Part shown: piece after piece, positions 1 to 64,000 of the stretch | How the letters are laid out: the number at the start of each line of letters is the position of its first letter | How positions within the stretch are numbered: the first letter of the stretch is position 1 | Source: Sedimentibacter sp. zth1 | GTDB taxonomy: Bacteria; Bacillota; Clostridia; Tissierellales; Sedimentibacteraceae | NCBI RefSeq assembly: GCF_017352195.1 | Contig: NZ_CP071445.1 | Span: 558,001-622,000 of the forward strand | Length of the DNA stretch: 64,000 bases | Direction of reading: 5' to 3' | Translations under genes and position numbers: made by a program | Notes under the pieces: model-generated | Databases searched by the model: none | What the model saw: only the letters and a program-made list of their open reading frames with translations | Told to the model about the DNA's origin: nothing

Positions 1-198
1 ATAGGTTATAAAATTAGAGAAGCACAGCTTGAAAAAACACCTTATATGTTTGTTGTTGGAGAAAAAGAAAAAGAATCTAACACTGTTGCTGTAAGAGAAA
101 GAAGCAAAGGTGATATAGGTTCAATGTCAATTGATGAAATTGCTTCAACTATAATTAATAAGATAGTAAATAGAGAAAATGATTCACCACAAGTATAG
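1..198 (+). CDS. thrS: Threonyl-tRNA synthetase, C-terminal end (partial)
   Basis: The open frame enters from the left edge and stops at TAG 196-198, giving 65 residues. They match the end of the anticodon-binding domain of ThrRS: a beta-strand with VGEKE, then VRERSKGDIG and a final helix with MSIDEIAST. The enzyme charges tRNA-Thr in the cytoplasm. Only the last tenth of the protein is visible, so the catalytic core and any upstream T-box leader are outside the window. A strong terminator follows directly. Confidence 0.85.
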   Translation: MGYKIREAQLEKTPYMFVVGEKEKESNTVAVRERSKGDIGSMSIDEIASTIINKIVNRENDSPQV

Positions 199-210
199 AC
201 TGTTGCAATT

Positions 211-250
211 AAAAGACTTTTCCAAGTAAAAATGGAAAAGTCTTTTTTTT
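211..250 (+). terminator. Rho-independent terminator after thrS
   Basis: A perfect 13-bp stem (AAAAGACTTTTCC at 211-223, GGAAAAGTCTTTT at 234-246) with a 10-nt loop runs into a tract of eight T. It closes the thrS transcript. Confidence 0.9.
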
Positions 251-297
251 ATTCATATATTTTTTAATTAAATATATTACAATTTCTAATTAATTTC

Positions 298-328
298 TAA
301 TAATTGGTTAAAGATTAACTAATTATTA
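298..328. repeat. Inverted repeat upstream of the DUF4342 gene
   Basis: A 14-bp inverted repeat (298-311 and 315-328) with one G-U pair and a 3-nt loop lies between the thrS terminator and the next gene. It has no T tract on the plus strand, so it is more likely a leader hairpin or binding site than a terminator. Confidence 0.4.
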
Positions 329-378
329 AAATATATAATATCATTAATAAATAAATTATATATAAATGGAGGCAGGAT

Positions 379-906
379 ATGAAGGTTACAATTGAATTGA
401 TAGACGAATTAAGAAGTAGAGTGAATGTTTCTTATGAGGAAGCAAAAAGTGTTCTTGAACGAAATGACGGTGATTTAATTAAATCAATTATAGAATTGGA
501 GAATAAAAAAGGTATCAAATCAAAAAACGTAAAGCAACACAATACAGATTTTTCTGAATTTGCCAATAAGGTATTTAGGTTCAGGTTTAGTGTTAAAAAT
601 AGGGATGGTGAAGTAATAATAAATATTCCGTTAATATTAGTAGCAGTAACACTTATAATGGCATTTTGGGTTGTAATTTTTGGTGTTATAATAGCAGTAT
701 TAACTTCATGCAATATGAAAATTTACAAAGCAAAAAGTTATCATGGATATGATAATATAAAAAAAGATGTAAAACATACGGTTAATAAAGTAAAGGATTC
801 TGCTGATAAAATTTTTGACAATGATGAAACTATAAATAAAAACAAGTCCGATAATAAAAATAAAGCAGATGATAATGATGATGATAATGAAATAATTATA
901 GAATAA
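379..906 (+). CDS. DUF4342-like membrane protein with UBA-like N-terminus
   Basis: A protein of 175 residues. Residues 1-45 resemble the UBA-like three-helix domain of DUF4342 proteins (VNVSYEEAKSVLERNDGDL). A basic linker leads to one strongly hydrophobic membrane segment at about 82-109, and then a cytoplasmic or exposed tail that ends in an acidic Asp/Asn/Glu run (about 155-175). A GGAGG-type ribosome site precedes the ATG at 379. The gene is monocistronic, flanked by terminators. The function of the family is not known; the UBA-like fold suggests a protein-protein contact role at the membrane, which is inference. Confidence 0.7.
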   Translation: MKVTIELIDELRSRVNVSYEEAKSVLERNDGDLIKSIIELENKKGIKSKNVKQHNTDFSEFANKVFRFRFSVKNRDGEVIINIPLILVAVTLIMAFWVVIFGVIIAVLTSCNMKIYKAKSYHGYDNIKKDVKHTVNKVKDSADKIFDNDETINKNKSDNKNKADDNDDDNEIIIE

Positions 907-918
907 GATTTAAATAAA

Positions 919-957
919 TTAGCGTTTTAGAAATAATTCTAAGGCGTTAATTTTTTT
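919..957 (+). terminator. Rho-independent terminator after the DUF4342 gene
   Basis: A 14-bp stem with three G-U pairs (919-932 with 937-950, loop ATAA) leads into seven T. It overlaps the -35 element of the next promoter. Confidence 0.8.
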
Positions 958-985
958 GACAAATTATAGAAATATATAGTATAAT
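956..985 (+). promoter_or_regulatory. Sigma-A type promoter of the MBOAT/DHHW operon
   Basis: TTGACA at 956-961 and TATAAT at 980-985 with an 18-bp spacer. Transcription would start near 992, about 30 bases before the preferred ATG at 1023. Confidence 0.75.
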
Positions 986-1022
986 ATTAAAATAGTAAAA
1001 TATGTTTTACATGGAGAATGAT

Positions 1023-2438
1023 ATGGTTTTTTCTAGTATATTTTTTATTTATTTATTTTTTCCTATTGCTATGGTTTTGTATTTTGCTAATAAAAATATG
1101 AAATATAAAAATATAATATTGATTATAATATCCCTAACTTTTTATGCGTGGGGCGAACCAATATATGTTTGCATTTTAATTTTTAGTTCAATAGTAGATT
1201 ATACAATAGGACAAATTATTGAAAGGAACCGCAATAATAAAGTATCTAAAATTGCAGTAGTTTGTTCTGTGGTAATAAATTTATCGTTGTTAGGAGTATT
1301 TAAATATGCTGGTTTTATAGTTCAGAATATTAACACTCTTTTCAATGTTAATTTGGAGTTTACTCCATTGGCATTGCCTATAGGTATTTCGTTTTATACA
1401 TTTCAAACTATATCTTATAGTGTAGATGTTTATAGAGGAAATGTAAAACCTCAAAAATCTTTTCCAAATTTTTTATTATATGTTTCATTGTTTCCGCAAC
1501 TAATTGCTGGACCAATAGTTAGATATTCTGAAATTGAAAAACAAATTAATTATAGAAATACATCAATAGATGATTTTAATAGTGGTATAAATAGATTCAT
1601 TCTAGGATTAGGTAAAAAAGTATTAATTGCTAATGTTGCTGGTAGTATTGCTACATCTATTTTAGACTCAAAAATTAGTTCGTTAACCCTTGTATCAGGA
1701 TGGACTGGCATTATAATGTTTACAGTTCAAATATATTTTGATTTTTCTGGATACTCTGATATGGCAATTGGTCTTGGTAGAATGTTTGGATTTACATACA
1801 ATGAAAATTTTAATTATCCTTATATATCAAAAAGTATAACTGAGTTTTGGAGAAGGTGGCATATTTCACTTAGTTCTTTTTTTAGAGATTACGTTTATAT
1901 TCCTTTAGGAGGAAATAAAAAACATCAACTATTTAATTTAATTATTGTTTGGTTATTGACAGGACTTTGGCATGGAGCATATTGGAATTTTGTACTTTGG
2001 GGAATTTATTATGGAGTATTTTTAATTATAGAAAAATTCTTTATTGCAAAATATTTAGATAAATCTTCAAATATCATAAAACACATCTATACACTTATTA
2101 TAGTTGTTTTGGGTTGGGCGATTTTTTATTATACTGATCTAAGTAAATTAGGACAGTTTTTACTAGTTATATTTGGTGCTAGCAAAAATAGTTTTATTGA
2201 CCTAAGCACAAAAATCTTATTGCAAAATAATTTCATTTTTATGGTTGTCAGCTTCATGTTATGTACACCTATTCTAAAAAAATTAAATGAAATAATATTG
2301 TTAAAAATTAGTTCGAAAACAATTTATGAAAATATTTATTATATTTTATTAATTACTTTAAATGTGTTAATTATAGTTTTAGTTACTGCTGCTTTGGTAC
2401 AAGAAACATATAATCCATTTTTATATTTTAGATTTTAA
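1023..2438 (+). CDS. MBOAT family O-acyltransferase (AlgI-like)
   Basis: An integral membrane acyltransferase of 471 residues with about ten to twelve membrane segments. MBOAT hallmarks are present: FWRRWHISLS with His280, the amphipathic RDYVYIPLGG segment, and LTGLWHGAYWN with the conserved catalytic His317. AlgI/DltB relatives move acyl groups across the membrane onto extracellular polymers. The ATG at 1023 is preferred because GGAG (1013-1016) sits 6 bases upstream and MVFSSIFFIYLFFP is the classic family start; ATGs at 1002 and 1011 are in frame but lack such a site. It is co-transcribed with the DHHW gene 12 bases downstream, the usual partner in polysaccharide or wall-polymer acetylation. 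The substrate cannot be read from the sequence. Confidence 0.88.
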   Translation: MVFSSIFFIYLFFPIAMVLYFANKNMKYKNIILIIISLTFYAWGEPIYVCILIFSSIVDYTIGQIIERNRNNKVSKIAVVCSVVINLSLLGVFKYAGFIVQNINTLFNVNLEFTPLALPIGISFYTFQTISYSVDVYRGNVKPQKSFPNFLLYVSLFPQLIAGPIVRYSEIEKQINYRNTSIDDFNSGINRFILGLGKKVLIANVAGSIATSILDSKISSLTLVSGWTGIIMFTVQIYFDFSGYSDMAIGLGRMFGFTYNENFNYPYISKSITEFWRRWHISLSSFFRDYVYIPLGGNKKHQLFNLIIVWLLTGLWHGAYWNFVLWGIYYGVFLIIEKFFIAKYLDKSSNIIKHIYTLIIVVLGWAIFYYTDLSKLGQFLLVIFGASKNSFIDLSTKILLQNNFIFMVVSFMLCTPILKKLNEIILLKISSKTIYENIYYILLITLNVLIIVLVTAALVQETYNPFLYFRF

Positions 2439-2450
2439 TAGGAGTTAAGT

Positions 2451-3968
2451 ATGAATAAAGGTTTTTATAAAAAATTTAATATTTTGGCTTTTTTAGTAAT
2501 TATTTTTATGTTCTTTCTGCTCAATTTGGTTTTTAATGATAATTCAACTGTTTCGTTAAGGGAAAAAAGAAAATTAACACAAAAGCCTAGCTTTTCTAAA
2601 CAAGGATATATTAGTGGTTCATTCTTTAAAGAATTCGAACAATATTTTTGTGATAATTTTTTTTGTAGGGAAAATTTTATAGATATAAGCAATGGATTTG
2701 CTCATTTAAGAGGATATTCAAGTGATGGTGTTGAAATTATTAATACTAATAAAAGTATGATAGATATAGGGGAAAAAGATAATGAAAACAAATCAACAGA
2801 TAAATCAAATGATAAGAATATTTATGAAAATAGTATTAGTGACTCAACAAACGATGTAAGAGTTTTTGATAATAATAATGTAAATAGTGATAGTAAAAGT
2901 ACTAAAGAGATTGCAGATAATATATTGATAAAAAAGAAAAATAAAGACACTAATGATGAAATTGATGAAGAAGACAATAAGGAGTTAAACCAATATGGGC
3001 AATTTATAATAGTAAATAATACTGGATATGAATTATTTTCGTATAACGAATATTTTATGAGCTTTTATTTTAACGCAATAAACTATTATGCAGATAATGT
3101 TGATGAAAGTGTAAAAATATATTCATTGATAGCACCAACGTCAAGTGAATTTAATTTGCCAGAGAAATATAAAGAACTCTCAGATGCTCAATTGAGTGGT
3201 ATAGAATATATAAATGGTAAACTTAGAGATAGAGTTGAGAGAGTTGACATATATACAAACTTACAAAATCATAGTGATGAGTATTTATATTTTAATACTG
3301 ACCATCATTGGACTGCATTAGGTGCTTATAGAGCGTATGAAGCTTTTTTGAATTATAAAGGTGAAAAGCCAATTACACTTGATAATTATAAAGAAGTTAA
3401 GTGTAAAGATAAATATTTAGGTTCAATATTCAATATGACAGCTAGCAAAAAACTTACAAAAAATAAAGACGATATTTGGTATTATAATATAGATGAATCA
3501 ATCACATATGAGGTGTTTGACAAAGAAAAAAATAGTACTATTCTTAATAGTGTTTTTTATACTGGATATTTTAATAAAGAAAACAAATATGCTTTATTTA
3601 TGGGAGGAGATTTCCCATTTGCCAAGATTACTACACAGCATGATGATAAAGGTAAAATATTAATAATAAAGGATTCCTATGCGAATGCATTTATACCATT
3701 TTTGATACCTCATTATAGCGAAATTTATGTGGCTGATCCAAGAAGTTGCCCTTTTAACGTTATAGATGTTATCAATGATAATTGTATTAACGAATTAGCA
3801 TTTGTAGACTACGCAATGGCACTTAAATTACCAGGTTTTTCGGATATGATTAAAGGTTTAGCTACAATAGAAGATAAGATAGATGAAAACGTAGATGAGA
3901 ACGTAGATGAGAACGCAAATGAAAATGTTGATGAAGATGAAAATGAAAATACAGATGAAAATGAATAA
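2451..3968 (+). CDS. DHHW family protein, AlgX/AlgJ-like acetylation partner
   Basis: A protein of 505 residues with one N-terminal signal anchor (about 9-27) and an otherwise extracellular body. It carries the signature of the DHHW family: SLREKRKLTQKP after the anchor, NTDHHW at about 282-287 (D284 H285 H286 W287) and a KDSYANAF block near 405-412, resembling SGNH/AlgX acetyltransferase domains. With the MBOAT gene it would complete acetyl transfer to a surface polymer. Two low-complexity regions stand out: a Ser/Asn/Asp/Lys-rich linker at about 105-180, and a C-terminal tail built from NVDE-type units (about 477-505). AGGAG precedes the ATG. Confidence 0.85.
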   Translation: MNKGFYKKFNILAFLVIIFMFFLLNLVFNDNSTVSLREKRKLTQKPSFSKQGYISGSFFKEFEQYFCDNFFCRENFIDISNGFAHLRGYSSDGVEIINTNKSMIDIGEKDNENKSTDKSNDKNIYENSISDSTNDVRVFDNNNVNSDSKSTKEIADNILIKKKNKDTNDEIDEEDNKELNQYGQFIIVNNTGYELFSYNEYFMSFYFNAINYYADNVDESVKIYSLIAPTSSEFNLPEKYKELSDAQLSGIEYINGKLRDRVERVDIYTNLQNHSDEYLYFNTDHHWTALGAYRAYEAFLNYKGEKPITLDNYKEVKCKDKYLGSIFNMTASKKLTKNKDDIWYYNIDESITYEVFDKEKNSTILNSVFYTGYFNKENKYALFMGGDFPFAKITTQHDDKGKILIIKDSYANAFIPFLIPHYSEIYVADPRSCPFNVIDVINDNCINELAFVDYAMALKLPGFSDMIKGLATIEDKIDENVDENVDENANENVDEDENENTDENE

Positions 3969-4055
3969 TTTCTAATGTGTTTTTAATTATTAGCTAAATT
4001 TAAATTAATTATATATATATATGATAGACAAAAGAAGTTAAAGGAAAGTGATTAA

Positions 4056-4742
4056 ATGAATGATAAAAAGAAAATACTAATTGTTGAAGATGAGCAAAAA
4101 ATTGCAAGATTTTTAGAGTTGGAATTAAATTATGAGGGCTATGAGGTAGTGATAGTTAATGACGGAAGACAAGGTTTTGAAAAAGGTAAAGAAAATGATA
4201 TAGATTTGATTGTGTTAGATGTAATGTTACCAAGATTGAGCGGAATCGAGGTTTGTAGACGGATCAGGCAAACATCAGAGGTTCCTATAATTATGTTAAC
4301 AGCCAAGGATGACATATCAGATAAAATAACAGGTCTTGATATTGGTGCAGATGACTATATGACTAAGCCTTTTGCGGTAGAGGAGTTGCTTGCAAGAATT
4401 AGAGTATTATTAAAGAGAAAATTTATAGATAAAAAATCTATAAATGATAATATTATTAAATGTGGTGAATTGTGTTTATATAAGGAAAACTTTAAGATTA
4501 CTTATAGCGATGAAATAATAGAATTAACAAAAAAAGAATTTGAATTATTAGAATATCTTTTAGAAAACAGGGATATTGTTTTATCAAGAGAAAAAATATT
4601 AAATCATGTATGGGGATATGATTATTTTGGAGATACTAATGTAATAGATGTTTATATTAGGTATTTAAGAAGTAAAATTGATCAAAAGTATAATATAAGG
4701 TTAATAGAAACTGTGAGGGGAATTGGTTATACAATTAGGTAA
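4056..4742 (+). CDS. Two-component response regulator, OmpR/PhoB family
   Basis: A protein of 228 residues with a receiver domain (about 5-118) and a C-terminal OmpR-type winged helix (about 132-228). The phosphorylation site is complete: acidic pair E11/D12, acceptor D55, T82 and K104. The DNA-binding domain has LTKKEFELLEYL and TVRGIGYTI. The start has a Shine-Dalgarno (AAAGGAAAG, 4039-4047) nearby. It lies 5 bases ahead of its sensor kinase, so the two form one operon. No target can be inferred, although the preceding genes concern surface-polymer acylation. Confidence 0.92.
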   Translation: MNDKKKILIVEDEQKIARFLELELNYEGYEVVIVNDGRQGFEKGKENDIDLIVLDVMLPRLSGIEVCRRIRQTSEVPIIMLTAKDDISDKITGLDIGADDYMTKPFAVEELLARIRVLLKRKFIDKKSINDNIIKCGELCLYKENFKITYSDEIIELTKKEFELLEYLLENRDIVLSREKILNHVWGYDYFGDTNVIDVYIRYLRSKIDQKYNIRLIETVRGIGYTIR

Positions 4743-4747
4743 TAATA

Positions 4748-6169
4748 ATGTTAAAAAAATTATTTTATTATATTTGGGTATTGCTTAAGTTTCCTTTTAA
4801 ATTAATTAAACAGTTTTTAATAAGAATTTTGAAAAGATTAAAATTTTCTATTACATTTAAAATTTCTGTTTCTTATTTTTTACTATACGTAGTTGTTATT
4901 TTGGTCGTAACTGTGACAACGTCCGTTGGATATTTTATATATATACTCAATGATTTTAAGGAAACAACCATTGATAATCAACTAAATATTATTATGCAAA
5001 ATATTGATAATTTAGAACGCATAAATGATTTGGGTGATGATGATAACATAAATAATATTAATATATATAATAGTAATTACAGAATGATATACTCTAAAAA
5101 TGCAAGTTTGAATAATGTGAAATATACCAATAATATTATTTTAGTAGTAGAAGAAATTCTTAAAAATAAAACTTATGTTCATTCTGCTGAGTTTGAGATA
5201 AATGAAAAATATTATTATGTTAATATATATTATGATGTAAATTTTTTGATTTCTCAAACATTATATATAATTATATTGGTTTTTATTTCTGGTATATTAG
5301 GTCTTCTAATATTTATACCAATAGTTTCTAGGACAAGTGGTAAATTAATTAAGCCAATAAAAAAGATGACTCAAATAACTAAAACTATATCAGTTAATAA
5401 TATAAATACAAGGCTTGACATAAGAGACAGCCAAGATGAATTAAAAGAATTATCCAGTACGTTCAATGAAATGATGGATAGAATTGAAGAAGGATATAAA
5501 ACACAGCAACTATTTGTTTCTGATGCTTCACATGAGTTGCGTACACCTATAGCAGTTATAAAAGGGTATGTAAATATGCTTGATAGGTGGGGTAAAAATG
5601 ACAAGGACGTTTTGGATGAATCTATACAAGCAATAAAGAATGAAACTGAAAATATGCAGGATTTAATTGAAAAGCTTTTGTTTATTGCTAGAAATGATAA
5701 ACATACCTTGACATTCAATAAAGAGGATTTCAAAATTTCTGAAATTCTATATGAAATTAAAAAAGAAAGTTCTATGATTGATACCAAGCATCTATATGAG
5801 TTTAATTTTGCAAATGATGCAAATGTTTATGCTGATAAAAATAGAATTAAACAGGCAATTAGGATATTTATCGAAAATGCAATAAAATTTACTCCTGAGG
5901 GTGGGAAAATAGCTTTGTATGGTTATTTAGATGACGAATATTATGGTATAAAAATAGCAGATAGTGGAATTGGAATAGCAAAAAAAGACTTATCAAGAAT
6001 ATTTGATAGATTATATAGAGCTGAAGAATCACGAAATAGACAAATCGGTGGTCATGGATTAGGTTTGTCTATAGCTAAAATAATTATTATTGGACATAAA
6101 GGTAAAATAAAAGTTAAAAGCACAATTGGTAAAGGTTCTGAATTTACAATATTAATACCTCATATATAA
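4748..6169 (+). CDS. Membrane sensor histidine kinase
   Basis: A protein of 473 residues: a basic cytoplasmic N-terminus, membrane segment 1 at about 40-66, an extracellular sensor region of about 100 residues, membrane segment 2 at about 168-195, HAMP (about 196-250), a HisKA domain with ASHELRTP and phospho-acceptor His262, and an HATPase_c domain with the N box (ENAIKF), DSGIGI and GHGLGLS. The layout resembles ArlS-type kinases. It phosphorylates the adjacent OmpR-type regulator. The ligand is unknown; the extracellular loop is Asn-rich and has no recognisable domain. Confidence 0.9.
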   Translation: MLKKLFYYIWVLLKFPFKLIKQFLIRILKRLKFSITFKISVSYFLLYVVVILVVTVTTSVGYFIYILNDFKETTIDNQLNIIMQNIDNLERINDLGDDDNINNINIYNSNYRMIYSKNASLNNVKYTNNIILVVEEILKNKTYVHSAEFEINEKYYYVNIYYDVNFLISQTLYIIILVFISGILGLLIFIPIVSRTSGKLIKPIKKMTQITKTISVNNINTRLDIRDSQDELKELSSTFNEMMDRIEEGYKTQQLFVSDASHELRTPIAVIKGYVNMLDRWGKNDKDVLDESIQAIKNETENMQDLIEKLLFIARNDKHTLTFNKEDFKISEILYEIKKESSMIDTKHLYEFNFANDANVYADKNRIKQAIRIFIENAIKFTPEGGKIALYGYLDDEYYGIKIADSGIGIAKKDLSRIFDRLYRAEESRNRQIGGHGLGLSIAKIIIIGHKGKIKVKSTIGKGSEFTILIPHI

Positions 6170-6280
6170 AAGTACAAAATTTATTATATAAAGACAAAAC
6201 AAGACAAAATAAATTAAAGCAATTTTTTTAATGTTATATTATAATAAGTTTATTATATATGAAGGGGATGTGAACTTTAA

Positions 6281-6586
6281 GTGAATGTTGTGTACATAGA
6301 AAATGGACAAGACTTATTGATTAAGCTTAAGGGGGAATTGGATCATCATTCTGCTACAGAGTGTAAAAAGATAATCGATGAGAAATTGACATCAGGTAAA
6401 ATAAATAACTTAACTATTGATGTGAAAGGCTTAGACTTCATTGATAGCTCAGCAATAGGATTTATTATAGGCAGATACAAGGTTTTAAAAAAGAATGAGG
6501 GTAATTTAGATATTATTAATACTTCTCATAAATTAAAAAAAGTATTAGATATGAGTGGTATAGGCAAAATAATCAAAATAAAATAG
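6281..6586 (+). CDS. spoIIAA: Anti-sigma F factor antagonist SpoIIAA
   Basis: A STAS-domain protein of 101 residues. GELDHHSA near the N-terminus and LDFIDSSAIGFIIGR (Ser56/Ser57, the phosphorylation site region) match SpoIIAA. When dephosphorylated it binds SpoIIAB and frees sigma F in the forespore. The start is GTG at 6281; GAAGGGG (6261-6267) lies 13 bases upstream, which is long, but no better start exists because a TGA blocks the ATG at 6268. spoIIAB follows after 9 bases. Confidence 0.9.
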   Translation: MNVVYIENGQDLLIKLKGELDHHSATECKKIIDEKLTSGKINNLTIDVKGLDFIDSSAIGFIIGRYKVLKKNEGNLDIINTSHKLKKVLDMSGIGKIIKIK

Positions 6587-6595
6587 GGGGAAAAA

Positions 6596-7045
6596 ATGCA
6601 AGAAAATTATGTATATATTAAAATTCCAAGTTATTCAAATAATGAATCTTTTGCTAGAAGTGCAGTAGCGGCTTTTTGCTCCTGCCTAAATCCTACAATA
6701 GAAGAAATATCGGATATTAAAACAGCTGTTTCTGAAGCTGTAACCAATGCAATAATTCATGGCTATGAAAATAAAATAGGGGAAATAGCTATTGAATGCA
6801 GAATAGAAGGTAGGTTAGTTGAAATAATTATTGAAGATTTTGGATGCGGTATTTCAAATATTGAAAAAGCCAAAGAACCATTATTTACGTCAAAACCAGA
6901 GTTAGAGCGTTCTGGTATGGGATTTACAGTAATGGAGACGTTTATGGACGAATTAGTAGTATTATCTGAAAAAAGCATTGGAACAAAAGTAATTTTAAGA
7001 AAAAAAATTTCACAGAAAAATGAAAATATTAACAGAGTTAAATAA
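6596..7045 (+). CDS. spoIIAB: Anti-sigma F factor / serine kinase SpoIIAB
   Basis: A GHKL-family ATPase of 149 residues with the N box (SEAVTNAIIHGY), the DFGCGI G1 box and ERSGMGFTVME, which is characteristic of SpoIIAB rather than RsbW. It holds sigma F inactive and phosphorylates SpoIIAA. AGGGGG precedes the ATG. In most endospore formers sigF follows directly; here a terminator follows at 7046-7073 and no sigma-factor reading frame exists nearby. Confidence 0.92.
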   Translation: MQENYVYIKIPSYSNNESFARSAVAAFCSCLNPTIEEISDIKTAVSEAVTNAIIHGYENKIGEIAIECRIEGRLVEIIIEDFGCGISNIEKAKEPLFTSKPELERSGMGFTVMETFMDELVVLSEKSIGTKVILRKKISQKNENINRVK

Positions 7046-7073
7046 AAAAGGCACATAAAGTGCTTTTTTTTAT
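7044..7073 (+). terminator. Terminator splitting spoIIAB from the spoVA genes
   Basis: A stem of about 10 bp (AAAAAGGCAC pairing with GTGCTTTTTT, one G-U pair, loop ATAAA) followed by a T tract. It sits where sigF normally begins, so spoIIAA-spoIIAB and the spoVA genes are likely separate transcripts. Confidence 0.75.
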
Positions 7074-7119
7074 GCATTATTAGTTAAAAAAAGCAAATAA
7101 TAATGTTGAGGTGAAATAT

Positions 7120-7239
7120 ATGAAAAAAACATTAATTTTTCTTCTATTAGTTACAGTAATTTGTATAACTTTTTTTACAATAACTAATAATATTGATAAA
7201 TCAATAAAGAAAATGCCAGAAAATGCAGTATTATTATAG
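7120..7239 (+). CDS. Small hydrophobic protein, 39 aa, upstream of spoVAC
   Basis: An ATG at 7120 with an excellent ribosome site (GAGGTG, 7108-7113, 6 bases upstream) opens 39 codons ending at TAG 7237-7239. The product begins MKKTLIFLLLVTVICITFF, a single membrane segment or signal anchor, followed by a short polar tail (NNIDKSIKKMPENAVLL). Its stop overlaps the start of the AGGAGG site of spoVAC, so it looks translated and coupled to the spoVA operon. I do not recognise the family. It could be a spore-membrane micropeptide; that is inference from position. Confidence 0.6.
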   Translation: MKKTLIFLLLVTVICITFFTITNNIDKSIKKMPENAVLL

Positions 7240-7248
7240 GAGGTATAA

Positions 7249-7698
7249 ATGAAGCAAAACAAACAAACTTATGCAAAAGTAGTTGATGAGTTTACTCCAA
7301 AAAATAAAATAATTAAAAATTGTATTTTAGCTTTTATTTTTGGTGGAGCAATTTGTACAATTGGAGAAGTGGTAAAAAATATACTAATTAATTTAAATTT
7401 TACTTCAGAAGATGCTGGTACAATGTCATCAGTTATATTAATTGGAATGACAGCATTGTTAACAGGGTTTGGAGTTTATGATAAACTTGGAAAGTATGGC
7501 GGAGCAGGTACTATTGTACCAATAACAGGATTTGCAAATTCAGTTGTGGCACCAGCTTTGGAATTTAAACGTGAAGGCTATGTATTAGGCTCAGCTGCAA
7601 AAATATTTACTATTGCTGGTCCAGTTCTTTTGTTTGGATATAGTAGTTCAATGCTTGTAGGATTTATAAGCTATGTATTAAAATTATTTGGCTTTTAA
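7249..7698 (+). CDS. spoVAC: Stage V sporulation protein AC
   Basis: A membrane protein of 149 residues with about four membrane segments and SpoVAC/SpoVAEb signatures: FTPKNKIIKNCILAFIFGG at the start, then a Gly-rich YGGAGTIVPITGFAN loop. SpoVA proteins sit in the spore inner membrane and move dipicolinic acid in during sporulation and out during germination. SpoVAC is proposed to act as a mechanosensitive DPA channel. AGGAGG lies just upstream; spoVAD follows after 12 bases. Confidence 0.93.
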   Translation: MKQNKQTYAKVVDEFTPKNKIIKNCILAFIFGGAICTIGEVVKNILINLNFTSEDAGTMSSVILIGMTALLTGFGVYDKLGKYGGAGTIVPITGFANSVVAPALEFKREGYVLGSAAKIFTIAGPVLLFGYSSSMLVGFISYVLKLFGF

Positions 7699-7710
7699 AA
7701 GGATGATATT

Positions 7711-8721
7711 ATGAAAAAAATTGGAAAACAAACATACGTCATGGCTAATGATGTATTTATTAGAGATGCTTATACAATAGCAGGTACCAAAGAGGGCGAA
7801 GGTCCTTTAGGTGATAACATTGATTATATAATGAGTGATAGCACTTGGGGAGAAAAAACTTGGGAAAAGTGTGAAGCTAAAATGCAGCAATATTCTGTTG
7901 AAAATTTAATTTCAAAAAACAATTTGAAAAAGTCAGATATAGATTTAATGCTAGCAGGGGATTTATTAAATCAAATAGTTTCCTCGTCATTTGCAGCAAG
8001 AAGTCTAGAAATCCCATTTATAGGTCTTTATGGAGCATGTTCTACAATGGCACTTAGTATGGGAGTTGGTGCATTGTTAATAGACGGTGGCTTTGCTGAA
8101 AACGTTGTCTGTGTTACATCTAGTCATTTTTGCTGTGCCGAAAGGCAATATAGGATTCCGTTAGAATCAGGGGGTCAAAGACATATGTGTGCTCAATGGA
8201 CTGTAACTGGTTCGGGTGCAGTGTGGTTATCCAAAAATAATGATAATAAAGACTTACCAAAGATCAAAAATGTTACATTTGGTAAAATTATAGATTTAGG
8301 GGTTACGGATTCAAATAATATGGGTGCAGCTATGGCACCTGCAGCTGCAGATACAATTAGACAAAATATAATTGATACTAATGTAAATATTGATTATGAT
8401 TTAATAGTTTCTGGTGACTTAGGTACAGTAGGAAAGTCTATAGCCAATAAACTATTGCAAGATGAAGGAATAAATATAGAAAAAAAATATGATGATTGTG
8501 GAACTATTATTTATGATATAGATAAACAAGATGCTCATGCAGGTGCAAGTGGATGCGGATGCTCAGCGGTTGTCTTTGGTTCATTTCTGTATAAAAAGTT
8601 ACTTAAGAAGGAAATAAATACTTTATTGTTTACAGCTACCGGTGCACTTCATTCACCTACCGTCTCATTACAGGGTGAAAGCGTACCTGGTATTGCACAC
8701 AGTATAGGAATTTCAAATTAA
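7711..8721 (+). CDS. spoVAD: Stage V sporulation protein AD
   Basis: A soluble thiolase-fold protein of 336 residues typical of SpoVAD, with GLYGACSTMALSM, SSHFCCAERQYR, and near the end DAHAGASGCGCSA and TGALHSPTVSLQGE. It binds dipicolinic acid on the spore inner membrane and is part of the SpoVA transport complex. Length and gene order (AC-AD-AE) match the clostridial three-gene locus. Confidence 0.95.
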   Translation: MKKIGKQTYVMANDVFIRDAYTIAGTKEGEGPLGDNIDYIMSDSTWGEKTWEKCEAKMQQYSVENLISKNNLKKSDIDLMLAGDLLNQIVSSSFAARSLEIPFIGLYGACSTMALSMGVGALLIDGGFAENVVCVTSSHFCCAERQYRIPLESGGQRHMCAQWTVTGSGAVWLSKNNDNKDLPKIKNVTFGKIIDLGVTDSNNMGAAMAPAAADTIRQNIIDTNVNIDYDLIVSGDLGTVGKSIANKLLQDEGINIEKKYDDCGTIIYDIDKQDAHAGASGCGCSAVVFGSFLYKKLLKKEINTLLFTATGALHSPTVSLQGESVPGIAHSIGISN

Positions 8722-8732
8722 GAGGTAAATAT

Positions 8733-9086
8733 ATGAATTATTTAATGAGTTTTATAGTAGGGGGGTTAATATGTGTTATAGGTCAATTAATTATGGATTT
8801 AAAAAAAGCGAACCCTGCCTACATACTAGTATCATTTGTAGTATCAGGAGTAGTACTTGGATATCTAGGAATATATGATAAAATAATTGAATTTGGATAT
8901 TCAGGTGCAACTGTAACATTACCTGGCTTTGGGTACACACTCGCTAAGGGTGCTGTAGAGGAAACTGCTAAAACTGGTTTTTTAGGAGTATTAAGTGGAG
9001 GTATATCAGCTACTGCATCTGGAGTAGGTGCATCCTTAGTATTTGGATATATTGTTTCATTGATATTCACAGCAAAATCTAAATAA
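8733..9086 (+). CDS. spoVAE: Stage V sporulation protein AE
   Basis: A membrane protein of 117 residues with three to four membrane segments, related to SpoVAC by its fold and its YSGATVTLPGFGYTLAKG loop. It is the third SpoVA component needed for DPA uptake in clostridia. AGAGGT precedes the ATG, and the gene ends at a bidirectional terminator facing the convergent PBP gene. Confidence 0.93.
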   Translation: MNYLMSFIVGGLICVIGQLIMDLKKANPAYILVSFVVSGVVLGYLGIYDKIIEFGYSGATVTLPGFGYTLAKGAVEETAKTGFLGVLSGGISATASGVGASLVFGYIVSLIFTAKSK

Positions 9087-9087
9087 C

Positions 9088-9122
9088 AAAAAACAGCTTA
9101 TCTTTTAGATAAGCTGTTTTTT
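9088..9122. terminator. Bidirectional terminator between spoVAE and the PBP gene
   Basis: A perfect 16-bp stem (9088-9103 with 9107-9122) starting with AAAAAA and ending with TTTTTT, loop of 3 bases. It can terminate both the plus-strand spoVA transcript and the minus-strand PBP transcript. Confidence 0.9.
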
Positions 9123-9124
9123 GT

Positions 9125-12100
9125 TTAATCATTAGTTATTATATCTATGTTGCTATCATCACCTGGTTCTTCTTCTTCTCCAGAATTATCATCACCATTG
9201 TTGTTTCCATTACCATTTCCATTACCGTTGTTGTCATCGTTATCGTTTCCATTATTATTATCTTGATTCTCATCATCAGGATTTTCAGGAGTCTCAACAT
9301 CTCCATCTTCGTCATCGTTTTCATCACCATCTGATTTGTCTTCGTCATCTTTTATTGAATCATACCAAGTATTATAATTATGAACATTACATGGGTATAT
9401 TGGTTCTTGATATTGAAAATCTTCTGTAAACATCGTTCTATATTCAAGTTGATCAACTGGTATACCATATATGCTTAATATTTCAATTGTTTGTTTAGTA
9501 TTGTTGTTATCATTATTATTAATATTTGTAATCTTAAGGGTTACAAGACCAGGATAAGTATCTAGTATATCTTGTTCTGTAGAACCATTTCTAATATCTT
9601 GTTTTATTTGAAGATACAATTTGTTTGCTTCCAATAATTTTTCATAAGTAGCATTTTTAACATCGGGATATAATGATGGATTATATAAAACCTCTCTTGT
9701 TATAAATACCTTATCTATAATTGATGATTCAGGACAGAACTGATTTGGTAGCAAATTTGAATCTTTACAAACTTTTCTTGAAACGTGTGTTTTACAAGTT
9801 TCTTTTGGTTCTGTTCCTTTAACAAAATACTCAGTTACAATTTGACTTCCTCTTGGATCTTGAGAGCAAAGTTCAGTAGGTATTTTGCCAGATTGCTTAC
9901 AAACTTGTACTTGAACAACTCCATCGGGAACTTCAAATTTAGCTGGTTGTTTATCTGAATGTATTGTCGTCATAATAGCTCCTAATAATCTAGCTGTCGT
10001 CGTACTGCTTTGAGATAACTTCATCGATGCATTATCATTACCTACCCAAACAGATGCTGTATAATATGGTGAAAATCCAATACACCATAAATCACCATTG
10101 TTTTGAGTAGTACCAGTTTTAGCAGCCATATCAATGCCTAATGCTTTTAATGAAGCAGCTGATGATAAACCATTTGTTACTGTTGTACGTAACATATCTT
10201 CTACAATAAATGCTACTTCTGGGGCTACTGCAACATTTGTTTTTGGAGTATTATCTATTATTATTTTTCCTTTGCTATCTATGACTTTAGTGTAACTAAT
10301 TGGTTCCGTATATACACCACCATTTGCGATAGTTCCGTAAGCTGCAGCCATTTTTAATGGCGAAAAACCTTTTGTTAATCCTCCTAATGCTAATGAAGAA
10401 GGGTTAATGTCATTGTATGCTCGATTTTCTTCTGGTGTAACAAAAGTATCATTTTCAGGATTTTCTTTATCAATTAAACCTAACTTGGATAAATAATCGA
10501 TACATGTTTCTGCTCCAAGAGTATTATACATATATACAGCGTTGGTATTGATAGATTGCTCAAGTGAGTAACGAATTGTTGTTAATCCTGAGTATTTAAA
10601 AGGTTTTGAATTATAATATTCAAACCAGTTTTTAGGCCATCTTTGACCTTTTTCATTGTACATAGGAATATCATCAATTATTGATGATGATGTATATCCA
10701 TGGTCTATAGCTGATAAATAAACACAAATTGGTTTAATTGTAGAACCTGGTTGTCTTGCTGAATCTACGGCTCTATTAAATGTATTACTACCAACGATAT
10801 TTCTACCACCAATCAATGCTTTTATTTGACCAGTTCTATGATCAAGTATTACTGTAGCTGATTGCGGCTGAACTATACCTCTTTCTTCATAAGTGTAATA
10901 ATTGTTATTTATATATATAACATTATCTGCATCTATACTAAAGAAATCAGGTGATTTGTCTAAAAACTCTTTAAATATTTTAACTGTTCCTTTAGTTCCT
11001 TTTTTATCAACAATTTCATAATTATTTCCTATATTTAATCCAGATACATTGTGTGTTACTAATTGATTTTTTTCATCAACTGTATAACAGTTCACAATGT
11101 CTAAAGTTGAAGTATAAATATTTAATTTTTTTGAAGTAATTATTAAATTTCCATCTTCATCATTAGTATATTCACTAGGAAGTAGGTATACAGTATTTGA
11201 GTCATCCATTAAATTGTTATGTTCAAAATATAATACATGACCTGTGTCATTTAATACGTTGTTATATTTGTCTAGTGTTCCTACTCCAGTATTTCCTACC
11301 CATCTAAAACCTCTCCAATCTTGTAATAATGGTTTGCTTTCAGGAGGTGTTTTTCCTAGAAGGATTTCTCCAAAGTTTTCATACGTTTTTTCAATAGTTT
11401 TTTGCATTTCTACATCCATAGTGGTGTAAATACTTAAGCCACCTTTGTATAAATAGCTTTGTGCTTCTTCATATGTTAATTTATGAACACGCATAAGGTC
11501 TGCAATAACCTGTTTTTTTACATAGTCAGTAAAATTGTTTGCAGTAATTCCTTCAATTTTCTTTTGTCCTGGTTTTAAAGTAGTTCTTATGTCCTCGTTT
11601 ATTGCTTCATCATATTCCTCTTGAGTTAATTTTCCTGAATTAAGCATTTCTTTAAGAACTATCTTTTGTCTTTTTAAACCAGTTTCATTGAATACACAAG
11701 CATATTGTATAGAGTCAATATAAACATATCCTACAATATCTTCTTCAGCTATACCCTCCAGATTATATAATGATACTCTATTGAAAGGTGCATACTTAGT
11801 TGGACTTTTTGGAATTGCTGCCAAAGATGCGCTTTCAGCAATTGTTAAATCTTCAACATTTTTAGAAAAATAAGCATATGCAGCAGCTTCCACTCCATAA
11901 GTACTTTGACCAAGTGATATTGTATTCAAATAGTTTTCAAGTATTTGACTTTTTGTAAGTTTTCTTTCCATTTGAATAGCGAGATACGCTTCTTTTATTT
12001 TCCTTTCTAAAGCTTTATCGCCAGTTAGGTATAAATTTTTAACTAGCTGTTGTGTTATTGTACTTGCACCTTGACCAGTTAAATTTCCACTCTTAAAGTT

Positions 12101-12514
12101 GCTTAATAATGCACCAAAGATACGTTTTATATCTATACCAAAGTGAGTTTCAAATCTTTTGTCCTCAATTGAAACAAAAGCATCTTGTAAATGTTTAGGC
12201 ATTTTCTCTATCTTAACTATATCACGATTTTCATTCGCATCATGTATTTGCTCAACAAGATTACCATTTTGATCTAAAATAACTGAACTTTGAGGTAATG
12301 TACCAAGTATATTTGTTGGATCAATTTTTGGAGCATCTCCAATTACTTTAATTACCATTACACCTACTACTATGGCAGTTATAATAATTGCTGCAAGTAA
12401 CATTAAAAGTAATACTCGCCATATTTTAATTTTCTTTTTTTTCTTTTTAGGTTTTTTGTTTTTGGGGTCTTTACCTTGATTGTTTTTTATATTTTTATTA
12501 TTATTTGTCGACAT
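9125..12514 (-). CDS. Class A penicillin-binding protein (PBP1A type), long form
   Basis: A bifunctional cell-wall synthase of 1129 residues. Order: Lys/Asn-rich cytoplasmic tail (1-32), one membrane anchor (about 33-56), a GT51 glycosyltransferase domain with catalytic Glu117 in SIEDKRF and GASTITQQLVKNL, a linker or OB-like insertion (about 380-540), and a transpeptidase domain with the active-site Ser591 in STIK, a SIN motif near 656 and KTG at 799-801. It polymerises lipid II and cross-links peptidoglycan outside the membrane. The last 70 or so residues are a low-complexity Asp/Asn/Gly/Glu tail, making it longer than usual. GGAGGT lies 7 bases upstream of its ATG. Confidence 0.93.
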   Translation of the reverse strand: MSTNNNKNIKNNQGKDPKNKKPKKKKKKIKIWRVLLLMLLAAIIITAIVVGVMVIKVIGDAPKIDPTNILGTLPQSSVILDQNGNLVEQIHDANENRDIVKIEKMPKHLQDAFVSIEDKRFETHFGIDIKRIFGALLSNFKSGNLTGQGASTITQQLVKNLYLTGDKALERKIKEAYLAIQMERKLTKSQILENYLNTISLGQSTYGVEAAAYAYFSKNVEDLTIAESASLAAIPKSPTKYAPFNRVSLYNLEGIAEEDIVGYVYIDSIQYACVFNETGLKRQKIVLKEMLNSGKLTQEEYDEAINEDIRTTLKPGQKKIEGITANNFTDYVKKQVIADLMRVHKLTYEEAQSYLYKGGLSIYTTMDVEMQKTIEKTYENFGEILLGKTPPESKPLLQDWRGFRWVGNTGVGTLDKYNNVLNDTGHVLYFEHNNLMDDSNTVYLLPSEYTNDEDGNLIITSKKLNIYTSTLDIVNCYTVDEKNQLVTHNVSGLNIGNNYEIVDKKGTKGTVKIFKEFLDKSPDFFSIDADNVIYINNNYYTYEERGIVQPQSATVILDHRTGQIKALIGGRNIVGSNTFNRAVDSARQPGSTIKPICVYLSAIDHGYTSSSIIDDIPMYNEKGQRWPKNWFEYYNSKPFKYSGLTTIRYSLEQSINTNAVYMYNTLGAETCIDYLSKLGLIDKENPENDTFVTPEENRAYNDINPSSLALGGLTKGFSPLKMAAAYGTIANGGVYTEPISYTKVIDSKGKIIIDNTPKTNVAVAPEVAFIVEDMLRTTVTNGLSSAASLKALGIDMAAKTGTTQNNGDLWCIGFSPYYTASVWVGNDNASMKLSQSSTTTARLLGAIMTTIHSDKQPAKFEVPDGVVQVQVCKQSGKIPTELCSQDPRGSQIVTEYFVKGTEPKETCKTHVSRKVCKDSNLLPNQFCPESSIIDKVFITREVLYNPSLYPDVKNATYEKLLEANKLYLQIKQDIRNGSTEQDILDTYPGLVTLKITNINNNDNNNTKQTIEILSIYGIPVDQLEYRTMFTEDFQYQEPIYPCNVHNYNTWYDSIKDDEDKSDGDENDDEDGDVETPENPDDENQDNNNGNDNDDNNGNGNGNGNNNGDDNSGEEEEPGDDSNIDIITND

Positions 12515-12543
12515 TATAACCTCCGTATAATAAAATCTATGAC

Positions 12544-12572
12544 ATTATAACATAATGTAATGAATTATGCAA
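12544..12572 (-). promoter_or_regulatory. Promoter of the PBP gene
   Basis: Read on the minus strand: TTGCAT (12572-12567), 17-bp spacer, TATAAT (12549-12544). It stands about 30 bases before the PBP start and is divergent from yunB. Confidence 0.7.
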
Positions 12573-12627
12573 TATAAGCAATTCTTAACAACTTTAAGCA
12601 TATAATATAATATAGGGGGATAGTAAA

Positions 12628-13194
12628 TTGAAAAAGTTGAAAAAGTTAAAAAAGTCTCATATTAAAATATTATTATTTACATTATTGGTTATATTTATAC
12701 TTGTTTATTACATTATTGAAGTTCGAATAAAACCGGTTTTAGCTTCGATATGTGAGGTAAGGGCTAGAATTATTGCAACACAAGCAATAAACAATGCGAT
12801 AAAAACTGAATTGCAAAAAGATGATCTGAAGGAACAGCTAATTGTATCTACATATGATAATGAAGGAAAAATAAATATGATAAGTACTAATGCTAATATT
12901 ATGAATATACTTTCAGCAAATATAACAGCCAATGTTCAAGGAGCTTTAAAAGGGCTTACCAAACAACCATTTAGTATAAATTTAGGGTATGTTTTAAATA
13001 ACTGGTTATTGCCAGACCTAGGACCTGAATTAGAGTACAATATTATTCCTCAAGGTAGTGTGTTAGTAGATTTTATAACGGAATTTGAGGAGTCAGGTAT
13101 AAATCAAACAAGATATAAAATTTTTATTACTGTAACAGTGGAAATAAGAGTTATTAGTCCAGCTGTAACTAATGACACATACACAGTAAGCTAA
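12628..13194 (+). CDS. yunB: Sporulation protein YunB, N-terminal part (gene interrupted)
   Basis: A frame of 188 codons from TTG 12628, with GGGGGA 8-9 bases upstream. The N-terminus is basic, followed by a membrane anchor (about 12-30), then IKPVLASICEVRARIIATQAINNAI, LLPDLGPELEY and ITVTVEIRVISP, all matching YunB, a mother-cell sporulation protein of unknown biochemical role. The frame stops abruptly after VTNDTYTVS; the family normally continues with a conserved beta segment ending near GDVP. That segment lies at 24698-24790. Codons after 13175 come from the inserted element. As it stands the protein is truncated; excision would restore about 213 residues. Confidence 0.88.
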   Translation: MKKLKKLKKSHIKILLFTLLVIFILVYYIIEVRIKPVLASICEVRARIIATQAINNAIKTELQKDDLKEQLIVSTYDNEGKINMISTNANIMNILSANITANVQGALKGLTKQPFSINLGYVLNNWLLPDLGPELEYNIIPQGSVLVDFITEFEESGINQTRYKIFITVTVEIRVISPAVTNDTYTVS

Positions 13195-13195
13195 A
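13150..13195. other. attL: left junction of the yunB-intervening element
   Basis: The 10-bp core TAACTAATGA (13166-13175) recurs exactly at 24687-24696. The left arm is yunB DNA and includes GTTATTAGT (13150-13158). The right arm is element DNA and includes AGTAAGCT (13185-13192). Joining to attR at the core keeps the reading frame (codon GA|C becomes GA|T, Asp in both). Confidence 0.8.
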
Positions 13196-13393
13196 TAGAT
13201 AGTTAAGTTGCTCATCAAATTATGAGAGCTTTTATTGTTTTGTAAAAATAATTGAAGAAAACGTCGAAATATTTTCCAATAATGTTATGTAATAGTTAAA
13301 ATTTTATGATAATATTAAGGTAGTGTAAATTGAGCTATAGAAAAACGGTTGAAAGTATTAAGCAAAAAATATATAAATAATGAGGTATTAAAC

Positions 13394-14227
13394 ATGAATA
13401 ACTTAATTGAAATCAGTCATATATCTAAAAGTTATAAAAAAACATGTATATTAAAAGATATCAATTTATCAGTTCCTAAGGGAGAGACAATAACCTTAAC
13501 AGGTCATAATGGGTGTGGAAAAAGTACTTTATTAAAAATAATTTGTGGATTGGCATCAATACAAGGTGGAAAAATAACTTATAGTCATAAATTGAAATTT
13601 AATTACGTTCCTGAAAAATTCCCCAAATTATCAATTACTCCTAAACAATATATTACTAAAATTGGGTTAATTGAGGGGCTGAGCAATAAAGAAGTTATTA
13701 AAAAAAGTGATTACTTTTTTAATGCTTTTCATATGGAGCAAATGATTGCAACTCCTATTATGTTTTTATCAAAAGGAACAATGCAAAAGTTAAATGTAAT
13801 TCAAGCCATGCTTGTTAAGCCAGACGTATTACTTTTAGATGAACCGTTGTCAGGTCAAGACTTTGCTTCGCAAAAGCTTTTTATTAATATGTTAAAAGAA
13901 CTGAATAAACAGGGTGTATCTATTGTTATGTCTTGTCATGAAAAGTTTCTAATAAATTTAATCTCTGATATATCATATGAAATAGTTAATGGTACATTGA
14001 AAAGACTTGATATTATGAAAAATAATGAAGAATACGATATATTACTATTTAAAAATGAAAATAATAATTTATATAACATTGATTCCATAATTAAGTTTAC
14101 TGCTAAGGTTGATGTAATTGAAAATAATATTATTATTTATTTAAAAAAGGAATATAGTAATGATGTTATAAAACAAATGATGCAATTAGGCTTCAATCTA
14201 AGGAGGATGAATTTTGAAAATATATAG
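13394..14227 (+). CDS. ABC transporter ATP-binding protein
   Basis: A nucleotide-binding subunit of 277 residues. Walker A is GHNGCGKST (residues 37-45), the signature is the divergent LSKGTMQKL in place of LSGGQ, Walker B is VLLLDEPLSGQD and the H-loop is SCHE. The ATG at 13394 is preferred because TGAGGT sits 7 bases upstream and MNNLIEISHISKSYKK is a normal NBD start; an in-frame TTG at 13349 has no ribosome site. It overlaps the permease gene by 14 bases, so together they form a two-gene exporter of the drug or lantibiotic-immunity kind. The substrate is unknown. First gene of the inserted element. Confidence 0.9.
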   Translation: MNNLIEISHISKSYKKTCILKDINLSVPKGETITLTGHNGCGKSTLLKIICGLASIQGGKITYSHKLKFNYVPEKFPKLSITPKQYITKIGLIEGLSNKEVIKKSDYFFNAFHMEQMIATPIMFLSKGTMQKLNVIQAMLVKPDVLLLDEPLSGQDFASQKLFINMLKELNKQGVSIVMSCHEKFLINLISDISYEIVNGTLKRLDIMKNNEEYDILLFKNENNNLYNIDSIIKFTAKVDVIENNIIIYLKKEYSNDVIKQMMQLGFNLRRMNFENI

Positions 14228-14942
14228 ACATTTATTATCATATTTTCGCATTAATTATTTTAAAACTAATAAGATGATTATACCTGTTGTTACGTGGATA
14301 ATTTTTTTAATTAGTTATTACTCAAATATTGGACAAACATGGATTGAAAGTGTTGTATTTTCAAGCATTTTTCTATTTGTAATTTCTGCTTGGATAGCGT
14401 ATGTATACATGGATGGTATTAATATAATAGACGAGCAATTACTAATGTTAAAAGTTAAAAACTTTAATGTATACTATAATAGTAAAATAATTTTTGTATA
14501 TTTAATAGGCTTTTGTTTGGGCTTGATGGGAATTGTTCTACCAATTATGTTAAATTATATACGTAAGTTTGCTTTATTTGGTGAGATAATAGATATTAAA
14601 AGCATATTTGGTGCATTGATATTTTATTTTATTATCAGTATATTAGCTGGAACTTTAGGAATGTTTTTTCAGCCACGGTATTTTAAAAATAGGAAAATAT
14701 CAGTTACATTAACTGTGCTAATTACAATTATGACTATTGTTAAAAGCAGTATAATTAGAAAATATAAATTATCAAAATATATATTATGGATTCTCCCTCC
14801 TTTTTCAAATATTATTCAATGTTTTGATTCTAAACATATTTTTAATTTTTTAGGTTTAGGTATAGCCTTATGCTATTCATTTATCTACAGTTTTATTATG
14901 TTGATGGTTAGCAGATATTTGTTAAAGAAAACCCTTTTTTAG
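14214..14942 (+). CDS. ABC transporter permease-like membrane protein
   Basis: A protein of 242 residues with about six membrane segments and no enzymatic motif. The TTG start at 14214 follows AGGAGG (14201-14206) by 7 bases, inside the end of the ATPase gene, which implies translational coupling. Partnership with the upstream ATPase makes it the membrane half of an ABC-2-like exporter. No close family is recognisable by eye. Confidence 0.75.
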   Translation: MKIYRHLLSYFRINYFKTNKMIIPVVTWIIFLISYYSNIGQTWIESVVFSSIFLFVISAWIAYVYMDGINIIDEQLLMLKVKNFNVYYNSKIIFVYLIGFCLGLMGIVLPIMLNYIRKFALFGEIIDIKSIFGALIFYFIISILAGTLGMFFQPRYFKNRKISVTLTVLITIMTIVKSSIIRKYKLSKYILWILPPFSNIIQCFDSKHIFNFLGLGIALCYSFIYSFIMLMVSRYLLKKTLF

Positions 14943-15047
14943 AAATTTATCTATTTAAAGAGTTGTTACTGTTTTATAGAATTATTAATGCAGTTGGATA
15001 TACAAATTAATGATTTAATATAGAATAAAAAAGCTAGAGGTGAGAAA

Positions 15048-15323
15048 ATGGACGAGGAAAAAATAACACAAGTATTTTCAAAGAGACTTGGGAGAATTTA
15101 TGTTTTAGCAGCAATATTTATTCTAGTAATTGTTCCTATAACATTGTTTCTAACATGTTTCAAATTATTTCATTTCGTTAAAATACTTATGATAATTGTC
15201 TATCCCATAATAATGATATGTATAATTTATAATTTTAGATGCCCAAAGTGTGGTTTGCCCCCTGGTAGTTTTGTACATTTAAATAAAACATGCGATAAAT
15301 GTGGAGCTAAATTGATTAAGTAA
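15048..15323 (+). CDS. Small membrane protein with C-terminal zinc ribbon
   Basis: A protein of 91 residues: a short cytoplasmic N-terminus, two membrane segments (about 17-40 and 45-64), then a zinc-ribbon-like tail with CPKC and CDKC knuckles separated by about 17 residues. GAGGTG precedes the ATG. Such short transmembrane-plus-zinc-ribbon proteins are of unknown function. It lies within the element, downstream of the ABC pair. Confidence 0.7.
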   Translation: MDEEKITQVFSKRLGRIYVLAAIFILVIVPITLFLTCFKLFHFVKILMIIVYPIIMICIIYNFRCPKCGLPPGSFVHLNKTCDKCGAKLIK

Positions 15324-15343
15324 TTAGTTAGGAGATTAATAAA

Positions 15344-15955
15344 GTGGTAAAAAATATTTTAATAGTTATAGCTATACTTGTCATTGCGTTACAAAGTGTT
15401 TTTATATTTAATCAGTTTAAAAGAATAGAAAGCTATGAACATTATGTTAGTATAGGGAATTCTATTATATTAATGGATACAGTTGAAAAAATAATTAGTA
15501 TTCAAAACATATTAGATGAAGCTTTATCTAATAATAAAATTGATTTAAAAGTTTTAGATGATATGTTGTTAGATTATAAAAAAATTGACAAAGATAGTAC
15601 AATAGTTGAGTTTCTATATAAAGCAGGTAATAGAAAAAAAAATAATACATATTATGAAATAGTGGATATGTATAATATGTATGAAGATTTTATATTATAC
15701 ACTAAAAGAAATATAGAAAAAAACAAAGAATTAAAAAGTACAAAAAGTTTTAATGAAATTTGCAGAAACAACAAAATTTTTATAGATATTATGGTTGAAA
15801 TGGAAATAGTTGAATTTAGAGAAAACAAGTATATTACAACTAATAAATTTGTAGTATCAGAGCTAGTTAAAGATGATGCATATGTATTTAATTTATTTTA
15901 CAAATATTTAAAACAATTAAGCGATGAACATTTAGAAAAAGTGAGGAACAATTAG
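15344..15955 (+). CDS. Hypothetical membrane-anchored protein
   Basis: A protein of 203 residues starting at GTG 15344 behind AGGAG. A single N-terminal membrane anchor (about 4-21) is followed by a Lys/Glu/Asn-rich, mostly helical extracellular region. I recognise no family. It lies 20 bases after the zinc-ribbon gene and is probably in the same transcript. Confidence 0.6.
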   Translation: MVKNILIVIAILVIALQSVFIFNQFKRIESYEHYVSIGNSIILMDTVEKIISIQNILDEALSNNKIDLKVLDDMLLDYKKIDKDSTIVEFLYKAGNRKKNNTYYEIVDMYNMYEDFILYTKRNIEKNKELKSTKSFNEICRNNKIFIDIMVEMEIVEFRENKYITTNKFVVSELVKDDAYVFNLFYKYLKQLSDEHLEKVRNN

Positions 15956-16013
15956 AAAAATAATTAGAATAGTATAATTTTTATATAAGCAGGTAATAGA
16001 AATAGGTATTATT

Positions 16014-16409
16014 GTGAATAAAAAAAGCATATATAAATCAGTACTAGTTATTATGGGGTGTTTTTTAATGATAAAATTTATAACAGAATATGTAGTTGAT
16101 TATATTCCAGACAATATCATATGTAATATTATGTCAATTATTGTTGAGGTACTTTTCATTCCACTAATTATATTAATTATTAATAAATTATTCAGAAATA
16201 TTAAGAATAACAACAAAGCAAATCTAGCCTTTATTGCTATTTTTATAGTTAATTATATTTTCTTATTGATTATTTCTGAAATGTTTATTATTGATTTATT
16301 TCCATTTAGCGTAATTACTAATATAATTTCACTTTTCTTTGTTATTATAGTATTTCCAGTTATTGATACCATATTTGTAAAATTTATTTCTGATAGTATT
16401 AGACATTAA
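16014..16409 (+). CDS. Hypothetical four-helix membrane protein
   Basis: A protein of 131 residues, almost entirely hydrophobic, with about four membrane segments and short polar loops. The start is GTG 16014; the ribosome site is weak (an AGGT about 9 bases upstream), so the start is uncertain. No family recognised. Element cargo. Confidence 0.5.
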   Translation: MNKKSIYKSVLVIMGCFLMIKFITEYVVDYIPDNIICNIMSIIVEVLFIPLIILIINKLFRNIKNNNKANLAFIAIFIVNYIFLLIISEMFIIDLFPFSVITNIISLFFVIIVFPVIDTIFVKFISDSIRH

Positions 16410-16545
16410 TAATACGAGCTAATACATGACAGAAATCAGATAAGACTTAGGTAATATGACAGTTTAGTTATATCAAACAATGATACGTGGTGTCATATAA
16501 TATTATTGATGTAGTACAAATTATAAATATTTATAAGGGGGCAAT

Positions 16546-17121
16546 ATGAAATATAAAAAAATTATAATTCTAGCTATTTTCTTCAATATTCTTTTTTTAA
16601 TATTTAACGTATATTGTTTTAATAAAATGAAAATTACAACAATAGACGATGCACCTCTTGACTCAACAAGTAACCAAATAGAAAGTAATAATAACTATGA
16701 CATTGATCTTTTGAAATTGGCAGATTATTTTAATCTTGGTTATGATAAAGCAATGATAAGTAATGAGTTTAAAGTTATAAAGGATTGCATAGATCCTTTG
16801 TATCATTTTAAAGATAATAATGTATTTTCTATTTCTTATGGTCTGGAAGGAGCTTATAAGATAGATAATAACACTTCTGTTAAAATTACAATTATAAAGG
16901 ATGATACGTTAAATAATGGTAGCTATATATTTACAAATGCTGAAAAGTCCTTTGAATCATCAATGTATAAAATTAATAATACTTTTTTAATCTTTGATAT
17001 TTTTACAAATGCTGATCTAGATGATAATGAAATAACAAATACTATGATTAAAGTCGGTGATTTTAAACAAAAATTTTATAATTTATATAATAATTATTTT
17101 GATAGTCTTAAAATAAAATAA
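16546..17121 (+). CDS. Hypothetical signal-anchored protein (DUF4358-like)
   Basis: A protein of 191 residues with AGGGGG before the ATG. An N-terminal signal anchor (about 4-24) precedes an exported domain of about 150 residues. Its FKVIKDCIDPLYHF...SISYGLEG pattern and the late IMVKVGDFKQKFYN-type stretch loosely recall DUF4358-like exported proteins; this is a weak resemblance and no function follows. It is the last gene before a 477-base stretch without coding sequence. Confidence 0.5.
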   Translation: MKYKKIIILAIFFNILFLIFNVYCFNKMKITTIDDAPLDSTSNQIESNNNYDIDLLKLADYFNLGYDKAMISNEFKVIKDCIDPLYHFKDNNVFSISYGLEGAYKIDNNTSVKITIIKDDTLNNGSYIFTNAEKSFESSMYKINNTFLIFDIFTNADLDDNEITNTMIKVGDFKQKFYNLYNNYFDSLKIK

Positions 17122-17171
17122 TAATAATTTATATTGAATTATAAAATTATATTATAAGGTAAAGAGTTTTG

Positions 17172-17221
17172 ATACAAATCATTTATAATTTTTGATTAAT
17201 TAAACGGTTTGTATTCTTTTT
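17172..17221 (+). terminator. Terminator-like hairpin, copy 1 of a repeated stem
   Basis: A 14-bp stem (17172-17185 with 17201-17214) containing a G-U pair and one mismatch, followed by TCTTTTTTT. The stem sequence is nearly the same as the hairpin at 22998-23041. Confidence 0.6.
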
Positions 17222-17244
17222 TTGTATGCAAAATTAATACAAAA
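17218..17244. repeat. AT-rich palindrome, copy 1
   Basis: TTTTTGTAT and ATACAAAAA flank GCAAAATTA in a perfect 9-bp inverted repeat. A second copy with a T-to-C change that keeps G-U pairing lies at about 22776-22802. Confidence 0.6.
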
Positions 17245-17598
17245 AGTTAAGAGATTCGGTATTGTTATAGTAATTGCATTCTTAGTCATGTAAGAATTTA
17301 CATGGCTACAGCTTCAAAAAAGAATTTAAACTGATTTATTTTCAGAAAAATCAAACATAGTGTACCCCTCTTTTACAGGTAGTATGACAAGAGTATAAAT
17401 ATTTATTGAAAAATCATATTTTTTATTAGGCGTAGTATAAAAATACAATTCTAAGGAAATACGATAAATATGTTGCTAAAAGTAAAAATATGTAATATAG
17501 TATATAAAAAAGTAAAACAAGAAAATAATATGTATTAAGTAAAAATGTGTTGTATTCAAAAGAGAAAACGCATTAACTATATAGGAGAAGTTAATAAT

Positions 17599-19215
17599 AT
17601 GAAAAAACTAATACTTTTAATATTAATAATATCAACATTAATGTTTAGTGCTTGTGGCAAAGAAGATTTACCATACACTATTGAAAAAATTGAAGCATCA
17701 GAAGAATCTGAATCAAAATATGTCATGTATGACCCAATTGATAAGATGGAAAACACAAAATGGCGTGATATGACTTTTGAATCATTTAAAACTAAGAATA
17801 TAATATATTGGTTTGATAACTCAGTTGAAATGGATAAAAGAGTAAAATATGTATCTGATACATATATGGTTATAAATTATTTAATAGAAAAATATAACTT
17901 AAATGAAATTCCAGAGTATTATATAAGCCCTGATTTCTATAACCATATTGAAAAGGATGCTGTATACCTTAAATTAGATGAAGAGAGCAGTTGTATAGAA
18001 GATTTCATAATTCAGACTATGTTTAAATTAACTGATACAAAGTGCAATTATGGGTTAATATATGGAATTTCAAAGTCTATTGAAGATGAATTAAATACAG
18101 TTGCAAGTAAACAGGAGATTATAGAAAATTCAGATATATCAACATTTATAGAAAAAAATACAGAGATTATGGATTTAACACTACCTGTATTTATAACAGA
18201 ATATTACAAAGAAGAAGATATAGAAAAGACAAAATATATAGCAAAAGATTTTGTTAAATATATATCTGAAAAGTATGGAGAGGACAAGCTTAAAGAGCTT
18301 CTATTAAGTTCATCGGAGTTAATACTTGACTTTGATAAGGAATACAAAATGTACTGCGATGAATGGCTAAAAAGTATAGGTTGCAATATAGCATTACAGG
18401 ACGAAACATTGCCTGTCAGATATGAGATATATGGTGATGAGCATTATCCGATTGCAATAGTAACAAAATGGATGACATATTGTTTTCATAGAGAATTTAA
18501 GGATGAATGTGCAGAAATAACAGGATATAACGGTACATATCAGAATATGAAAGAATGTATACATACACTTGAAAAAGATATGAAAGATGTAAGAGACTTC
18601 TGGCCAGGAGAGTATAAAAAAGAAAATGTAGAAGATTATGTGACCTATTTTTATAATATAAAAGAATTCATGGAATTCCCAGGTACTTCAAGTCTGTACA
18701 AAATAACTTGTTATAGTTTAATAGCATATTTACATGAATATACACATACTGTAACATTCGATATAAAAAATAATAATATAGGATTTATTCGTGAAGGAAT
18801 AGCGGAATATGGATTATACAAATTTAGCAACTATTATCAGAATAAACTAAAAATAAAAAGTATAAATGACATGAAAAATACAAATGACGAGGATGGTAAA
18901 AAAATCTATAAACTATTGAGTAAAAGTTATGGAGAAATTACTAATAACATTGATTATATAGATTTAAGTGAAGCGAATTTATATGTTTTATATAAAGAAC
19001 GTGGGAAGAGTTTTTTAGAAGATGAGATTTTTTGTAATTATTTGTTTGCTCCATTGTTTACAAATTATTTACTATCAAATTATGGTATAGATAAATTTGT
19101 AAGAGTATATAATAACTTTGCAGATTTTTATATATATTATCAAAAATCCTTTGAAGATATGAAACAGGAGTATATTGATTATTTATTTGAAAAATATGAG
19201 CCATATTATCAATAA
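17599..19215 (+). CDS. HEYTH zinc-peptidase-like lipoprotein
   Basis: A protein of 538 residues with a lipoprotein signal peptide and lipobox FSAC (Cys20), so it is tethered outside the membrane. HEYTH at 379-383, followed by EGIAEYG (Glu399/Glu403), fits a gluzincin-type zinc site: two His, the catalytic Glu380 and a downstream Glu ligand. The rest has no domain I can name. The ATG at 17599 is chosen because AGGAG precedes it and the signal peptide starts there; an in-frame ATG at 17545 would add 18 residues before the signal. Flanked by long non-coding stretches, it is probably monocistronic element cargo. Confidence 0.75.
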   Translation: MKKLILLILIISTLMFSACGKEDLPYTIEKIEASEESESKYVMYDPIDKMENTKWRDMTFESFKTKNIIYWFDNSVEMDKRVKYVSDTYMVINYLIEKYNLNEIPEYYISPDFYNHIEKDAVYLKLDEESSCIEDFIIQTMFKLTDTKCNYGLIYGISKSIEDELNTVASKQEIIENSDISTFIEKNTEIMDLTLPVFITEYYKEEDIEKTKYIAKDFVKYISEKYGEDKLKELLLSSSELILDFDKEYKMYCDEWLKSIGCNIALQDETLPVRYEIYGDEHYPIAIVTKWMTYCFHREFKDECAEITGYNGTYQNMKECIHTLEKDMKDVRDFWPGEYKKENVEDYVTYFYNIKEFMEFPGTSSLYKITCYSLIAYLHEYTHTVTFDIKNNNIGFIREGIAEYGLYKFSNYYQNKLKIKSINDMKNTNDEDGKKIYKLLSKSYGEITNNIDYIDLSEANLYVLYKERGKSFLEDEIFCNYLFAPLFTNYLLSNYGIDKFVRVYNNFADFYIYYQKSFEDMKQEYIDYLFEKYEPYYQ

Positions 19216-19356
19216 CTATTATTTAATTATTGATAATTTATTGTATGAATTAATAATTGAAAAATATAGTATGGGTACAATGATTTATCAAAATTGCTGA
19301 GATGAGGAAATTATTTTTCATGCACTCCAACATTTATTATAGAACACAAATAATTA

Positions 19357-19385
19357 TTGACATCCAAAAATAATTAGCTTACAAT
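19357..19385 (+). promoter_or_regulatory. Promoter of the marR-MATE operon
   Basis: TTGACA 19357-19362, 17-bp spacer, TACAAT 19380-19385. An imperfect dyad (TAGTTAGGTAAAACTA) follows the -10 and could be the autoregulatory MarR site. Confidence 0.6.
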
Positions 19386-19441
19386 AGTTAGGTAAAACTA
19401 ATTAGATAAAATTAACAATATAAAACATTTGGAGGTTTAAA

Positions 19442-19903
19442 ATGATAAACACAAAAAATGATAAGCGTGATATACGTGATGTAATGAAGAAATTTCATCA
19501 TGATATTGCTATTAATGATTTGAAAATATTATATAAATGTAATGCAAAATCTAAATTAACGTATAACAGCTTAATGTATTTGGATATTATAGGTGGAAAA
19601 AATGGAAAATACACAGCTTCTGATATTGCTAAAATACTTCATATTGAAAAACCATCAGTTACACAAAAGTTAAATATTCTTGAAAAAGCAGGATATATTT
19701 ATAAAAAGCAAAGTGAAGAAGATAAGAGGATTTTCTATTTATATGTAAAAGATAATGAAGATGATCAAGTTGAACAAGAATTCAAAAAATCAGACTATGC
19801 AGCAGAAAAAATGTTAAGAAAGAATTTTTCAGATGAAGATGTAAGTAAATTTTTTGATATGATTGAGTTTATGGGTGATGTTTTACTTAAACAAGAAGTA
19901 TGA
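19442..19903 (+). CDS. MarR family transcriptional regulator
   Basis: A protein of 153 residues with a MarR winged helix (about 35-105): YTASDIAKILHIEKPSVTQKLNILEKAGYI is the recognition region and EEDKRIFYLYV the wing. GGAGGT precedes the ATG. It is followed after 58 bases by a MATE transporter, the common pattern of a local repressor controlling a drug exporter. Element cargo. Confidence 0.88.
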   Translation: MINTKNDKRDIRDVMKKFHHDIAINDLKILYKCNAKSKLTYNSLMYLDIIGGKNGKYTASDIAKILHIEKPSVTQKLNILEKAGYIYKKQSEEDKRIFYLYVKDNEDDQVEQEFKKSDYAAEKMLRKNFSDEDVSKFFDMIEFMGDVLLKQEV

Positions 19904-19961
19904 TAAATGAAATAGTAAATATTAACATTTCAAAAATTTGGAATTACGGAAGGAATTAAAT

Positions 19962-21293
19962 ATGGATGAGAGACAGTTCGGCACATTACCATCAAAAACG
20001 GTATTTATAAAATTTGTTGTGCCAAGTATTTTAAGTATGGTTTTTTCATCGATTTATATGATAGTCGATGGTATTTTCGTAGGAAATTTAATAGGAAGTG
20101 ATGCACTTGCAGCGGTAAACTTAGTAATGCCAGCAGTTAGTATAATAATGGCAATAAGTAACATGATCGCAGTGGGATCTTCAGTAAAAGTATCTATAGC
20201 ATTAGGAGAAAAAAATTTTGATAAAGCAAACAAAATTTTTTCAACAAGTTTATTTGCAATTTTCTTAACAGCGTTAGGGTTTATGATAATAATGTTATTT
20301 TTTACTGATAACATTTTGAACTTCATAATTAAAGATAAAAATCTTATGAATATTGCAAGAGAGTACATAACAGTGTTTATAGTTTTTTTCCCAATTTGTA
20401 TGCCTTTGTTTGCTATGGATAATTTTACAAGAGCTTGTGGAAAAGCTAAATATAATATGTATATAAATATTGGAGTTTCAGTATTTAACATATTTTTAGA
20501 CTGGTTATTCCTTGTGGTTTTGCATGGTGGTATGAAGGAAGCAGCACTTGCAAGTTGTATAAGTATGAGTATTGGTGTTGTTTTTATGTTTATTCCCTTT
20601 ATTATGAAGAAAAATACTTTGAGATTTTCAAAGCCTAATCTTTCATTTAAAGAATTTTTAGGAATTTTATATTTGGGATTTTCAGACTTCTTTAATTCAA
20701 CAGCAAATTCAATCATAGCAATAGTTGTTAACGCCTTGTTACTTAGCTACGGTGGAGGTAATGGTGTTGCGGCTTATGCTATTATGATGTATATAAGTGG
20801 TATATTATTCTCTGTAATTTATGGAATGGCAGATTCTATGACTCCAGCTATTAGTTATAATGTTGGAGCAAAAAACATGGCGAAAACAAAAGAATTTTAT
20901 GGTATTTGCATAAAGTTTGCTATTACGGTATCTTTGGTATTAATACTCGTATTACAATTATTTCCTGAACAAATTGCAAGATTATTTGTAAAGGACAATA
21001 ATATGGAGGTTATAAGAATAGCAATAATGGCAATTAGACTTATGTCTATAATGTATATATTTGCAGCTATGTGTATTGTAATAAATGCTTTTCTGGTAGC
21101 TTTTGATATGGCTCGTGAATCAATAATTATTATGGCACTAAATTCAATAGTCTTCCCACTTTCGATAGTTTTCATAGCGGCAAAGCAATTCGGACTGAAT
21201 GGAATATATGCAACAAGTTCAATTTCATCATTCTTGGCATTTATTGTATCTATAATAATTTGGAAAAGAGTAAAAAAAGATAAATTTATTTAA
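19962..21293 (+). CDS. MATE family multidrug efflux transporter
   Basis: A protein of 443 residues with twelve membrane segments in two homologous halves; SILSMVFSSIYMIVDGIFVGNLIG is the MATE N-terminal motif. It exports cationic drugs or metabolites in exchange for Na+ or H+. The ATG at 19962 with GGAAGGA upstream is preferred over the TTG at 19938. A strong terminator follows. It forms an operon with the MarR gene. Confidence 0.9.
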   Translation: MDERQFGTLPSKTVFIKFVVPSILSMVFSSIYMIVDGIFVGNLIGSDALAAVNLVMPAVSIIMAISNMIAVGSSVKVSIALGEKNFDKANKIFSTSLFAIFLTALGFMIIMLFFTDNILNFIIKDKNLMNIAREYITVFIVFFPICMPLFAMDNFTRACGKAKYNMYINIGVSVFNIFLDWLFLVVLHGGMKEAALASCISMSIGVVFMFIPFIMKKNTLRFSKPNLSFKEFLGILYLGFSDFFNSTANSIIAIVVNALLLSYGGGNGVAAYAIMMYISGILFSVIYGMADSMTPAISYNVGAKNMAKTKEFYGICIKFAITVSLVLILVLQLFPEQIARLFVKDNNMEVIRIAIMAIRLMSIMYIFAAMCIVINAFLVAFDMARESIIIMALNSIVFPLSIVFIAAKQFGLNGIYATSSISSFLAFIVSIIIWKRVKKDKFI

Positions 21294-21377
21294 AGAAATC
21301 AGTTTTAGTATAATTATTAAATACGTTAAATGTAAAATTAAATTTCACTATTTTAGAAATGTTTATTTTACACAACT

Positions 21378-21410
21378 AAAATCCACTTCTATTTCGGAGT
21401 GGATTTTTTT
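21378..21410 (+). terminator. Terminator after the MATE gene
   Basis: A 10-bp stem (AAAATCCACT at 21378-21387, AGTGGATTTT at 21398-21407) with T7. Confidence 0.85.
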
Positions 21411-21495
21411 GTGTAAATTTAAATATATTAACACCAATGTGTAAGTTTAAGTAGCTAAATAATAAGGAGAATAAGAGAAATCTTACAAGCTAATT

Positions 21496-21729
21496 TTGAA
21501 TAAAGAATATGAAGATTTAACTAAAGTATTTTTATTGCTTCTTTCATGTGCAAATGAACTAACTACAAAAACATATAAATATGGTACAATAATTCATAAT
21601 TTGACAAATATAGTCAATTACTATATATTGATTGTAGAAATGTATTTGTATAGTTTTGGGGAAATTTTAAAAAAATTATACATAAAGACAGTAAAAAGAA
21701 ATAGTTTATTTAGTAAATTAAAAAATTAA
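21496..21729 (+). pseudogene. ORF remnant overlapping a promoter
   Basis: A 77-codon open frame from a TTG with no good ribosome site. Only the first 25 or so codons (NKEYEDLTKVFLLLLSCANEL) look like protein. The remainder runs through a duplicated promoter segment (21585-21660) and is unlikely to be selected as coding. Best read as the 5' stub of a decayed gene. Confidence 0.35.
21601..21629 (+). promoter_or_regulatory. Promoter in duplicated segment, copy 1
   Basis: TTGACA 21601-21606, 17-bp spacer, TATATT 21624-21629. It lies in a block of about 76 bp (21585-21660) almost identical to 22418-22493. It would drive the anchored-protein gene at 21743. Confidence 0.6.
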
Positions 21730-21742
21730 AAGGATGGTTAAA

Positions 21743-22273
21743 ATGGTAAAAAAAACAAATATTTTAAAAATCTTTATTCTGTTTATATCAATATGTTCTA
21801 TCATTCTTATTATTTTTTTAATAAATTTAAACAAAGGTGCTAATGTTAATAAATTTTTGTCAGAATTTTTAAATGAAAAAGAACATTTAGACGATAATAT
21901 TTATAAAAATTATAAAAAGTACGATTTTTTAGTAATATTAACTGGTAACAATTATAACAGGGAATGCTATAATTGTGTTGATAATAAGAAGGTTATAAAA
22001 GAATTCATTGAAATGATAAAAAAAGGGGAGCCTAAAAAATTAAATAAAAGAGAAAAAAATATTAAATTTTCTGATATACATGTAACAGTATATTTAAGTA
22101 TTCATGAGAATATGTATAATGAACAAATAATGTTTACTTTTGATAATTCAGAGCAATTTCGTTTAACTACACTTAATGATGAATTTAATAATGTTTATAA
22201 GTTAAAATATAAATTGGACGAAAATTTTTATAAATATTTTATAGAAAAGTATAATATGAAAAAAGAAAAATAA
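21743..22273 (+). CDS. Hypothetical membrane-anchored protein
   Basis: A protein of 176 residues: N-terminal anchor (about 8-30), then an exported domain rich in Lys, Asn, Tyr and Phe, with a CYNCVDNKKVIKEFIEMI stretch (two Cys three apart) near the middle. ATG 21743 is favoured over 21734 because AGGATGG lies 6-9 bases upstream of it. Family unknown. It resembles the 16546 gene only in layout. Confidence 0.55.
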   Translation: MVKKTNILKIFILFISICSIILIIFLINLNKGANVNKFLSEFLNEKEHLDDNIYKNYKKYDFLVILTGNNYNRECYNCVDNKKVIKEFIEMIKKGEPKKLNKREKNIKFSDIHVTVYLSIHENMYNEQIMFTFDNSEQFRLTTLNDEFNNVYKLKYKLDENFYKYFIEKYNMKKEK

Positions 22274-22433
22274 ACTATATTTTTGGTATATGAGAAACAT
22301 AGCACCCTCTTCTGTTTGCTATTTCACTTTTTATTATCACTAAGGCTTTTAATTTATGTTAATTAATAGCTTGTCACCTCTTTTGAAGTAGTAATAAATA
22401 TAATTTAAATTAATATATACAATAATTCAAAAT

Positions 22434-22462
22434 TTGACAAATATATGCAATTACTATATATT
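22434..22462 (+). promoter_or_regulatory. Promoter in duplicated segment, copy 2
   Basis: TTGACA 22434-22439, 17-bp spacer, TATATT 22457-22462, within the second copy (22418-22493). It drives only a broken reading frame. Confidence 0.55.
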
Positions 22463-22498
22463 GATTGTAGAAATGTATTTGTATAATTTGGGGGTATT

Positions 22499-22681
22499 AT
22501 GAAAATATCGAAATATGATCATACAAGATTTGCTATAGTTAAAGCACCACAACTTTATTGTGCTATGGGTAATAAAAAGAAAATATAGTGTTTAGATTAC
22601 TATATAAAAAATAATAAAGATATAGAAATTATATTAGGTGATGTAAAAAAATATGTAACAAGATCTTTAGGGAAATTTTAA
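22499..22681 (+). pseudogene. Short ORF broken by an in-frame TAG
   Basis: The ATG at 22499 follows GGGGG and opens 29 codons (MKISKYDHTRFAIVKAPQLY...) to a TAG at 22586-22588. The same frame continues for 30 more codons to TAA 22679-22681 (LDYYIKNNKDIEIILGDVKKYV). This looks like the start of a gene with a nonsense mutation and lost 3' end. Family not recognised. Confidence 0.45.
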
Positions 22682-22756
22682 GAAATAACTTAGATTTTGT
22701 GTCTAAAGTTATACACTAAAACCATAAAACAAAAAATTTGAGTTTAAACTAAAGAG

Positions 22757-22780
22757 TAAGTGCACCCACTTGCTTTTTTT
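22757..22780 (+). terminator. Terminator upstream of the recombinase module
   Basis: A 7-bp stem GTAAGTG/CACTTGC (one G-T pair), loop CACC, then T7. It is followed at once by palindrome copy 2 (about 22776-22802). Confidence 0.65.
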
Positions 22781-22802
22781 GTATGCAAAATTAACACAAA
22801 AA
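22776..22802. repeat. AT-rich palindrome, copy 2
   Basis: It has the same TTTTTGTATGCAAAATTAA block as at 17218, ending CACAAAAA instead of TACAAAAA. The inverted repeat survives through a G-U pair. Confidence 0.6.
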
Positions 22803-22862
22803 AACTGTGATTATTCTAAAATATAAACATAAGATTATAATAATACATGGGAGGTGTATATA

Positions 22863-22988
22863 TTGAAAAAAACAGCTATTTCTACTATAGTTGTAAAGAA
22901 TAAGTTTGTTTCAAAAACTAAAGAGGAGAGGGAAGAAAATATTGCCAATATTATCGCAAGAATTATTAATTCCGAAAACTATGCATAG
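22863..22988 (+). CDS. Small protein, 41 aa, upstream of the recombinase
   Basis: GGGAGGTG (22850-22857) lies 5 bases before a TTG at 22863 that opens 41 codons to TAG 22986-22988. The product is basic at the start and then helical (KTKEEREENIANIIARIINSENYA), with no membrane segment. The clear ribosome site and its position directly ahead of the recombinase suggest a real gene. It is a candidate accessory factor for the recombinase, such as a directionality factor; this is inference only. Confidence 0.6.
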   Translation: MKKTAISTIVVKNKFVSKTKEEREENIANIIARIINSENYA

Positions 22989-22997
22989 AATTTATTG

Positions 22998-23049
22998 ACA
23001 CAAATCGTTTATAAATATATAACTTAATAAACGATTTGTGTTCCTTTTT
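22998..23049 (+). terminator. Hairpin between the 41-aa gene and the recombinase, copy 2
   Basis: A perfect 14-bp stem (ACACAAATCGTTTA at 22998-23011, its complement at 23028-23041), loop of 16 bases, followed by TCCTTTTTT. The recombinase ribosome site starts one or two bases later, so this can act as a terminator or attenuator for the recombinase. It is nearly identical to the stem at 17172-17214. Confidence 0.7.
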
Positions 23050-23063
23050 TGAAGGGGGCATTT

Positions 23064-24662
23064 ATGAATAGAGTAGCAATATACGTCAGATTGTCTGATG
23101 AAGATATTGTAAAAAAAGGTGATGAAAGTGAAAGTATTATTAATCAAAAAATGATGCTAACGGATTATGCTGTTAACTTGGGTTGGCATATTGTACAGAT
23201 TTATGTTGACGAAGATTATTCAGGCGTTGATACTAACAGGAGCCGACCAAGCTTTGAAATGCTAGTTAAAGATGCTGAAAGAGGGAAATTTGATACTATA
23301 CTTTGTAAGTCACAGAGCAGATTTACAAGAAGCCTTGAGGTTTTAGAAAAATATGTCCATAAAAAATTTCCTGAATGGGGTATCAGATTTGTAACATTAG
23401 TAGATAAGGCAGATTCATCAGATAAAGCAAACAAAAAATCAAGACAGATAAATGGACTTGTAAATGAATGGTATGTAGAAGATTTATCAAATGACATAAA
23501 GAATGTTTTACGAAAGAAAATGGAAAATGGACAGTTTATTGGTTCTTGGGCACCATATGGTTATAAAAAAGCAAAAGAGGATGGACATAAATTAGTAGTA
23601 GACGAATATGCAGCTGAGGTTATAAGAATGATATTCAGATTGTATATTGAAGGCTATGGAGTTACTAGAATAGTTAAAATACTAAACGAAAAAGGTATTG
23701 ATAAGCCATCAATTTATATGAGAAAAACCGGAGAAAATTTTCCTGTCAGATCTAAAAATGAATTTTGGAGTGATTATATAATTTACAGAATTTTACGAAA
23801 TGAAGTTTATATAGGCACGCTAACTCAGGGAAAACTAACAACAGTAAGCTATAAAAACAGTAAGCTTGTTCATAAGAATAGGGATGATTGGGTTGTTGTA
23901 AAAAATAATCATGAACCAATAATTGATGAAAAAGATTTCTATATTGTTCAATATACAATGGATAAGAAAAGAAGAACTGTAAAATGTGATGAAAATATTG
24001 ATAACATTGGAAAGACTCATTTATTTGCCACGAAAGTAAAATGTGCTGTATGCAATGGTCCTATGGTGAAAACAGTGATTAATAATGGTCACGGAAAGAA
24101 GTATCCATATCTTAGATGTAAAAATCATATAACTTTTGCAAAGGCTGTTTGTCCTGTGCCGAATAGAATAAATTATAATGAACTAATAAAAGTTGTAGAG
24201 GAAGAACTTAGAAAAATACTTAATAAGTATTTGAACAATAATACTGTTATAAATAGTGCATGCAATAAAATCAGCAGATTCAACTATTCTGGTATGATTG
24301 ATAAGCTTGAGAAAAAAATTAATAATATTGATGAAGATATTAGGATAAAAAATAATGCTATAGCTAATCTATATATAGATAAGGTAAATAATATTATAAA
24401 TATTAATAGATATAACTCTATATCAGGTATTATTGAAGGTGAAATTAAGAAGCTTGAAAGAAATAAAAGTAGCACAAAACAAGAAATAGACAGACTAAAT
24501 GAATTAAAAGAAAAACAGGTTGACATAAGTACAGTAGTTAGTCAATTCAATTTAAATAATGGGCTTACACATCAGATTGTTCAAGAAACTATAGAAAATA
24601 TTGAAATAGGGCTAAAAAACAATGATGGTAAAAGAGATATAACAATACAATGGAAAATATAA
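23064..24662 (+). CDS. Large serine recombinase
   Basis: A protein of 532 residues. N-terminal resolvase catalytic domain with the nucleophile Ser11 in VAIYVRLSDED and the conserved DEDYSGVDTNRSRPSFEMLV and SQSRFTRS stretches. Then comes the Recombinase domain (about 160-270, WAPYGYKKA and EVIRMIFRLY), a zinc-ribbon domain (Cys327 and Cys330, second pair near 355-370) and a long coiled coil (about 395-485). These are the parts of a large serine integrase that joins attP and attB. ATG 23064 follows GAAGGGGG; an in-frame TTG at 23049 lies in the U tract and is unlikely. It ends 24 bases before the attR core and is the presumed recombinase of the yunB element. Confidence 0.93.
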   Translation: MNRVAIYVRLSDEDIVKKGDESESIINQKMMLTDYAVNLGWHIVQIYVDEDYSGVDTNRSRPSFEMLVKDAERGKFDTILCKSQSRFTRSLEVLEKYVHKKFPEWGIRFVTLVDKADSSDKANKKSRQINGLVNEWYVEDLSNDIKNVLRKKMENGQFIGSWAPYGYKKAKEDGHKLVVDEYAAEVIRMIFRLYIEGYGVTRIVKILNEKGIDKPSIYMRKTGENFPVRSKNEFWSDYIIYRILRNEVYIGTLTQGKLTTVSYKNSKLVHKNRDDWVVVKNNHEPIIDEKDFYIVQYTMDKKRRTVKCDENIDNIGKTHLFATKVKCAVCNGPMVKTVINNGHGKKYPYLRCKNHITFAKAVCPVPNRINYNELIKVVEEELRKILNKYLNNNTVINSACNKISRFNYSGMIDKLEKKINNIDEDIRIKNNAIANLYIDKVNNIININRYNSISGIIEGEIKKLERNKSSTKQEIDRLNELKEKQVDISTVVSQFNLNNGLTHQIVQETIENIEIGLKNNDGKRDITIQWKI

Positions 24663-24670
24663 ATTTTGTT

Positions 24671-24715
24671 AAGCTTATTCTTTAGCTAACTAATGATATA
24701 CAAGTAACAAATAAC
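24671..24715. other. attR: right junction of the yunB-intervening element
   Basis: The core TAACTAATGA is at 24687-24696. The left arm (element) holds AGCTTATT (24672-24679); the right arm (yunB) holds ACAAATAAC (24707-24715). On circularisation, AGCTTA (24672-24677) and TAAGCT (13187-13192) would lie 15-20 bases either side of one centre. In intact yunB, GTTATTAGT and ACAAATAAC flank almost the same centre. Confidence 0.78.
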
Positions 24716-24790
24716 GTGTTGCTTTCAGAAATAGTAATTATTGGTGATGTGCCGGAATCATTTACACAATTTCCATTAAATAATAGGTAA
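24698..24790 (+). pseudogene. yunB: YunB C-terminal part (separated 3' segment)
   Basis: Reading in the phase set by the core (GA|T, then ATA CAA GTA) gives IQVTNNVLLSEIVIIGDVP and a short tail to TAA 24788-24790, 30 codons. It matches the conserved C-terminal strand of YunB (B. subtilis has VVTNNVPVSIKAVQGEVP in this place, from memory). There is no start codon or ribosome site of its own. It is the missing 3' part of the gene starting at 12628. Confidence 0.85.
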
Positions 24791-24825
24791 ATAGCGGAAT
24801 TTCAATGGAGATAGTCAACATGATA

Positions 24826-24852
24826 TTGACAATAAAAATGTATTAGTATAAA
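24826..24852 (+). promoter_or_regulatory. Probable hflX promoter
   Basis: TTGACA 24826-24831 and TATAAA 24847-24852 with a 15-bp spacer, shorter than ideal. Located just after the yunB 3' segment. Confidence 0.45.
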
Positions 24853-24910
24853 CTACATATATAGTCAAATAATATAATTAGTAATAAAATCTATATATGA
24901 GGGGTAATTA

Positions 24911-26179
24911 ATGGAAAATACAAAAGAAAAATGCCTCCTTGTTGGTATTCAGTTGTCATCAAATGAAGAAGATAATGATATGCAGGAGCTAACTGAATTA
25001 GTAAAAGCTGCTGATGGTGAGGTTTTAGGCACAGTCATTCAAAATAGAAATAGCATTGATAACAGATACTACTTAGGACAGGGTAAATTAGAAGAAATAG
25101 CTAATTATGCTAAGGAGTTAGATGTTGATTCTATAATTTTCAATGACGAACTAACCGGAACTCAAATTAGAAATATAGAAGAAATTGTAGATACAAGAGT
25201 AATAGATAGAACAACACTTATACTTGACATATTTGCAAGGCGTGCATTAACTAATGAGGGTAAATTACAAGTTGAACTTGCTCAGCTTAAATATAAACTT
25301 CCAAGATTAGTTGGCATGAGAAAAGATTTATCTAGACAAGGTGGGGGAATAGGAACTAAAGGACCTGGTGAAAAGAAAATTGAAACAGACAAGCGACATA
25401 TATTAACAAGAATTTTAGATATAGAAAGCCTAATAAATAAAATAGATAAGGTTAGAGATACAAAAAGAAAGAAACGTATGAAAGACGAGATACCTGTAGT
25501 TTCAATAGTTGGATATACTAATGCGGGTAAATCAACACTTTTAAATGCGTTAATAGAAACATGTTATAATTCTGAAGAATTAGAAAATAAAAAAGTTTTT
25601 GTTAAGGATATGCTTTTTGCAACTCTAGATACAGAACATAGAAAGGTAAAACTACCAGGTGGTAGATTTGCTATCTTTTCTGATACAGTTGGATTTATCA
25701 AAAAATTGCCAACACAAATTGTTAAAGCATTTAAAGGTACACTTGAAGAGTTAAAGTATGCCAATGTTATATTGCATTTAATTGATATAAATGATGAAAA
25801 TTTAGAAGCTCATAAACAAACTACAGTTGATTTAATTAATCAAATTACTGATAATTCAATACCAGTAGTAACTGTATACAATAAAACAGATAAAATAGAT
25901 AATAAAAATATTGCTTTTCTGTCAAATGAAAATAATTTATATGTAAGTGCTGCTAAAAAAAATAATATAGATAATTTGTTAGAGTATGTTGATAAAAAAA
26001 TCAATGGTGATAAAAACAAATATGAAATGAAAATTCCGAATAGTGAATTAAAAGTATTCTATAGCTTATTTGAAAACAGATTTACTGATAAAGTAGAATA
26101 CGAAGCTGATGGAGTAAAGTTAGAAGCAATAATTTATGAGGATGAAAAATATAAATATAATGAATACATTGTTAAATAA
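24911..26179 (+). CDS. hflX: GTPase HflX
   Basis: A protein of 422 residues: N-terminal HflX domain (about 1-190, with the Gly-rich RQGGGIGTKGPGE linker) and a G domain with GYTNAGKST at 201-209, DTVGF for G3 and NKTD for G4. HflX binds the 50S subunit and splits or rescues stalled ribosomes under stress. GAGGGG lies upstream of the ATG. It is the first intact chromosomal gene after the element. Confidence 0.95.
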   Translation: MENTKEKCLLVGIQLSSNEEDNDMQELTELVKAADGEVLGTVIQNRNSIDNRYYLGQGKLEEIANYAKELDVDSIIFNDELTGTQIRNIEEIVDTRVIDRTTLILDIFARRALTNEGKLQVELAQLKYKLPRLVGMRKDLSRQGGGIGTKGPGEKKIETDKRHILTRILDIESLINKIDKVRDTKRKKRMKDEIPVVSIVGYTNAGKSTLLNALIETCYNSEELENKKVFVKDMLFATLDTEHRKVKLPGGRFAIFSDTVGFIKKLPTQIVKAFKGTLEELKYANVILHLIDINDENLEAHKQTTVDLINQITDNSIPVVTVYNKTDKIDNKNIAFLSNENNLYVSAAKKNNIDNLLEYVDKKINGDKNKYEMKIPNSELKVFYSLFENRFTDKVEYEADGVKLEAIIYEDEKYKYNEYIVK

Positions 26180-26193
26180 TTTAGGGGTGCAAA

Positions 26194-26838
26194 ATGTCAC
26201 AGTTTAGAACTATACATGACCAAGGTTTTGATGAAATAATAATAAATAAATCTAAATTTATAGGTTATGCAAGTCCTATTGATAGTGAGGATGAAGCTAT
26301 TGAGTTCATAAATCAAATTCGAAAAACACATAGAGATGCTACTCATAATGTATATGCTTATGTATATGGTGAAAATTCGAATATTCAAAGATATAGTGAT
26401 GACGGTGAGCCATCGGGTACTGCAGGGATGCCTGTATTAAATGTTATTAAACTTGAAAACTTAAAAAATATTGCAGTTGTAGTTACAAGATATTTTGGAG
26501 GTATAAAGCTTGGTGCAGGTGGACTTGTTAGAGCGTATACAAAAGGTGCTAAGATTGGAATAGAGAGCGGAATGATAGTAGACAAAACGCTATTTTATGA
26601 TGTTTTAGTTGAAATAGATTATACGTTGCTTGGCAAGGTTGAAAATGAGTTATCGAAAAATCAGTATATTATTAAAAATAAAGAGTTTATGGAAAATGTA
26701 AAGCTTAATATACTGTGTATTGAGGAAGATATAGAAAAACTGAAAGCACTAATGTTAAATATAACAAGTGCTAAATGTAAAATTAGTACTGTTAATTCAC
26801 AATACTATTCTATTAAAGATGGAAAAGTGCTAGAGTAA
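26194..26838 (+). CDS. YigZ/IMPACT family protein
   Basis: A protein of 214 residues with an N-terminal UPF0029 domain (SKFIGYASPI, the highly conserved RYSDDGEPSGTAGMP and VTRYFGGIKLGAGGL) and a C-terminal DUF1949 ferredoxin-like domain. The family is linked to translation control, but its bacterial function is unsettled. It follows hflX after 14 bases and probably shares its transcript. Confidence 0.92.
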   Translation: MSQFRTIHDQGFDEIIINKSKFIGYASPIDSEDEAIEFINQIRKTHRDATHNVYAYVYGENSNIQRYSDDGEPSGTAGMPVLNVIKLENLKNIAVVVTRYFGGIKLGAGGLVRAYTKGAKIGIESGMIVDKTLFYDVLVEIDYTLLGKVENELSKNQYIIKNKEFMENVKLNILCIEEDIEKLKALMLNITSAKCKISTVNSQYYSIKDGKVLE

Positions 26839-26930
26839 AAAATGTTGAAAAATTATAAAATTCGTGATAAAATATTACTGCTATTTTGGTAATAACAAAA
26901 TTATATAAATGTACGTTTTAGGAGGAAATT

Positions 26931-27671
26931 ATGTCAGGACATTCAAAATGGGCTAATACAAAGCACAGAAAAGGTAAACAAGATATTAAAAGAGCTAAAA
27001 TATTTACAAAATTAGCAAGAGCTATAACAGTTGCAACAAGAGAAGGTGGAGCAGAGCCAGAGTACAATGCGGCATTGGCTACAGCAATTGAAAAAGCGAA
27101 AGCTGATAATATGCCTAATGATAACATTGATAGAGCAATTAAAACTGGATTAGGTGGGTTAAATGGAGAAACATTTGATCATATTACATATGAAGCATAT
27201 GGACCTTGTGGAACAGCATTTATGGTACAGTGTTTAACTAATAATAAAAATAGAACTGCAGCAGATGTTAGACACTATTTTTCTAAATATGGCGGAAATT
27301 TAGGAACAACTGGCTGTGTAGGATATTTATTTGATAGAAAAGGTATAATTACTATTGATTTAAGTGACAATATTGATGAAGAAAATCTAATGATGCAAGC
27401 TCTTGATTTTGGAGCAGAAGATATGGAAACAAACGATGTTTATGAAATTACAACTCAACCAGAAGATTTTTTATCAGTTTTAAATAAGCTTAAAGAAGCT
27501 GGATATGAAGCCAAAGGCGAAGTTGCTTTTTTACCACAGAATTACATCAATGTTGAAGGTGAAGGAGATTTAAAAAATCTTGATAAATTAATTGATGCAT
27601 TAGATGATAATGATGATGTCCAAGAAGTTTTTCATAACTGGGATATGCCAGAAGAAGACGACGAAGAATAA
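26931..27671 (+). CDS. yebC: YebC/PmpR family protein
   Basis: A protein of 246 residues starting [18 protein letters not shown], diagnostic of YebC, with the later [19 protein letters not shown] motif. YebC-family proteins were long annotated as transcription regulators; recent work on family members points to help in translating proline stretches. AGGAGG precedes the ATG. Its TAA overlaps the ATG of ruvC by one base, so it heads the ruvCAB operon. Confidence 0.96.
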
Positions 27672-28171
27672 TGATTATTTTAGGAATGGATCCAGGACTT
27701 GCAATATCAGGTTTTGGTCTGATAGAATATGTTGGCAACAAATTTAAGATGATTGAGTATGGTGCTGTTATAACTGAAAGTACAATGCCCTTTCCACTTA
27801 GGTTAAAGCATATCTACAATTCATATATAGATATGATTGATAAATATAAACCTGATGCTATTGCAATTGAAGAGTTGTTTTATAATAAAAATGTTAAAAC
27901 AGCTATTGCTATTGGAGAAGCAAGAGGAGTTCACTTATTGGCAGGTGAAATAAAAAATATTCCTTTATACGAATATACTCCGCTTCAGATAAAACAAGGA
28001 ATTGTTGGATATGGTAGAGCAGATAAAAAACAAGTTCAAGAGATGGTCAAGCTTATATTAAAGCTAGATAAAATACCAAAACCAGATGATGCAGCAGATG
28101 GACTTGCAGTTGCTATTTGTCATGCACATTCACTTAAGTTTGCAGAAGATTTTAGAATTACTGGATATTAA
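27671..28171 (+). CDS. ruvC: Holliday junction resolvase RuvC
   Basis: A protein of 166 residues. Catalytic acidic residues are visible in ILGMDPG (Asp7), AIEELF (Glu near 67) and the C-terminal [13 protein letters not shown]. It cuts Holliday junctions together with RuvAB. The ATG overlaps the yebC stop codon; ruvA starts 44 bases later. Confidence 0.96.
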
Positions 28172-28215
28172 GACGATTTTATAGAATAATCGTAATAACA
28201 GAAGGGAACATACTT

Positions 28216-28821
28216 ATGATAAGTTATATTAAAGGTCAAATTGTAAAAAAAGGTGTAGATTATTTAATTATTGAAAACAATGGTATTGGATATAACATAA
28301 ATACGTCTTTGAATACGTTAAATAAGTTATCAGAGGGTGAAAACACTTCTGTTTTTACTTATATGCATGTAAGAGAAGATGCTATTTTATTATATGGTTT
28401 TTGTACTATGGAGGAGATTGATATGTTTAAAAAATTAATCTCTGTAAATGGAATTGGGCCAAAAGCTGGACTTGCATTTTTATCTACTTATGAAATTGAT
28501 AGTTTAAAGGTATTTATTTTGAAAGAGGACGTTAATGCAATTTCAAAGGTACCTGGTGTAGGTAAAAAGACTTCGCAAAAGGTTATTTTAGATTTAAAAG
28601 ATAAGCTTGGAAAATTAGAAGATATAAATAATATAAAAGAAATTGAAGGGCTTTCTATTGAAGAAGCCAAAACAAATAATGATTTTGATGACATAGCTAA
28701 GGTTTTAATGACATTAGGATTCACACAATTAGAAGCCAATAAAGCTCTTGAAAATATTGATATAATAGGCAAAAGTGAGAATCAAATTATAAAAGAAGCT
28801 TTGAAAAATTTGAATAGGTAG
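28216..28821 (+). CDS. ruvA: Holliday junction helicase subunit RuvA
   Basis: A protein of 201 residues: OB-fold N-terminal domain ([13 protein letters not shown]), tandem helix-hairpin-helix region (ISVNGIGPK and [12 protein letters not shown]) and a C-terminal domain III that contacts RuvB. It binds the four-way junction as a tetramer. GAAGGGA lies upstream of the ATG; ruvB follows after 8 bases. Confidence 0.96.
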
Positions 28822-28829
28822 GAAAAGTA

Positions 28830-29867
28830 ATGGAAAAAATTGAAAGAGAAAATGATATTATAGTTTCTACAATAAATTCAGGTGAGGAAGAAATTGAACT
28901 TAGCCTAAGACCGCAACGACTAGCTCAATATATTGGACAAGATAAAGTAAAAGAAAAGATGAGCATATTTATTGAAGCTGCTAAGATGAGAAATGAGCCT
29001 CTTGACCATGTTTTGCTTTCAGGACCTCCCGGACTTGGAAAAACAACTATGGCCAATATTATTTCAACTGAAATGGGTGTTAATATTAGAATTACTTCTG
29101 GCCCTGCAATTGAAAGACCAGGAGATTTAGCAGCAATTCTAACAAACCTAAATGAAAATGATGTTTTATTTATTGATGAAATTCACAGATTAAATAGAAG
29201 TGTTGAAGAAATAATGTACCCAGCTATGGAAGATTATGCACTAGATATAATTATTGGAAAAGGCCCATCAGCACGTTCAATAAGACTAGATTTATCAAAG
29301 TTTACTCTTATTGGGGCAACTACAAGGGCTGGATTACTGTCATCACCATTGAGAGATAGATTTGGTGTTACTTGTAACTTAGATTATTATAATTCTGAGG
29401 ATTTAAAGCAAATTATACTTAGATCAGCTGGTATTATTAATATAGATATAGACGAAGAAGGTGCTGATGAAATAGCTAGACGTTCTAGAGGAACACCTAG
29501 AATTGCAAATAGACTGTTACGTCGTGTTAGAGATTTTGCTATTGTAAAAGGACAAGGTGAAATTGATATAGAAACAGCAGATAGAGCACTTAAAATGTTA
29601 GAAATCGATTCAATTGGATTGGATAGATTGGATAGAAAGATATTGAATACTATAATAGATTTTTATAAAGGTGGACCTGTTGGTGTTGAAACACTTGCAG
29701 CATCAATTGGTGAAGAAAAGAGTACTATTGAAGATGTTTATGAACCATATTTACTTCAAATCGGTTTTATAAATAGAACCCCACGAGGACGTATTGTTAC
29801 TGAAAAAGGATTTAAACACGTTAAAAAAGAAAGAGCTAAGAAAGAACAGTTAGGATTAGACATTTAA
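28830..29867 (+). CDS. ruvB: Holliday junction helicase RuvB
   Basis: An AAA+ motor of 345 residues. Walker [10 protein letters not shown] starts at about residue 66, Walker B is FIDEIHR, sensor 1 is GATTRAG, and a C-terminal winged helix carries the conserved RTPRGR. It drives branch migration on RuvA. Length is normal. spoIID follows 24 bases later. Confidence 0.97.
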
Positions 29868-29891
29868 AATATTATTAGTGAGGTAATTTTT

Positions 29892-31697
29892 ATGAAAAAA
29901 AGGGTTTTTAAAGCGCTCTTGCTTATTATAGTTTTTATGATGTCGTTAAGTTTTGTCTGCTTTGCTGATGATAGTGACATAATGGTAAGAATTAGAATAA
30001 GAAGACCAAGAAATTTTAACGAACAAGTAGATTTAAAAGGTGATAATGGTATAGAAGTATACGATATTACAAAAAATGAAGCTACACCGATGTTTACCTT
30101 AGATAATGATATAGACGTTTTGCTTGACAGTTATTATGATTCTAAATATTTATTTGTAGAAGATATAGATATTTCAGATAATGTAGTATATGGACCATAT
30201 CATTTGAAATTATACGATTACGTATTTGAGGATTATGTTACTGCGAAAAATGAAGCAGATATATTAACAAATAATATAGGATCAGAATTTTATCCATTTT
30301 ATGATGGAACTAGCTATATAATTTATTGTGGTAATTTTATCAGCGAATCAATTGCATATGAAAAGCAAGCAATTTTAAGCCAAAATTCTATCAATTCTGA
30401 AGCTATAAATGGAATTAATAATAATATATTAGTTTATAATTCTTCTAATCAAATAGTATTTATGTACAGTAGTAATTTTAATATATTTTTTTCTTCTTAT
30501 AATAGTACTTTAGAAACAAATGCGATAAAAATTGATAAAAATACTTACAGAGGTATGATGTCATTTACTACTGAGGTCGGAAAACTTATTTCTATAAATA
30601 AAGTAGCTTTAAACGATTACCTTTATGGTGTTATAGCCAATGAAATTAGTCCATCATGGCATGTGGAAGCAATTAAGGCACAAGTGGTTGCTGCAAGAAC
30701 TTATGCTGTTTCAAACATATATCCAAATGCTAAGGATGGTTATGACATGCAGGATAATCAAAACAGTCAAGTGTACGGTGGTTATACAAGTGAAAAAGAA
30801 ATAACGAATATTGCTGTTGACGAAACTAATGGTATAATGATATACTATGACGATAACTTAATTATTGCTTTTTTTCATTCTACTAGTGGCGGCAGAACAG
30901 AAAACAGTGAAAATATATGGGTTACACCATTACCTTACTTAAAGGCTGTTGATGATCCATATTCAAATGAGTCTCCTTATGCTAGTTGGCAAAGTATCGC
31001 AACAAAAAGTTTTCTTGTGAGTAGAATAAAAGAAGATTATGAAGATGTAAATGATTTATATAACATTTATGTAACTAATGTTTCAGAGAATAATAGAGTT
31101 TTAGAATGTATATTGTCTACAGATATTGGAGATATTATACTTAAAAAGGAAAAAGTTAGAGCTACTATTGGTTATGATTTTTTATTAAGTTCTTGGTTTA
31201 ATATTACTACAGATTGTAACGTATATTTGATGGATGGAACTGAAGATGATAGCAAAACTGGAACTGAAGATGATAGTAAAACTGGAACTGAAGATGATAG
31301 TAAAAATGAAGATTCGGATAGTATTTTAGATGATTTGATTGGTGATTTAGAGGATTCTTCTTCGGAAAACCTAGACCAAGATAATGAAACTGAAGATGAT
31401 AATGAAACTGAAGATGATAATGAAACTGAAGATGATAATGAAAAAAGTGTCTCATTGTTAAATAAATACATATTGTCTGCCGATGATACAAAATTAATTG
31501 AAAATAACAATTTAAGTGTTATTTCAGCTAATGGAGTATCGCAACTATCTACTATACCAACTGAGTATTATTTCGATGGTAGAGGATGGGGACATGGAAT
31601 TGGATTAAGTCAGTATGGAGCTAAAAAAATGGCAGAAGAAGGATTTACATTCGACCAAATATTGAAGTATTATTATACTGGAGTAGAAATAAAATGA
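29892..31697 (+). CDS. spoIID: SpoIID/LytB-type protein with acidic repeat insertion
   Basis: A protein of 601 residues with a signal peptide (about 1-25). The SpoIID domain begins at about 210: [24 protein letters not shown] (the active Glu region of the lytic transglycosylase), ARTYAVSN and [16 protein letters not shown]. Its final block, [18 protein letters not shown], lies at about 563-580. Between [13 protein letters not shown] and that block is an acidic insertion of about 100 residues with tandem TEDDSKTG and NETEDD units. SpoIID proteins degrade peptidoglycan during engulfment or act as amidase activators. The gene lies in the ruvB-queA run and its stop overlaps queA. Confidence 0.85.
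31236..31307 (+). repeat. 24-bp tandem repeat in spoIID (3 copies)
   Basis: Units at 31236-31259, 31260-31283 and 31284-31307, each coding GTEDDSKT or a one-base variant. The reading frame is kept. Confidence 0.9.
31380..31442 (+). repeat. 18-bp tandem repeat in spoIID (3.5 copies)
   Basis: Units at 31380-31397, 31398-31415 and 31416-31433 plus a half unit, each coding DNETED. The DNA copies are identical, suggesting recent expansion. Confidence 0.9.
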
Positions 31698-32734
31698 CAA
31701 ATGAACTAATGAAAACAAGTGATTTCTATTATGATTTACCTGAAGAATTTATTGCTCAATCACCACTAGCTAATAGAACATATTCTAGGCTAATGGTTTT
31801 AGATAAAAAAACAGGAGAAATAGAACACAAACACTTTTATGATATAGTTGATTACCTAAATGAAGGTGACTGTATCGTAATAAATGATACAAAGGTTTTA
31901 CCTGCAAGATTGTTTGGTGAAAAGAAAGAAACAAAAGCAGTTATTGAATTGTTGTTGTTAAAACGAGTTGGAGATATGAAGTGGGAAACTCTTGTCAAGC
32001 CAGGAAAGAAAGCTAAACTTGGAACTGAAATTGTATTTAAAGAAGGTTTATTAGAAGGTACAATTGTAGAGGTTTTAGAAACTGGTAATAGAATAATTGA
32101 ATTTAAATATGAGGGTATATTTGAAGAAATTCTAGACCAATTAGGAGAAATGCCATTACCACCATATATTCATGAAAAATTAGAAGATAAAGATAGATAT
32201 CAGACTGTATATGCTAGTCATCCAGGCTCTGCAGCAGCACCAACAGCTGGATTACACTTTAATAAAGAAATTTTTGATAAATTAGAAGCAAAGGGCGTAC
32301 AAGTTGCAAAATTAACATTGCATGTTGGTCTTGGTACATTTAGGCCAGTGAAAGCAGAATACATTACTGATCATAAAATGCATTCTGAGTATTATGATAT
32401 ATCAGAAGAAACTGCAAATCTTATAAATAACACTAGAAAGAATGGTAAAAAAATAATTTCTGTAGGCACTACATCAACTAGAACACTTGAATCTGTAGCA
32501 GATGAAAATGGTTTAGTTAAAGCATCAAATGGGTGGACAGATATTTTTATATATCCAGGTTATAAATTTAAATTAATTGATGGCTTAATTACTAATTTTC
32601 ATCTTCCAGAATCGACATTGATAATGTTAGTTAGTACTTTAGCTGGAAAAGAAAACACAATGAATGCATATAAAAAAGCGGTAGAAGAAAAATACAGATT
32701 TTTCAGCTTTGGCGATGCAATGCTAATTAAGTAG
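31694..32734 (+). CDS. queA: S-adenosylmethionine:tRNA ribosyltransferase-isomerase QueA
   Basis: A protein of 346 residues. [38 protein letters not shown] and [15 protein letters not shown] are QueA hallmarks. It converts preQ1 in tRNA to epoxyqueuosine. The ATG overlaps the spoIID stop (ATGA); a second in-frame ATG at 31709 also fits the family but lacks a ribosome site. tgt is 7 bases downstream, the classic queA-tgt-yajC order. Confidence 0.96.
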
Positions 32735-32738
32735 GTGA

Positions 32739-33857
<1,119 letters not shown>

Positions 33858-33873
33858 CTAAAGGAGGAAATTT

Positions 33874-34278
33874 ATGTTTAATAATTTACAAATTGTTGGT
33901 TTAACTGCGGGTGGTACAGGTGCTGCACCATACTCAGGTATAATAATGATAGTAGCAATGATTGCAATATTCTACTTTATGTTAATTAGACCACAAAAGA
34001 AAAAAGATAAAGAAATAAAACAAATGAGAGAGAGTGTTGCAGTAGGTGATGATATAGTTACTATCGGTGGAATTAATGGAAAAGTTGTTAAAGTTTCTGA
34101 CGATATAATAGTGATTGAATTGCCACATGCAAAACAAAGAATTACTTTTGCTAAATGGGCTATAGGAACTGTAGAGAAAAAATCTAAGGATTCTAAAGTT
34201 GAAGAAAAAAATTCTAAAGAAGCAAAAGAAATAGAAGCTAATATAGAAGAAAAAACTGATGATAAAAAAGAAAAATAA
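33874..34278 (+). CDS. yajC: Preprotein translocase accessory protein YajC
   Basis: A protein of 134 residues with one membrane segment (about 20-40, ending FYFMLIRPQKKKDKE), followed by the YajC SH3-like domain (VAVGDDIVTIGGINGKV) and a Lys/Glu-rich tail. It is an accessory subunit of SecDF-SecYEG. It closes the queA-tgt-yajC run, before a terminator. secDF is not present here. Confidence 0.93.
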   Translation: MFNNLQIVGLTAGGTGAAPYSGIIMIVAMIAIFYFMLIRPQKKKDKEIKQMRESVAVGDDIVTIGGINGKVVKVSDDIIVIELPHAKQRITFAKWAIGTVEKKSKDSKVEEKNSKEAKEIEANIEEKTDDKKEK

Positions 34279-34306
34279 AACAGGGTTAATATCCTGTTTT
34301 TTTTAT
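34279..34306. terminator. Terminator between yajC and the convergent gene
   Basis: The stem AAACAGG/CCTGTTT with a short loop is followed by T8 on the plus strand. The A-rich left side could also serve the minus-strand gene ending at 34303. Confidence 0.8.
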
Positions 34307-35172
34307 TTCCATAATTCTTTTGGGTTAAAACCATAAATTTGAACTATTTCAAGTAAATCACTATTTGCTATATCTTTTGGTGTGACAATCATCCCACCAT
34401 TTGAATCAATATCATAACCATTTACCTTAAAAGGAAACCAGACCAAATGTGAACATTGAGTTCCTGATGGTTCTGTATTATCTTTATATTTAGGAGTAAA
34501 AATACCACTTGAAATTCTATACGGTATTTTTATTAACTTAGTTAAGGCGTAATTAGAGATATTATCCAATTTAGTTTGTTCAACATTCTTTAACTTTAGT
34601 ATTATAAAATTGGGGTATAATCTCCATTTATTTGTACTAGATATCTGTGAAATCGCACCTAAGACAGCAGCCTCCAAAATCTTTTTATTCTCTGAGTCTA
34701 CAACTATTGCTGCATGTCCATGTCTCCAACCAAATGAATAAGTAGATCTAGTTAATAAAATATATCCATTCTCTAAAGGGGCTAAATTAGTTGCAAATTC
34801 ACGTCTGTTTTGCTTATCAATAGTAGTTTCTTCATAAGTAAATGGTGTTATAGCATTTCGATTAACAATAACTTTTGCAAAAAAATGTTCTTGTATATTT
34901 AATATTTTTATTTTACCATATTTTTTATCTTCTAGTAGTTTATCAATAGATGCTTTTCCTAATCCAGTTTGATAAAATAATGTTTCATAATCTTTTTCAA
35001 TTAGAACACTTTTATCAATGATAGGTGATATATCTATTTTGTTGTAATCTGGATATATATGAGTTAATGGTTTTGTTAATTCATTTAATATATTTAATAA
35101 TATTAATAACGACACAACGATAATTATCACAGAGATGAAATTTTTGCTACTAATAATATTTTTTGCTTTCAT
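34303..35172 (-). CDS. YiiX-like permuted NlpC/P60 family protein
   Basis: A protein of 289 residues with an N-terminal membrane anchor (about 12-30). The second half has the circularly permuted papain-like pattern: HGHAAIVVD with the putative catalytic His comes first, and TQCSHLVWFPF with the putative Cys later. YiiX/YebB proteins are predicted cysteine hydrolases acting on wall peptides or lipids. It would sit outside the membrane. It is monocistronic and convergent with yajC. No substrate can be inferred. Confidence 0.7.
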   Translation of the reverse strand: MKAKNIISSKNFISVIIIVVSLLILLNILNELTKPLTHIYPDYNKIDISPIIDKSVLIEKDYETLFYQTGLGKASIDKLLEDKKYGKIKILNIQEHFFAKVIVNRNAITPFTYEETTIDKQNRREFATNLAPLENGYILLTRSTYSFGWRHGHAAIVVDSENKKILEAAVLGAISQISSTNKWRLYPNFIILKLKNVEQTKLDNISNYALTKLIKIPYRISSGIFTPKYKDNTEPSGTQCSHLVWFPFKVNGYDIDSNGGMIVTPKDIANSDLLEIVQIYGFNPKELWK

Positions 35173-35323
35173 AATGTACCTGCCTTTAGTTTAAGTATAT
35201 GTAAAATATTATATTTAATGTATATTTATATAATATCAAATATAAAATTTTGCATAAAAGAAATTTATTTAGAAAAATACATAGACATATTTCGATTATT
35301 TTATACAAATTTTAAAAAATTAA

Positions 35324-35351
35324 TTGCAATTTAATAAAAATTTGATATAAT
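35324..35351 (+). promoter_or_regulatory. Promoter of the REC-GGDEF-EAL gene
   Basis: TTGCAA 35324-35329, 16-bp spacer, TATAAT 35346-35351, about 55 bases before the start codon. Confidence 0.6.
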
Positions 35352-35406
35352 AACTAAAAATGTATTAGTTGACAGTAATAACAATATTCTAAAAATGAGG
35401 TTAAGT

Positions 35407-37485
35407 ATGAAAAAAAATAAAATATTAATAGTTGATGATATTGAAGTTAACAGAATGATATTGGCTGAATTGTTTAAGGATGATTATGATGTTATAGAAG
35501 CAGAAAACGGACTTGTGGCTTTTGATATTATAAGTAAAGATTATGAAGATATTGCTTTATTGATAGTTGATATTGTTATGCCTGTCATGAATGGATTTGA
35601 ACTATTGGATATTCTTAGTAAAAACGTTTTATATTCAAATATTGTAAAAATAGTTATATCAGGCGCAGATGATGAGGAAAATAAAAGAAAGGCTATAAAA
35701 TATGGAGCAAGTGATTTGATTGTTAAGCCTTTTGAACCATATGAAATTAGGAATAGAATTAAAAATTTGATGACTAATTTGGAAACTGAAAAATTAAGAG
35801 AAGAAAATAATAAGCTTAGAGAATATTTTAAAATAAGAAGTAAATTTGAAAATTTTATAGATAAAATACCTGCTGGTGTCGCTTTATGCGAAATTGGAAA
35901 AGATATAAAAGATGGACTAAGAGTAATATATGCAAATGATTATTTATATAACGAATTTGGATTTTTTAAGGATAACAATGATACATATGTAAAACAGAAT
36001 AATACGTCAATTGTAAAGGGAGATTTAGATAATATTATCAAGTGTAGTATCTTTGATAAAGAATCTAGTGAAACAGTTGTAGATAAGTTTAGAATTATAA
36101 ATCAAGATGGTACATATAGCTGGACTATGGTGAGTGGGAAAAAAATTGAGCAAACTGATAATTCAGCTATTTATTTTGCAGTGTTTATGGATATTACGAA
36201 AAACATAGTTTATGAAAATGAATTAATACATAGATTAGAATATGACGAGTTAACTGACATTTACAACAAAGAACTGTTTTATAAAAAAACTCAGGAAATG
36301 TTAATTAATAACCTTAATATAAATTACGTGGTTGTTTGTTTAGATGTTGAAAAATTCAAATTGATTAACGATTTATATGGATTAGAAGAAGGAGACAAAA
36401 TACTAAAGACTATAGCAAAATGTATAAAGTTAAATATGAACTCTGAAAAATCTGTTTTTGGTAGACTTTACGCTGACCATTTTGCTTTATGCTTTGAAAA
36501 ATTTGATGGATATTTAGATAAGTTAGTATATCTTACGAAAAATTGCTTTGCTAATTATCCAATAGATTTAAATGTGATTGTTAAATTAGGTTTTTATGAA
36601 GTTGAAAATCATACAATAACAGTTAATAAAATGTGTGATAGAGCAAATCTTGCTATAGATAGTATAAAGGGAAATTATAAAAAAATATATGCTTTTTACC
36701 AAGAAAATCTAAGAAATGAACTTATAGAAGAACAAGAAATTGTGAATGAAATGTATAAAGCTTTAAAAAATGAACAATTTAATGTATATTATCAACCAAA
36801 ATGCAATTTGATAACCGGTGAAGTAATTGGTGCCGAGGCATTAGTTAGATGGAATCATCCTAAAAAGGGCATTCTTACTCCAAATAAGTTTATTAAAATT
36901 TTTGAAAAAAGTGGTTTTATAACAAATATGGATGAGTTTGTATGGGAAAGTGTTTGTAGACAATTGAGAAAGTGGTTAGATTCTGGCTATAAAATTGTTC
37001 CTATTTCAGTAAATATATCAAGAATTGATATATATAATAAAAATTTATGCAACACTGTTGCATCCGTTTTGCGAAAATATTCGATCCCAGCAGATTTACT
37101 ACACATTGAAATAACGGAAACAGCATATACTGAAAATCCAAAACAACTAATTGAAATAATTAGAAAACTTAAAAAAATAGGTATAATTATTGAAATGGAT
37201 GATTTTGGAGATGGTTACTCGTCGTTGAATATGTTAAGTGAGGTACCAGTTGATATATTGAAATTAGATTTGAAATTTCTTAATCCAACAAATAAAAAAG
37301 ATAGTAACAAAAATATTATTAAATCAATTATTTATATGGCAAATGAATTGAATTTAGAGGTTATTGCAGAAGGCATAGAACATTCAGATCAAATAAAGTA
37401 TTTGCTTAACTTAGGATGTAATATTGGACAAGGATATTTTTTCTCTAAACCTGTTGAACCATATGAATTTGAAAAATTATTATAA
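35407..37485 (+). CDS. Response regulator with degenerate GGDEF and EAL domains
   Basis: A protein of 692 residues. The receiver domain (about 4-120) has acceptor Asp55 in VDIVMP. A PAS-like region follows (about 150-270). The GGDEF domain (about 275-430) has YADHF in place of GGDEF, so it is not expected to make c-di-GMP. The EAL domain (about 440-692) keeps YYQPK, EALVRW, EITETAY and DDFGDGYSSL, so phosphodiesterase activity is likely. No kinase lies beside it. ATG 35407 (with GAGGTTAAG upstream) is preferred over ATG 35395. Confidence 0.88.
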   Translation: MKKNKILIVDDIEVNRMILAELFKDDYDVIEAENGLVAFDIISKDYEDIALLIVDIVMPVMNGFELLDILSKNVLYSNIVKIVISGADDEENKRKAIKYGASDLIVKPFEPYEIRNRIKNLMTNLETEKLREENNKLREYFKIRSKFENFIDKIPAGVALCEIGKDIKDGLRVIYANDYLYNEFGFFKDNNDTYVKQNNTSIVKGDLDNIIKCSIFDKESSETVVDKFRIINQDGTYSWTMVSGKKIEQTDNSAIYFAVFMDITKNIVYENELIHRLEYDELTDIYNKELFYKKTQEMLINNLNINYVVVCLDVEKFKLINDLYGLEEGDKILKTIAKCIKLNMNSEKSVFGRLYADHFALCFEKFDGYLDKLVYLTKNCFANYPIDLNVIVKLGFYEVENHTITVNKMCDRANLAIDSIKGNYKKIYAFYQENLRNELIEEQEIVNEMYKALKNEQFNVYYQPKCNLITGEVIGAEALVRWNHPKKGILTPNKFIKIFEKSGFITNMDEFVWESVCRQLRKWLDSGYKIVPISVNISRIDIYNKNLCNTVASVLRKYSIPADLLHIEITETAYTENPKQLIEIIRKLKKIGIIIEMDDFGDGYSSLNMLSEVPVDILKLDLKFLNPTNKKDSNKNIIKSIIYMANELNLEVIAEGIEHSDQIKYLLNLGCNIGQGYFFSKPVEPYEFEKLL

Positions 37486-37593
37486 TTTATGTGTATTAAT
37501 GAACAAAATTTGTTATAGATAATTTATTTAATTTGTGATAAACTATTAGGATAGGGAATAGTATCAGTTAATAATTAATTAAGGAGACTTTTT

Positions 37594-38439
37594 ATGTTGA
37601 ACATTGGAACACACTTGTCTATAAGTAAGGGTTTCTCAAAGACTGCTGAAATGGCAATAAAAATTGGCGCAAATACATTTCAGTATTTTTCTAGGAATCC
37701 AAGGGGAGGAAGCGTAAAAGACTTAGATTTAAATGACATCAATAAATTCAAACAAATTGTTGATGAAAACAATTTCGCTCCCATTTTATGTCATGCGCCT
37801 TATACTTATAATTTGTGTTCTGCTACTGAAGATACTCGAGATTTTGCTCGAAAATCTCTAAGAGAAGATTTAGAGAGGCTTGAGTTGTTACCAATTCATT
37901 TATATAACTTTCACCCAGGTAGTCATGTTGGATTAGGAGTAGATAAGGGTATAGAGTATATAGTAGAAATACTTAATGAAGTTATAAGATCAGATATGAG
38001 TTCTATAATTTTACTTGAAACAATGGCTGGAAAAGGTACTGAAATTGGTAGTAATTTTGAGGAAATAAAAAGAATAATTGACGGTGTAACATGCAAAGAT
38101 AAAATAGGTGTTTGTATGGATACTTGTCATGTTTTTAGTGCTGGATATGATATAGTTAATGACTTAGATGGAGTTATAGATAAATTTGATAAAGTTATCG
38201 GTTTAGATAAATTAAAAGCTATACATTTAAATGATAGTATGATGCCTTTTGGTAAAAATAAAGATAGGCATGCTGAAATTGGTAGTGGTGAAATTGGTAT
38301 GGAAGCAATATTAAATATTGTTTCTCACAAAAGATTAGAAAAATTACCGTTTTTCTTAGAAACACCACTTGATGAAAAAGGACATAAAGAAGAAATAATT
38401 AAGATTAGAGAGTTAATTAAAGGGAGAAAAAATGATTAA
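37594..38439 (+). CDS. nfo: Deoxyribonuclease IV (AP endonuclease)
   Basis: A TIM-barrel zinc enzyme of 281 residues. Metal-ligand motifs: [47 protein letters not shown] and [12 protein letters not shown]. It nicks abasic sites in DNA repair. AAGGAG lies upstream of the ATG. The last 8 bases overlap the next gene. Confidence 0.96.
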
Positions 38440-40282
38440 TACTAAAAAACTAGATAAGCTTTTGCTGAAAGCTGAGAAACCTGCTAGATATATTGGTAGT
38501 GAACTAAATGAGATAGTTAAAAATAAAGTTGATATAGATGTAAGATTTGCTTTTGCTTTTCCAGATGTATATGAGGTAGGTATGTCTCATACAGGTATGC
38601 ATATTTTGTACAATTTACTAAATGAGCAAGAAAACATTTGGTGTGAAAGAGTATTTGCTCCATGGGTAGATATGGAAAACATAATGAGAGAAAATGATAT
38701 TCCTCTTTATGCTCTTGAAAGTAAAGATGAATTAAAAGAATTTGATATTATAGGTTTTACGTTACAATATGAAATGAGTTTCACAAATGTTTTAAATATG
38801 CTTGATTTAGCCAATATACCTGTAAGATCAAGTGATAGAGATGATTCAATGCCGCTAATAATTGCAGGGGGGCCATGTTCGTCGAATCCAGAACCATTAT
38901 ACAATGTTATAGATATATTTGTTATGGGAGAAGCTGAAGAGGTAATTTTAGAACTTAGCAATTTATATGCTGAGAAAAAGAAAAACAATTTAACAAAAGA
39001 TGAATTTTTAGAAAGAGCATGCCATATAGAAGGAATTTATGTTCCTAAATTTTATGATGTTGTATACAATGAAGATAATACTATAAAAGAGAGAGTAATT
39101 TTAAATGAAAATGCTCCTAAAATAGTAAAAAGAAGAATTATAAAAGATTTTGACAATATATATTATCCAAAGAAAATGATAGTACCTTATATAAATACTG
39201 TTCACGATAGAGTTGTTTTAGAAATTTTAAGAGGTTGTATTAGAGGTTGCAGATTTTGCCAAGCGGGTATGCTTTATAGGCCATTTAGAGAGAAAAAAGT
39301 AGATACATTGGTAAAACAAGCTGAAAATTTGATTGATGCTACTGGACATGAAGAACTTACATTAGCATCATTAAGTTCTAGTGATCACTCATGTATATGT
39401 GATTTATCAACACAACTTTTAGAAAAATATGAAAAAAGAAAAATTGGAATATCCTTACCATCATTGAGGTTAGATTCAATTACATTCGATTTGATTGAAA
39501 AACTTCAAGAGGTAAAAAAATCTGGATTGACTTTTGCTCCAGAAGCGGGCACTCAAAGAATGAGAGATGTTATCAATAAAAATTTAACAGAAGAACAAAT
39601 TTTAAATCCTGTTAAAACTGCATTTGATTTGGGATGGTCTACTGTTAAGCTGTATTTCATGATTGGATTGCCAACTGAAACTACTGAAGATGTAATGGCT
39701 ATAAAAGATTTAGCTTATAAAGTAAAGGATTTATTCTTTGATAGACCCAAAGAAGATATAAAGGGTAATTTGAGAGTAACAGTAAGTGCTGCATGCTTTG
39801 TACCAAAGCCTTTTACACCATTTCAGTGGGTAGCTCAGAATACTATGGAAGAATTTTATGATAAAGCTAAAATGCTTGATAGAGAAATTAGAGATAAGAA
39901 GGTTGTATATAATTATCACGCTCCAAAAACGAGCTATATAGAAGCTGTATTTGCTAGAGGAGATAGAAAAGTTGCTGATGTTTTAATTAAGGCATGGGAA
40001 AAAGGTTGTAAATTTGATGGATGGAATGAATGGTTTAAATTCAATACTTGGATGGAAACATTTGAAGAAATTGGAGTTGATCCAGACTTCTATGCTACAA
40101 GAAGAAGAGAAACTACAGAAAATTTACCATGGGATTTTATTGATATAGGTGTTGAAAAGAGTTTTCTAATTAAGGAATATGAACAATCGTTAAATGCATG
40201 TACTACGCCAAACTGTAAAGAGAAATGTAGCAATTGCGGAATTAATAAGAAAAAGATTGGTGGTGTATGTACTCGTGTATAG
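38432..40282 (+). CDS. B12-binding-domain radical SAM protein (TIGR03960 family)
   Basis: A protein of 616 residues: N-terminal B12-binding-like domain (about 20-200; [34 protein letters not shown]) and a radical SAM core with the cluster motif CIRGCRFCQ at about 268-276. The Cys-rich C-terminus has [14 protein letters not shown]. The family is always next to a DUF2344 partner, as here, but its reaction is not established. Confidence 0.9.
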
Positions 40283-40961
40283 TGTAATTTGTAAATATAC
40301 AAAAATGGGAGATTTAAAATTTATTTCTCACTTAGATATACTAAGATTAATGCAAAGAGCAGTTAATAGAGCAAAACTTCCCGCTAAATATTCGGAAGGA
40401 TTTAATCCTCATATGAAAACATCATTTGGATATCCCCTTTCTTTAGGGGTCGAGAGTTTAGGCGAATATTTTGAACTGCAGTTAGTAGAAAAAGTTGAAA
40501 TTAATAAACTTATAGTAGATTTAAACGCTGTGATGCCAAATAAAATGAAAATATTAAATGCTGTTTATTATGATGGCAAAGAGTCATTGATGTCATTATG
40601 TAAGTATGCAGAATATTTAATTAACATAGAGTCTACAAAAATTAATACTGTAGAGCTAAATAAGTTATTAAATGTAATGATAAATGAAGGCGTTATTTTT
40701 ACCAAGGAAAAGAGAAATAAGGCTAAAAAGAAAATAGTTAAAAAAGAAATTAATACAAAAAATTTGATTCATTTTGCTCAAGCAAAAACAGTTAATGAAA
40801 ATAAAATAATTATCGAAGTGGTATTTAAAACTTCTGCTGATGGTAGCATGAAAGCATCTGATTTTATTAAAGTTTTAGAAGAAAACAATATAGTAGTGGA
40901 CTATTTCAATGCATTGAAGGTTGAATCACTCAATGCTGATTTAAAGCCAATTATTGAATAA
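40275..40961 (+). CDS. Radical SAM-associated DUF2344 (TIGR03936) protein
   Basis: A protein of about 228 residues. ISHLDILRLMQRAVNRAKLPAKYSEGFNPHMKTSFGYPLSLGVES is diagnostic of the family. The GTG at 40275 is chosen because family members start a few residues before KYTKMGDLKFISHLD; it overlaps the radical SAM gene by 8 bases. GTG 40263 is also possible. The open frame extends upstream to an ATG at 40194, but that would overlap by 89 bases. It probably works with the preceding enzyme. Confidence 0.82.
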   Translation: MYSVICKYTKMGDLKFISHLDILRLMQRAVNRAKLPAKYSEGFNPHMKTSFGYPLSLGVESLGEYFELQLVEKVEINKLIVDLNAVMPNKMKILNAVYYDGKESLMSLCKYAEYLINIESTKINTVELNKLLNVMINEGVIFTKEKRNKAKKKIVKKEINTKNLIHFAQAKTVNENKIIIEVVFKTSADGSMKASDFIKVLEENNIVVDYFNALKVESLNADLKPIIE

Positions 40962-40978
40962 TAGAAAAGCGAGAAAAT

Positions 40979-42463
40979 ATGAGACAATTAATTATAAGCA
41001 GCTCTTTTTCTTATGAAAAAGTAGCTATTTTAGAAGATGGTAAATTAGAAGAATTTTTTTATGAAAATAAAAATAATCAAAACAGCTATTTGGGAAATAT
41101 CTATTTGGGTAAAGTAGTTGATATTTTACCTGGAATGCAAGCTGCTTTTATTGATATTGGCTTAGAAAAAAATGCATATTTGTATATTGATGAGTTATTA
41201 TCAAAGAAAACAATTGTCGAGAAAAATTTAGTCAAAGAACAAATAAGTAATATCAGTCAGATTTTAAAAAAAGGCGAAGAAATCTTGGTACAAGTAGTAA
41301 GGGATCCAATAGGTGAAAAAAATATATCCCTAACTACTGATATTTCACTTGCTGGTAAATGTATTGCAATTATACCTAAAAATAAAGAAGTTAGCGTATC
41401 TAAAAGGATTAGAGAAAAAGTTGAAAAGAAAAGATTATATTTAATTGGAAAAGAAATCATGGTGGATGATTGCGGTATAATTTTTAGAACTTTTTCCAAA
41501 GGACTTAATCAAACTAATTTAGAAGAAGAATATAGAAATTTAGTTGAAGAATACAAAAAAATTGAAAAGCAAGCTTTATATTCTATGGCACCAAAACTTT
41601 TAAAAAGGCATAACTCTTTATTGGAAATGGTATTTGTAGATTATATAAATAATAATATTGATGAAATCTATGTTGAAAATTCTGATGATAAGAAAGCTGT
41701 TATTTCTTTTTTAAAAAAATATAAAGAATATAACAATGAATCTATAAAAGTATCAGATACATATTCTAATCTATTTGAAACATTCAATATAGAAAAACAG
41801 ATTGATATATTAAATAACAGAAAAGTTAAGCTAGAAAATGGTGGAGATATTGTAATTGATACTACTGAAGCATTGACTGTAATTGATGTCAATAGTGGAA
41901 GCTTTATAGGAAAAAATGAACAAGATGAAACATCTTTAATTATAAATATTAGTGCAATGGAAGAAATTGCTAGGCAGATTAAGTTGAGAAATATAAGTGG
42001 AATTATAATTGTTGATTTTATAGATTTTAGGAAAAAAGATTATACAAATATTTTAATCGCTAAAGCAAAGCAATATTTGCAAAATGATAAAACTAGAACT
42101 AAAGTTTTAGGTATGACAAAGCTTAACCTTATGGAGATAACTAGAAAGAGAAATAAAGAAAATTTTTATAACTCAATGAATGAAGAGTGTTATATTTGTG
42201 AAGGAAATGGGAAATTGCCATCTGGACTTCAAATTATGCTTAAAATTGAGAATATTCTTAAAAAAATTTCATCTAATACATCATCAAATATAGTTTATCT
42301 TGAATGCTCATCGCATATATATAGAAAAGCTACAACAGAACTAATAGAAGAAATAAAAATGTTAGAAAGAACATCATGCATTGAAATACATCTAGTAAAA
42401 AATAATGATGCTGCTGGTAACATTATAGCTGTTAAAAAGATGGGTAAAAAGGGTAGTATATAG
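40979..42463 (+). CDS. rng: Ribonuclease E/G family protein
   Basis: A protein of 494 residues with an S1 RNA-binding domain (about 35-125; GNIYLGKVVDILPGMQAAFIDIG), an RNase H-like region and a DNase I-like catalytic core with LTVIDVNSGSF (metal-binding Asp) and VDFIDFR. The zinc link CYIC is near 405. Length fits RNase G rather than RNase E. It processes rRNA precursors or mRNA. The order radical SAM, DUF2344, RNase G is a recurrent clostridial arrangement. Confidence 0.9.
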   Translation: MRQLIISSSFSYEKVAILEDGKLEEFFYENKNNQNSYLGNIYLGKVVDILPGMQAAFIDIGLEKNAYLYIDELLSKKTIVEKNLVKEQISNISQILKKGEEILVQVVRDPIGEKNISLTTDISLAGKCIAIIPKNKEVSVSKRIREKVEKKRLYLIGKEIMVDDCGIIFRTFSKGLNQTNLEEEYRNLVEEYKKIEKQALYSMAPKLLKRHNSLLEMVFVDYINNNIDEIYVENSDDKKAVISFLKKYKEYNNESIKVSDTYSNLFETFNIEKQIDILNNRKVKLENGGDIVIDTTEALTVIDVNSGSFIGKNEQDETSLIINISAMEEIARQIKLRNISGIIIVDFIDFRKKDYTNILIAKAKQYLQNDKTRTKVLGMTKLNLMEITRKRNKENFYNSMNEECYICEGNGKLPSGLQIMLKIENILKKISSNTSSNIVYLECSSHIYRKATTELIEEIKMLERTSCIEIHLVKNNDAAGNIIAVKKMGKKGSI

Positions 42464-42478
42464 AAAAGGGTCGTTAAT

Positions 42479-44644
42479 ATGAAACTAATTATTACAGAAA
42501 AGCCTTCAGTTGCTAAAGATGTAGCAAGGGTACTTGACATAAATAAAAGGAATAATGGATATATGACAGGCAATGGGTATATTATTACATGGTGTATAGG
42601 TCATTTAATTCAATTGGCAATGCCAGAGGAATATGATGTAAAGTTAAAGTCATGGAGTATGGATACGTTGCCTATTTTTCCTAGAAAGTTCAAACGCGTT
42701 ATTAATGAAGCCACAAAAGAGCAATATGATATTGTAAAAAGGTTAATTAATAGTGATAAAATAGATGAAGTAATATGTGCTACTGATGCTGGACGTGAAG
42801 GTCAGCTTATTTTTGGTTATGTATATATTACAGCTGGGTGTAAAAAGCCTGTAAAAAGGCTATGGATAAGTAGTATGACAGACGAAGCAATAAAAGAGGG
42901 GTTTAATAAACTTAAAGACAATAAAGAATATTATTTGCTATATCAATCAGCTAAGTCAAGATCTGAAGCAGATTGGCTAGTTGGTATAAATGCAACAAGA
43001 CTTTTTTCTGTTAAATACAATCAAAAGCTTACAATTGGGAGAGTTCAAACTCCTACGCTGGCTATGATTGTACAAAGGAAAAACGAAGTAGATAATTTTA
43101 AACCAGCACCGTTTTATGAGATACAAGCTAATTTTGATAATTTTAGTGCAACATGGTTCAACGAAGATGGTACTAGAATTAAACAAAAGGAAAAAGCACA
43201 AGAAATTATAAATAAATGTGAAAGTAAAGAAGGTATAGTAACAAAGGTAGCAAAGAAAAAAGCTAGAACAGATAGACCTTTATTGTATGATTTGACCGAA
43301 CTTCAAAGAGATGGCAACAAAAAATATGGCTATACTGCTGAACAAACTTTAGAAGCAGCTCAGACGCTATATGAAAAGTTTAAGCTTACTACTTATCCAA
43401 GAACTGATAGCAGGTATTTAAGTACAGATATGAAACCTAAATTAAAAGGTCTTTTACTAAACATTAAGACCGGTTATAAAGTTGCCGCCTCTTGTGTTGA
43501 CAAAATAATCGAACAAGGTCTTAATATGGACAAACGTATTATAAATGACAAAAAAATTACTGATCACCACGCAATTATTGTTACTGATAATATTAGAAAT
43601 CTTGCGAACGTCAAATTACCTGAAAGAGAAAAAAATATATTGAAACTTGTAATGACAAGATTTGTTGTTACCTTAGATAAAAAACAAGAGTATGACCAAA
43701 CAGATATAGAACTAATCATTGAAAATGAAAATTTTAAAACTAGAGGTAAAAAGATTACTGTACCTGGTTGGAAAGAAACAGAAAGCATATTACTTGGAAA
43801 AACAGTAAATAGTGATGATGAGAATGAAAAGGAAATCAAAAACACCGTCAAAAAAAATGATAAATTAACTCCTCAAGAAATTAAATTACTTGAAAAGAAA
43901 ACATCTCCACCAAAACTATATACAGAAGCAACATTGTTAACTGCTATGGAGACTGCTGGAAAACAAATTGAAGATGACGAATTAAGAGACGATATGAAAG
44001 GTATAGGACTTGGAACACCTGCAACTAGAGCGGGTATTATTGAAAAGCTTGTGTCAGTTGGTTATATTAAAAGAAACAAGAAAAATTTGTTACCAACTGA
44101 GAATGGAATAAATCTTATAAATTTAGTACCTGAAAAGCTAAAAAAACCCGATTTAACTGGAGAATGGGAACAATCATTAAATAAAATTACTTCTGGTGAT
44201 GAGCAAGCTAGAGACTTTATATTTAATATCAAAAAATATGTTTATGATGTAATTAATGAAGGGAAAAGATCAAGAATTATAAATATAAATTTTAAAAATA
44301 ATTCAAACTTTAAATCTAATAAAGAATCAATAGGCAAGTGTCCTTTGTGTGGTAAAGATGTTTATGAGTGTGAAAAAGGATATTATTGTTCGGGTTTTAG
44401 GAATTATCCTAAATGTAAATTTGGGATATGGAAAAGTTTTAAAGTATTTTCAGAAAACGATATTGAGTTGAATAAAAATATGGCTAAAGAATTTTTAGAA
44501 AAAGGTAAGTCGAAATTTGTTAAGGTAGCTAGTGATAATGATGAGGAAAAAAATATAGCTATTAGTATGAAAATTAATGGTACATATACTAACTTTGAAA
44601 TAGAAGAGAAAAAAGACAGTATTATTGAGGAGGAAAGCAAATGA
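42479..44644 (+). CDS. topB: DNA topoisomerase III
   Basis: A type IA topoisomerase of 721 residues. Toprim domain with MKLIITEKPSVAKDVARVL and ATDAGREGQ; catalytic Tyr306 in TTYPRTDSRYLS; the later LYTEATLLTAME and GLGTPATRAGIIEKL motifs. A zinc-ribbon-like end has CPLCGKDVYE and CKFGIWK. It resolves single-strand links during replication and recombination. The stop overlaps the next start (ATGA). Confidence 0.94.
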   Translation: MKLIITEKPSVAKDVARVLDINKRNNGYMTGNGYIITWCIGHLIQLAMPEEYDVKLKSWSMDTLPIFPRKFKRVINEATKEQYDIVKRLINSDKIDEVICATDAGREGQLIFGYVYITAGCKKPVKRLWISSMTDEAIKEGFNKLKDNKEYYLLYQSAKSRSEADWLVGINATRLFSVKYNQKLTIGRVQTPTLAMIVQRKNEVDNFKPAPFYEIQANFDNFSATWFNEDGTRIKQKEKAQEIINKCESKEGIVTKVAKKKARTDRPLLYDLTELQRDGNKKYGYTAEQTLEAAQTLYEKFKLTTYPRTDSRYLSTDMKPKLKGLLLNIKTGYKVAASCVDKIIEQGLNMDKRIINDKKITDHHAIIVTDNIRNLANVKLPEREKNILKLVMTRFVVTLDKKQEYDQTDIELIIENENFKTRGKKITVPGWKETESILLGKTVNSDDENEKEIKNTVKKNDKLTPQEIKLLEKKTSPPKLYTEATLLTAMETAGKQIEDDELRDDMKGIGLGTPATRAGIIEKLVSVGYIKRNKKNLLPTENGINLINLVPEKLKKPDLTGEWEQSLNKITSGDEQARDFIFNIKKYVYDVINEGKRSRIININFKNNSNFKSNKESIGKCPLCGKDVYECEKGYYCSGFRNYPKCKFGIWKSFKVFSENDIELNKNMAKEFLEKGKSKFVKVASDNDEEKNIAISMKINGTYTNFEIEEKKDSIIEEESK

Positions 44645-45807
44645 AATATAACTTTGATGAAATAATTAATAGAACTAATACGGCAAGTATAAAATGGGAT
44701 GATGTTGAACAATTAACAGATGGAAGACCTGCAATACCATTTTGGGTAGCAGATACAGATTTTAAATCACCGAAAGAAGTAATAGAAGCACTTCAAAAAA
44801 GAGTAGAGCATGGTATATTTGGATATACAGGTTATACAAAAACAATTGTACCTACTATAAAAAAATGGATAAATAATAGACATGAGTGGACAGTAGAAGA
44901 TGAGTGGATAACATATACTCCAGGTGTTGTATCAGCAATATCATATGTAATAGATGAATTTACTAATGAAGGTGATGGTATACTTGTTCAAACTCCAATA
45001 TACCCACCTTTTATTGGTGTTCCGAAAGAAAATGGTAGAAAAGTTTTGGAAAACGAGCTTATATTGGTTGACGGTAAATATACTATAGATTTTGAAGATT
45101 TTGAAAAAAAAGCTAAAGAAGCTAAAGTATTCTTATTATCTAATCCACACAATCCAAGTGGTAGGGTATTTACTAAAGATGAATTGATAAGACTTGGTGA
45201 AATCTGTTTGTATAACAATGTAATAATTATTTCAGATGAAATACATTCCGATATTATATATAGCGGATATAAACATACACCGATTGCATCACTTAACAAA
45301 AAACTGCAAAATATTACAATAACTTGTTATTCAGCAAGTAAATCATTTAGTTTGGCTGGATTATCTACATCAGTTATAGTTATACCAAATAAGAACATAA
45401 GGGATAAATTTAACGCATATCTATTGAAAAAACATATATCAGTAAATATTATGGGCAAAGTTGCAATCGAAGCTGCATATAAATATGGTGATGATTATCT
45501 AAATCAACTAAATGAATATATAGAAAGCAATAGAGATTTTATGTTGAAATTTATGAGTAAGAATACACCAAAGATAAAACCTCTTAGGGGTGAAGGAACG
45601 TATTTAGTATGGTTAGATTGTAGAGAAATGAATTTAAGTGATGAAAAATTACGAGATTTCTTTACTGATGCAGGAGTAGTATTAAATCAGGGTATGACAT
45701 TTGGAAATGCTGGAAGTGGATTTATGAGATTTAATATAGGCTGTCCTACAGCAATACTTGGTGAAGGATTAGAAAGAATTAAAAAAGCATACAACAATAT
45801 ATACTAA
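44641..45807 (+). CDS. MalY/PatB family PLP-dependent C-S lyase
   Basis: A fold-type I aminotransferase of 388 residues. It has the MalY/PatB start (INRTNTASIKWD, PFWVADTDFKSP), SNPHNPSGRVF for the substrate site, SDEIHSDI for the PLP ring and SASKSFSLAGL with the PLP Lys234. Members cleave cystathionine or cysteine conjugates. GAGGAGG precedes the ATG. Coupled to topB by a 4-base overlap and to the peptidase downstream. Confidence 0.92.
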   Translation: MKYNFDEIINRTNTASIKWDDVEQLTDGRPAIPFWVADTDFKSPKEVIEALQKRVEHGIFGYTGYTKTIVPTIKKWINNRHEWTVEDEWITYTPGVVSAISYVIDEFTNEGDGILVQTPIYPPFIGVPKENGRKVLENELILVDGKYTIDFEDFEKKAKEAKVFLLSNPHNPSGRVFTKDELIRLGEICLYNNVIIISDEIHSDIIYSGYKHTPIASLNKKLQNITITCYSASKSFSLAGLSTSVIVIPNKNIRDKFNAYLLKKHISVNIMGKVAIEAAYKYGDDYLNQLNEYIESNRDFMLKFMSKNTPKIKPLRGEGTYLVWLDCREMNLSDEKLRDFFTDAGVVLNQGMTFGNAGSGFMRFNIGCPTAILGEGLERIKKAYNNIY

Positions 45808-45818
45808 TGGAGGAAATT

Positions 45819-47603
45819 ATGGATAATACGTGGAGTTTAAAAGAGTTATATGATGGATTTAATTGTAAAGAATTTAAAAATGATTTAGATGAATTATCTA
45901 GAGGTTATAATGTTATGCAGGATTTTGTAACAAATAACTTCTATAATTATGAAAACACTACTTCAAAAATAGAGAAATATCTTGATTATTATATAAAATA
46001 TAGTGAAATAGCTGCAAAACTTAGAGGCTTTGCATTTTTAAGTTTAGCTACTGACTCTAAAAATAGTGATGCTTCTGCTAATTTAAGTAAAATTGGTGAT
46101 TTGGTAAGTAGTTTAACTGAATCAAGAATAGCATTTCAAAATTATATCATTAATTATGATGACTTAAGTAAATCAATTGAAGAATCAAGTATATTAAAAG
46201 AACATGAATTTTATTTAAATGAAATTGTTGAAGCAAGCCAGCATCAGTTGAGTGATAAAGAAGAGATACTAATTTCAAAAATGAAATTGACGGGTTCATC
46301 AGCATGGTCTCAATTACAAGGTAAAGTATCATCACAAGCAATGGTTGAACTTGAGGAGAATGGCCAAAAAACATGTATACCTATAACTGCATTATCTCAA
46401 CTTCCTTCTACAGAAGATAAAAAGGTTAAAATAAATAGGTTTAAAGCGGAATGCAAGGCATATGATAAATATGCTGACATATCAGCTGCATGCCTAAACA
46501 GTATAAAAGGAGAAGTTATAACAATTGCAAATTTACGTGGATACCAATCACCTATAGATATGACTTTGAATGATTGCAGAATGGATAGAGAAACTTTAGA
46601 TGCATTGATAGGAAGTATTGAAGAATATCTTCCTAAGCTAAGAAAATATTATAAAGTTAAAGCGAAATTATTAAAATATGATAATGGATTACCATATTTT
46701 GATATAACAGCAAATGTAGGAAATTCTAATAAAAAATATAGCATTGAAGAAGCTAAAGGGACTGTACTAAAAGCATTCAGAGGATTTAGTGAAGAATTAT
46801 ATTTATTTGCAAAAAATGCTTTTGATAATAGGTGGGTAGATTTTGAACCAAGACAAGGTAAAAGAAGTGGTGCATTTTGTAGTGGCGTTTATCCAATAAA
46901 ACAAAGTAGAGTACTTACTAATTTTAATGGTGGAATTAAAGACGTAAATACTATTGCTCATGAGTTAGGACACGGTTTCCATGGTAAACAATTATCAACA
47001 GAAAGTATATTAAATAATTCGTATCCTATGCCACTTGCTGAAACAGCTTCAACATTCTGTGAACAAGTATTGAAGGGTGAATTAGTAAAAGAAATTAGTA
47101 AAGAAGAAAAGCTTTCTTTCTTGAGCTTTAGTATATTAAGTGCTGTTGCGGTAACAGTAGATATATTGTCAAGATATTATTTTGAAACTGAGTTTTTTGA
47201 AAGAAGAAAAGATCATACTTTGTCTGTTGAAGAAATTAAAGAAATTATGATAGATGCCCAAAAGAAAAGCTATGGAGATGGATTAGATAGTAAGTATTTA
47301 AATCCATATATGTGGTTAAATAAAGTACATTATTATTATGCTGAAAGAAATTTTTATAACTTTCCATATGCATTTGGACTTTTATTCTCATTAGGATTAC
47401 ACTCAATATATGAGAAAAAGGGAGAAGCTTTTTTAACAGAATATAATAATTTATTGAAAGCAACAGGTAAGATGAAGATAGCAGATGTATGCAAACTTGT
47501 CGGGGTAGATGTAAGAAGTAAAGATTTTTGGAGAATGTCACTTGATAAAATAGTTAAATCCATAGATGAATTTGAAAAATTAGCAAATGAATACAAATGC
47601 TAA
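45819..47603 (+). CDS. M3 family oligoendopeptidase (PepF/M3-like)
   Basis: A zinc peptidase of 594 residues. HELGH at 381-385 followed by the Glu of PLAETASTF gives the M3 site, and NTWSLKELYDGF is a PepF-like start. It hydrolyses short peptides in the cytoplasm. ATG 45819 with GGAGG 6 bases upstream is preferred over the ATG at 45807 that overlaps the preceding stop. Confidence 0.92.
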   Translation: MDNTWSLKELYDGFNCKEFKNDLDELSRGYNVMQDFVTNNFYNYENTTSKIEKYLDYYIKYSEIAAKLRGFAFLSLATDSKNSDASANLSKIGDLVSSLTESRIAFQNYIINYDDLSKSIEESSILKEHEFYLNEIVEASQHQLSDKEEILISKMKLTGSSAWSQLQGKVSSQAMVELEENGQKTCIPITALSQLPSTEDKKVKINRFKAECKAYDKYADISAACLNSIKGEVITIANLRGYQSPIDMTLNDCRMDRETLDALIGSIEEYLPKLRKYYKVKAKLLKYDNGLPYFDITANVGNSNKKYSIEEAKGTVLKAFRGFSEELYLFAKNAFDNRWVDFEPRQGKRSGAFCSGVYPIKQSRVLTNFNGGIKDVNTIAHELGHGFHGKQLSTESILNNSYPMPLAETASTFCEQVLKGELVKEISKEEKLSFLSFSILSAVAVTVDILSRYYFETEFFERRKDHTLSVEEIKEIMIDAQKKSYGDGLDSKYLNPYMWLNKVHYYYAERNFYNFPYAFGLLFSLGLHSIYEKKGEAFLTEYNNLLKATGKMKIADVCKLVGVDVRSKDFWRMSLDKIVKSIDEFEKLANEYKC

Positions 47604-47621
47604 ATCTAGAACATAAAAAAT

Positions 47622-47675
47622 ATGCTCCCTTATATTACATATTTAAATGTATTATTTAGGGAGCACTATTATTTA
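47622..47675. terminator. Long hairpin between the M3 peptidase and nhaC
   Basis: TGCTCCCT and AGGGAGCA close a long, mostly paired stem between two convergent genes. It lacks a run of T on either side, so termination strength is uncertain. Confidence 0.5.
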
Positions 47676-47703
47676 TATTAATTTTTAAAACTATCTAATT
47701 TCA

Positions 47704-49218
47704 CTATTTTGCTTCTTTTTCATTAATATTTTCTTTTTTAGAAATCAAAGAAACAATGTACATTGCAACTACAAATAAAACAACACTTACTATTGCAGTA
47801 GCTATAAAGCTTTTAGAAATACCAGCTACGATATAGCCTAAGAAACAGCAAACTGCAATTGTTAATGCATAAGGTATTTGAGTTGAAACGTGGGCAACGT
47901 GATTACATTGTGCACCAGCAGAAGCCATAATTGTTGTATCAGATATAGGTGATATATGGTCTCCACAAACTGCACCTGCTAAAACAGAGGAAATTGTAAT
48001 AACTAATATTCTTGAACCTTCTGGGAAAACAGCAGTTACTATAGGAATTAATATTGCGAAAGTTCCCCATGAAGTACCAGTAGCAAAAGCAAGCCCTAAA
48101 GCAATTATGAATAAAGTTGCTGGGAATATTGCTTCTGCAATACTTGTAGAATGTAAAGCATTTTGTACAAATGCTCCAGCTTCAAGTTTGTCAGCACAGA
48201 AACCTCCTAAAGTCCATGCTAATATTAATATTAAAATAGCAGAAATCATCATTTTAAATCCTTGAGGTATGCAATCTGCAAATTCTTTGAATTTTATAAT
48301 TCTTCTAGGTATGTAAAGTATAAATATAAATATTAATGTTATGAATGATCCAAATACTAAACCTAGAGATGGATCGCATTCTGAAAAAGCTGTAATGAAT
48401 GGTACACCATCAAAGAAACCGCCTGTGTAAATTAAACTAGTTATACAACTTAAAATTAAAAATGCAACAGGTAATACTAAATCTATTACTTTTCCTTTAG
48501 ATGATGGTGAAGGTTGTTCTATAACTTCTTCATTTATACCACAGAAAACATCACCTTTTTTAGCAGCATTTTCATGTTTTTTCATAGGGCCAAAGTCTCT
48601 ACCGCTGATAGAAATATAAACTACCATTGCCATTGTTAACCATGCATATAAGTTAAAAGGTATAGTTTGTAAGAATAATGAGAAACCATCTCCAGAAGTA
48701 TAACCTGTAACAGCAGCAGCCCAACTTGATATAGGAGCTATAATGCATATAGGAGCAGCTGTTGCATCAATTACATATGCAAGTTTTGCTCTTGAAATGC
48801 TAAATTTGTCTGTTACTGGCCTCATAACGCTACCAACTGTTAAACAGTTAAAATAATCATCTACAAATATCAAAGCACCTAATCCAAATGTTGAAAGCAA
48901 AGCACCTTTTTTTGTTTTGATTTTCTTAATAGCCCAGTTTCCATATGCAGCACTTCCACCAGCTTTTGTCATTAAAGCAACTATAATTCCTAAGAAAACT
49001 AAGAAAATTAAAATTCCGATATTCCAGCTGTCAGCTAATTTTGATGTCATAACTTCAAAAAGAGTTTCAACTGTTGCTACTGGAGCAAAACCTGTGAATA
49101 GTAATGCACCAGTAAGTATACCAATAAATAATGATATGTATACTTCTTTTGTTATTAATGCTAATGCAATAGCAATAATAGGTGGGACCAATGACCAAAA
49201 TGTACCTACAAAGTTCAT
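47704..49218 (-). CDS. nhaC: Na+/H+ antiporter, NhaC family
   Basis: An integral membrane protein of 504 residues with about twelve membrane segments. FWSLVPPIIAIALALITKEVY, LIFVDDYFNCLTVGSVMRP, ATGTSWGTFAILIPI and GAVCGDHISPISDTTIMAS are typical of the NhaC-like branch. It exchanges Na+ for H+ or related amino-acid counter-ions. AAGGAG lies upstream of the start; a leader of about 155 bases separates it from a strong promoter. Confidence 0.9.
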   Translation of the reverse strand: MNFVGTFWSLVPPIIAIALALITKEVYISLFIGILTGALLFTGFAPVATVETLFEVMTSKLADSWNIGILIFLVFLGIIVALMTKAGGSAAYGNWAIKKIKTKKGALLSTFGLGALIFVDDYFNCLTVGSVMRPVTDKFSISRAKLAYVIDATAAPICIIAPISSWAAAVTGYTSGDGFSLFLQTIPFNLYAWLTMAMVVYISISGRDFGPMKKHENAAKKGDVFCGINEEVIEQPSPSSKGKVIDLVLPVAFLILSCITSLIYTGGFFDGVPFITAFSECDPSLGLVFGSFITLIFIFILYIPRRIIKFKEFADCIPQGFKMMISAILILILAWTLGGFCADKLEAGAFVQNALHSTSIAEAIFPATLFIIALGLAFATGTSWGTFAILIPIVTAVFPEGSRILVITISSVLAGAVCGDHISPISDTTIMASAGAQCNHVAHVSTQIPYALTIAVCCFLGYIVAGISKSFIATAIVSVVLFVVAMYIVSLISKKENINEKEAK

Positions 49219-49382
49219 AAAAAAATTCTCCTTTTTAATTATATTTTAAATAAGATTATAATGAAAACGATTGCAAAATAAATAAAAAAAATATAAGTTT
49301 GTTAAAAATAAAATTACTGAAATTATAATAATCTGCAATTGAAATTAATTTCATGTATAAACTTACTTAATTGTACATCTTA

Positions 49383-49411
49383 TTTATATCATAATAAATA
49401 AATATAGTCAA
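49383..49411 (-). promoter_or_regulatory. Promoter of nhaC
   Basis: On the minus strand: TTGACT (49411-49406), 17-bp spacer, TATAAA (49388-49383). The predicted transcript has an AT-rich leader of about 155 nt in which I recognise no known riboswitch. Confidence 0.6.
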
Positions 49412-49549
49412 TATGTGAAACAATATAATAATATGCTTTTAGCGGTAAAAACAACATTATACAAAATATTACAGTATCTATATAACATTTAGTAAAAAAA
49501 TAGATAATAATATTTAATATAATATATAGTTAACTTATTGAAAAAATAA

Positions 49550-49589
49550 TATAATTAAGAATAATTATAAACAATTATTCTTAATTATA
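49550..49589. repeat. Perfect 17-bp inverted repeat
   Basis: Arms at 49550-49566 and 49573-49589 with a 6-base loop; almost pure A/T. It lies between two divergent promoters, with no T tract right after it. Confidence 0.75.
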
Positions 49590-49673
49590 ATTTTACACTG
49601 TCGATAAATGTAAAAATATCTGTTAAATTATTATCATTGTTATAAAAATATTATATAAATTAAAATAAAGAGA

Positions 49674-49702
49674 TTGACTTTTATATATTTTTATGATAAT
49701 TT
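49674..49702 (+). promoter_or_regulatory. Probable promoter of the T-box/aspS transcript
   Basis: TTGACT 49674-49679 with a weak -10 (TAATTT, 49697-49702) at 17 bp spacing. Confidence 0.4.
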
Positions 49703-49719
49703 TAATTAAATTAATATTA

Positions 49720-49905
49720 TGCAATAGGAAGAGTAGTTTGACTAGTTTATTAAGCGAAGCAGGGTTGGTGAGAGCCTGTTAAAAATGGTTATATGAAAGA
49801 CACCTATATAAGATGCATACTAATTGAGAGGAATTATTTTAGGATAATTCAATTAGGGTGGCAACGCGGGTTAACTCGTCCCTTACATGTGGGAGGAGTT
49901 TTTTA
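49720..49905 (+). promoter_or_regulatory. T-box leader controlling aspS (tRNA-Asp sensing)
   Basis: The conserved T-box GGGTGGCAACGCGGG lies at about 49856-49870. Its TGGC would pair with the GCCA acceptor end of tRNA-Asp (discriminator G73). Upstream are stem I features (AGCGAAGCAGGG, GGTGAGAGCC) and a plausible specifier GAC at 49799-49801, the Asp codon. The terminator is the stem 49873-49882 with 49891-49900, then T6. Uncharged tRNA-Asp would stabilise the antiterminator and turn aspS on. Confidence 0.92.
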
Positions 49906-49960
49906 TATGCAAAAAAATTTAAATTACCTCACAAATCAACAATTATAGGAGGATGATACC

Positions 49961-51739
49961 ATGGAATCAATGGGTAACTTAAGAAGAACCAATATGTGTA
50001 ACGACCTGAGAATGGGAGATATTGAAAAAGAAGTTATACTTATGGGTTGGGTACAAAAAAGAAGAAATCTAGGAGGCTTAATATTTGTAGATTTAAGAGA
50101 TGTTACAGGATTATTACAAATAGTATTTGATACAGATGTTAATAAAGAAGCTTTTGAAAAAGCTGAAACTCTTAGAGGCGAATATGTTATTGCTGTAAAA
50201 GGCAAGGTAAAAGAAAGAGAATCTAAAAATCCTGATATGGAAACAGGAGATGTAGAAGTATATGCGGATGAACTAAGAATATTAGATACTGCTGAAACAC
50301 CACCTATTTATGTAAAAGATAATGATGATGTACAAGAACAAATGAGGCTTAAGTACAGATTTCTTGATTTAAGAAAACCATCTATGCAAAAGAAACTTTT
50401 AACTAGAGCAAAGATGAATAATGTAATTAGAAATTATATGTTTGAGAATAGTTTTAACGAGATTGAAACACCATACTTAACAAAACCAACTCCAGAGGGA
50501 GCAAGAGACTATCTTGTACCAAGTAGAGTTAACGAAGGTAAATTCTATGCATTACCACAATCACCACAATTATTCAAACAATTGTTGATGGTATCAGGCT
50601 TCAATAGATATTACCAAATAGTTAGATGTTTTAGAGATGAGGACTTAAGAGCAAATAGACAGCCAGAATTTACACAACTTGACTGTGAAATGTCTTTTGT
50701 TGATGTAGAGGACGTTATAGCTATTAATGAAAAGTTAATTGCAAAAATATTTAAAGAAGTAAAAGGCATTGATATTCAATTACCAATCAAACGTATGTCA
50801 TACCAAACCGCTATGGATAAATATGGTTCAGATAAACCAGACCTTAGATTTGGTTATGAAATTAATGATATTTCAGAAGTGTTTGCTAATTCAACATTTA
50901 ATGCGTTCAAGTCAACTGTTGAAGGTGGCGGAAAGGTTAAATGTATTAAGATTGATGGTTCAGCAGATGATTTTTCTAAAAAAGGTTTATCTAACTTAGA
51001 AAAATTTGTTAAAACTTGTGGAGCTAAAGCACTTGCTTGGTTCAAGCTTAAAAATGGAGTTGTAGAATCACCTATAGCAAAATTCTTAGCAGAATCTGAA
51101 TTAGAAGCATTAAAAGATAAAATGAACTTAGAAGAAAAAGATATAATTTTTGTTATAGCTGATAAAAATAGTGTTGTAAGTACTGCTTTAGGTGCTTTAA
51201 GAACGAAAATCGCTCATAGCAAGAATTTAATATCTAATGATGTATTTGAATTAGTATGGATAACTGAATTTCCATTATTTGAGTATGATGAAGAAGAAAA
51301 TAGATTTGTTGCTAAACACCATCCATTTACAGCACCTATTGACGAAGATATTGATAAGTTAGAGACTAGCCCAGAAACTTGTAGAGCTAAGGCATATGAT
51401 ATTGTTATCAATGGAGATGAAATTGGTGGAGGAAGTATTAGAATTAATAATAGTACTTTACAAAACAGAATGTTTAGAGCATTAGGATTATCTGAAGAAG
51501 AAGCCAATGAAAAATTTGGATTCTTGTTAGAAGCATTTAAATACGGAGTTCCACCTCACGGCGGAATTGCATACGGACTAGACAGATTTACAATGCTTAT
51601 GACAGGCACTGACAACATCAGAGACGTAATAGCATTTCCTAAAACTCAAAGTGCTTCATGCTTGATGACAAACGCACCTTGTGAAGCTAATAATAAGCAA
51701 TTGAGCGAATTAAGTATTAAGGTAGATATACAAGAATAG
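49961..51739 (+). CDS. aspS: Aspartyl-tRNA synthetase
   Basis: A class IIb synthetase of 592 residues, bacterial type: OB-fold anticodon domain (about 1-110; VILMGWVQKRRNLGGLIFVDLRD), class II motifs (FNEIETPYLTKPTPEGARDYLVPSR; RYYQIVRCFRDEDLRANRQPEFTQLD), a bacterial GAD insertion (about 300-420) and motif 3 (GIAYGLDRFTMLM). AGGAGG precedes the ATG. It is controlled by the T-box just upstream. hisS, often adjacent in Firmicutes, is absent here. Confidence 0.97.
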   Translation: MESMGNLRRTNMCNDLRMGDIEKEVILMGWVQKRRNLGGLIFVDLRDVTGLLQIVFDTDVNKEAFEKAETLRGEYVIAVKGKVKERESKNPDMETGDVEVYADELRILDTAETPPIYVKDNDDVQEQMRLKYRFLDLRKPSMQKKLLTRAKMNNVIRNYMFENSFNEIETPYLTKPTPEGARDYLVPSRVNEGKFYALPQSPQLFKQLLMVSGFNRYYQIVRCFRDEDLRANRQPEFTQLDCEMSFVDVEDVIAINEKLIAKIFKEVKGIDIQLPIKRMSYQTAMDKYGSDKPDLRFGYEINDISEVFANSTFNAFKSTVEGGGKVKCIKIDGSADDFSKKGLSNLEKFVKTCGAKALAWFKLKNGVVESPIAKFLAESELEALKDKMNLEEKDIIFVIADKNSVVSTALGALRTKIAHSKNLISNDVFELVWITEFPLFEYDEEENRFVAKHHPFTAPIDEDIDKLETSPETCRAKAYDIVINGDEIGGGSIRINNSTLQNRMFRALGLSEEEANEKFGFLLEAFKYGVPPHGGIAYGLDRFTMLMTGTDNIRDVIAFPKTQSASCLMTNAPCEANNKQLSELSIKVDIQE

Positions 51740-51812
51740 CTGTAATATATGAGTAAGCTTATAATTTAAATTTTGACTACTAAAATAGAGAGTGTTTTAA
51801 TGAGAGATAAAT

Positions 51813-51870
51813 AAGATAGTGAGAAAGTGTTTGATATTGGATAACACTTTCTTTAAAGCTATCTTTTTTT
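51813..51870 (+). terminator. Terminator after aspS
   Basis: Outer stem AAGATAG/CTATCTT (51813-51819, 51859-51865) and inner stem GAAAGTGTT/AACACTTTC (51823-51831, 51843-51851), followed by a run of T. Confidence 0.85.
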
Positions 51871-51958
51871 ATTAAAATCATGTAGAATTTTTCTTAAAAG
51901 CATAGTATAATAAAATTTGTTTATAATTATAATGAATAAAATTACAAAGGTGATAAAT

Positions 51959-52645
51959 TTGAACGAAGAAAAACAAAGATTAGAGCTTGTTTATGGTGAG
52001 AAAGCAGTTGAAAAGCTTAAAAATTCTAAAGTTATGATAGCGGGACTTGGTGGAGTTGGAAGTTACGCTGCTGAAGCTATAACTAGAAGTTTTATAGATA
52101 ATATAGTATTGATTGATTTTGATGTTTATGATATAACTAATCTAAATAGACAATTGCATTCTACTCTTAATAATGTTGGAAGTAGTAAAGCTGATAATAT
52201 TTGTGAAAATATTTATAATATTAATAAAAATGCGAAAGTAACTGTTATAAAAGAAAAACTTGCTCCAGAAAATATACATCAATTTGTATCAAAAGACATT
52301 GATTTCGTTATAGATGCAATAGATGATATAAAAGCAAAGATTAGCTTAATAGAGTATTGCTATACTAATGATATTAAAATTATTAGTAGTATGGGAACGG
52401 GTAATAAAATTTATCCTGATAAATTACAAATTTCTGATATCAAAAAAACATCAATGTGTCCTTTAGCAAAAAAAATGAGATATGAGTTAAAAAAACGTAA
52501 TATAGAAAAATTACCTGTAGTTTTTTCTACAGAAGAAATTATAAGAAATAGTCAAACCAATACAATTGGAAGTACACCATTTGTACCTGCAACAGCAGGG
52601 CTAATGCTTGCTTCTTATGTTGTAAATCAAATAGTGAGGAAGTGA
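51959..52645 (+). CDS. tcdA: tRNA threonylcarbamoyladenosine dehydratase
   Basis: A ThiF/E1-like enzyme of about 228 residues. RLELVYGEKAVEKLKNSKVMIAGLGGVGSYAAEAITRS has the Rossmann GLGGVGS, DFDVYDITNLNRQ the ATP site and IDAIDDI the catalytic Asp region. It cyclises t6A37 in tRNA to ct6A. The TTG at 51959 is preferred because AAAGGTGAT sits just upstream and the family starts here; in-frame ATGs at 51917 and 51932 lack a ribosome site. Confidence 0.88.
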   Translation: MNEEKQRLELVYGEKAVEKLKNSKVMIAGLGGVGSYAAEAITRSFIDNIVLIDFDVYDITNLNRQLHSTLNNVGSSKADNICENIYNINKNAKVTVIKEKLAPENIHQFVSKDIDFVIDAIDDIKAKISLIEYCYTNDIKIISSMGTGNKIYPDKLQISDIKKTSMCPLAKKMRYELKKRNIEKLPVVFSTEEIIRNSQTNTIGSTPFVPATAGLMLASYVVNQIVRK

Positions 52646-52649
52646 TAAT

Positions 52650-53069
52650 ATGGATCAAAATGGAATAGTAAAACAAATTAAAGGAAATAAAGCTATAGTG
52701 ACAATTAAAAGAAAAACGTCATGTGGAGAAAGCTGTGACAGTTGTTCTGCAATGTGCAAGGTGCCTTCCGTTAATATTACGGCTGATTTGATTGATGGAG
52801 TAAAGGTAGGAGATACAGTAGAGGTATTTTCTGAAGATATAAATGTACTTAAATATGCACTTGTTTTATATGGACTACCTCTTTTGTTGATGGTAGCAGT
52901 TATTTTGATGACAAATGCTATATTTAAAGGAGAAAATGGACAACTATATGCAGGACTATGTGGTATAGCTTCACTTGCGGTTTCTTTTATAATTTTAAAA
53001 ATATATGATAAAAAGGAATCATCAAAAAAAAGTTTTAAGTATTTTATTGTAAAAAAAGTTGAAGAATAA
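52650..53069 (+). CDS. RseC/MucC family membrane protein
   Basis: A protein of 139 residues: N-terminal soluble part with a Cys cluster (CGESCDSCSAMC), which may hold a metal or Fe-S centre, then two membrane segments (about 71-90 and 100-115) with a short C-terminal tail. The family includes RseC/RsxF-like proteins and clostridial stand-alone members of unclear role. It starts 4 bases after tcdA. Confidence 0.85.
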   Translation: MDQNGIVKQIKGNKAIVTIKRKTSCGESCDSCSAMCKVPSVNITADLIDGVKVGDTVEVFSEDINVLKYALVLYGLPLLLMVAVILMTNAIFKGENGQLYAGLCGIASLAVSFIILKIYDKKESSKKSFKYFIVKKVEE

Positions 53070-53080
53070 GGATATAATAT

Positions 53081-54391
53081 ATGAACATATTTGAAATGCA
53101 ATATAACGAAGCAATAAAAAAATTAGGACCTCTTGCAGAGAGAATGAGACCTGATAGTCTTGATTATTTTGTTGGACAAAGTCATATTGTAGGTAAAGGA
53201 AAAATTTTAAATCGTGCTATAAAAGCAGACAAGCTTACTTCTGCTATATTTTATGGTCCACCTGGTACAGGTAAAACAACTCTTGCTAAAATTATCGCAA
53301 AATCAACCAATAATAATTTTACAACATTAAATGCTGTAACAAGTGGTATAAAAGATATAAAGGAAAAAATAGAAGAAGCAAAAAATAGTTTGGGAATGTA
53401 TAACAACAGAACTATTCTGTTTATAGATGAAATTCACAGATTTAATAAGGCACAACAGGATGCTTTGCTTCCTTATGTAGAAAATGGAACTATTGTTTTA
53501 ATAGGTGCAACAACAGAAAATCCGTATTTTGAAGTTAATTCAGCACTTATTTCAAGATCATTAGTATTTCAGTTTAAAAAAATAACTAATGATGATATAA
53601 AAAATGTTTTATTAAAAGCTATATCTGATAAAGAAAGAGGATATGGAAATTTAAATGTACAAGTTGAAAATGGTGCATTGGAACATATTGTTAATAATTC
53701 AAATGGTGATGTAAGAAAGGCACTTAGTGCTTTAGAACTTGGAATAACTACTACTGAACCAAATGATCAAAATATAATTAATTTGACTATTGAAGATGCT
53801 GAGGAATGTATTCAAAGTAAAAAAGTAACATATGATAAAAAAGGCGATGAACATTATGATACAATATCAGCCTTTATAAAAAGCTTAAGAGGTTCAGATC
53901 CAGATGCAGCAATTTTTTGGCTTGCAAAAATGATAAAAGGTGGAGAAGATCCTAAGTTTATAGCTAGAAGAATAATTATATCGGCATCAGAAGATGTGGG
54001 AAATGCAGACCCAAGAGCACTTGAAGTTGCTGTGAATGCATTTAAAGCAGTTGAAATAATTGGTATGCCAGAAGGTAGAATTATTTTGGCGCAGGCTGTT
54101 GTCTATATTGCCTGTGCTCCAAAAAGCAATGCTTCATATATGGCTATAAATAAGGCTCTAGGAGCAGTAGAAAAGTGTTCGAATGAAGTACCTAACCATT
54201 TGAAGGATGCAAGCTACAAGGGCGCTAAAAATCTTAAGAGAGGAATAGATTATAAATATCCTCATGACTATAATAAATTTTATGTTAAACAGCAGTACCT
54301 TCCAGATGGAGTTAAAAATATATTTTACGAGCCTAAAGATTCAGGCTATGAAGCAAGAATGAAAAAGTTTTTAGAATATCTCAATAGCTAG
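53081..54391 (+). CDS. rarA: Replication-associated recombination protein RarA (MgsA)
   Basis: An AAA+ ATPase of 436 residues. LAERMRPDSLDYFVGQSHIVG is the family start, Walker A is GPPGTGKTT, Walker B is FIDEIHRF, sensor 1 is GATTEN, and the C-terminal tetramerisation region includes ASEDVGNADPRAL and CAPKSNASYMAI. It acts at stalled replication forks. It follows the RseC-like gene after 11 bases. Confidence 0.95.
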   Translation: MNIFEMQYNEAIKKLGPLAERMRPDSLDYFVGQSHIVGKGKILNRAIKADKLTSAIFYGPPGTGKTTLAKIIAKSTNNNFTTLNAVTSGIKDIKEKIEEAKNSLGMYNNRTILFIDEIHRFNKAQQDALLPYVENGTIVLIGATTENPYFEVNSALISRSLVFQFKKITNDDIKNVLLKAISDKERGYGNLNVQVENGALEHIVNNSNGDVRKALSALELGITTTEPNDQNIINLTIEDAEECIQSKKVTYDKKGDEHYDTISAFIKSLRGSDPDAAIFWLAKMIKGGEDPKFIARRIIISASEDVGNADPRALEVAVNAFKAVEIIGMPEGRIILAQAVVYIACAPKSNASYMAINKALGAVEKCSNEVPNHLKDASYKGAKNLKRGIDYKYPHDYNKFYVKQQYLPDGVKNIFYEPKDSGYEARMKKFLEYLNS

Positions 54392-54416
54392 AACTTTTAG
54401 GAAAGGAGGATAATCA

Positions 54417-54923
54417 ATGAAATATAAATTAATGAATTCAAAAATTACAGACGAAAATATAATTTTAAAATTAGAAAAATGTATTAATTTTATCGATTAT
54501 AACAAAAACAATGAATATGATATAGACATTGATTATTATAATTATGATTTGGTAGAGGATAAGCTTAATAATGATATTGCTTATGAAATAAGAAAAGAAC
54601 ATTATGAGTTTATTAGATTAATAAGAAATGTATTCAAGAAGAATAATATAAATGTTAATGAAGTAAACTTGATTGGAACAGTATCAAATATTGTCAAGGG
54701 TGATATTAATATAAGTGTAATTAAATCTAAGTACCAGCAATATATTAGAAATAACGTTGTTCCATGCAAAGAAATATTTTTATATGAGGATAGCAAAAAA
54801 ACACTTGATATGCTACTTCAAAATGATCAGATAAGTGAAGAAGAATATGAGACAAACATATACATGCTTCAGGAAGAATTAGATATAGATGTAATAGATG
54901 AAGAAAGTGAATATATAAATTAA
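54417..54923 (+). CDS. Hypothetical protein
   Basis: A protein of 168 residues, soluble and acidic, rich in Asn, Ile, Asp and Tyr, with no signal or membrane segment. GAAAGGAGG precedes the ATG. The end (SEEEYETNIYMLQEELDIDVIDEESEY) is strongly acidic. I recognise no family. It is probably co-transcribed with rarA and ends at a terminator. Confidence 0.65.
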   Translation: MKYKLMNSKITDENIILKLEKCINFIDYNKNNEYDIDIDYYNYDLVEDKLNNDIAYEIRKEHYEFIRLIRNVFKKNNINVNEVNLIGTVSNIVKGDINISVIKSKYQQYIRNNVVPCKEIFLYEDSKKTLDMLLQNDQISEEEYETNIYMLQEELDIDVIDEESEYIN

Positions 54924-54950
54924 ATCAGGGCAAACACCCTGATTTTTATT
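54924..54950. terminator. Terminator between convergent genes
   Basis: Stem AATCAGGG/CCCTGATT with loop CAAACA, followed by TTTTATTTTA. It serves the plus-strand gene and possibly the minus-strand M14 gene. Confidence 0.75.
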
Positions 54951-56225
54951 TTATACTGTTGTTGAAGCAAGTATTAATTTAACATTGTCATCGTAAATCT
55001 TAGGTAATTGGGATAAAGGAAGCGGATTTTTACCCTTTCCAGTTTCAACTGTGTAGCCTGGATTTTGAAAATCCTGTATAAACCAATCCTTATAGCCTGC
55101 ATATGATGCAACTCCTTTAGCGGTATCAAGTACATATCCACTTGCTTCTGCAAGCTTTTCTCCAATTTCTTCATCTTTTTCGGTTGATAAATTCATAAAA
55201 TTCCAATAAATAATTTCACCCTGCGAATGATATGCAATTACAAGATAAAAATCTTCTTCTTTTGTTAAATCCCTTAATGCAATAGTTTCAGGTTCTGAAA
55301 AAGCGGAAGGTCCTGAATATCTTGTAGGTCCGGGCCCTGTAATCCCTATTTTATTTTCTGCTTTTTTTGAAGCTTCCCATCCCGCGTCATAATTATGATT
55401 TAAATCAACTCCTCTTATATTTGATTGCCACACTTCTCCAAAAGACTTTCCAGTGTTATTCCATTTAAGTAAATCATTATAGTATGGATTGTCAAGCTTA
55501 AGCCCTTCATTAACCAAATCTACGCCATCTGGATTTACCATAGGGACAATATACATAGTGAAATTGTTATAAATATCCTGTAAATCGTAACCTTCAATTG
55601 TTTCATTATTGATTAGAGCATTGCTCATTCTTTCAATAAGTTGCATTAAAAATACGCTATTTATCCATTCTAATGCATGATGCGTGCTATTAAAATGAAG
55701 TTTTTTTGGACCTACGCCAAACTTAATCATATATAACTCTTTGTCAAGAACGCTTTTGCCAATAGAACTAACATCTAAAAATGGATATCTTTGTTTAAGT
55801 CCCATTATATTCATTTCCATGATGTCATATGTATATTTTACATCATCGGGAACAATTTCATAATTAAATGGAATTGTTATTGCTGTGTTTGGAATTAAAT
55901 TTTCGAAATCAACTGTTGGATTGGCAGATTTTATTAAGCTTTCAGTTGAATTGTTCAAAGCAGCAATAGTTTCTATTGTATCGTTTGGTTCTACAGTATA
56001 AAAAGTAAATCCTAAAAAGTATTTTTCAAGAGCTTTTTCTGTTACAGGTCCAACTATTCCATCTTCTTTTATTCCATTTAACATTTGGAATTTTTTTATT
56101 GCTTTCGATGTTATAGGGCCATAAACTCCGTCTACGTCACCATTGTATAATTTTAACTTTTTCAGTAAAGATTGAATTTGCATAACATCAGTACCGGTTG
56201 TACCATTTTGTAAAAATAATATCAT
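54951..56225 (-). CDS. M14 family wall peptidase with peptidoglycan-binding and LysM domains
   Basis: A protein of 424 residues. Peptidoglycan-binding domain type 1 (about 8-68; GTDVMQIQSLLKKL, DGVYGPITSKAIKKFQ), LysM (about 74-120; YTVEPNDTIETIAALNN) and an M14 carboxypeptidase domain (about 132-424). Zinc ligands are His183/Glu186 in HALE and a later His in YHSQGE; the catalytic Glu is in YTVETGKG. The layout matches gamma-D-glutamyl-L-diamino acid endopeptidase I, which cuts spore or cell wall stem peptides. No signal peptide is seen, as in ENP1. GAGGTG lies upstream of its ATG. Confidence 0.9.
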   Translation of the reverse strand: MILFLQNGTTGTDVMQIQSLLKKLKLYNGDVDGVYGPITSKAIKKFQMLNGIKEDGIVGPVTEKALEKYFLGFTFYTVEPNDTIETIAALNNSTESLIKSANPTVDFENLIPNTAITIPFNYEIVPDDVKYTYDIMEMNIMGLKQRYPFLDVSSIGKSVLDKELYMIKFGVGPKKLHFNSTHHALEWINSVFLMQLIERMSNALINNETIEGYDLQDIYNNFTMYIVPMVNPDGVDLVNEGLKLDNPYYNDLLKWNNTGKSFGEVWQSNIRGVDLNHNYDAGWEASKKAENKIGITGPGPTRYSGPSAFSEPETIALRDLTKEEDFYLVIAYHSQGEIIYWNFMNLSTEKDEEIGEKLAEASGYVLDTAKGVASYAGYKDWFIQDFQNPGYTVETGKGKNPLPLSQLPKIYDDNVKLILASTTV

Positions 56226-56290
56226 ATTTCACCTCATAATTTGTAACAAATTGTTATATTTTTAATAATTTAAAGTAAAGGAGGAGTAAG

Positions 56291-56551
56291 ATGGAACATT
56301 ATGTAATAACTTATAAGTATGGTAATTTTACTATGGCTGCTTATAGCAGACTTCAAAGTTTAAATATTAATAACATTAAATTAGCACCCGTGCCTTTTGC
56401 AATTAAGACAGAATGCGATTTGTGTATAATTGTGAATGATTATAATACATTATTAATTGTTCTTAATGAATCTACGAAATATCCTGTAGATAATGTGTAT
56501 ATGGCAACGAAAATGACTGGAAATTTAGTATATAGGTTACTGGATTTTTAA
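56291..56551 (+). CDS. DUF3343 protein
   Basis: A small protein of 86 residues matching the DUF3343 pattern: a putative Se/S-related domain with TYKYGNFTMAAYSRLQ at the start and APVPFAIKTECDLCI in the middle. AGGAGG precedes the ATG. DUF3343 genes are often near iscS-like or sulfur-relay genes, and here it lies just before the isc operon. Function unknown. Confidence 0.75.
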   Translation: MEHYVITYKYGNFTMAAYSRLQSLNINNIKLAPVPFAIKTECDLCIIVNDYNTLLIVLNESTKYPVDNVYMATKMTGNLVYRLLDF

Positions 56552-56612
56552 TTCAGTCTTTTATTAAAGATATGCAGATAATAAAAAAATATTATTTATT
56601 TAAAATTCAATG

Positions 56613-56653
56613 TTGACAAAATTAGTCGGGTATAATATAATAAACCCGACTAA
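56613..56653 (+). promoter_or_regulatory. Promoter and operator of the rrf2-isc operon
   Basis: TTGACA 56613-56618, 17-bp spacer, TATAAT 56636-56641. A perfect 10-bp inverted repeat, TTAGTCGGGT (56622-56631) and ACCCGACTAA (56644-56653), surrounds the -10. The CCCGACTAA half-site fits Firmicute Rrf2/IscR-type sites, so the operon is probably repressed by its own first product. Confidence 0.8.
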
Positions 56654-56686
56654 ATAAGTTGGGATTAAAAGAATGGAGGCATTTAA

Positions 56687-57109
56687 ATGATATTATCGAC
56701 AAAAGGAAGATATGGTTTAAAAGCTGTGTTTGAATTATCTTTGAATTATGGAGAGGGTCCTGTTACATTAAAAAAAATATGTGATAAGTATGAAATTTCA
56801 GAAAATTACTTGGAGCAGCTATTTGCAAAACTTAAAAAAGCTGGATATATAGTTTCTACTCGAGGAGCATATGGTGGCTATAGTTTAGCAAAACAACCAC
56901 AAGATGTAACTGTTGGAATGATTCTGCGAACATTAGAAGGAGAAATAACTACGTCTGAATGTTTAAACAAAGATGTATGTCGTAGAGAATCAGTTTGTGC
57001 TACAAGGACAATTTGGAGCAAAATAGAAAAGAGTATAAATGATGTTATAGATAACATAACATTATTAGACATGATAGATGAACATCATAAAATTACAGCG
57101 GAGGACTAG
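56687..57109 (+). CDS. Rrf2 family regulator (IscR-type)
   Basis: A protein of 140 residues with the Rrf2 winged helix (MILSTKGRYGLKAVFELS; ISENYLEQLFAKLKKAGYIVSTRGAYGGYSLA). Three cysteines (CLNKDVCRRESVC, near 97-109) are suited to an Fe-S cluster, as in IscR. GGAGGC precedes the ATG. First gene of the iscS-iscU operon, 3 bases before iscS. It probably senses Fe-S status and represses its own promoter. Confidence 0.9.
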   Translation: MILSTKGRYGLKAVFELSLNYGEGPVTLKKICDKYEISENYLEQLFAKLKKAGYIVSTRGAYGGYSLAKQPQDVTVGMILRTLEGEITTSECLNKDVCRRESVCATRTIWSKIEKSINDVIDNITLLDMIDEHHKITAED

Positions 57110-57112
57110 ATA

Positions 57113-58282
57113 ATGAATAAAAAAATATATTTGGATAATGCTGCAACTACTATAGTTAAAAAAGAAGTTGTAGATGAAATGATTAAATATTTAGGTGAGT
57201 ACTACGGTAATCCATCTAGTGGTATTTATGAAATAGGAAGAATTTCTAAAGATGCAATAACTAATGCAAGACAAATTATATCTTCATTTATAAATGCTGA
57301 TGAAAATGAGTTGTATTTTACATCAGGTGGTACTGAGTCGGATAACTGGGCTATTAAAGGTGTAGCATTTGCTAATCAGGAAAAAGGGAAGCATATTATA
57401 ACTACTAAAATCGAACACCACGCTGTATTGCATACATGTGAATACTTAAAAAAATTTGGATTTGATATAACATATCTTAACGTTGATAAATATGGTATGG
57501 TTGATTTAGAAGAATTGAAAAATAGTATTAGGCCTGATACAATATTAATCTCAGTTATGTTTGCTAATAATGAAATTGGAACTATTCAACCAATAGAAGA
57601 AATAGGAAAAATAGCTAAAGAACATAAAATATTATTCCATACAGATGCTGTACAAGCCTTAGGTGGTGTAAGAATTGATGTTAAAAAGCTAAATATAGAT
57701 TTAATGTCAATGTCATCTCATAAAGTGCATGGACCTAAGGGAATAGGTGCTATGTATCTTAGAAAAGGTGTAAAAATTGATAACTTTATGCATGGTGGAG
57801 CTCAAGAAAGAAAAAGAAGAGCTGGAACTGAAAGTGTACAAAATATAGTAGGATTTGGCAAGGCGGTTGAACTACTAAATAAAGATTTTGAAAAAAGTAA
57901 TGAACACATAATTGCGTTAAGAGATAGACTAATTAATGGAATACAAAGTAATATAGAAGACGTAGTATTGAATGGACATCTAACAAAAAGACTTTCAAAT
58001 AACGTTAACTTCTCATATAAATATATTGAGGGTGAATCAATATTATTATGGCTAGATATGGATGGTATTAGTGCATCAAGTGGTTCTGCATGTACATCAG
58101 GTTCTTTAGATCCATCTCATGTGCTTCTTGCAACTGGATTGGATCATGGTACATCACACGGCTCAATAAGATTTACAATTGGTGATGACACTACTGAAGA
58201 AGATATTGACTATGTTATACAAAAAATGATTGAGATAGTTCAAAAATTAAGAAACATGTCACCACTATACAAAAAACATTAA
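57113..58282 (+). CDS. iscS: Cysteine desulfurase IscS/NifS
   Basis: A PLP enzyme of 389 residues. PLP Lys204 is in SSHKVHGPKG; the catalytic Cys327 is in SGSACTSGSLDPSHVL. EHHAVLHTCEYL supplies the PLP-stacking His. It takes sulfur from cysteine for Fe-S assembly and for tRNA thiolation. Start immediately after the Rrf2 gene. Confidence 0.96.
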   Translation: MNKKIYLDNAATTIVKKEVVDEMIKYLGEYYGNPSSGIYEIGRISKDAITNARQIISSFINADENELYFTSGGTESDNWAIKGVAFANQEKGKHIITTKIEHHAVLHTCEYLKKFGFDITYLNVDKYGMVDLEELKNSIRPDTILISVMFANNEIGTIQPIEEIGKIAKEHKILFHTDAVQALGGVRIDVKKLNIDLMSMSSHKVHGPKGIGAMYLRKGVKIDNFMHGGAQERKRRAGTESVQNIVGFGKAVELLNKDFEKSNEHIIALRDRLINGIQSNIEDVVLNGHLTKRLSNNVNFSYKYIEGESILLWLDMDGISASSGSACTSGSLDPSHVLLATGLDHGTSHGSIRFTIGDDTTEEDIDYVIQKMIEIVQKLRNMSPLYKKH

Positions 58283-58320
58283 AATTAATAATAATATTTA
58301 AAAATAGGGAGAAAATTATT

Positions 58321-58770
58321 ATGATGTATACTGAAAAAGTAATGGATCACTTTAGAAATCCAAGAAATGTAGGAGAAATAATCAAAGCAGATGGTGTTGG
58401 TGAAGTAGGCAACCCAACTTGCGGTGATATAATGAAAATATACTTAAAAATTAATGAAGACCAAATTATTGAAGATGTTAAATTTCAAACATTTGGTTGC
58501 GGTTCAGCAATTGCATCGTCTAGTATGGCAACAGAGTTAATTAAGGGAAAAAGCATACAAGATGCAGTAGAGTTAACTAATAAAGCTGTAATTGAAGCTT
58601 TAGGTGGACTACCACCAGTTAAGGTACACTGTTCTGTATTAGCAGAACAAGCTGTAAAAGCCGCTCTTTATGACTATTCTCAAAAACATAGCATTACTAT
58701 AAAGGGATTGGAAAATTATGATCCACATGCAACAGATGATATACATGATCATACACATGGAGAAGAATAA
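58321..58770 (+). CDS. iscU: Fe-S cluster scaffold IscU
   Basis: A protein of 149 residues with the three cluster cysteines: Cys34 in NPTCGD, a second in FGCGSAIASSS and a third in VHCSVLAEQA. The His-rich tail (DIHDHTHGEE) is a clostridial feature. It receives sulfur from IscS and builds the nascent cluster. Last gene before a hairpin. Confidence 0.95.
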   Translation: MMYTEKVMDHFRNPRNVGEIIKADGVGEVGNPTCGDIMKIYLKINEDQIIEDVKFQTFGCGSAIASSSMATELIKGKSIQDAVELTNKAVIEALGGLPPVKVHCSVLAEQAVKAALYDYSQKHSITIKGLENYDPHATDDIHDHTHGEE

Positions 58771-58790
58771 ACTTAACAGAGTTTAATTTT

Positions 58791-58833
58791 AAGCAGATTT
58801 ACTTAGTTTTGGTTTGACTGTGTAAATCTGCTT
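58791..58833 (+). terminator. Hairpin between iscU and mnmA
   Basis: A perfect 12-bp stem (AAGCAGATTTAC 58791-58802, GTAAATCTGCTT 58822-58833) with a 19-base loop and only a weak T run. Its right arm lies within the mnmA promoter spacer. Confidence 0.55.
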
Positions 58834-58842
58834 TGCTATAAT
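58814..58842 (+). promoter_or_regulatory. Promoter of mnmA
   Basis: TTGACT 58814-58819, 17-bp spacer, TATAAT 58837-58842. Confidence 0.65.
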
Positions 58843-58916
58843 GATGTTTAAATATATTTAAATTAGTCTTTCAAACTAACTAAATATGTAAAATAAATAT
58901 ATATATGAGGTGAATG

Positions 58917-59957
58917 ATGGATAATAAAAAAGTTTTATTAGGAATGAGTGGAGGAGTAGACAGTACTGCGTCAGCAATTTTATTAAAGCAACAAGGCTAT
59001 GAAGTAATAGGTGCAACCTACAGACTTACGGATGATGAGAATTTTGAAAAAAGCATAAGTGATGCAAAATATTCTGCTGATTTGATTGGTATAGATCATA
59101 TAGTAGTTGATTACAGAAATGAATTTAAAGATAAGGTTATAAGTAATTTTATTAGTGAGTATTCAATGGGTCATACGCCAAATCCATGTGTTGTATGTAA
59201 TAAAAACATTAAATTCAATCAGTTTTTAAAAACTGCAGATAAAATGGGTATTAAATATGTTGCATCTGGACAATATGCTAATATTCGAGAAAATAATGGT
59301 AGATATTATATAGTAAAAGCTAGAAATATAGCCAAAGATCAAACTTATTTTGTATATTCTTTAAAAGAAAATATTTTAGATAGAGTTATATTTCCTATGG
59401 GAAATATGATATCAAAAGACGACACAAGAAAAATTGTACATGATGCAGGTATAAAAATTTATAATAAGAAAGATAGTCAAGAAATCTGTTTTATTAAGAA
59501 TATGAAATATACAGATTATATAAATGCTAATTCTAATATAACATTTAAAGCAGGTAATTTTGTAGATACAAAAGGTAATATTTTAGGCAAGCATTCTGGA
59601 ATAATAAACTATACTATTGGTCAAAGAAAAGGACTTGGTGTAACATTTGGCAAGCCTGTATTTGTAGTTGATATAGATTACAAGAATAATACAGTTGTTC
59701 TTGGTGAAAATGAAGATTTGTTTAAAGATAAATTAAAATTATCAAATTACACTTTTATTAATGAAGAATATGATAGAGAATTAAATAAACTAACAGCTAA
59801 AATTAGATATGCTGCAAAAGAGGAAAATGTTGTAATTACAAAAGAAAATGATGGATTATTGGTAAAATTTGAAAACCCAGTTCGTGCCATAACAAAAGGC
59901 CAATCCGTAGTATTTTATGACGGTGATATTTTGGTTGGAGGGGGCATAATTGAGTAA
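58917..59957 (+). CDS. mnmA: tRNA 2-thiouridylase MnmA (TrmU family)
   Basis: A protein of 346 residues. PP-loop GMSGGVDST at about 9-17, first catalytic Cys in HTPNPCVVCNKNIKF and second in DSQEICFI. YTIGQRKGLG and the C-terminal beta-barrel complete the family. It thiolates U34 of Lys/Glu/Gln tRNAs with sulfur from IscS, which fits the isc neighbours. ATG 58917 rather than 58914 is chosen for spacing to GAGGTG. Slightly shorter than the E. coli enzyme. Confidence 0.9.
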   Translation: MDNKKVLLGMSGGVDSTASAILLKQQGYEVIGATYRLTDDENFEKSISDAKYSADLIGIDHIVVDYRNEFKDKVISNFISEYSMGHTPNPCVVCNKNIKFNQFLKTADKMGIKYVASGQYANIRENNGRYYIVKARNIAKDQTYFVYSLKENILDRVIFPMGNMISKDDTRKIVHDAGIKIYNKKDSQEICFIKNMKYTDYINANSNITFKAGNFVDTKGNILGKHSGIINYTIGQRKGLGVTFGKPVFVVDIDYKNNTVVLGENEDLFKDKLKLSNYTFINEEYDRELNKLTAKIRYAAKEENVVITKENDGLLVKFENPVRAITKGQSVVFYDGDILVGGGIIE

Positions 59958-59966
59958 CTTTAATAG

Positions 59967-59996
59967 TTGACAATCATTTAATAAATGCGTTATAAT
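59967..59996 (+). promoter_or_regulatory. Promoter of alaS
   Basis: TTGACA 59967-59972, 18-bp spacer, TATAAT 59991-59996. Its predicted start site supports the ATG at 60027. Confidence 0.75.
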
Positions 59997-60026
59997 CAAA
60001 TGATACGTAACAATGTTGGAGGAATT

Positions 60027-62660
60027 ATGGAAAATAAATATTCAATTAATAATATAAGAGAACAATATTTAGATTTTTATAGATCAAAGGGACATTTAAT
60101 AGAGCAAAGTGCATCGTTAATACCTAAAAATGATAAGACACTACTTTTGGTTGCCGCTGGTATGGCTCCTTTGAAAAAATATTTTACAGGAGCAGAAACA
60201 CCACCAAGCAAAAGAATGAGCACATGTCAGAAATGTGTTAGAACTAATGATATGGAAAATGTAGGTGTTACTGCAAGACACTTGACATTTTTTGAAATGT
60301 TAGGAAACTTTTCTTTTGGAGATTACTTTAAAAAAGAAGCTATAACATGGGCATGGGAGTTTTTAACTAAAAGAATGGAAATTCCTGCTGAAAAACTTTG
60401 GGCAACAGTTTATATAGAGGATGAAGAAGCAATTGATTTATGGACTTCTTTAACTGAAATGCCAAGAGAAAGAATAGTTAAGTTAGGTAAAGAAGATAAT
60501 TTTTGGGAACTTGAAGTTGGTCCTAGTGGTCCAAGTTCAGAAATATATTTTGATAAAGGTGCTGAATTTGGTTGTGGTAGTCCTGATTGCAAACCAGGAT
60601 GTGATTGCGATAGATATACAGAGATATGGAACTTAGTATTTACACAATTTGACAAGGATGAAAATGGAGTTTATAATCCGTTAGAACATCCAAATATTGA
60701 TACTGGTATGGGACTCGAAAGAGTTGCTATGACATTACAGGGAAAAGAAACTGTTTTTGATGTTGAGCCTTTATATAGTGTTATTAAAAAAGCTGAAGAA
60801 ATTAGCGATGTTAAATATAAAACAAACTTAAAGAATGATACATCAATTAAAATTATAGCTGATCATTCAAGAGCACTTTCATTCTTAATCGGTGATGGTG
60901 TTATACCATCAAATGAAGGTAGAGGATATGTTCTAAGAAGGTTAATTAGAAGAGCATTGAGACAAGGAAAACTACTTGGAATAGATAGAGATTTCTTGAC
61001 TGAAACTGTTCAAGTTGTAATTGATGAATGGAGCCATGCTTACCCTGAACTAAAAGAAAAAGAAAGCTATATATTGAAAGTAGTTAAAATAGAAGAAGAA
61101 AAATTTAGAAAAACTATTGATCAAGGTCTTGAAATGTTACAGAAAGAAATTAATAATGCAAAACAAAACGGTCATAATAAATTAGATGGTCAAATAACAT
61201 TTAAATTGTATGATACTTTTGGTTTCCCTTATGAATTAACAGAGGAAATACTAGCTGAAAATAATTTTGAATTTGATAAACAAGAGTTTTTAGACATTAT
61301 GGAAGAACATAGAATTATGGCTAGAGAGTCTAGAGGAAAAGCTGGTAGTTCTGGATGGAAAGATAGCGAAATCAATGTAGAAGGCAAGAAAACTGAATTT
61401 GTTGGATATGACAACAATTCAATAAAATCAAAGGTTTCTAAAATATTTGTTGATAATAAAGAAGCTAAAGAAATATCAATTGGTGAAAAAGGAATTATAG
61501 CTTTATCATCTTCACCGTTTTACGCTGAAATGGGTGGACAAATTGGCGATACTGGTAAAATATTTACAAAGGATTTTGAAGCAACAGTTTTAAATACAAA
61601 AAAACTTAATAATATTTTTATACATGAAGTTATAGTTGATAATGGAATTATAAAATTAAATGAGGATGTTACAGCTAAAATTGATGTTTTTAGAAGAAAA
61701 AATATTGCAAAAAATCATACAGCAACTCATATTTTGCACAAGGTATTAAAAGAGGTGCTTGGTGATCACGTAAATCAAGCCGGTTCATTAGTTACTGAAG
61801 ATAGATTAAGATTTGACTATACGCATTTCGAAATGGTAGACGAAAATACTCTTAAAGAAATCGAAAAAAGAGTTAATGATGAAATACTAAAAGATTATAA
61901 AGTAATAACAGATGTTGTTTCACTAGAAGAAGCTAAAGCACAGGGTGCTATGGCATTATTTGATGAAAAATATGGAGATGTTGTTAGATTGGTAAAAGTT
62001 GGAGATTTTAGTAAAGAACTTTGTGGTGGTACTCACATTGATGAAACAGCTAAAATTGGTATGTTTAAAATATTATCTGAAGGTGGAATAGCTTCAGGTG
62101 TTAGAAGAATAGAAGCTGTTACTGGAAAAGCTGCAATTGAGTATTTAAATAATATCGACAATATTGTTTCAGAACTTATGAAATCATTAAAAGCAACAAA
62201 AGATGAGATTGTTAACAAGGTTTCAGTATTAAAGAAAGAAGTTAAGGATAGAGACAAAGAAATAGCAAAACTTAACAATGAAATATTAAAATCTAATATG
62301 GATGATATACTTAATAACTTTGATGAGATTAATGGTGTTAAAGTCTATAGTATAAAATTAAAAAATACTGATGCAAATACATTAAGAGATATAGCAGATA
62401 AAATTAAGGATAAAAATCCTAGTTGTGTTATTGTTTTAGCTTCTGAAGTTAATGAAAAAGTTATTTTTGTAGCATCAGTTACTAAAGATTTAATACAAAA
62501 AGGAATTCAAGCTGGTAATATTGTTAAAAAAGCAGCTAGTGTAGCTGGAGGCGGCGGTGGTGGAAGACCTGATTTCGCACAAGCTGGAGGAAAAGATGTA
62601 ACTAAAATTGATGAGGCTTTGAAAAAAGCAAAAGAAGGAATTATTAATCAATTAAACTAA
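60027..62660 (+). CDS. alaS: Alanyl-tRNA synthetase
   Basis: A protein of 877 residues. Class II catalytic domain (about 1-440; motif 2 FFEMLGNFSFGDYFK, motif 3 DTGMGLERVAM), an editing domain with the zinc site HTATHILH and CGGTH, a coiled coil and a C-terminal DHHA1 domain with GGGGGGRPDFAQAGG. A CXXC-rich insertion (CGSPDCKPGCDCDR) is near 193. ATG 60027 follows GGAGGAA and the promoter; the ATG at 59985 lies upstream of the predicted transcript start. Confidence 0.97.
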   Translation: MENKYSINNIREQYLDFYRSKGHLIEQSASLIPKNDKTLLLVAAGMAPLKKYFTGAETPPSKRMSTCQKCVRTNDMENVGVTARHLTFFEMLGNFSFGDYFKKEAITWAWEFLTKRMEIPAEKLWATVYIEDEEAIDLWTSLTEMPRERIVKLGKEDNFWELEVGPSGPSSEIYFDKGAEFGCGSPDCKPGCDCDRYTEIWNLVFTQFDKDENGVYNPLEHPNIDTGMGLERVAMTLQGKETVFDVEPLYSVIKKAEEISDVKYKTNLKNDTSIKIIADHSRALSFLIGDGVIPSNEGRGYVLRRLIRRALRQGKLLGIDRDFLTETVQVVIDEWSHAYPELKEKESYILKVVKIEEEKFRKTIDQGLEMLQKEINNAKQNGHNKLDGQITFKLYDTFGFPYELTEEILAENNFEFDKQEFLDIMEEHRIMARESRGKAGSSGWKDSEINVEGKKTEFVGYDNNSIKSKVSKIFVDNKEAKEISIGEKGIIALSSSPFYAEMGGQIGDTGKIFTKDFEATVLNTKKLNNIFIHEVIVDNGIIKLNEDVTAKIDVFRRKNIAKNHTATHILHKVLKEVLGDHVNQAGSLVTEDRLRFDYTHFEMVDENTLKEIEKRVNDEILKDYKVITDVVSLEEAKAQGAMALFDEKYGDVVRLVKVGDFSKELCGGTHIDETAKIGMFKILSEGGIASGVRRIEAVTGKAAIEYLNNIDNIVSELMKSLKATKDEIVNKVSVLKKEVKDRDKEIAKLNNEILKSNMDDILNNFDEINGVKVYSIKLKNTDANTLRDIADKIKDKNPSCVIVLASEVNEKVIFVASVTKDLIQKGIQAGNIVKKAASVAGGGGGGRPDFAQAGGKDVTKIDEALKKAKEGIINQLN

Positions 62661-62664
62661 TTGT

Positions 62665-62693
62665 TTGATTTTAATTTAGTTATATAGTATAAT
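62665..62693 (+). promoter_or_regulatory. Promoter of ireB
   Basis: TTGATT 62665-62670, 17-bp spacer, TATAAT 62688-62693. Confidence 0.65.
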
Positions 62694-62711
62694 TGTATAG
62701 AGGTGCTTATT

Positions 62712-63011
62712 ATGGCGAATAATATTGAAAAGAATTTATGTAATACAACCAGTAATATTGGGCAAAATACAGCTAAATTTGACTACAATACCGAATCATT
62801 GAACAAAGCAAGAGAAATATTATCTCAAGTATATCAATCTTTACAAGAAAAAGGGTACAATCCTAGTACGCAATTAATCGGATATTTGCTATCAGGGGAT
62901 CCTACGTACATTACAAATTATAATAATGCACGAAGTTTAATACGTAAGATAGAAAGAGATGAGCTTTTAGAAGAAATTTTGAAAGTTTATTTAGATGTTT
63001 TGAACTTATAA
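62712..63011 (+). CDS. IreB family regulatory phosphoprotein (DUF965)
   Basis: A protein of 99 residues. [60 protein letters not shown] is diagnostic of IreB. In Enterococcus it is phosphorylated by the PASTA kinase IreK on N-terminal threonines and affects cephalosporin resistance; Thr residues are present in this N-terminus. ATG 62712 with GAGGTG 6 bases upstream. It stands downstream of alaS, as in many Firmicutes. Confidence 0.94.
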
Positions 63012-63047
63012 CGGTATATGAATTCATATACCGTTTTTTTTTTTTTA
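63011..63047 (+). terminator. Terminator after ireB
   Basis: A near-perfect palindrome AACGGTATATG/CATATACCGTT followed by about 12 T. Confidence 0.9.
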
Positions 63048-63082
63048 AATTTACATAAATATTTTGAATCTTGGTGAAAATA

Positions 63083-64000
63083 ATGATATATACAGAGTTA
63101 AAAGAAATAAAGAAAATGTCAAAAATTTGTTTTGGGACATTAGCTTTAAGCAATTTACAAAACAATGAATGCTTAGAACAAAAGGTAAGCGTGCTTGACT
63201 ATGCATATGAAAAAGGTATAAATTTTTACGATACTGCTGAGCTTTATGATAACTATGACATTCTAGGTAAATTTATGCAAAACAAAAGAAGAGATAGCTT
63301 ATACATAGCAACAAAAAGTTATGCATATAATAAAGAAACTGCTAAGTACAGTATAGAAAAGGCTTTAAAAGAGCTTAATACTGATTATATAGATATTTTT
63401 ATGTTGCATGAACAAGATAATGGCAACAATTTTCGAGGACATTATGAAGCTGTACAAGAATTTATGAAATATAAAAGTCAAGGAATAATTAAGCGTTTTG
63501 GAATATCTACACATGCTATACAAGCAGTAAATGATAGTGTTGAATTTGATGAAATAGATATAGTTTTTACAATTATGAACAGTACTGGTATTGGAATTAA
63601 TGATGGAACTAAGGAAAAAATGCTAGATGCAATAAAATATGCAAAAGCAAATGGAAAATTTATTATGGCTATGAAACCATATGGTGGCGGTCATTTAATA
63701 AATGATACATATAATGCTTTCAATTTTGTAAATAATATTAAAGAAATTGATTCAATAGCTGTTGGTATGAAAAACAAATCAGAAGTAGATGTTAATATAA
63801 ATTATTTAGAAAACAAGCCTATTACTGAAGAGCTTAAAAAAAGTGTAAGAGATACGAAAAGAACCTTGTGCATTGCATATTGGTGTGAAGGTTGTGGTAA
63901 ATGTGTTAAAAGATGTAAGCAAAATGCATTGTCCATTGTTGATGGAAAATGTACTGTTGATATGAGTAAATGTGTATTATGCAGCTATTGCGCAAGTGCA
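63083..64000 (+). CDS. Aldo/keto reductase with C-terminal ferredoxin domain (partial)
   Basis: 306 codons run off the right edge. AKR barrel features: ICFGTLALSN, FYDTAELYDNY (catalytic Asp and Tyr), LHEQD and IKRFGISTHA. The last visible part starts a 4Fe-4S domain: CEGCGKCVKRC followed by MSKCVLCSYC. Such AKR-ferredoxin fusions are common oxidoreductases of anaerobes with unknown substrates. GGTG lies upstream of the ATG at 63083. Confidence 0.88.
   Translation, partial: MIYTELKEIKKMSKICFGTLALSNLQNNECLEQKVSVLDYAYEKGINFYDTAELYDNYDILGKFMQNKRRDSLYIATKSYAYNKETAKYSIEKALKELNTDYIDIFMLHEQDNGNNFRGHYEAVQEFMKYKSQGIIKRFGISTHAIQAVNDSVEFDEIDIVFTIMNSTGIGINDGTKEKMLDAIKYAKANGKFIMAMKPYGGGHLINDTYNAFNFVNNIKEIDSIAVGMKNKSEVDVNINYLENKPITEELKKSVRDTKRTLCIAYWCEGCGKCVKRCKQNALSIVDGKCTVDMSKCVLCSYCASA

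Follow-up and report, generated by a model that had tools for sequence, protein, structure and literature searches.

The window analysed here is a stretch of 64,000 nucleotides from Sedimentibacter sp. zth1 (contig NZ_CP071445.1), and near its start lies a spoIIA locus followed by a spoVA operon. In the textbook arrangement the spoIIA operon ends with sigF; here the following features were read.

6190..6209, + strand: two GACAAAA repeats upstream of spoIIAA, similar (by eye, unscored) to Spo0A boxes
6281..6586, + strand: spoIIAA, anti-anti-sigma factor, 101 aa (best family TIGR02886, 104.9 bits)
6596..7045, + strand: spoIIAB, anti-sigma F factor/kinase, 149 aa (TIGR01925, 196.1 bits, cut-off 135)
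7044..7073, + strand: intrinsic terminator GGCAC-ATAAA-GTGC then T8, between spoIIAB and spoVA, read in the sequence
7074..7105, + strand: promoter-like pair GCATTA-N14-CAAATAAT, 5' of the spoVA operon, found by comparing intergenic regions side by side
7120..7239, + strand: 39-codon gene for a predicted small one-helix membrane protein, which opens the spoVA operon in Sedimentibacteraceae
7249..7698, + strand: spoVAC (TIGR02838, 174.7 bits, cut-off 164)
7711..8721, + strand: spoVAD (TIGR02845, 425.9 bits, cut-off 411.8)
8733..9086, + strand: spoVAE (TIGR02839, 137.1 bits, cut-off 131.1)

The initial annotation had described spoIIAA and spoIIAB as intact, the three spoVA genes as following in order, and a terminator and a 39-codon reading frame as occupying the place of a missing sigF. 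Direct reading bears this out: both spoIIA products find the right best families, SpoVAC, SpoVAD and SpoVAE all exceed their NCBIfam cut-offs, and no sigma gene lies between spoIIAB and spoVAC. SpoIIAA stays below the equivalog cut-off of its family (114.75 bits) and passes the superfamily model TIGR00377 (84 bits against 53.45), while residues 4-140 of SpoIIAB align with PDB 1l0o_A. A two-component sensor kinase is found directly upstream of spoIIA in five of six named loci, as in the window, and TCGACA-type boxes stand at a position similar to that of the GACAAAA repeats in loci L022-L026 (again by eye and unscored).

The arrangement in relatives

The family of Sedimentibacter and its kin, Sedimentibacteraceae, offers 25 genomes with a clear spoIIAB, 23 of them readable downstream of it and two with loci that end too early. 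None of the 23 has a sigma gene downstream of spoIIAB, which rules out a local assembly error as the cause, and 21 carry the terminator and the 39-codon gene as in the window. These 21 include the type strains S. acidaminivorans DSM 24004 (locus L022, genome G005) and S. saalensis DSM 13558 (L025, G021), as well as G008, apparently the closed PacBio chromosome of Sedimentibacter sp. MB31-C6. In G006 and G018 the hairpin is followed by an opposite-strand gene and spoVA has been relocated. Counted by locus, a hairpin with a T-run follows spoIIAB in 27 of the 29 Sedimentibacteraceae loci that are long enough, six of the 27 being second genome copies. Outgroups have the same gene order with sigF in place; in a second collection, a sigma gene adjoins spoIIAB in 74 of the best 80 loci, and the remaining six all belong to Sedimentibacteraceae.

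With a pN/pS of 0.25 over 136 pairs (pS 0.65, close to saturation), the 39-codon reading frame is, on its substitution pattern, a real gene under purifying selection. Its product matches no Pfam or NCBIfam family above cut-off, and a pattern search found its C-terminal motif before spoVAC in none of 93 outgroup loci. The promoter-like pair ahead of it, whose common form in the family is GTATTC-N14-(T/C)AAATAATACT, resembles the sigma-G type. Since the terminator and this family-conserved pair both stand before the 39-codon gene, it is plausible that spoVA is uncoupled from spoIIA and served by the candidate promoter, an uncoupling that may not be new to Sedimentibacteraceae.

Absence of sigF from the genome and the family

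The initial annotation held that SpoIIAA and SpoIIAB are parted from their sigma factor, which would be encoded elsewhere; the sigma neighbour is indeed gone, but the second part is not supported. The zth1 genome is a single contig of 3.13 Mb, 98.8% complete, and no protein in it exceeds the SigF cut-off (TIGR02885, 321.45 bits). The top match is SigG, at about 289.9 bits, a protein that scores 437 bits against the SigG model NF006071 (cut-off 372) and 428 against TIGR02850 (below its cut-off of 457). A gyrA-linked SigB-type factor comes second (189.5-189.9 bits), followed by SigA (115.7); all told, eleven matches in nine genes are SigG, SigB-, SigA-, SigK-, FliA- and SigE-like, with three weak partial ones. 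Not one of 27 Sedimentibacteraceae genomes has a SigF over cut-off, compared with 65 of 222 other Tissierellales genomes, and in the same 27 spoIIAB is clear in 25 and SigG in 23. Sedimentibacteraceae have lost sigF and kept spoIIAA and spoIIAB. Our search of open-licence PMC text returned no report of a sigF loss in Sedimentibacter.

Could a sigF be present after all, too diverged for the model or on DNA missing from the assemblies? The cut-off does seem strict outside the order, where 107 of 392 genomes of a class sample pass and many best scores fall just under it, a survey in which the model cannot separate SigF from SigG outside Tissierellales. Still, a hidden sigF is extremely improbable given the one-contig genome, in which the SigF-model matches are assigned to other sigma types or are weak and partial, and given its absence across the family, the PacBio chromosome included.

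Two Tissierellales outgroup genomes, G025 and G210, have SigG and lack SigF; we rejected them as instances of the same state, because spoIIAB is gone as well and missing contigs are likelier. Four metagenome-assembled genomes (MAGs) of the family (G009, G011, G016 and G020; 82-88% complete) have spoIIAB and no sigE-sigG match.

The remaining sporulation genes

Within the family SpoIIAB is 0.81 identical. Of the 58 sites at which 93 outgroup SpoIIABs agree to 95% or more, it retains 50. SpoIIE-like proteins (E <= 1e-34) occur in 25 of the 27 genomes, G004 and G009 being without a good SpoIIE. None of the 27 reaches the TIGR02865 cut-off of 490.8 bits, the zth1 protein scoring 321.6 bits along almost the full length of that model, and in the five genus g3 genomes read the protein is about 250 residues shorter. 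SpoIIR exceeds its cut-off in all 14 family genomes searched. In zth1, SigE, SigK and SpoIIIAA are over their cut-offs, while SpoIIGA is recognised below its own.

The shortened and low-scoring SpoIIE, the subthreshold SpoIIAA and SpoIIGA of zth1 and the four MAGs could suggest that sporulation is decaying in the family, with sigF among the first losses and spoIIAA-spoIIAB as part of an uneroded relic. Such a pattern has a precedent in Eubacterium rectale, a non-spore-former that lacks sigF and spoIIAA according to a table in PMC3533761. We consider decay unlikely, though not negligibly so: neither the conservation of SpoIIAB nor that of SigG (0.91 identical within the family) looks like erosion, purifying selection acts on the 39-codon spoVA gene, and a sigF loss common to the whole family would leave relics a long time to stay intact. 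The paper on strain MB31-C6 also calls the genus spore-forming. From its genes, zth1 itself would be expected to sporulate.

SigG and the sigE-sigG region

In a tree, all 22 family SigGs group with 20 outgroup SigGs (branch support 100/100); the stem branch is 0.26. Divided by the spread within the outgroup, the distance from family to outgroup comes to 2.68 for SigG (95% interval 2.20-3.31), 1.59 for SigE and 1.63 for SigB, ratios obtained from 10-11 Sedimentibacteraceae and 8 outgroup genomes. The gene's surroundings have changed too. The gap between sigE and sigG measures 54-68 nt in 21 family loci and 75-307 nt in 20 outgroup loci; in the 22nd family locus (L146) the region is normal. A crude scan for terminator-like hairpins between the two genes had no hit in the 22 family loci and hits in 15 of 19 outgroup loci, of which at least L163 and L177 are distrusted; it gave no result for L176. 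In all 22 family loci sigG follows sigE behind a forespore-sigma-type promoter, GTATA-N14/15-GGnnATAAT, which overlaps the sigE stop codon. We had considered the short gap promoterless and rejected this, as the -35 part falls on that stop codon. Compaction of the region, lack of a terminator, a kept promoter and fast divergence of SigG thus characterise the family. The gene order, the membership in the SigG family and the sigma F/G-type promoter before sigG are those of the spoIIGA-sigE-sigG cluster of Bacillus and Clostridia, which differs in having a sigE-sigG terminator and no promoter lying over the sigE stop codon.

The same ratios bear on the possibility that the gyrA-linked SigB-type factor, the second-best SigF-model match, has assumed the role of sigma F together with RsbV/RsbW-like partners. 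In each of the 11 family genomes read, STAS and HATPase-like genes adjoin it (the HATPase-like match allowed to E = 1), but the same neighbours flank it in all 8 outgroup genomes read, and similar SigF-model scores are the best match in many Tissierellales genomes that have neither SigF nor SigG, which suggests a factor of general function. With a rate of divergence on par with SigE and an anti-sigma-like gene of its own, it is a very unlikely substitute.

Alternatively, SpoIIAA-SpoIIAB might now govern some other sigma factor or a non-sigma target, the forespore being started by another route. The persistence of spoIIAB in the four MAGs and the sensor kinase upstream of spoIIA would fit; those MAGs are, however, incomplete, SpoIIE-like proteins and SpoIIR have been retained alongside, and the changes specific to sigG would be left without explanation. 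We regard this as quite unlikely.

A proposed single forespore sigma factor

Our preferred reading, to which we give a probability of roughly two in three, is that Sedimentibacteraceae lost sigma F and that sigma G took over its job under SpoIIAA and SpoIIAB. In its favour count the lack of SigF beside a kept spoIIAB and SigG, the persistence of SpoIIE-like proteins and SpoIIR, the fast divergence of SigG, the compact sigE-sigG region with its missing terminator and kept promoter, the failure to find Gin, and the position of spoIIR close to gerAC. A further part of it, somewhat better than an even bet, is that sigma G alone runs the forespore, freed by the SpoIIE-SpoIIAA-SpoIIAB switch, and that the two-stage programme has collapsed to one.

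Every interaction and timing that follows is conjectural. Before division, Spo0A would activate spoIIA and, as a separate target, spoIIGA-sigE. With the terminator between sigE and sigG gone, transcription running on from sigE could already provide the predivisional cell with a certain amount of sigma G, which would be held by SpoIIAB, a protein that acts on sigma G in B. subtilis. In the forespore, SpoIIE would dephosphorylate SpoIIAA, which could then pull SpoIIAB off sigma G, as the conserved parts suggest. Early and late programmes would merge in one sigma factor, with the Gin/CsfB brake, which delays sigma G in other spore formers, seemingly gone.

The locus shares with the spoIIAA-spoIIAB-sigF operon SpoIIAA, SpoIIAB, a SpoIIE-like protein, Spo0A-box-like repeats upstream and spoVA downstream, and differs in that sigF has given way to a terminator and the 39-codon gene before spoVAC; the partner switch differs in the shortened SpoIIE-like protein of the g3 genomes read. 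Compared with sigma G of Bacillus and Clostridia, the family SigG is strongly diverged and Gin was not found. A search for Gin (anti-sigma-G, PF10764) had matches above the cut-off in 12 of 16 outgroup genomes and in none of 10 family genomes, but also in none of 14 control genomes, among them B. subtilis, which has CsfB, so the search misses some true Gins. In outgroups Gin precedes yaaO-tmk; this locus does not occur in the stretches around spoIIR from three family genomes, and the PF10764 search is therefore what speaks for the absence of Gin. Against an argument from Gin loss, Gin is also missing in the other four outgroup genomes. A further point against it is that, according to PMC3789829, C. 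difficile has no CsfB, nor have other Clostridia. In favour of the takeover, C. difficile sigma G is described as already active before engulfment completes, a looseness of timing that would resemble the family's; C. difficile has, however, a sigma F active in the forespore, unlike Sedimentibacteraceae.

Other points count against a takeover. In stationary-phase B. subtilis cells SpoIIAB is reported to have only a minor effect on sigma G, four MAGs have spoIIAB without sigG, and two genomes lack a good SpoIIE. The position of spoIIR speaks for the takeover: in 11 of the 14 family genomes it follows gerAC by 36 nt or less, a distance that is 63 nt or more in all 15 outgroup genomes where it could be measured. 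Against this, S. acidaminivorans retains a promoter-like pair just before spoIIR, and in G001 spoIIR is located elsewhere.

On the accepted view, it is sigma F that sets off gene expression whenever an endospore develops, and the two-stage forespore programme is universal. If our reading is true, the first compartment-specific sigma factor becomes dispensable once its sister is rewired, and the family would be a natural experiment on two old questions: why two forespore sigma factors that are almost the same have been retained in endospore formers, and what makes SpoIIAB choose between them. Checklists of spore formers that use sigF could misclassify Sedimentibacteraceae.

Residues and motifs of sigma G

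A genome-wide scan of 15 genomes for GTATA-N13/15-GGnAATAAT gave 43 matches versus 55 for the reversed control, so the motif cannot list a regulon. Across 40 F/G-diagnostic columns there is no clear convergence of SigG on SigF: family SigGs count as F-like in 6-8 columns and as 'other' in 5-9, proportions resembling those of leave-one-out outgroup SigGs, and with F-like residues not enriched we rejected convergence as evidence of a takeover. The B. subtilis N45 position, a CsfB discriminator, was rejected as an informative site, not being conserved in outgroup SigGs either. The residue that probably matches E156 of B. subtilis sigma G is E or D in all 22 family SigGs and likewise in outgroup SigG and SigF, so its acidity is permissive only. 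B. subtilis sigma G carrying E156K is reported to be refractory to SpoIIAB. Two other positions set the family SigGs apart: at residue 119 all 22 family SigGs have K, as do all 85 outgroup SigFs, where all 20 outgroup SigGs have R, and at residue 61 all 22 have N where the outgroup SigFs and SigGs, 105 in total, have G.

A sporulation locus without its sigma gene

Gene-by-gene reading of the spoIIA-spoVA locus agrees with the coordinates of the initial annotation, and its claim that sigF is absent between spoIIAB and spoVA is borne out, with a terminator and a short ORF there and no sigma gene between spoIIAB and spoVAC in the window sequence:

6281-6586, spoIIAA
6596-7045, spoIIAB
7044-7073, hairpin-T8 terminator
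7120-7239, 39-codon ORF
7249-9086, spoVAC-AD-AE

A two-component system lies directly upstream of spoIIA (4056-6169), its sensor kinase holding the same position in five of six other family loci. Convergent to spoVAE is a PBP1A-type protein (9125-12514, minus strand) whose long tail is acidic and rich in Asn, Asp and Gly; a relative occupies the equivalent place in 6/6 family loci and many outgroup loci.

The annotation also supposed that sigF would be encoded elsewhere, and here the search did not support it: no SigF scored over the profile cut-off in the organism's own genome, a single contig of 3,133,930 bases, where eleven matches to the SigF model corresponded to nine genes, headed by SigG (C1:154342-155100, the top match) and a gyrA-linked SigB-type factor (C1:2244281-2245033). 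SigF passed the cut-off in 65 of 249 genomes of the order and in 0 of 27 of the family, which we take to be Tissierellales and Sedimentibacteraceae, respectively. SigG is present in 23 of the 27 family genomes and a clear spoIIAB in 25. Outside the family a SigG-only score was found in G025 and G210 alone, and both also lack spoIIAB. Four family MAGs, 82-88% complete (G009, G011, G016, G020), have spoIIAB and no sigE-sigG match, reflecting either absent contigs or further sporulation loss.

Gene order in relatives was compared in the best 80 of the 398 spoIIAB loci from a separate collection. In 74 of these 80 a sigma gene lies just downstream of spoIIAB; the six exceptions all belong to this family, each identical to a genome of our order-wide set. 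Among the closest named loci are Sedimentibacter acidaminivorans DSM 24004 (84%; G005) and S. saalensis DSM 13558 (80%; G021). The downstream side of spoIIAB is readable in 23 of 25 family loci, and none of the 23 has a sigma gene there. In 21 the terminator and 39-codon gene follow; both are missing from G006 and G018, where an opposite-strand gene comes next. In these two loci (L120 and L117) a hairpin precedes this gene, leuB-like by eye, which occupies the place of the 39-codon gene and spoVA.

The 39-codon gene comes first in the spoVA operon and is preceded by a conserved promoter-like pair. Its product ends in IPESAVLL-like residues and matched no protein family over cut-off; pN/pS was 0.25 over 17 distinct 39-codon copies, and the sequence holds no hint of a sigF remnant.

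Sedimentibacter species have been called spore-forming, and a circular chromosome of 3,009,901 bp has been reported (PMC13064008). No report of sigF loss in the genus was found in the open-licence PMC literature searched.

Sigma G as a candidate replacement

In B. subtilis, SpoIIAB acts on sigma G as it does on sigma F: it is the leading silencer where a sigma-E promoter drives sigma G synthesis in the mother cell, its role on sigma G in stationary-phase cells is minor, and E156K sigma G is refractory to it (PMC3174212, PMC4383634). CsfB/Gin holds sigma G back until engulfment has finished; C. difficile has no CsfB/Gin, and its sigma G is active earlier (PMC3789829, PMC4383634). A sigma G that had taken over sigma F's job under SpoIIAA and SpoIIAB should be produced with sigma E before division, held by SpoIIAB (predicted binding), free of Gin, and autoregulated.

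Such a takeover would be expected to bring a short sigE-sigG gap, a lost terminator and a kept promoter. The gap is 54-68 nt in the family versus 75-307 nt in 20 outgroup loci, drawn from 19 SigF-positive genomes and from G025; one family locus (L146), misread in the spacing measurement, is normal in the terminator scan. Terminator-like hairpins lie between the genes in 0/22 family versus 15/19 outgroup loci, by a crude scan with some doubtful hits. A forespore-sigma-type promoter, GTATA-N14/15-GGnnATAAT, is kept before sigG in 22/22 family loci, its -35 part formed by the sigE 3′ end and TAA stop; the outgroup counterpart has TGAATA-N14 ahead of a similar -10 part in 15 of 20 loci. Most family loci compared also have an extra -10-like element, AAGGGGGATAAT or a near form, 3′ of this promoter (e.g. 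near 6300 of L019); none was seen in the outgroup loci compared.

A change of role would also leave excess SigG divergence behind. SigG distances to the outgroup were 2.68 times the outgroup's own; the corresponding ratios were 1.59 (SigE) and 1.63 (SigB) in 8 outgroup and 10-11 family genomes, and column bootstrap intervals for SigG overlapped neither. In the tree, family SigGs form a single clade beside outgroup SigG (stem 0.26). Against the takeover, however, SigG shows no overall shift toward SigF in the family. The residue that we take to match E156, mapped via the B. subtilis sequence, is acidic in 22/22 family SigGs. G041 carries a pair of sigG genes, of which one resembles the outgroup (464 bits) and the other the family (378 bits); its 7% contamination suggests a mixed bin.

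Gin, spoIIR and SpoIIE

Absence of the anti-sigma-G protein Gin (PF10764) is likewise expected under a sigma G takeover, and the counts fit: 12 of 16 outgroup genomes scored over cut-off and 0 of 10 family genomes, misses to be read with care because a control search also matched 0 of 14 named genomes, among them B. subtilis. Matches below the cut-off came up in two family genomes, within frames of 248-256 residues.

SpoIIR passed its cut-off in 30/30 genomes searched. In 11 of the 14 family genomes its gene lies 8-36 nt behind gerAC, and the remaining three gaps are 67, 84 and 575 nt (the last without gerAC); in 15 measurable outgroup genomes it lies 63-462 nt from the preceding gene, and a sigma-F-like promoter is legible before it in 11 of 16 (by eye, unscored). 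Since they are shared by descent, the family's changes around sigE-sigG, in SigG, in Gin and at spoIIR amount to a few events, not dozens.

Of the 27 family genomes, 25 have SpoIIE-like proteins with E <= 1e-34 and none reaches the curated cut-off; G004 and G009 gave weak matches only. Lengths are 765 aa in the window organism, 773 aa in the family genome G001 and 780-802 aa in three outgroup genomes. The protein is only 510-545 aa in five genus g3 genomes (SpoIIE-like proteins L234, L235, L238, L239, L240), with the middle missing: the later membrane helices and central cysteine-bearing region seen in the three outgroup genomes are gone, and the phosphatase domain is retained. Given these sub-cut-off, weak and shortened forms, the switch's upstream arm either has been remodelled too or is decaying.

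Other observations in two loci

A gyrA-linked RsbW-like protein of 123 aa (locus L017, 9050-9421) has, by eye, EICTFFINSI in place of the SpoIIAB EAVTNAIIHG, and may not bind ATP. In locus L020, sigK is intact (6618-7373; 310.7 bits to TIGR02846), and about 200 nt away a 91-aa fragment (7576-7851), tyrosine recombinase-like by eye, may be what is left of a skin-like element.
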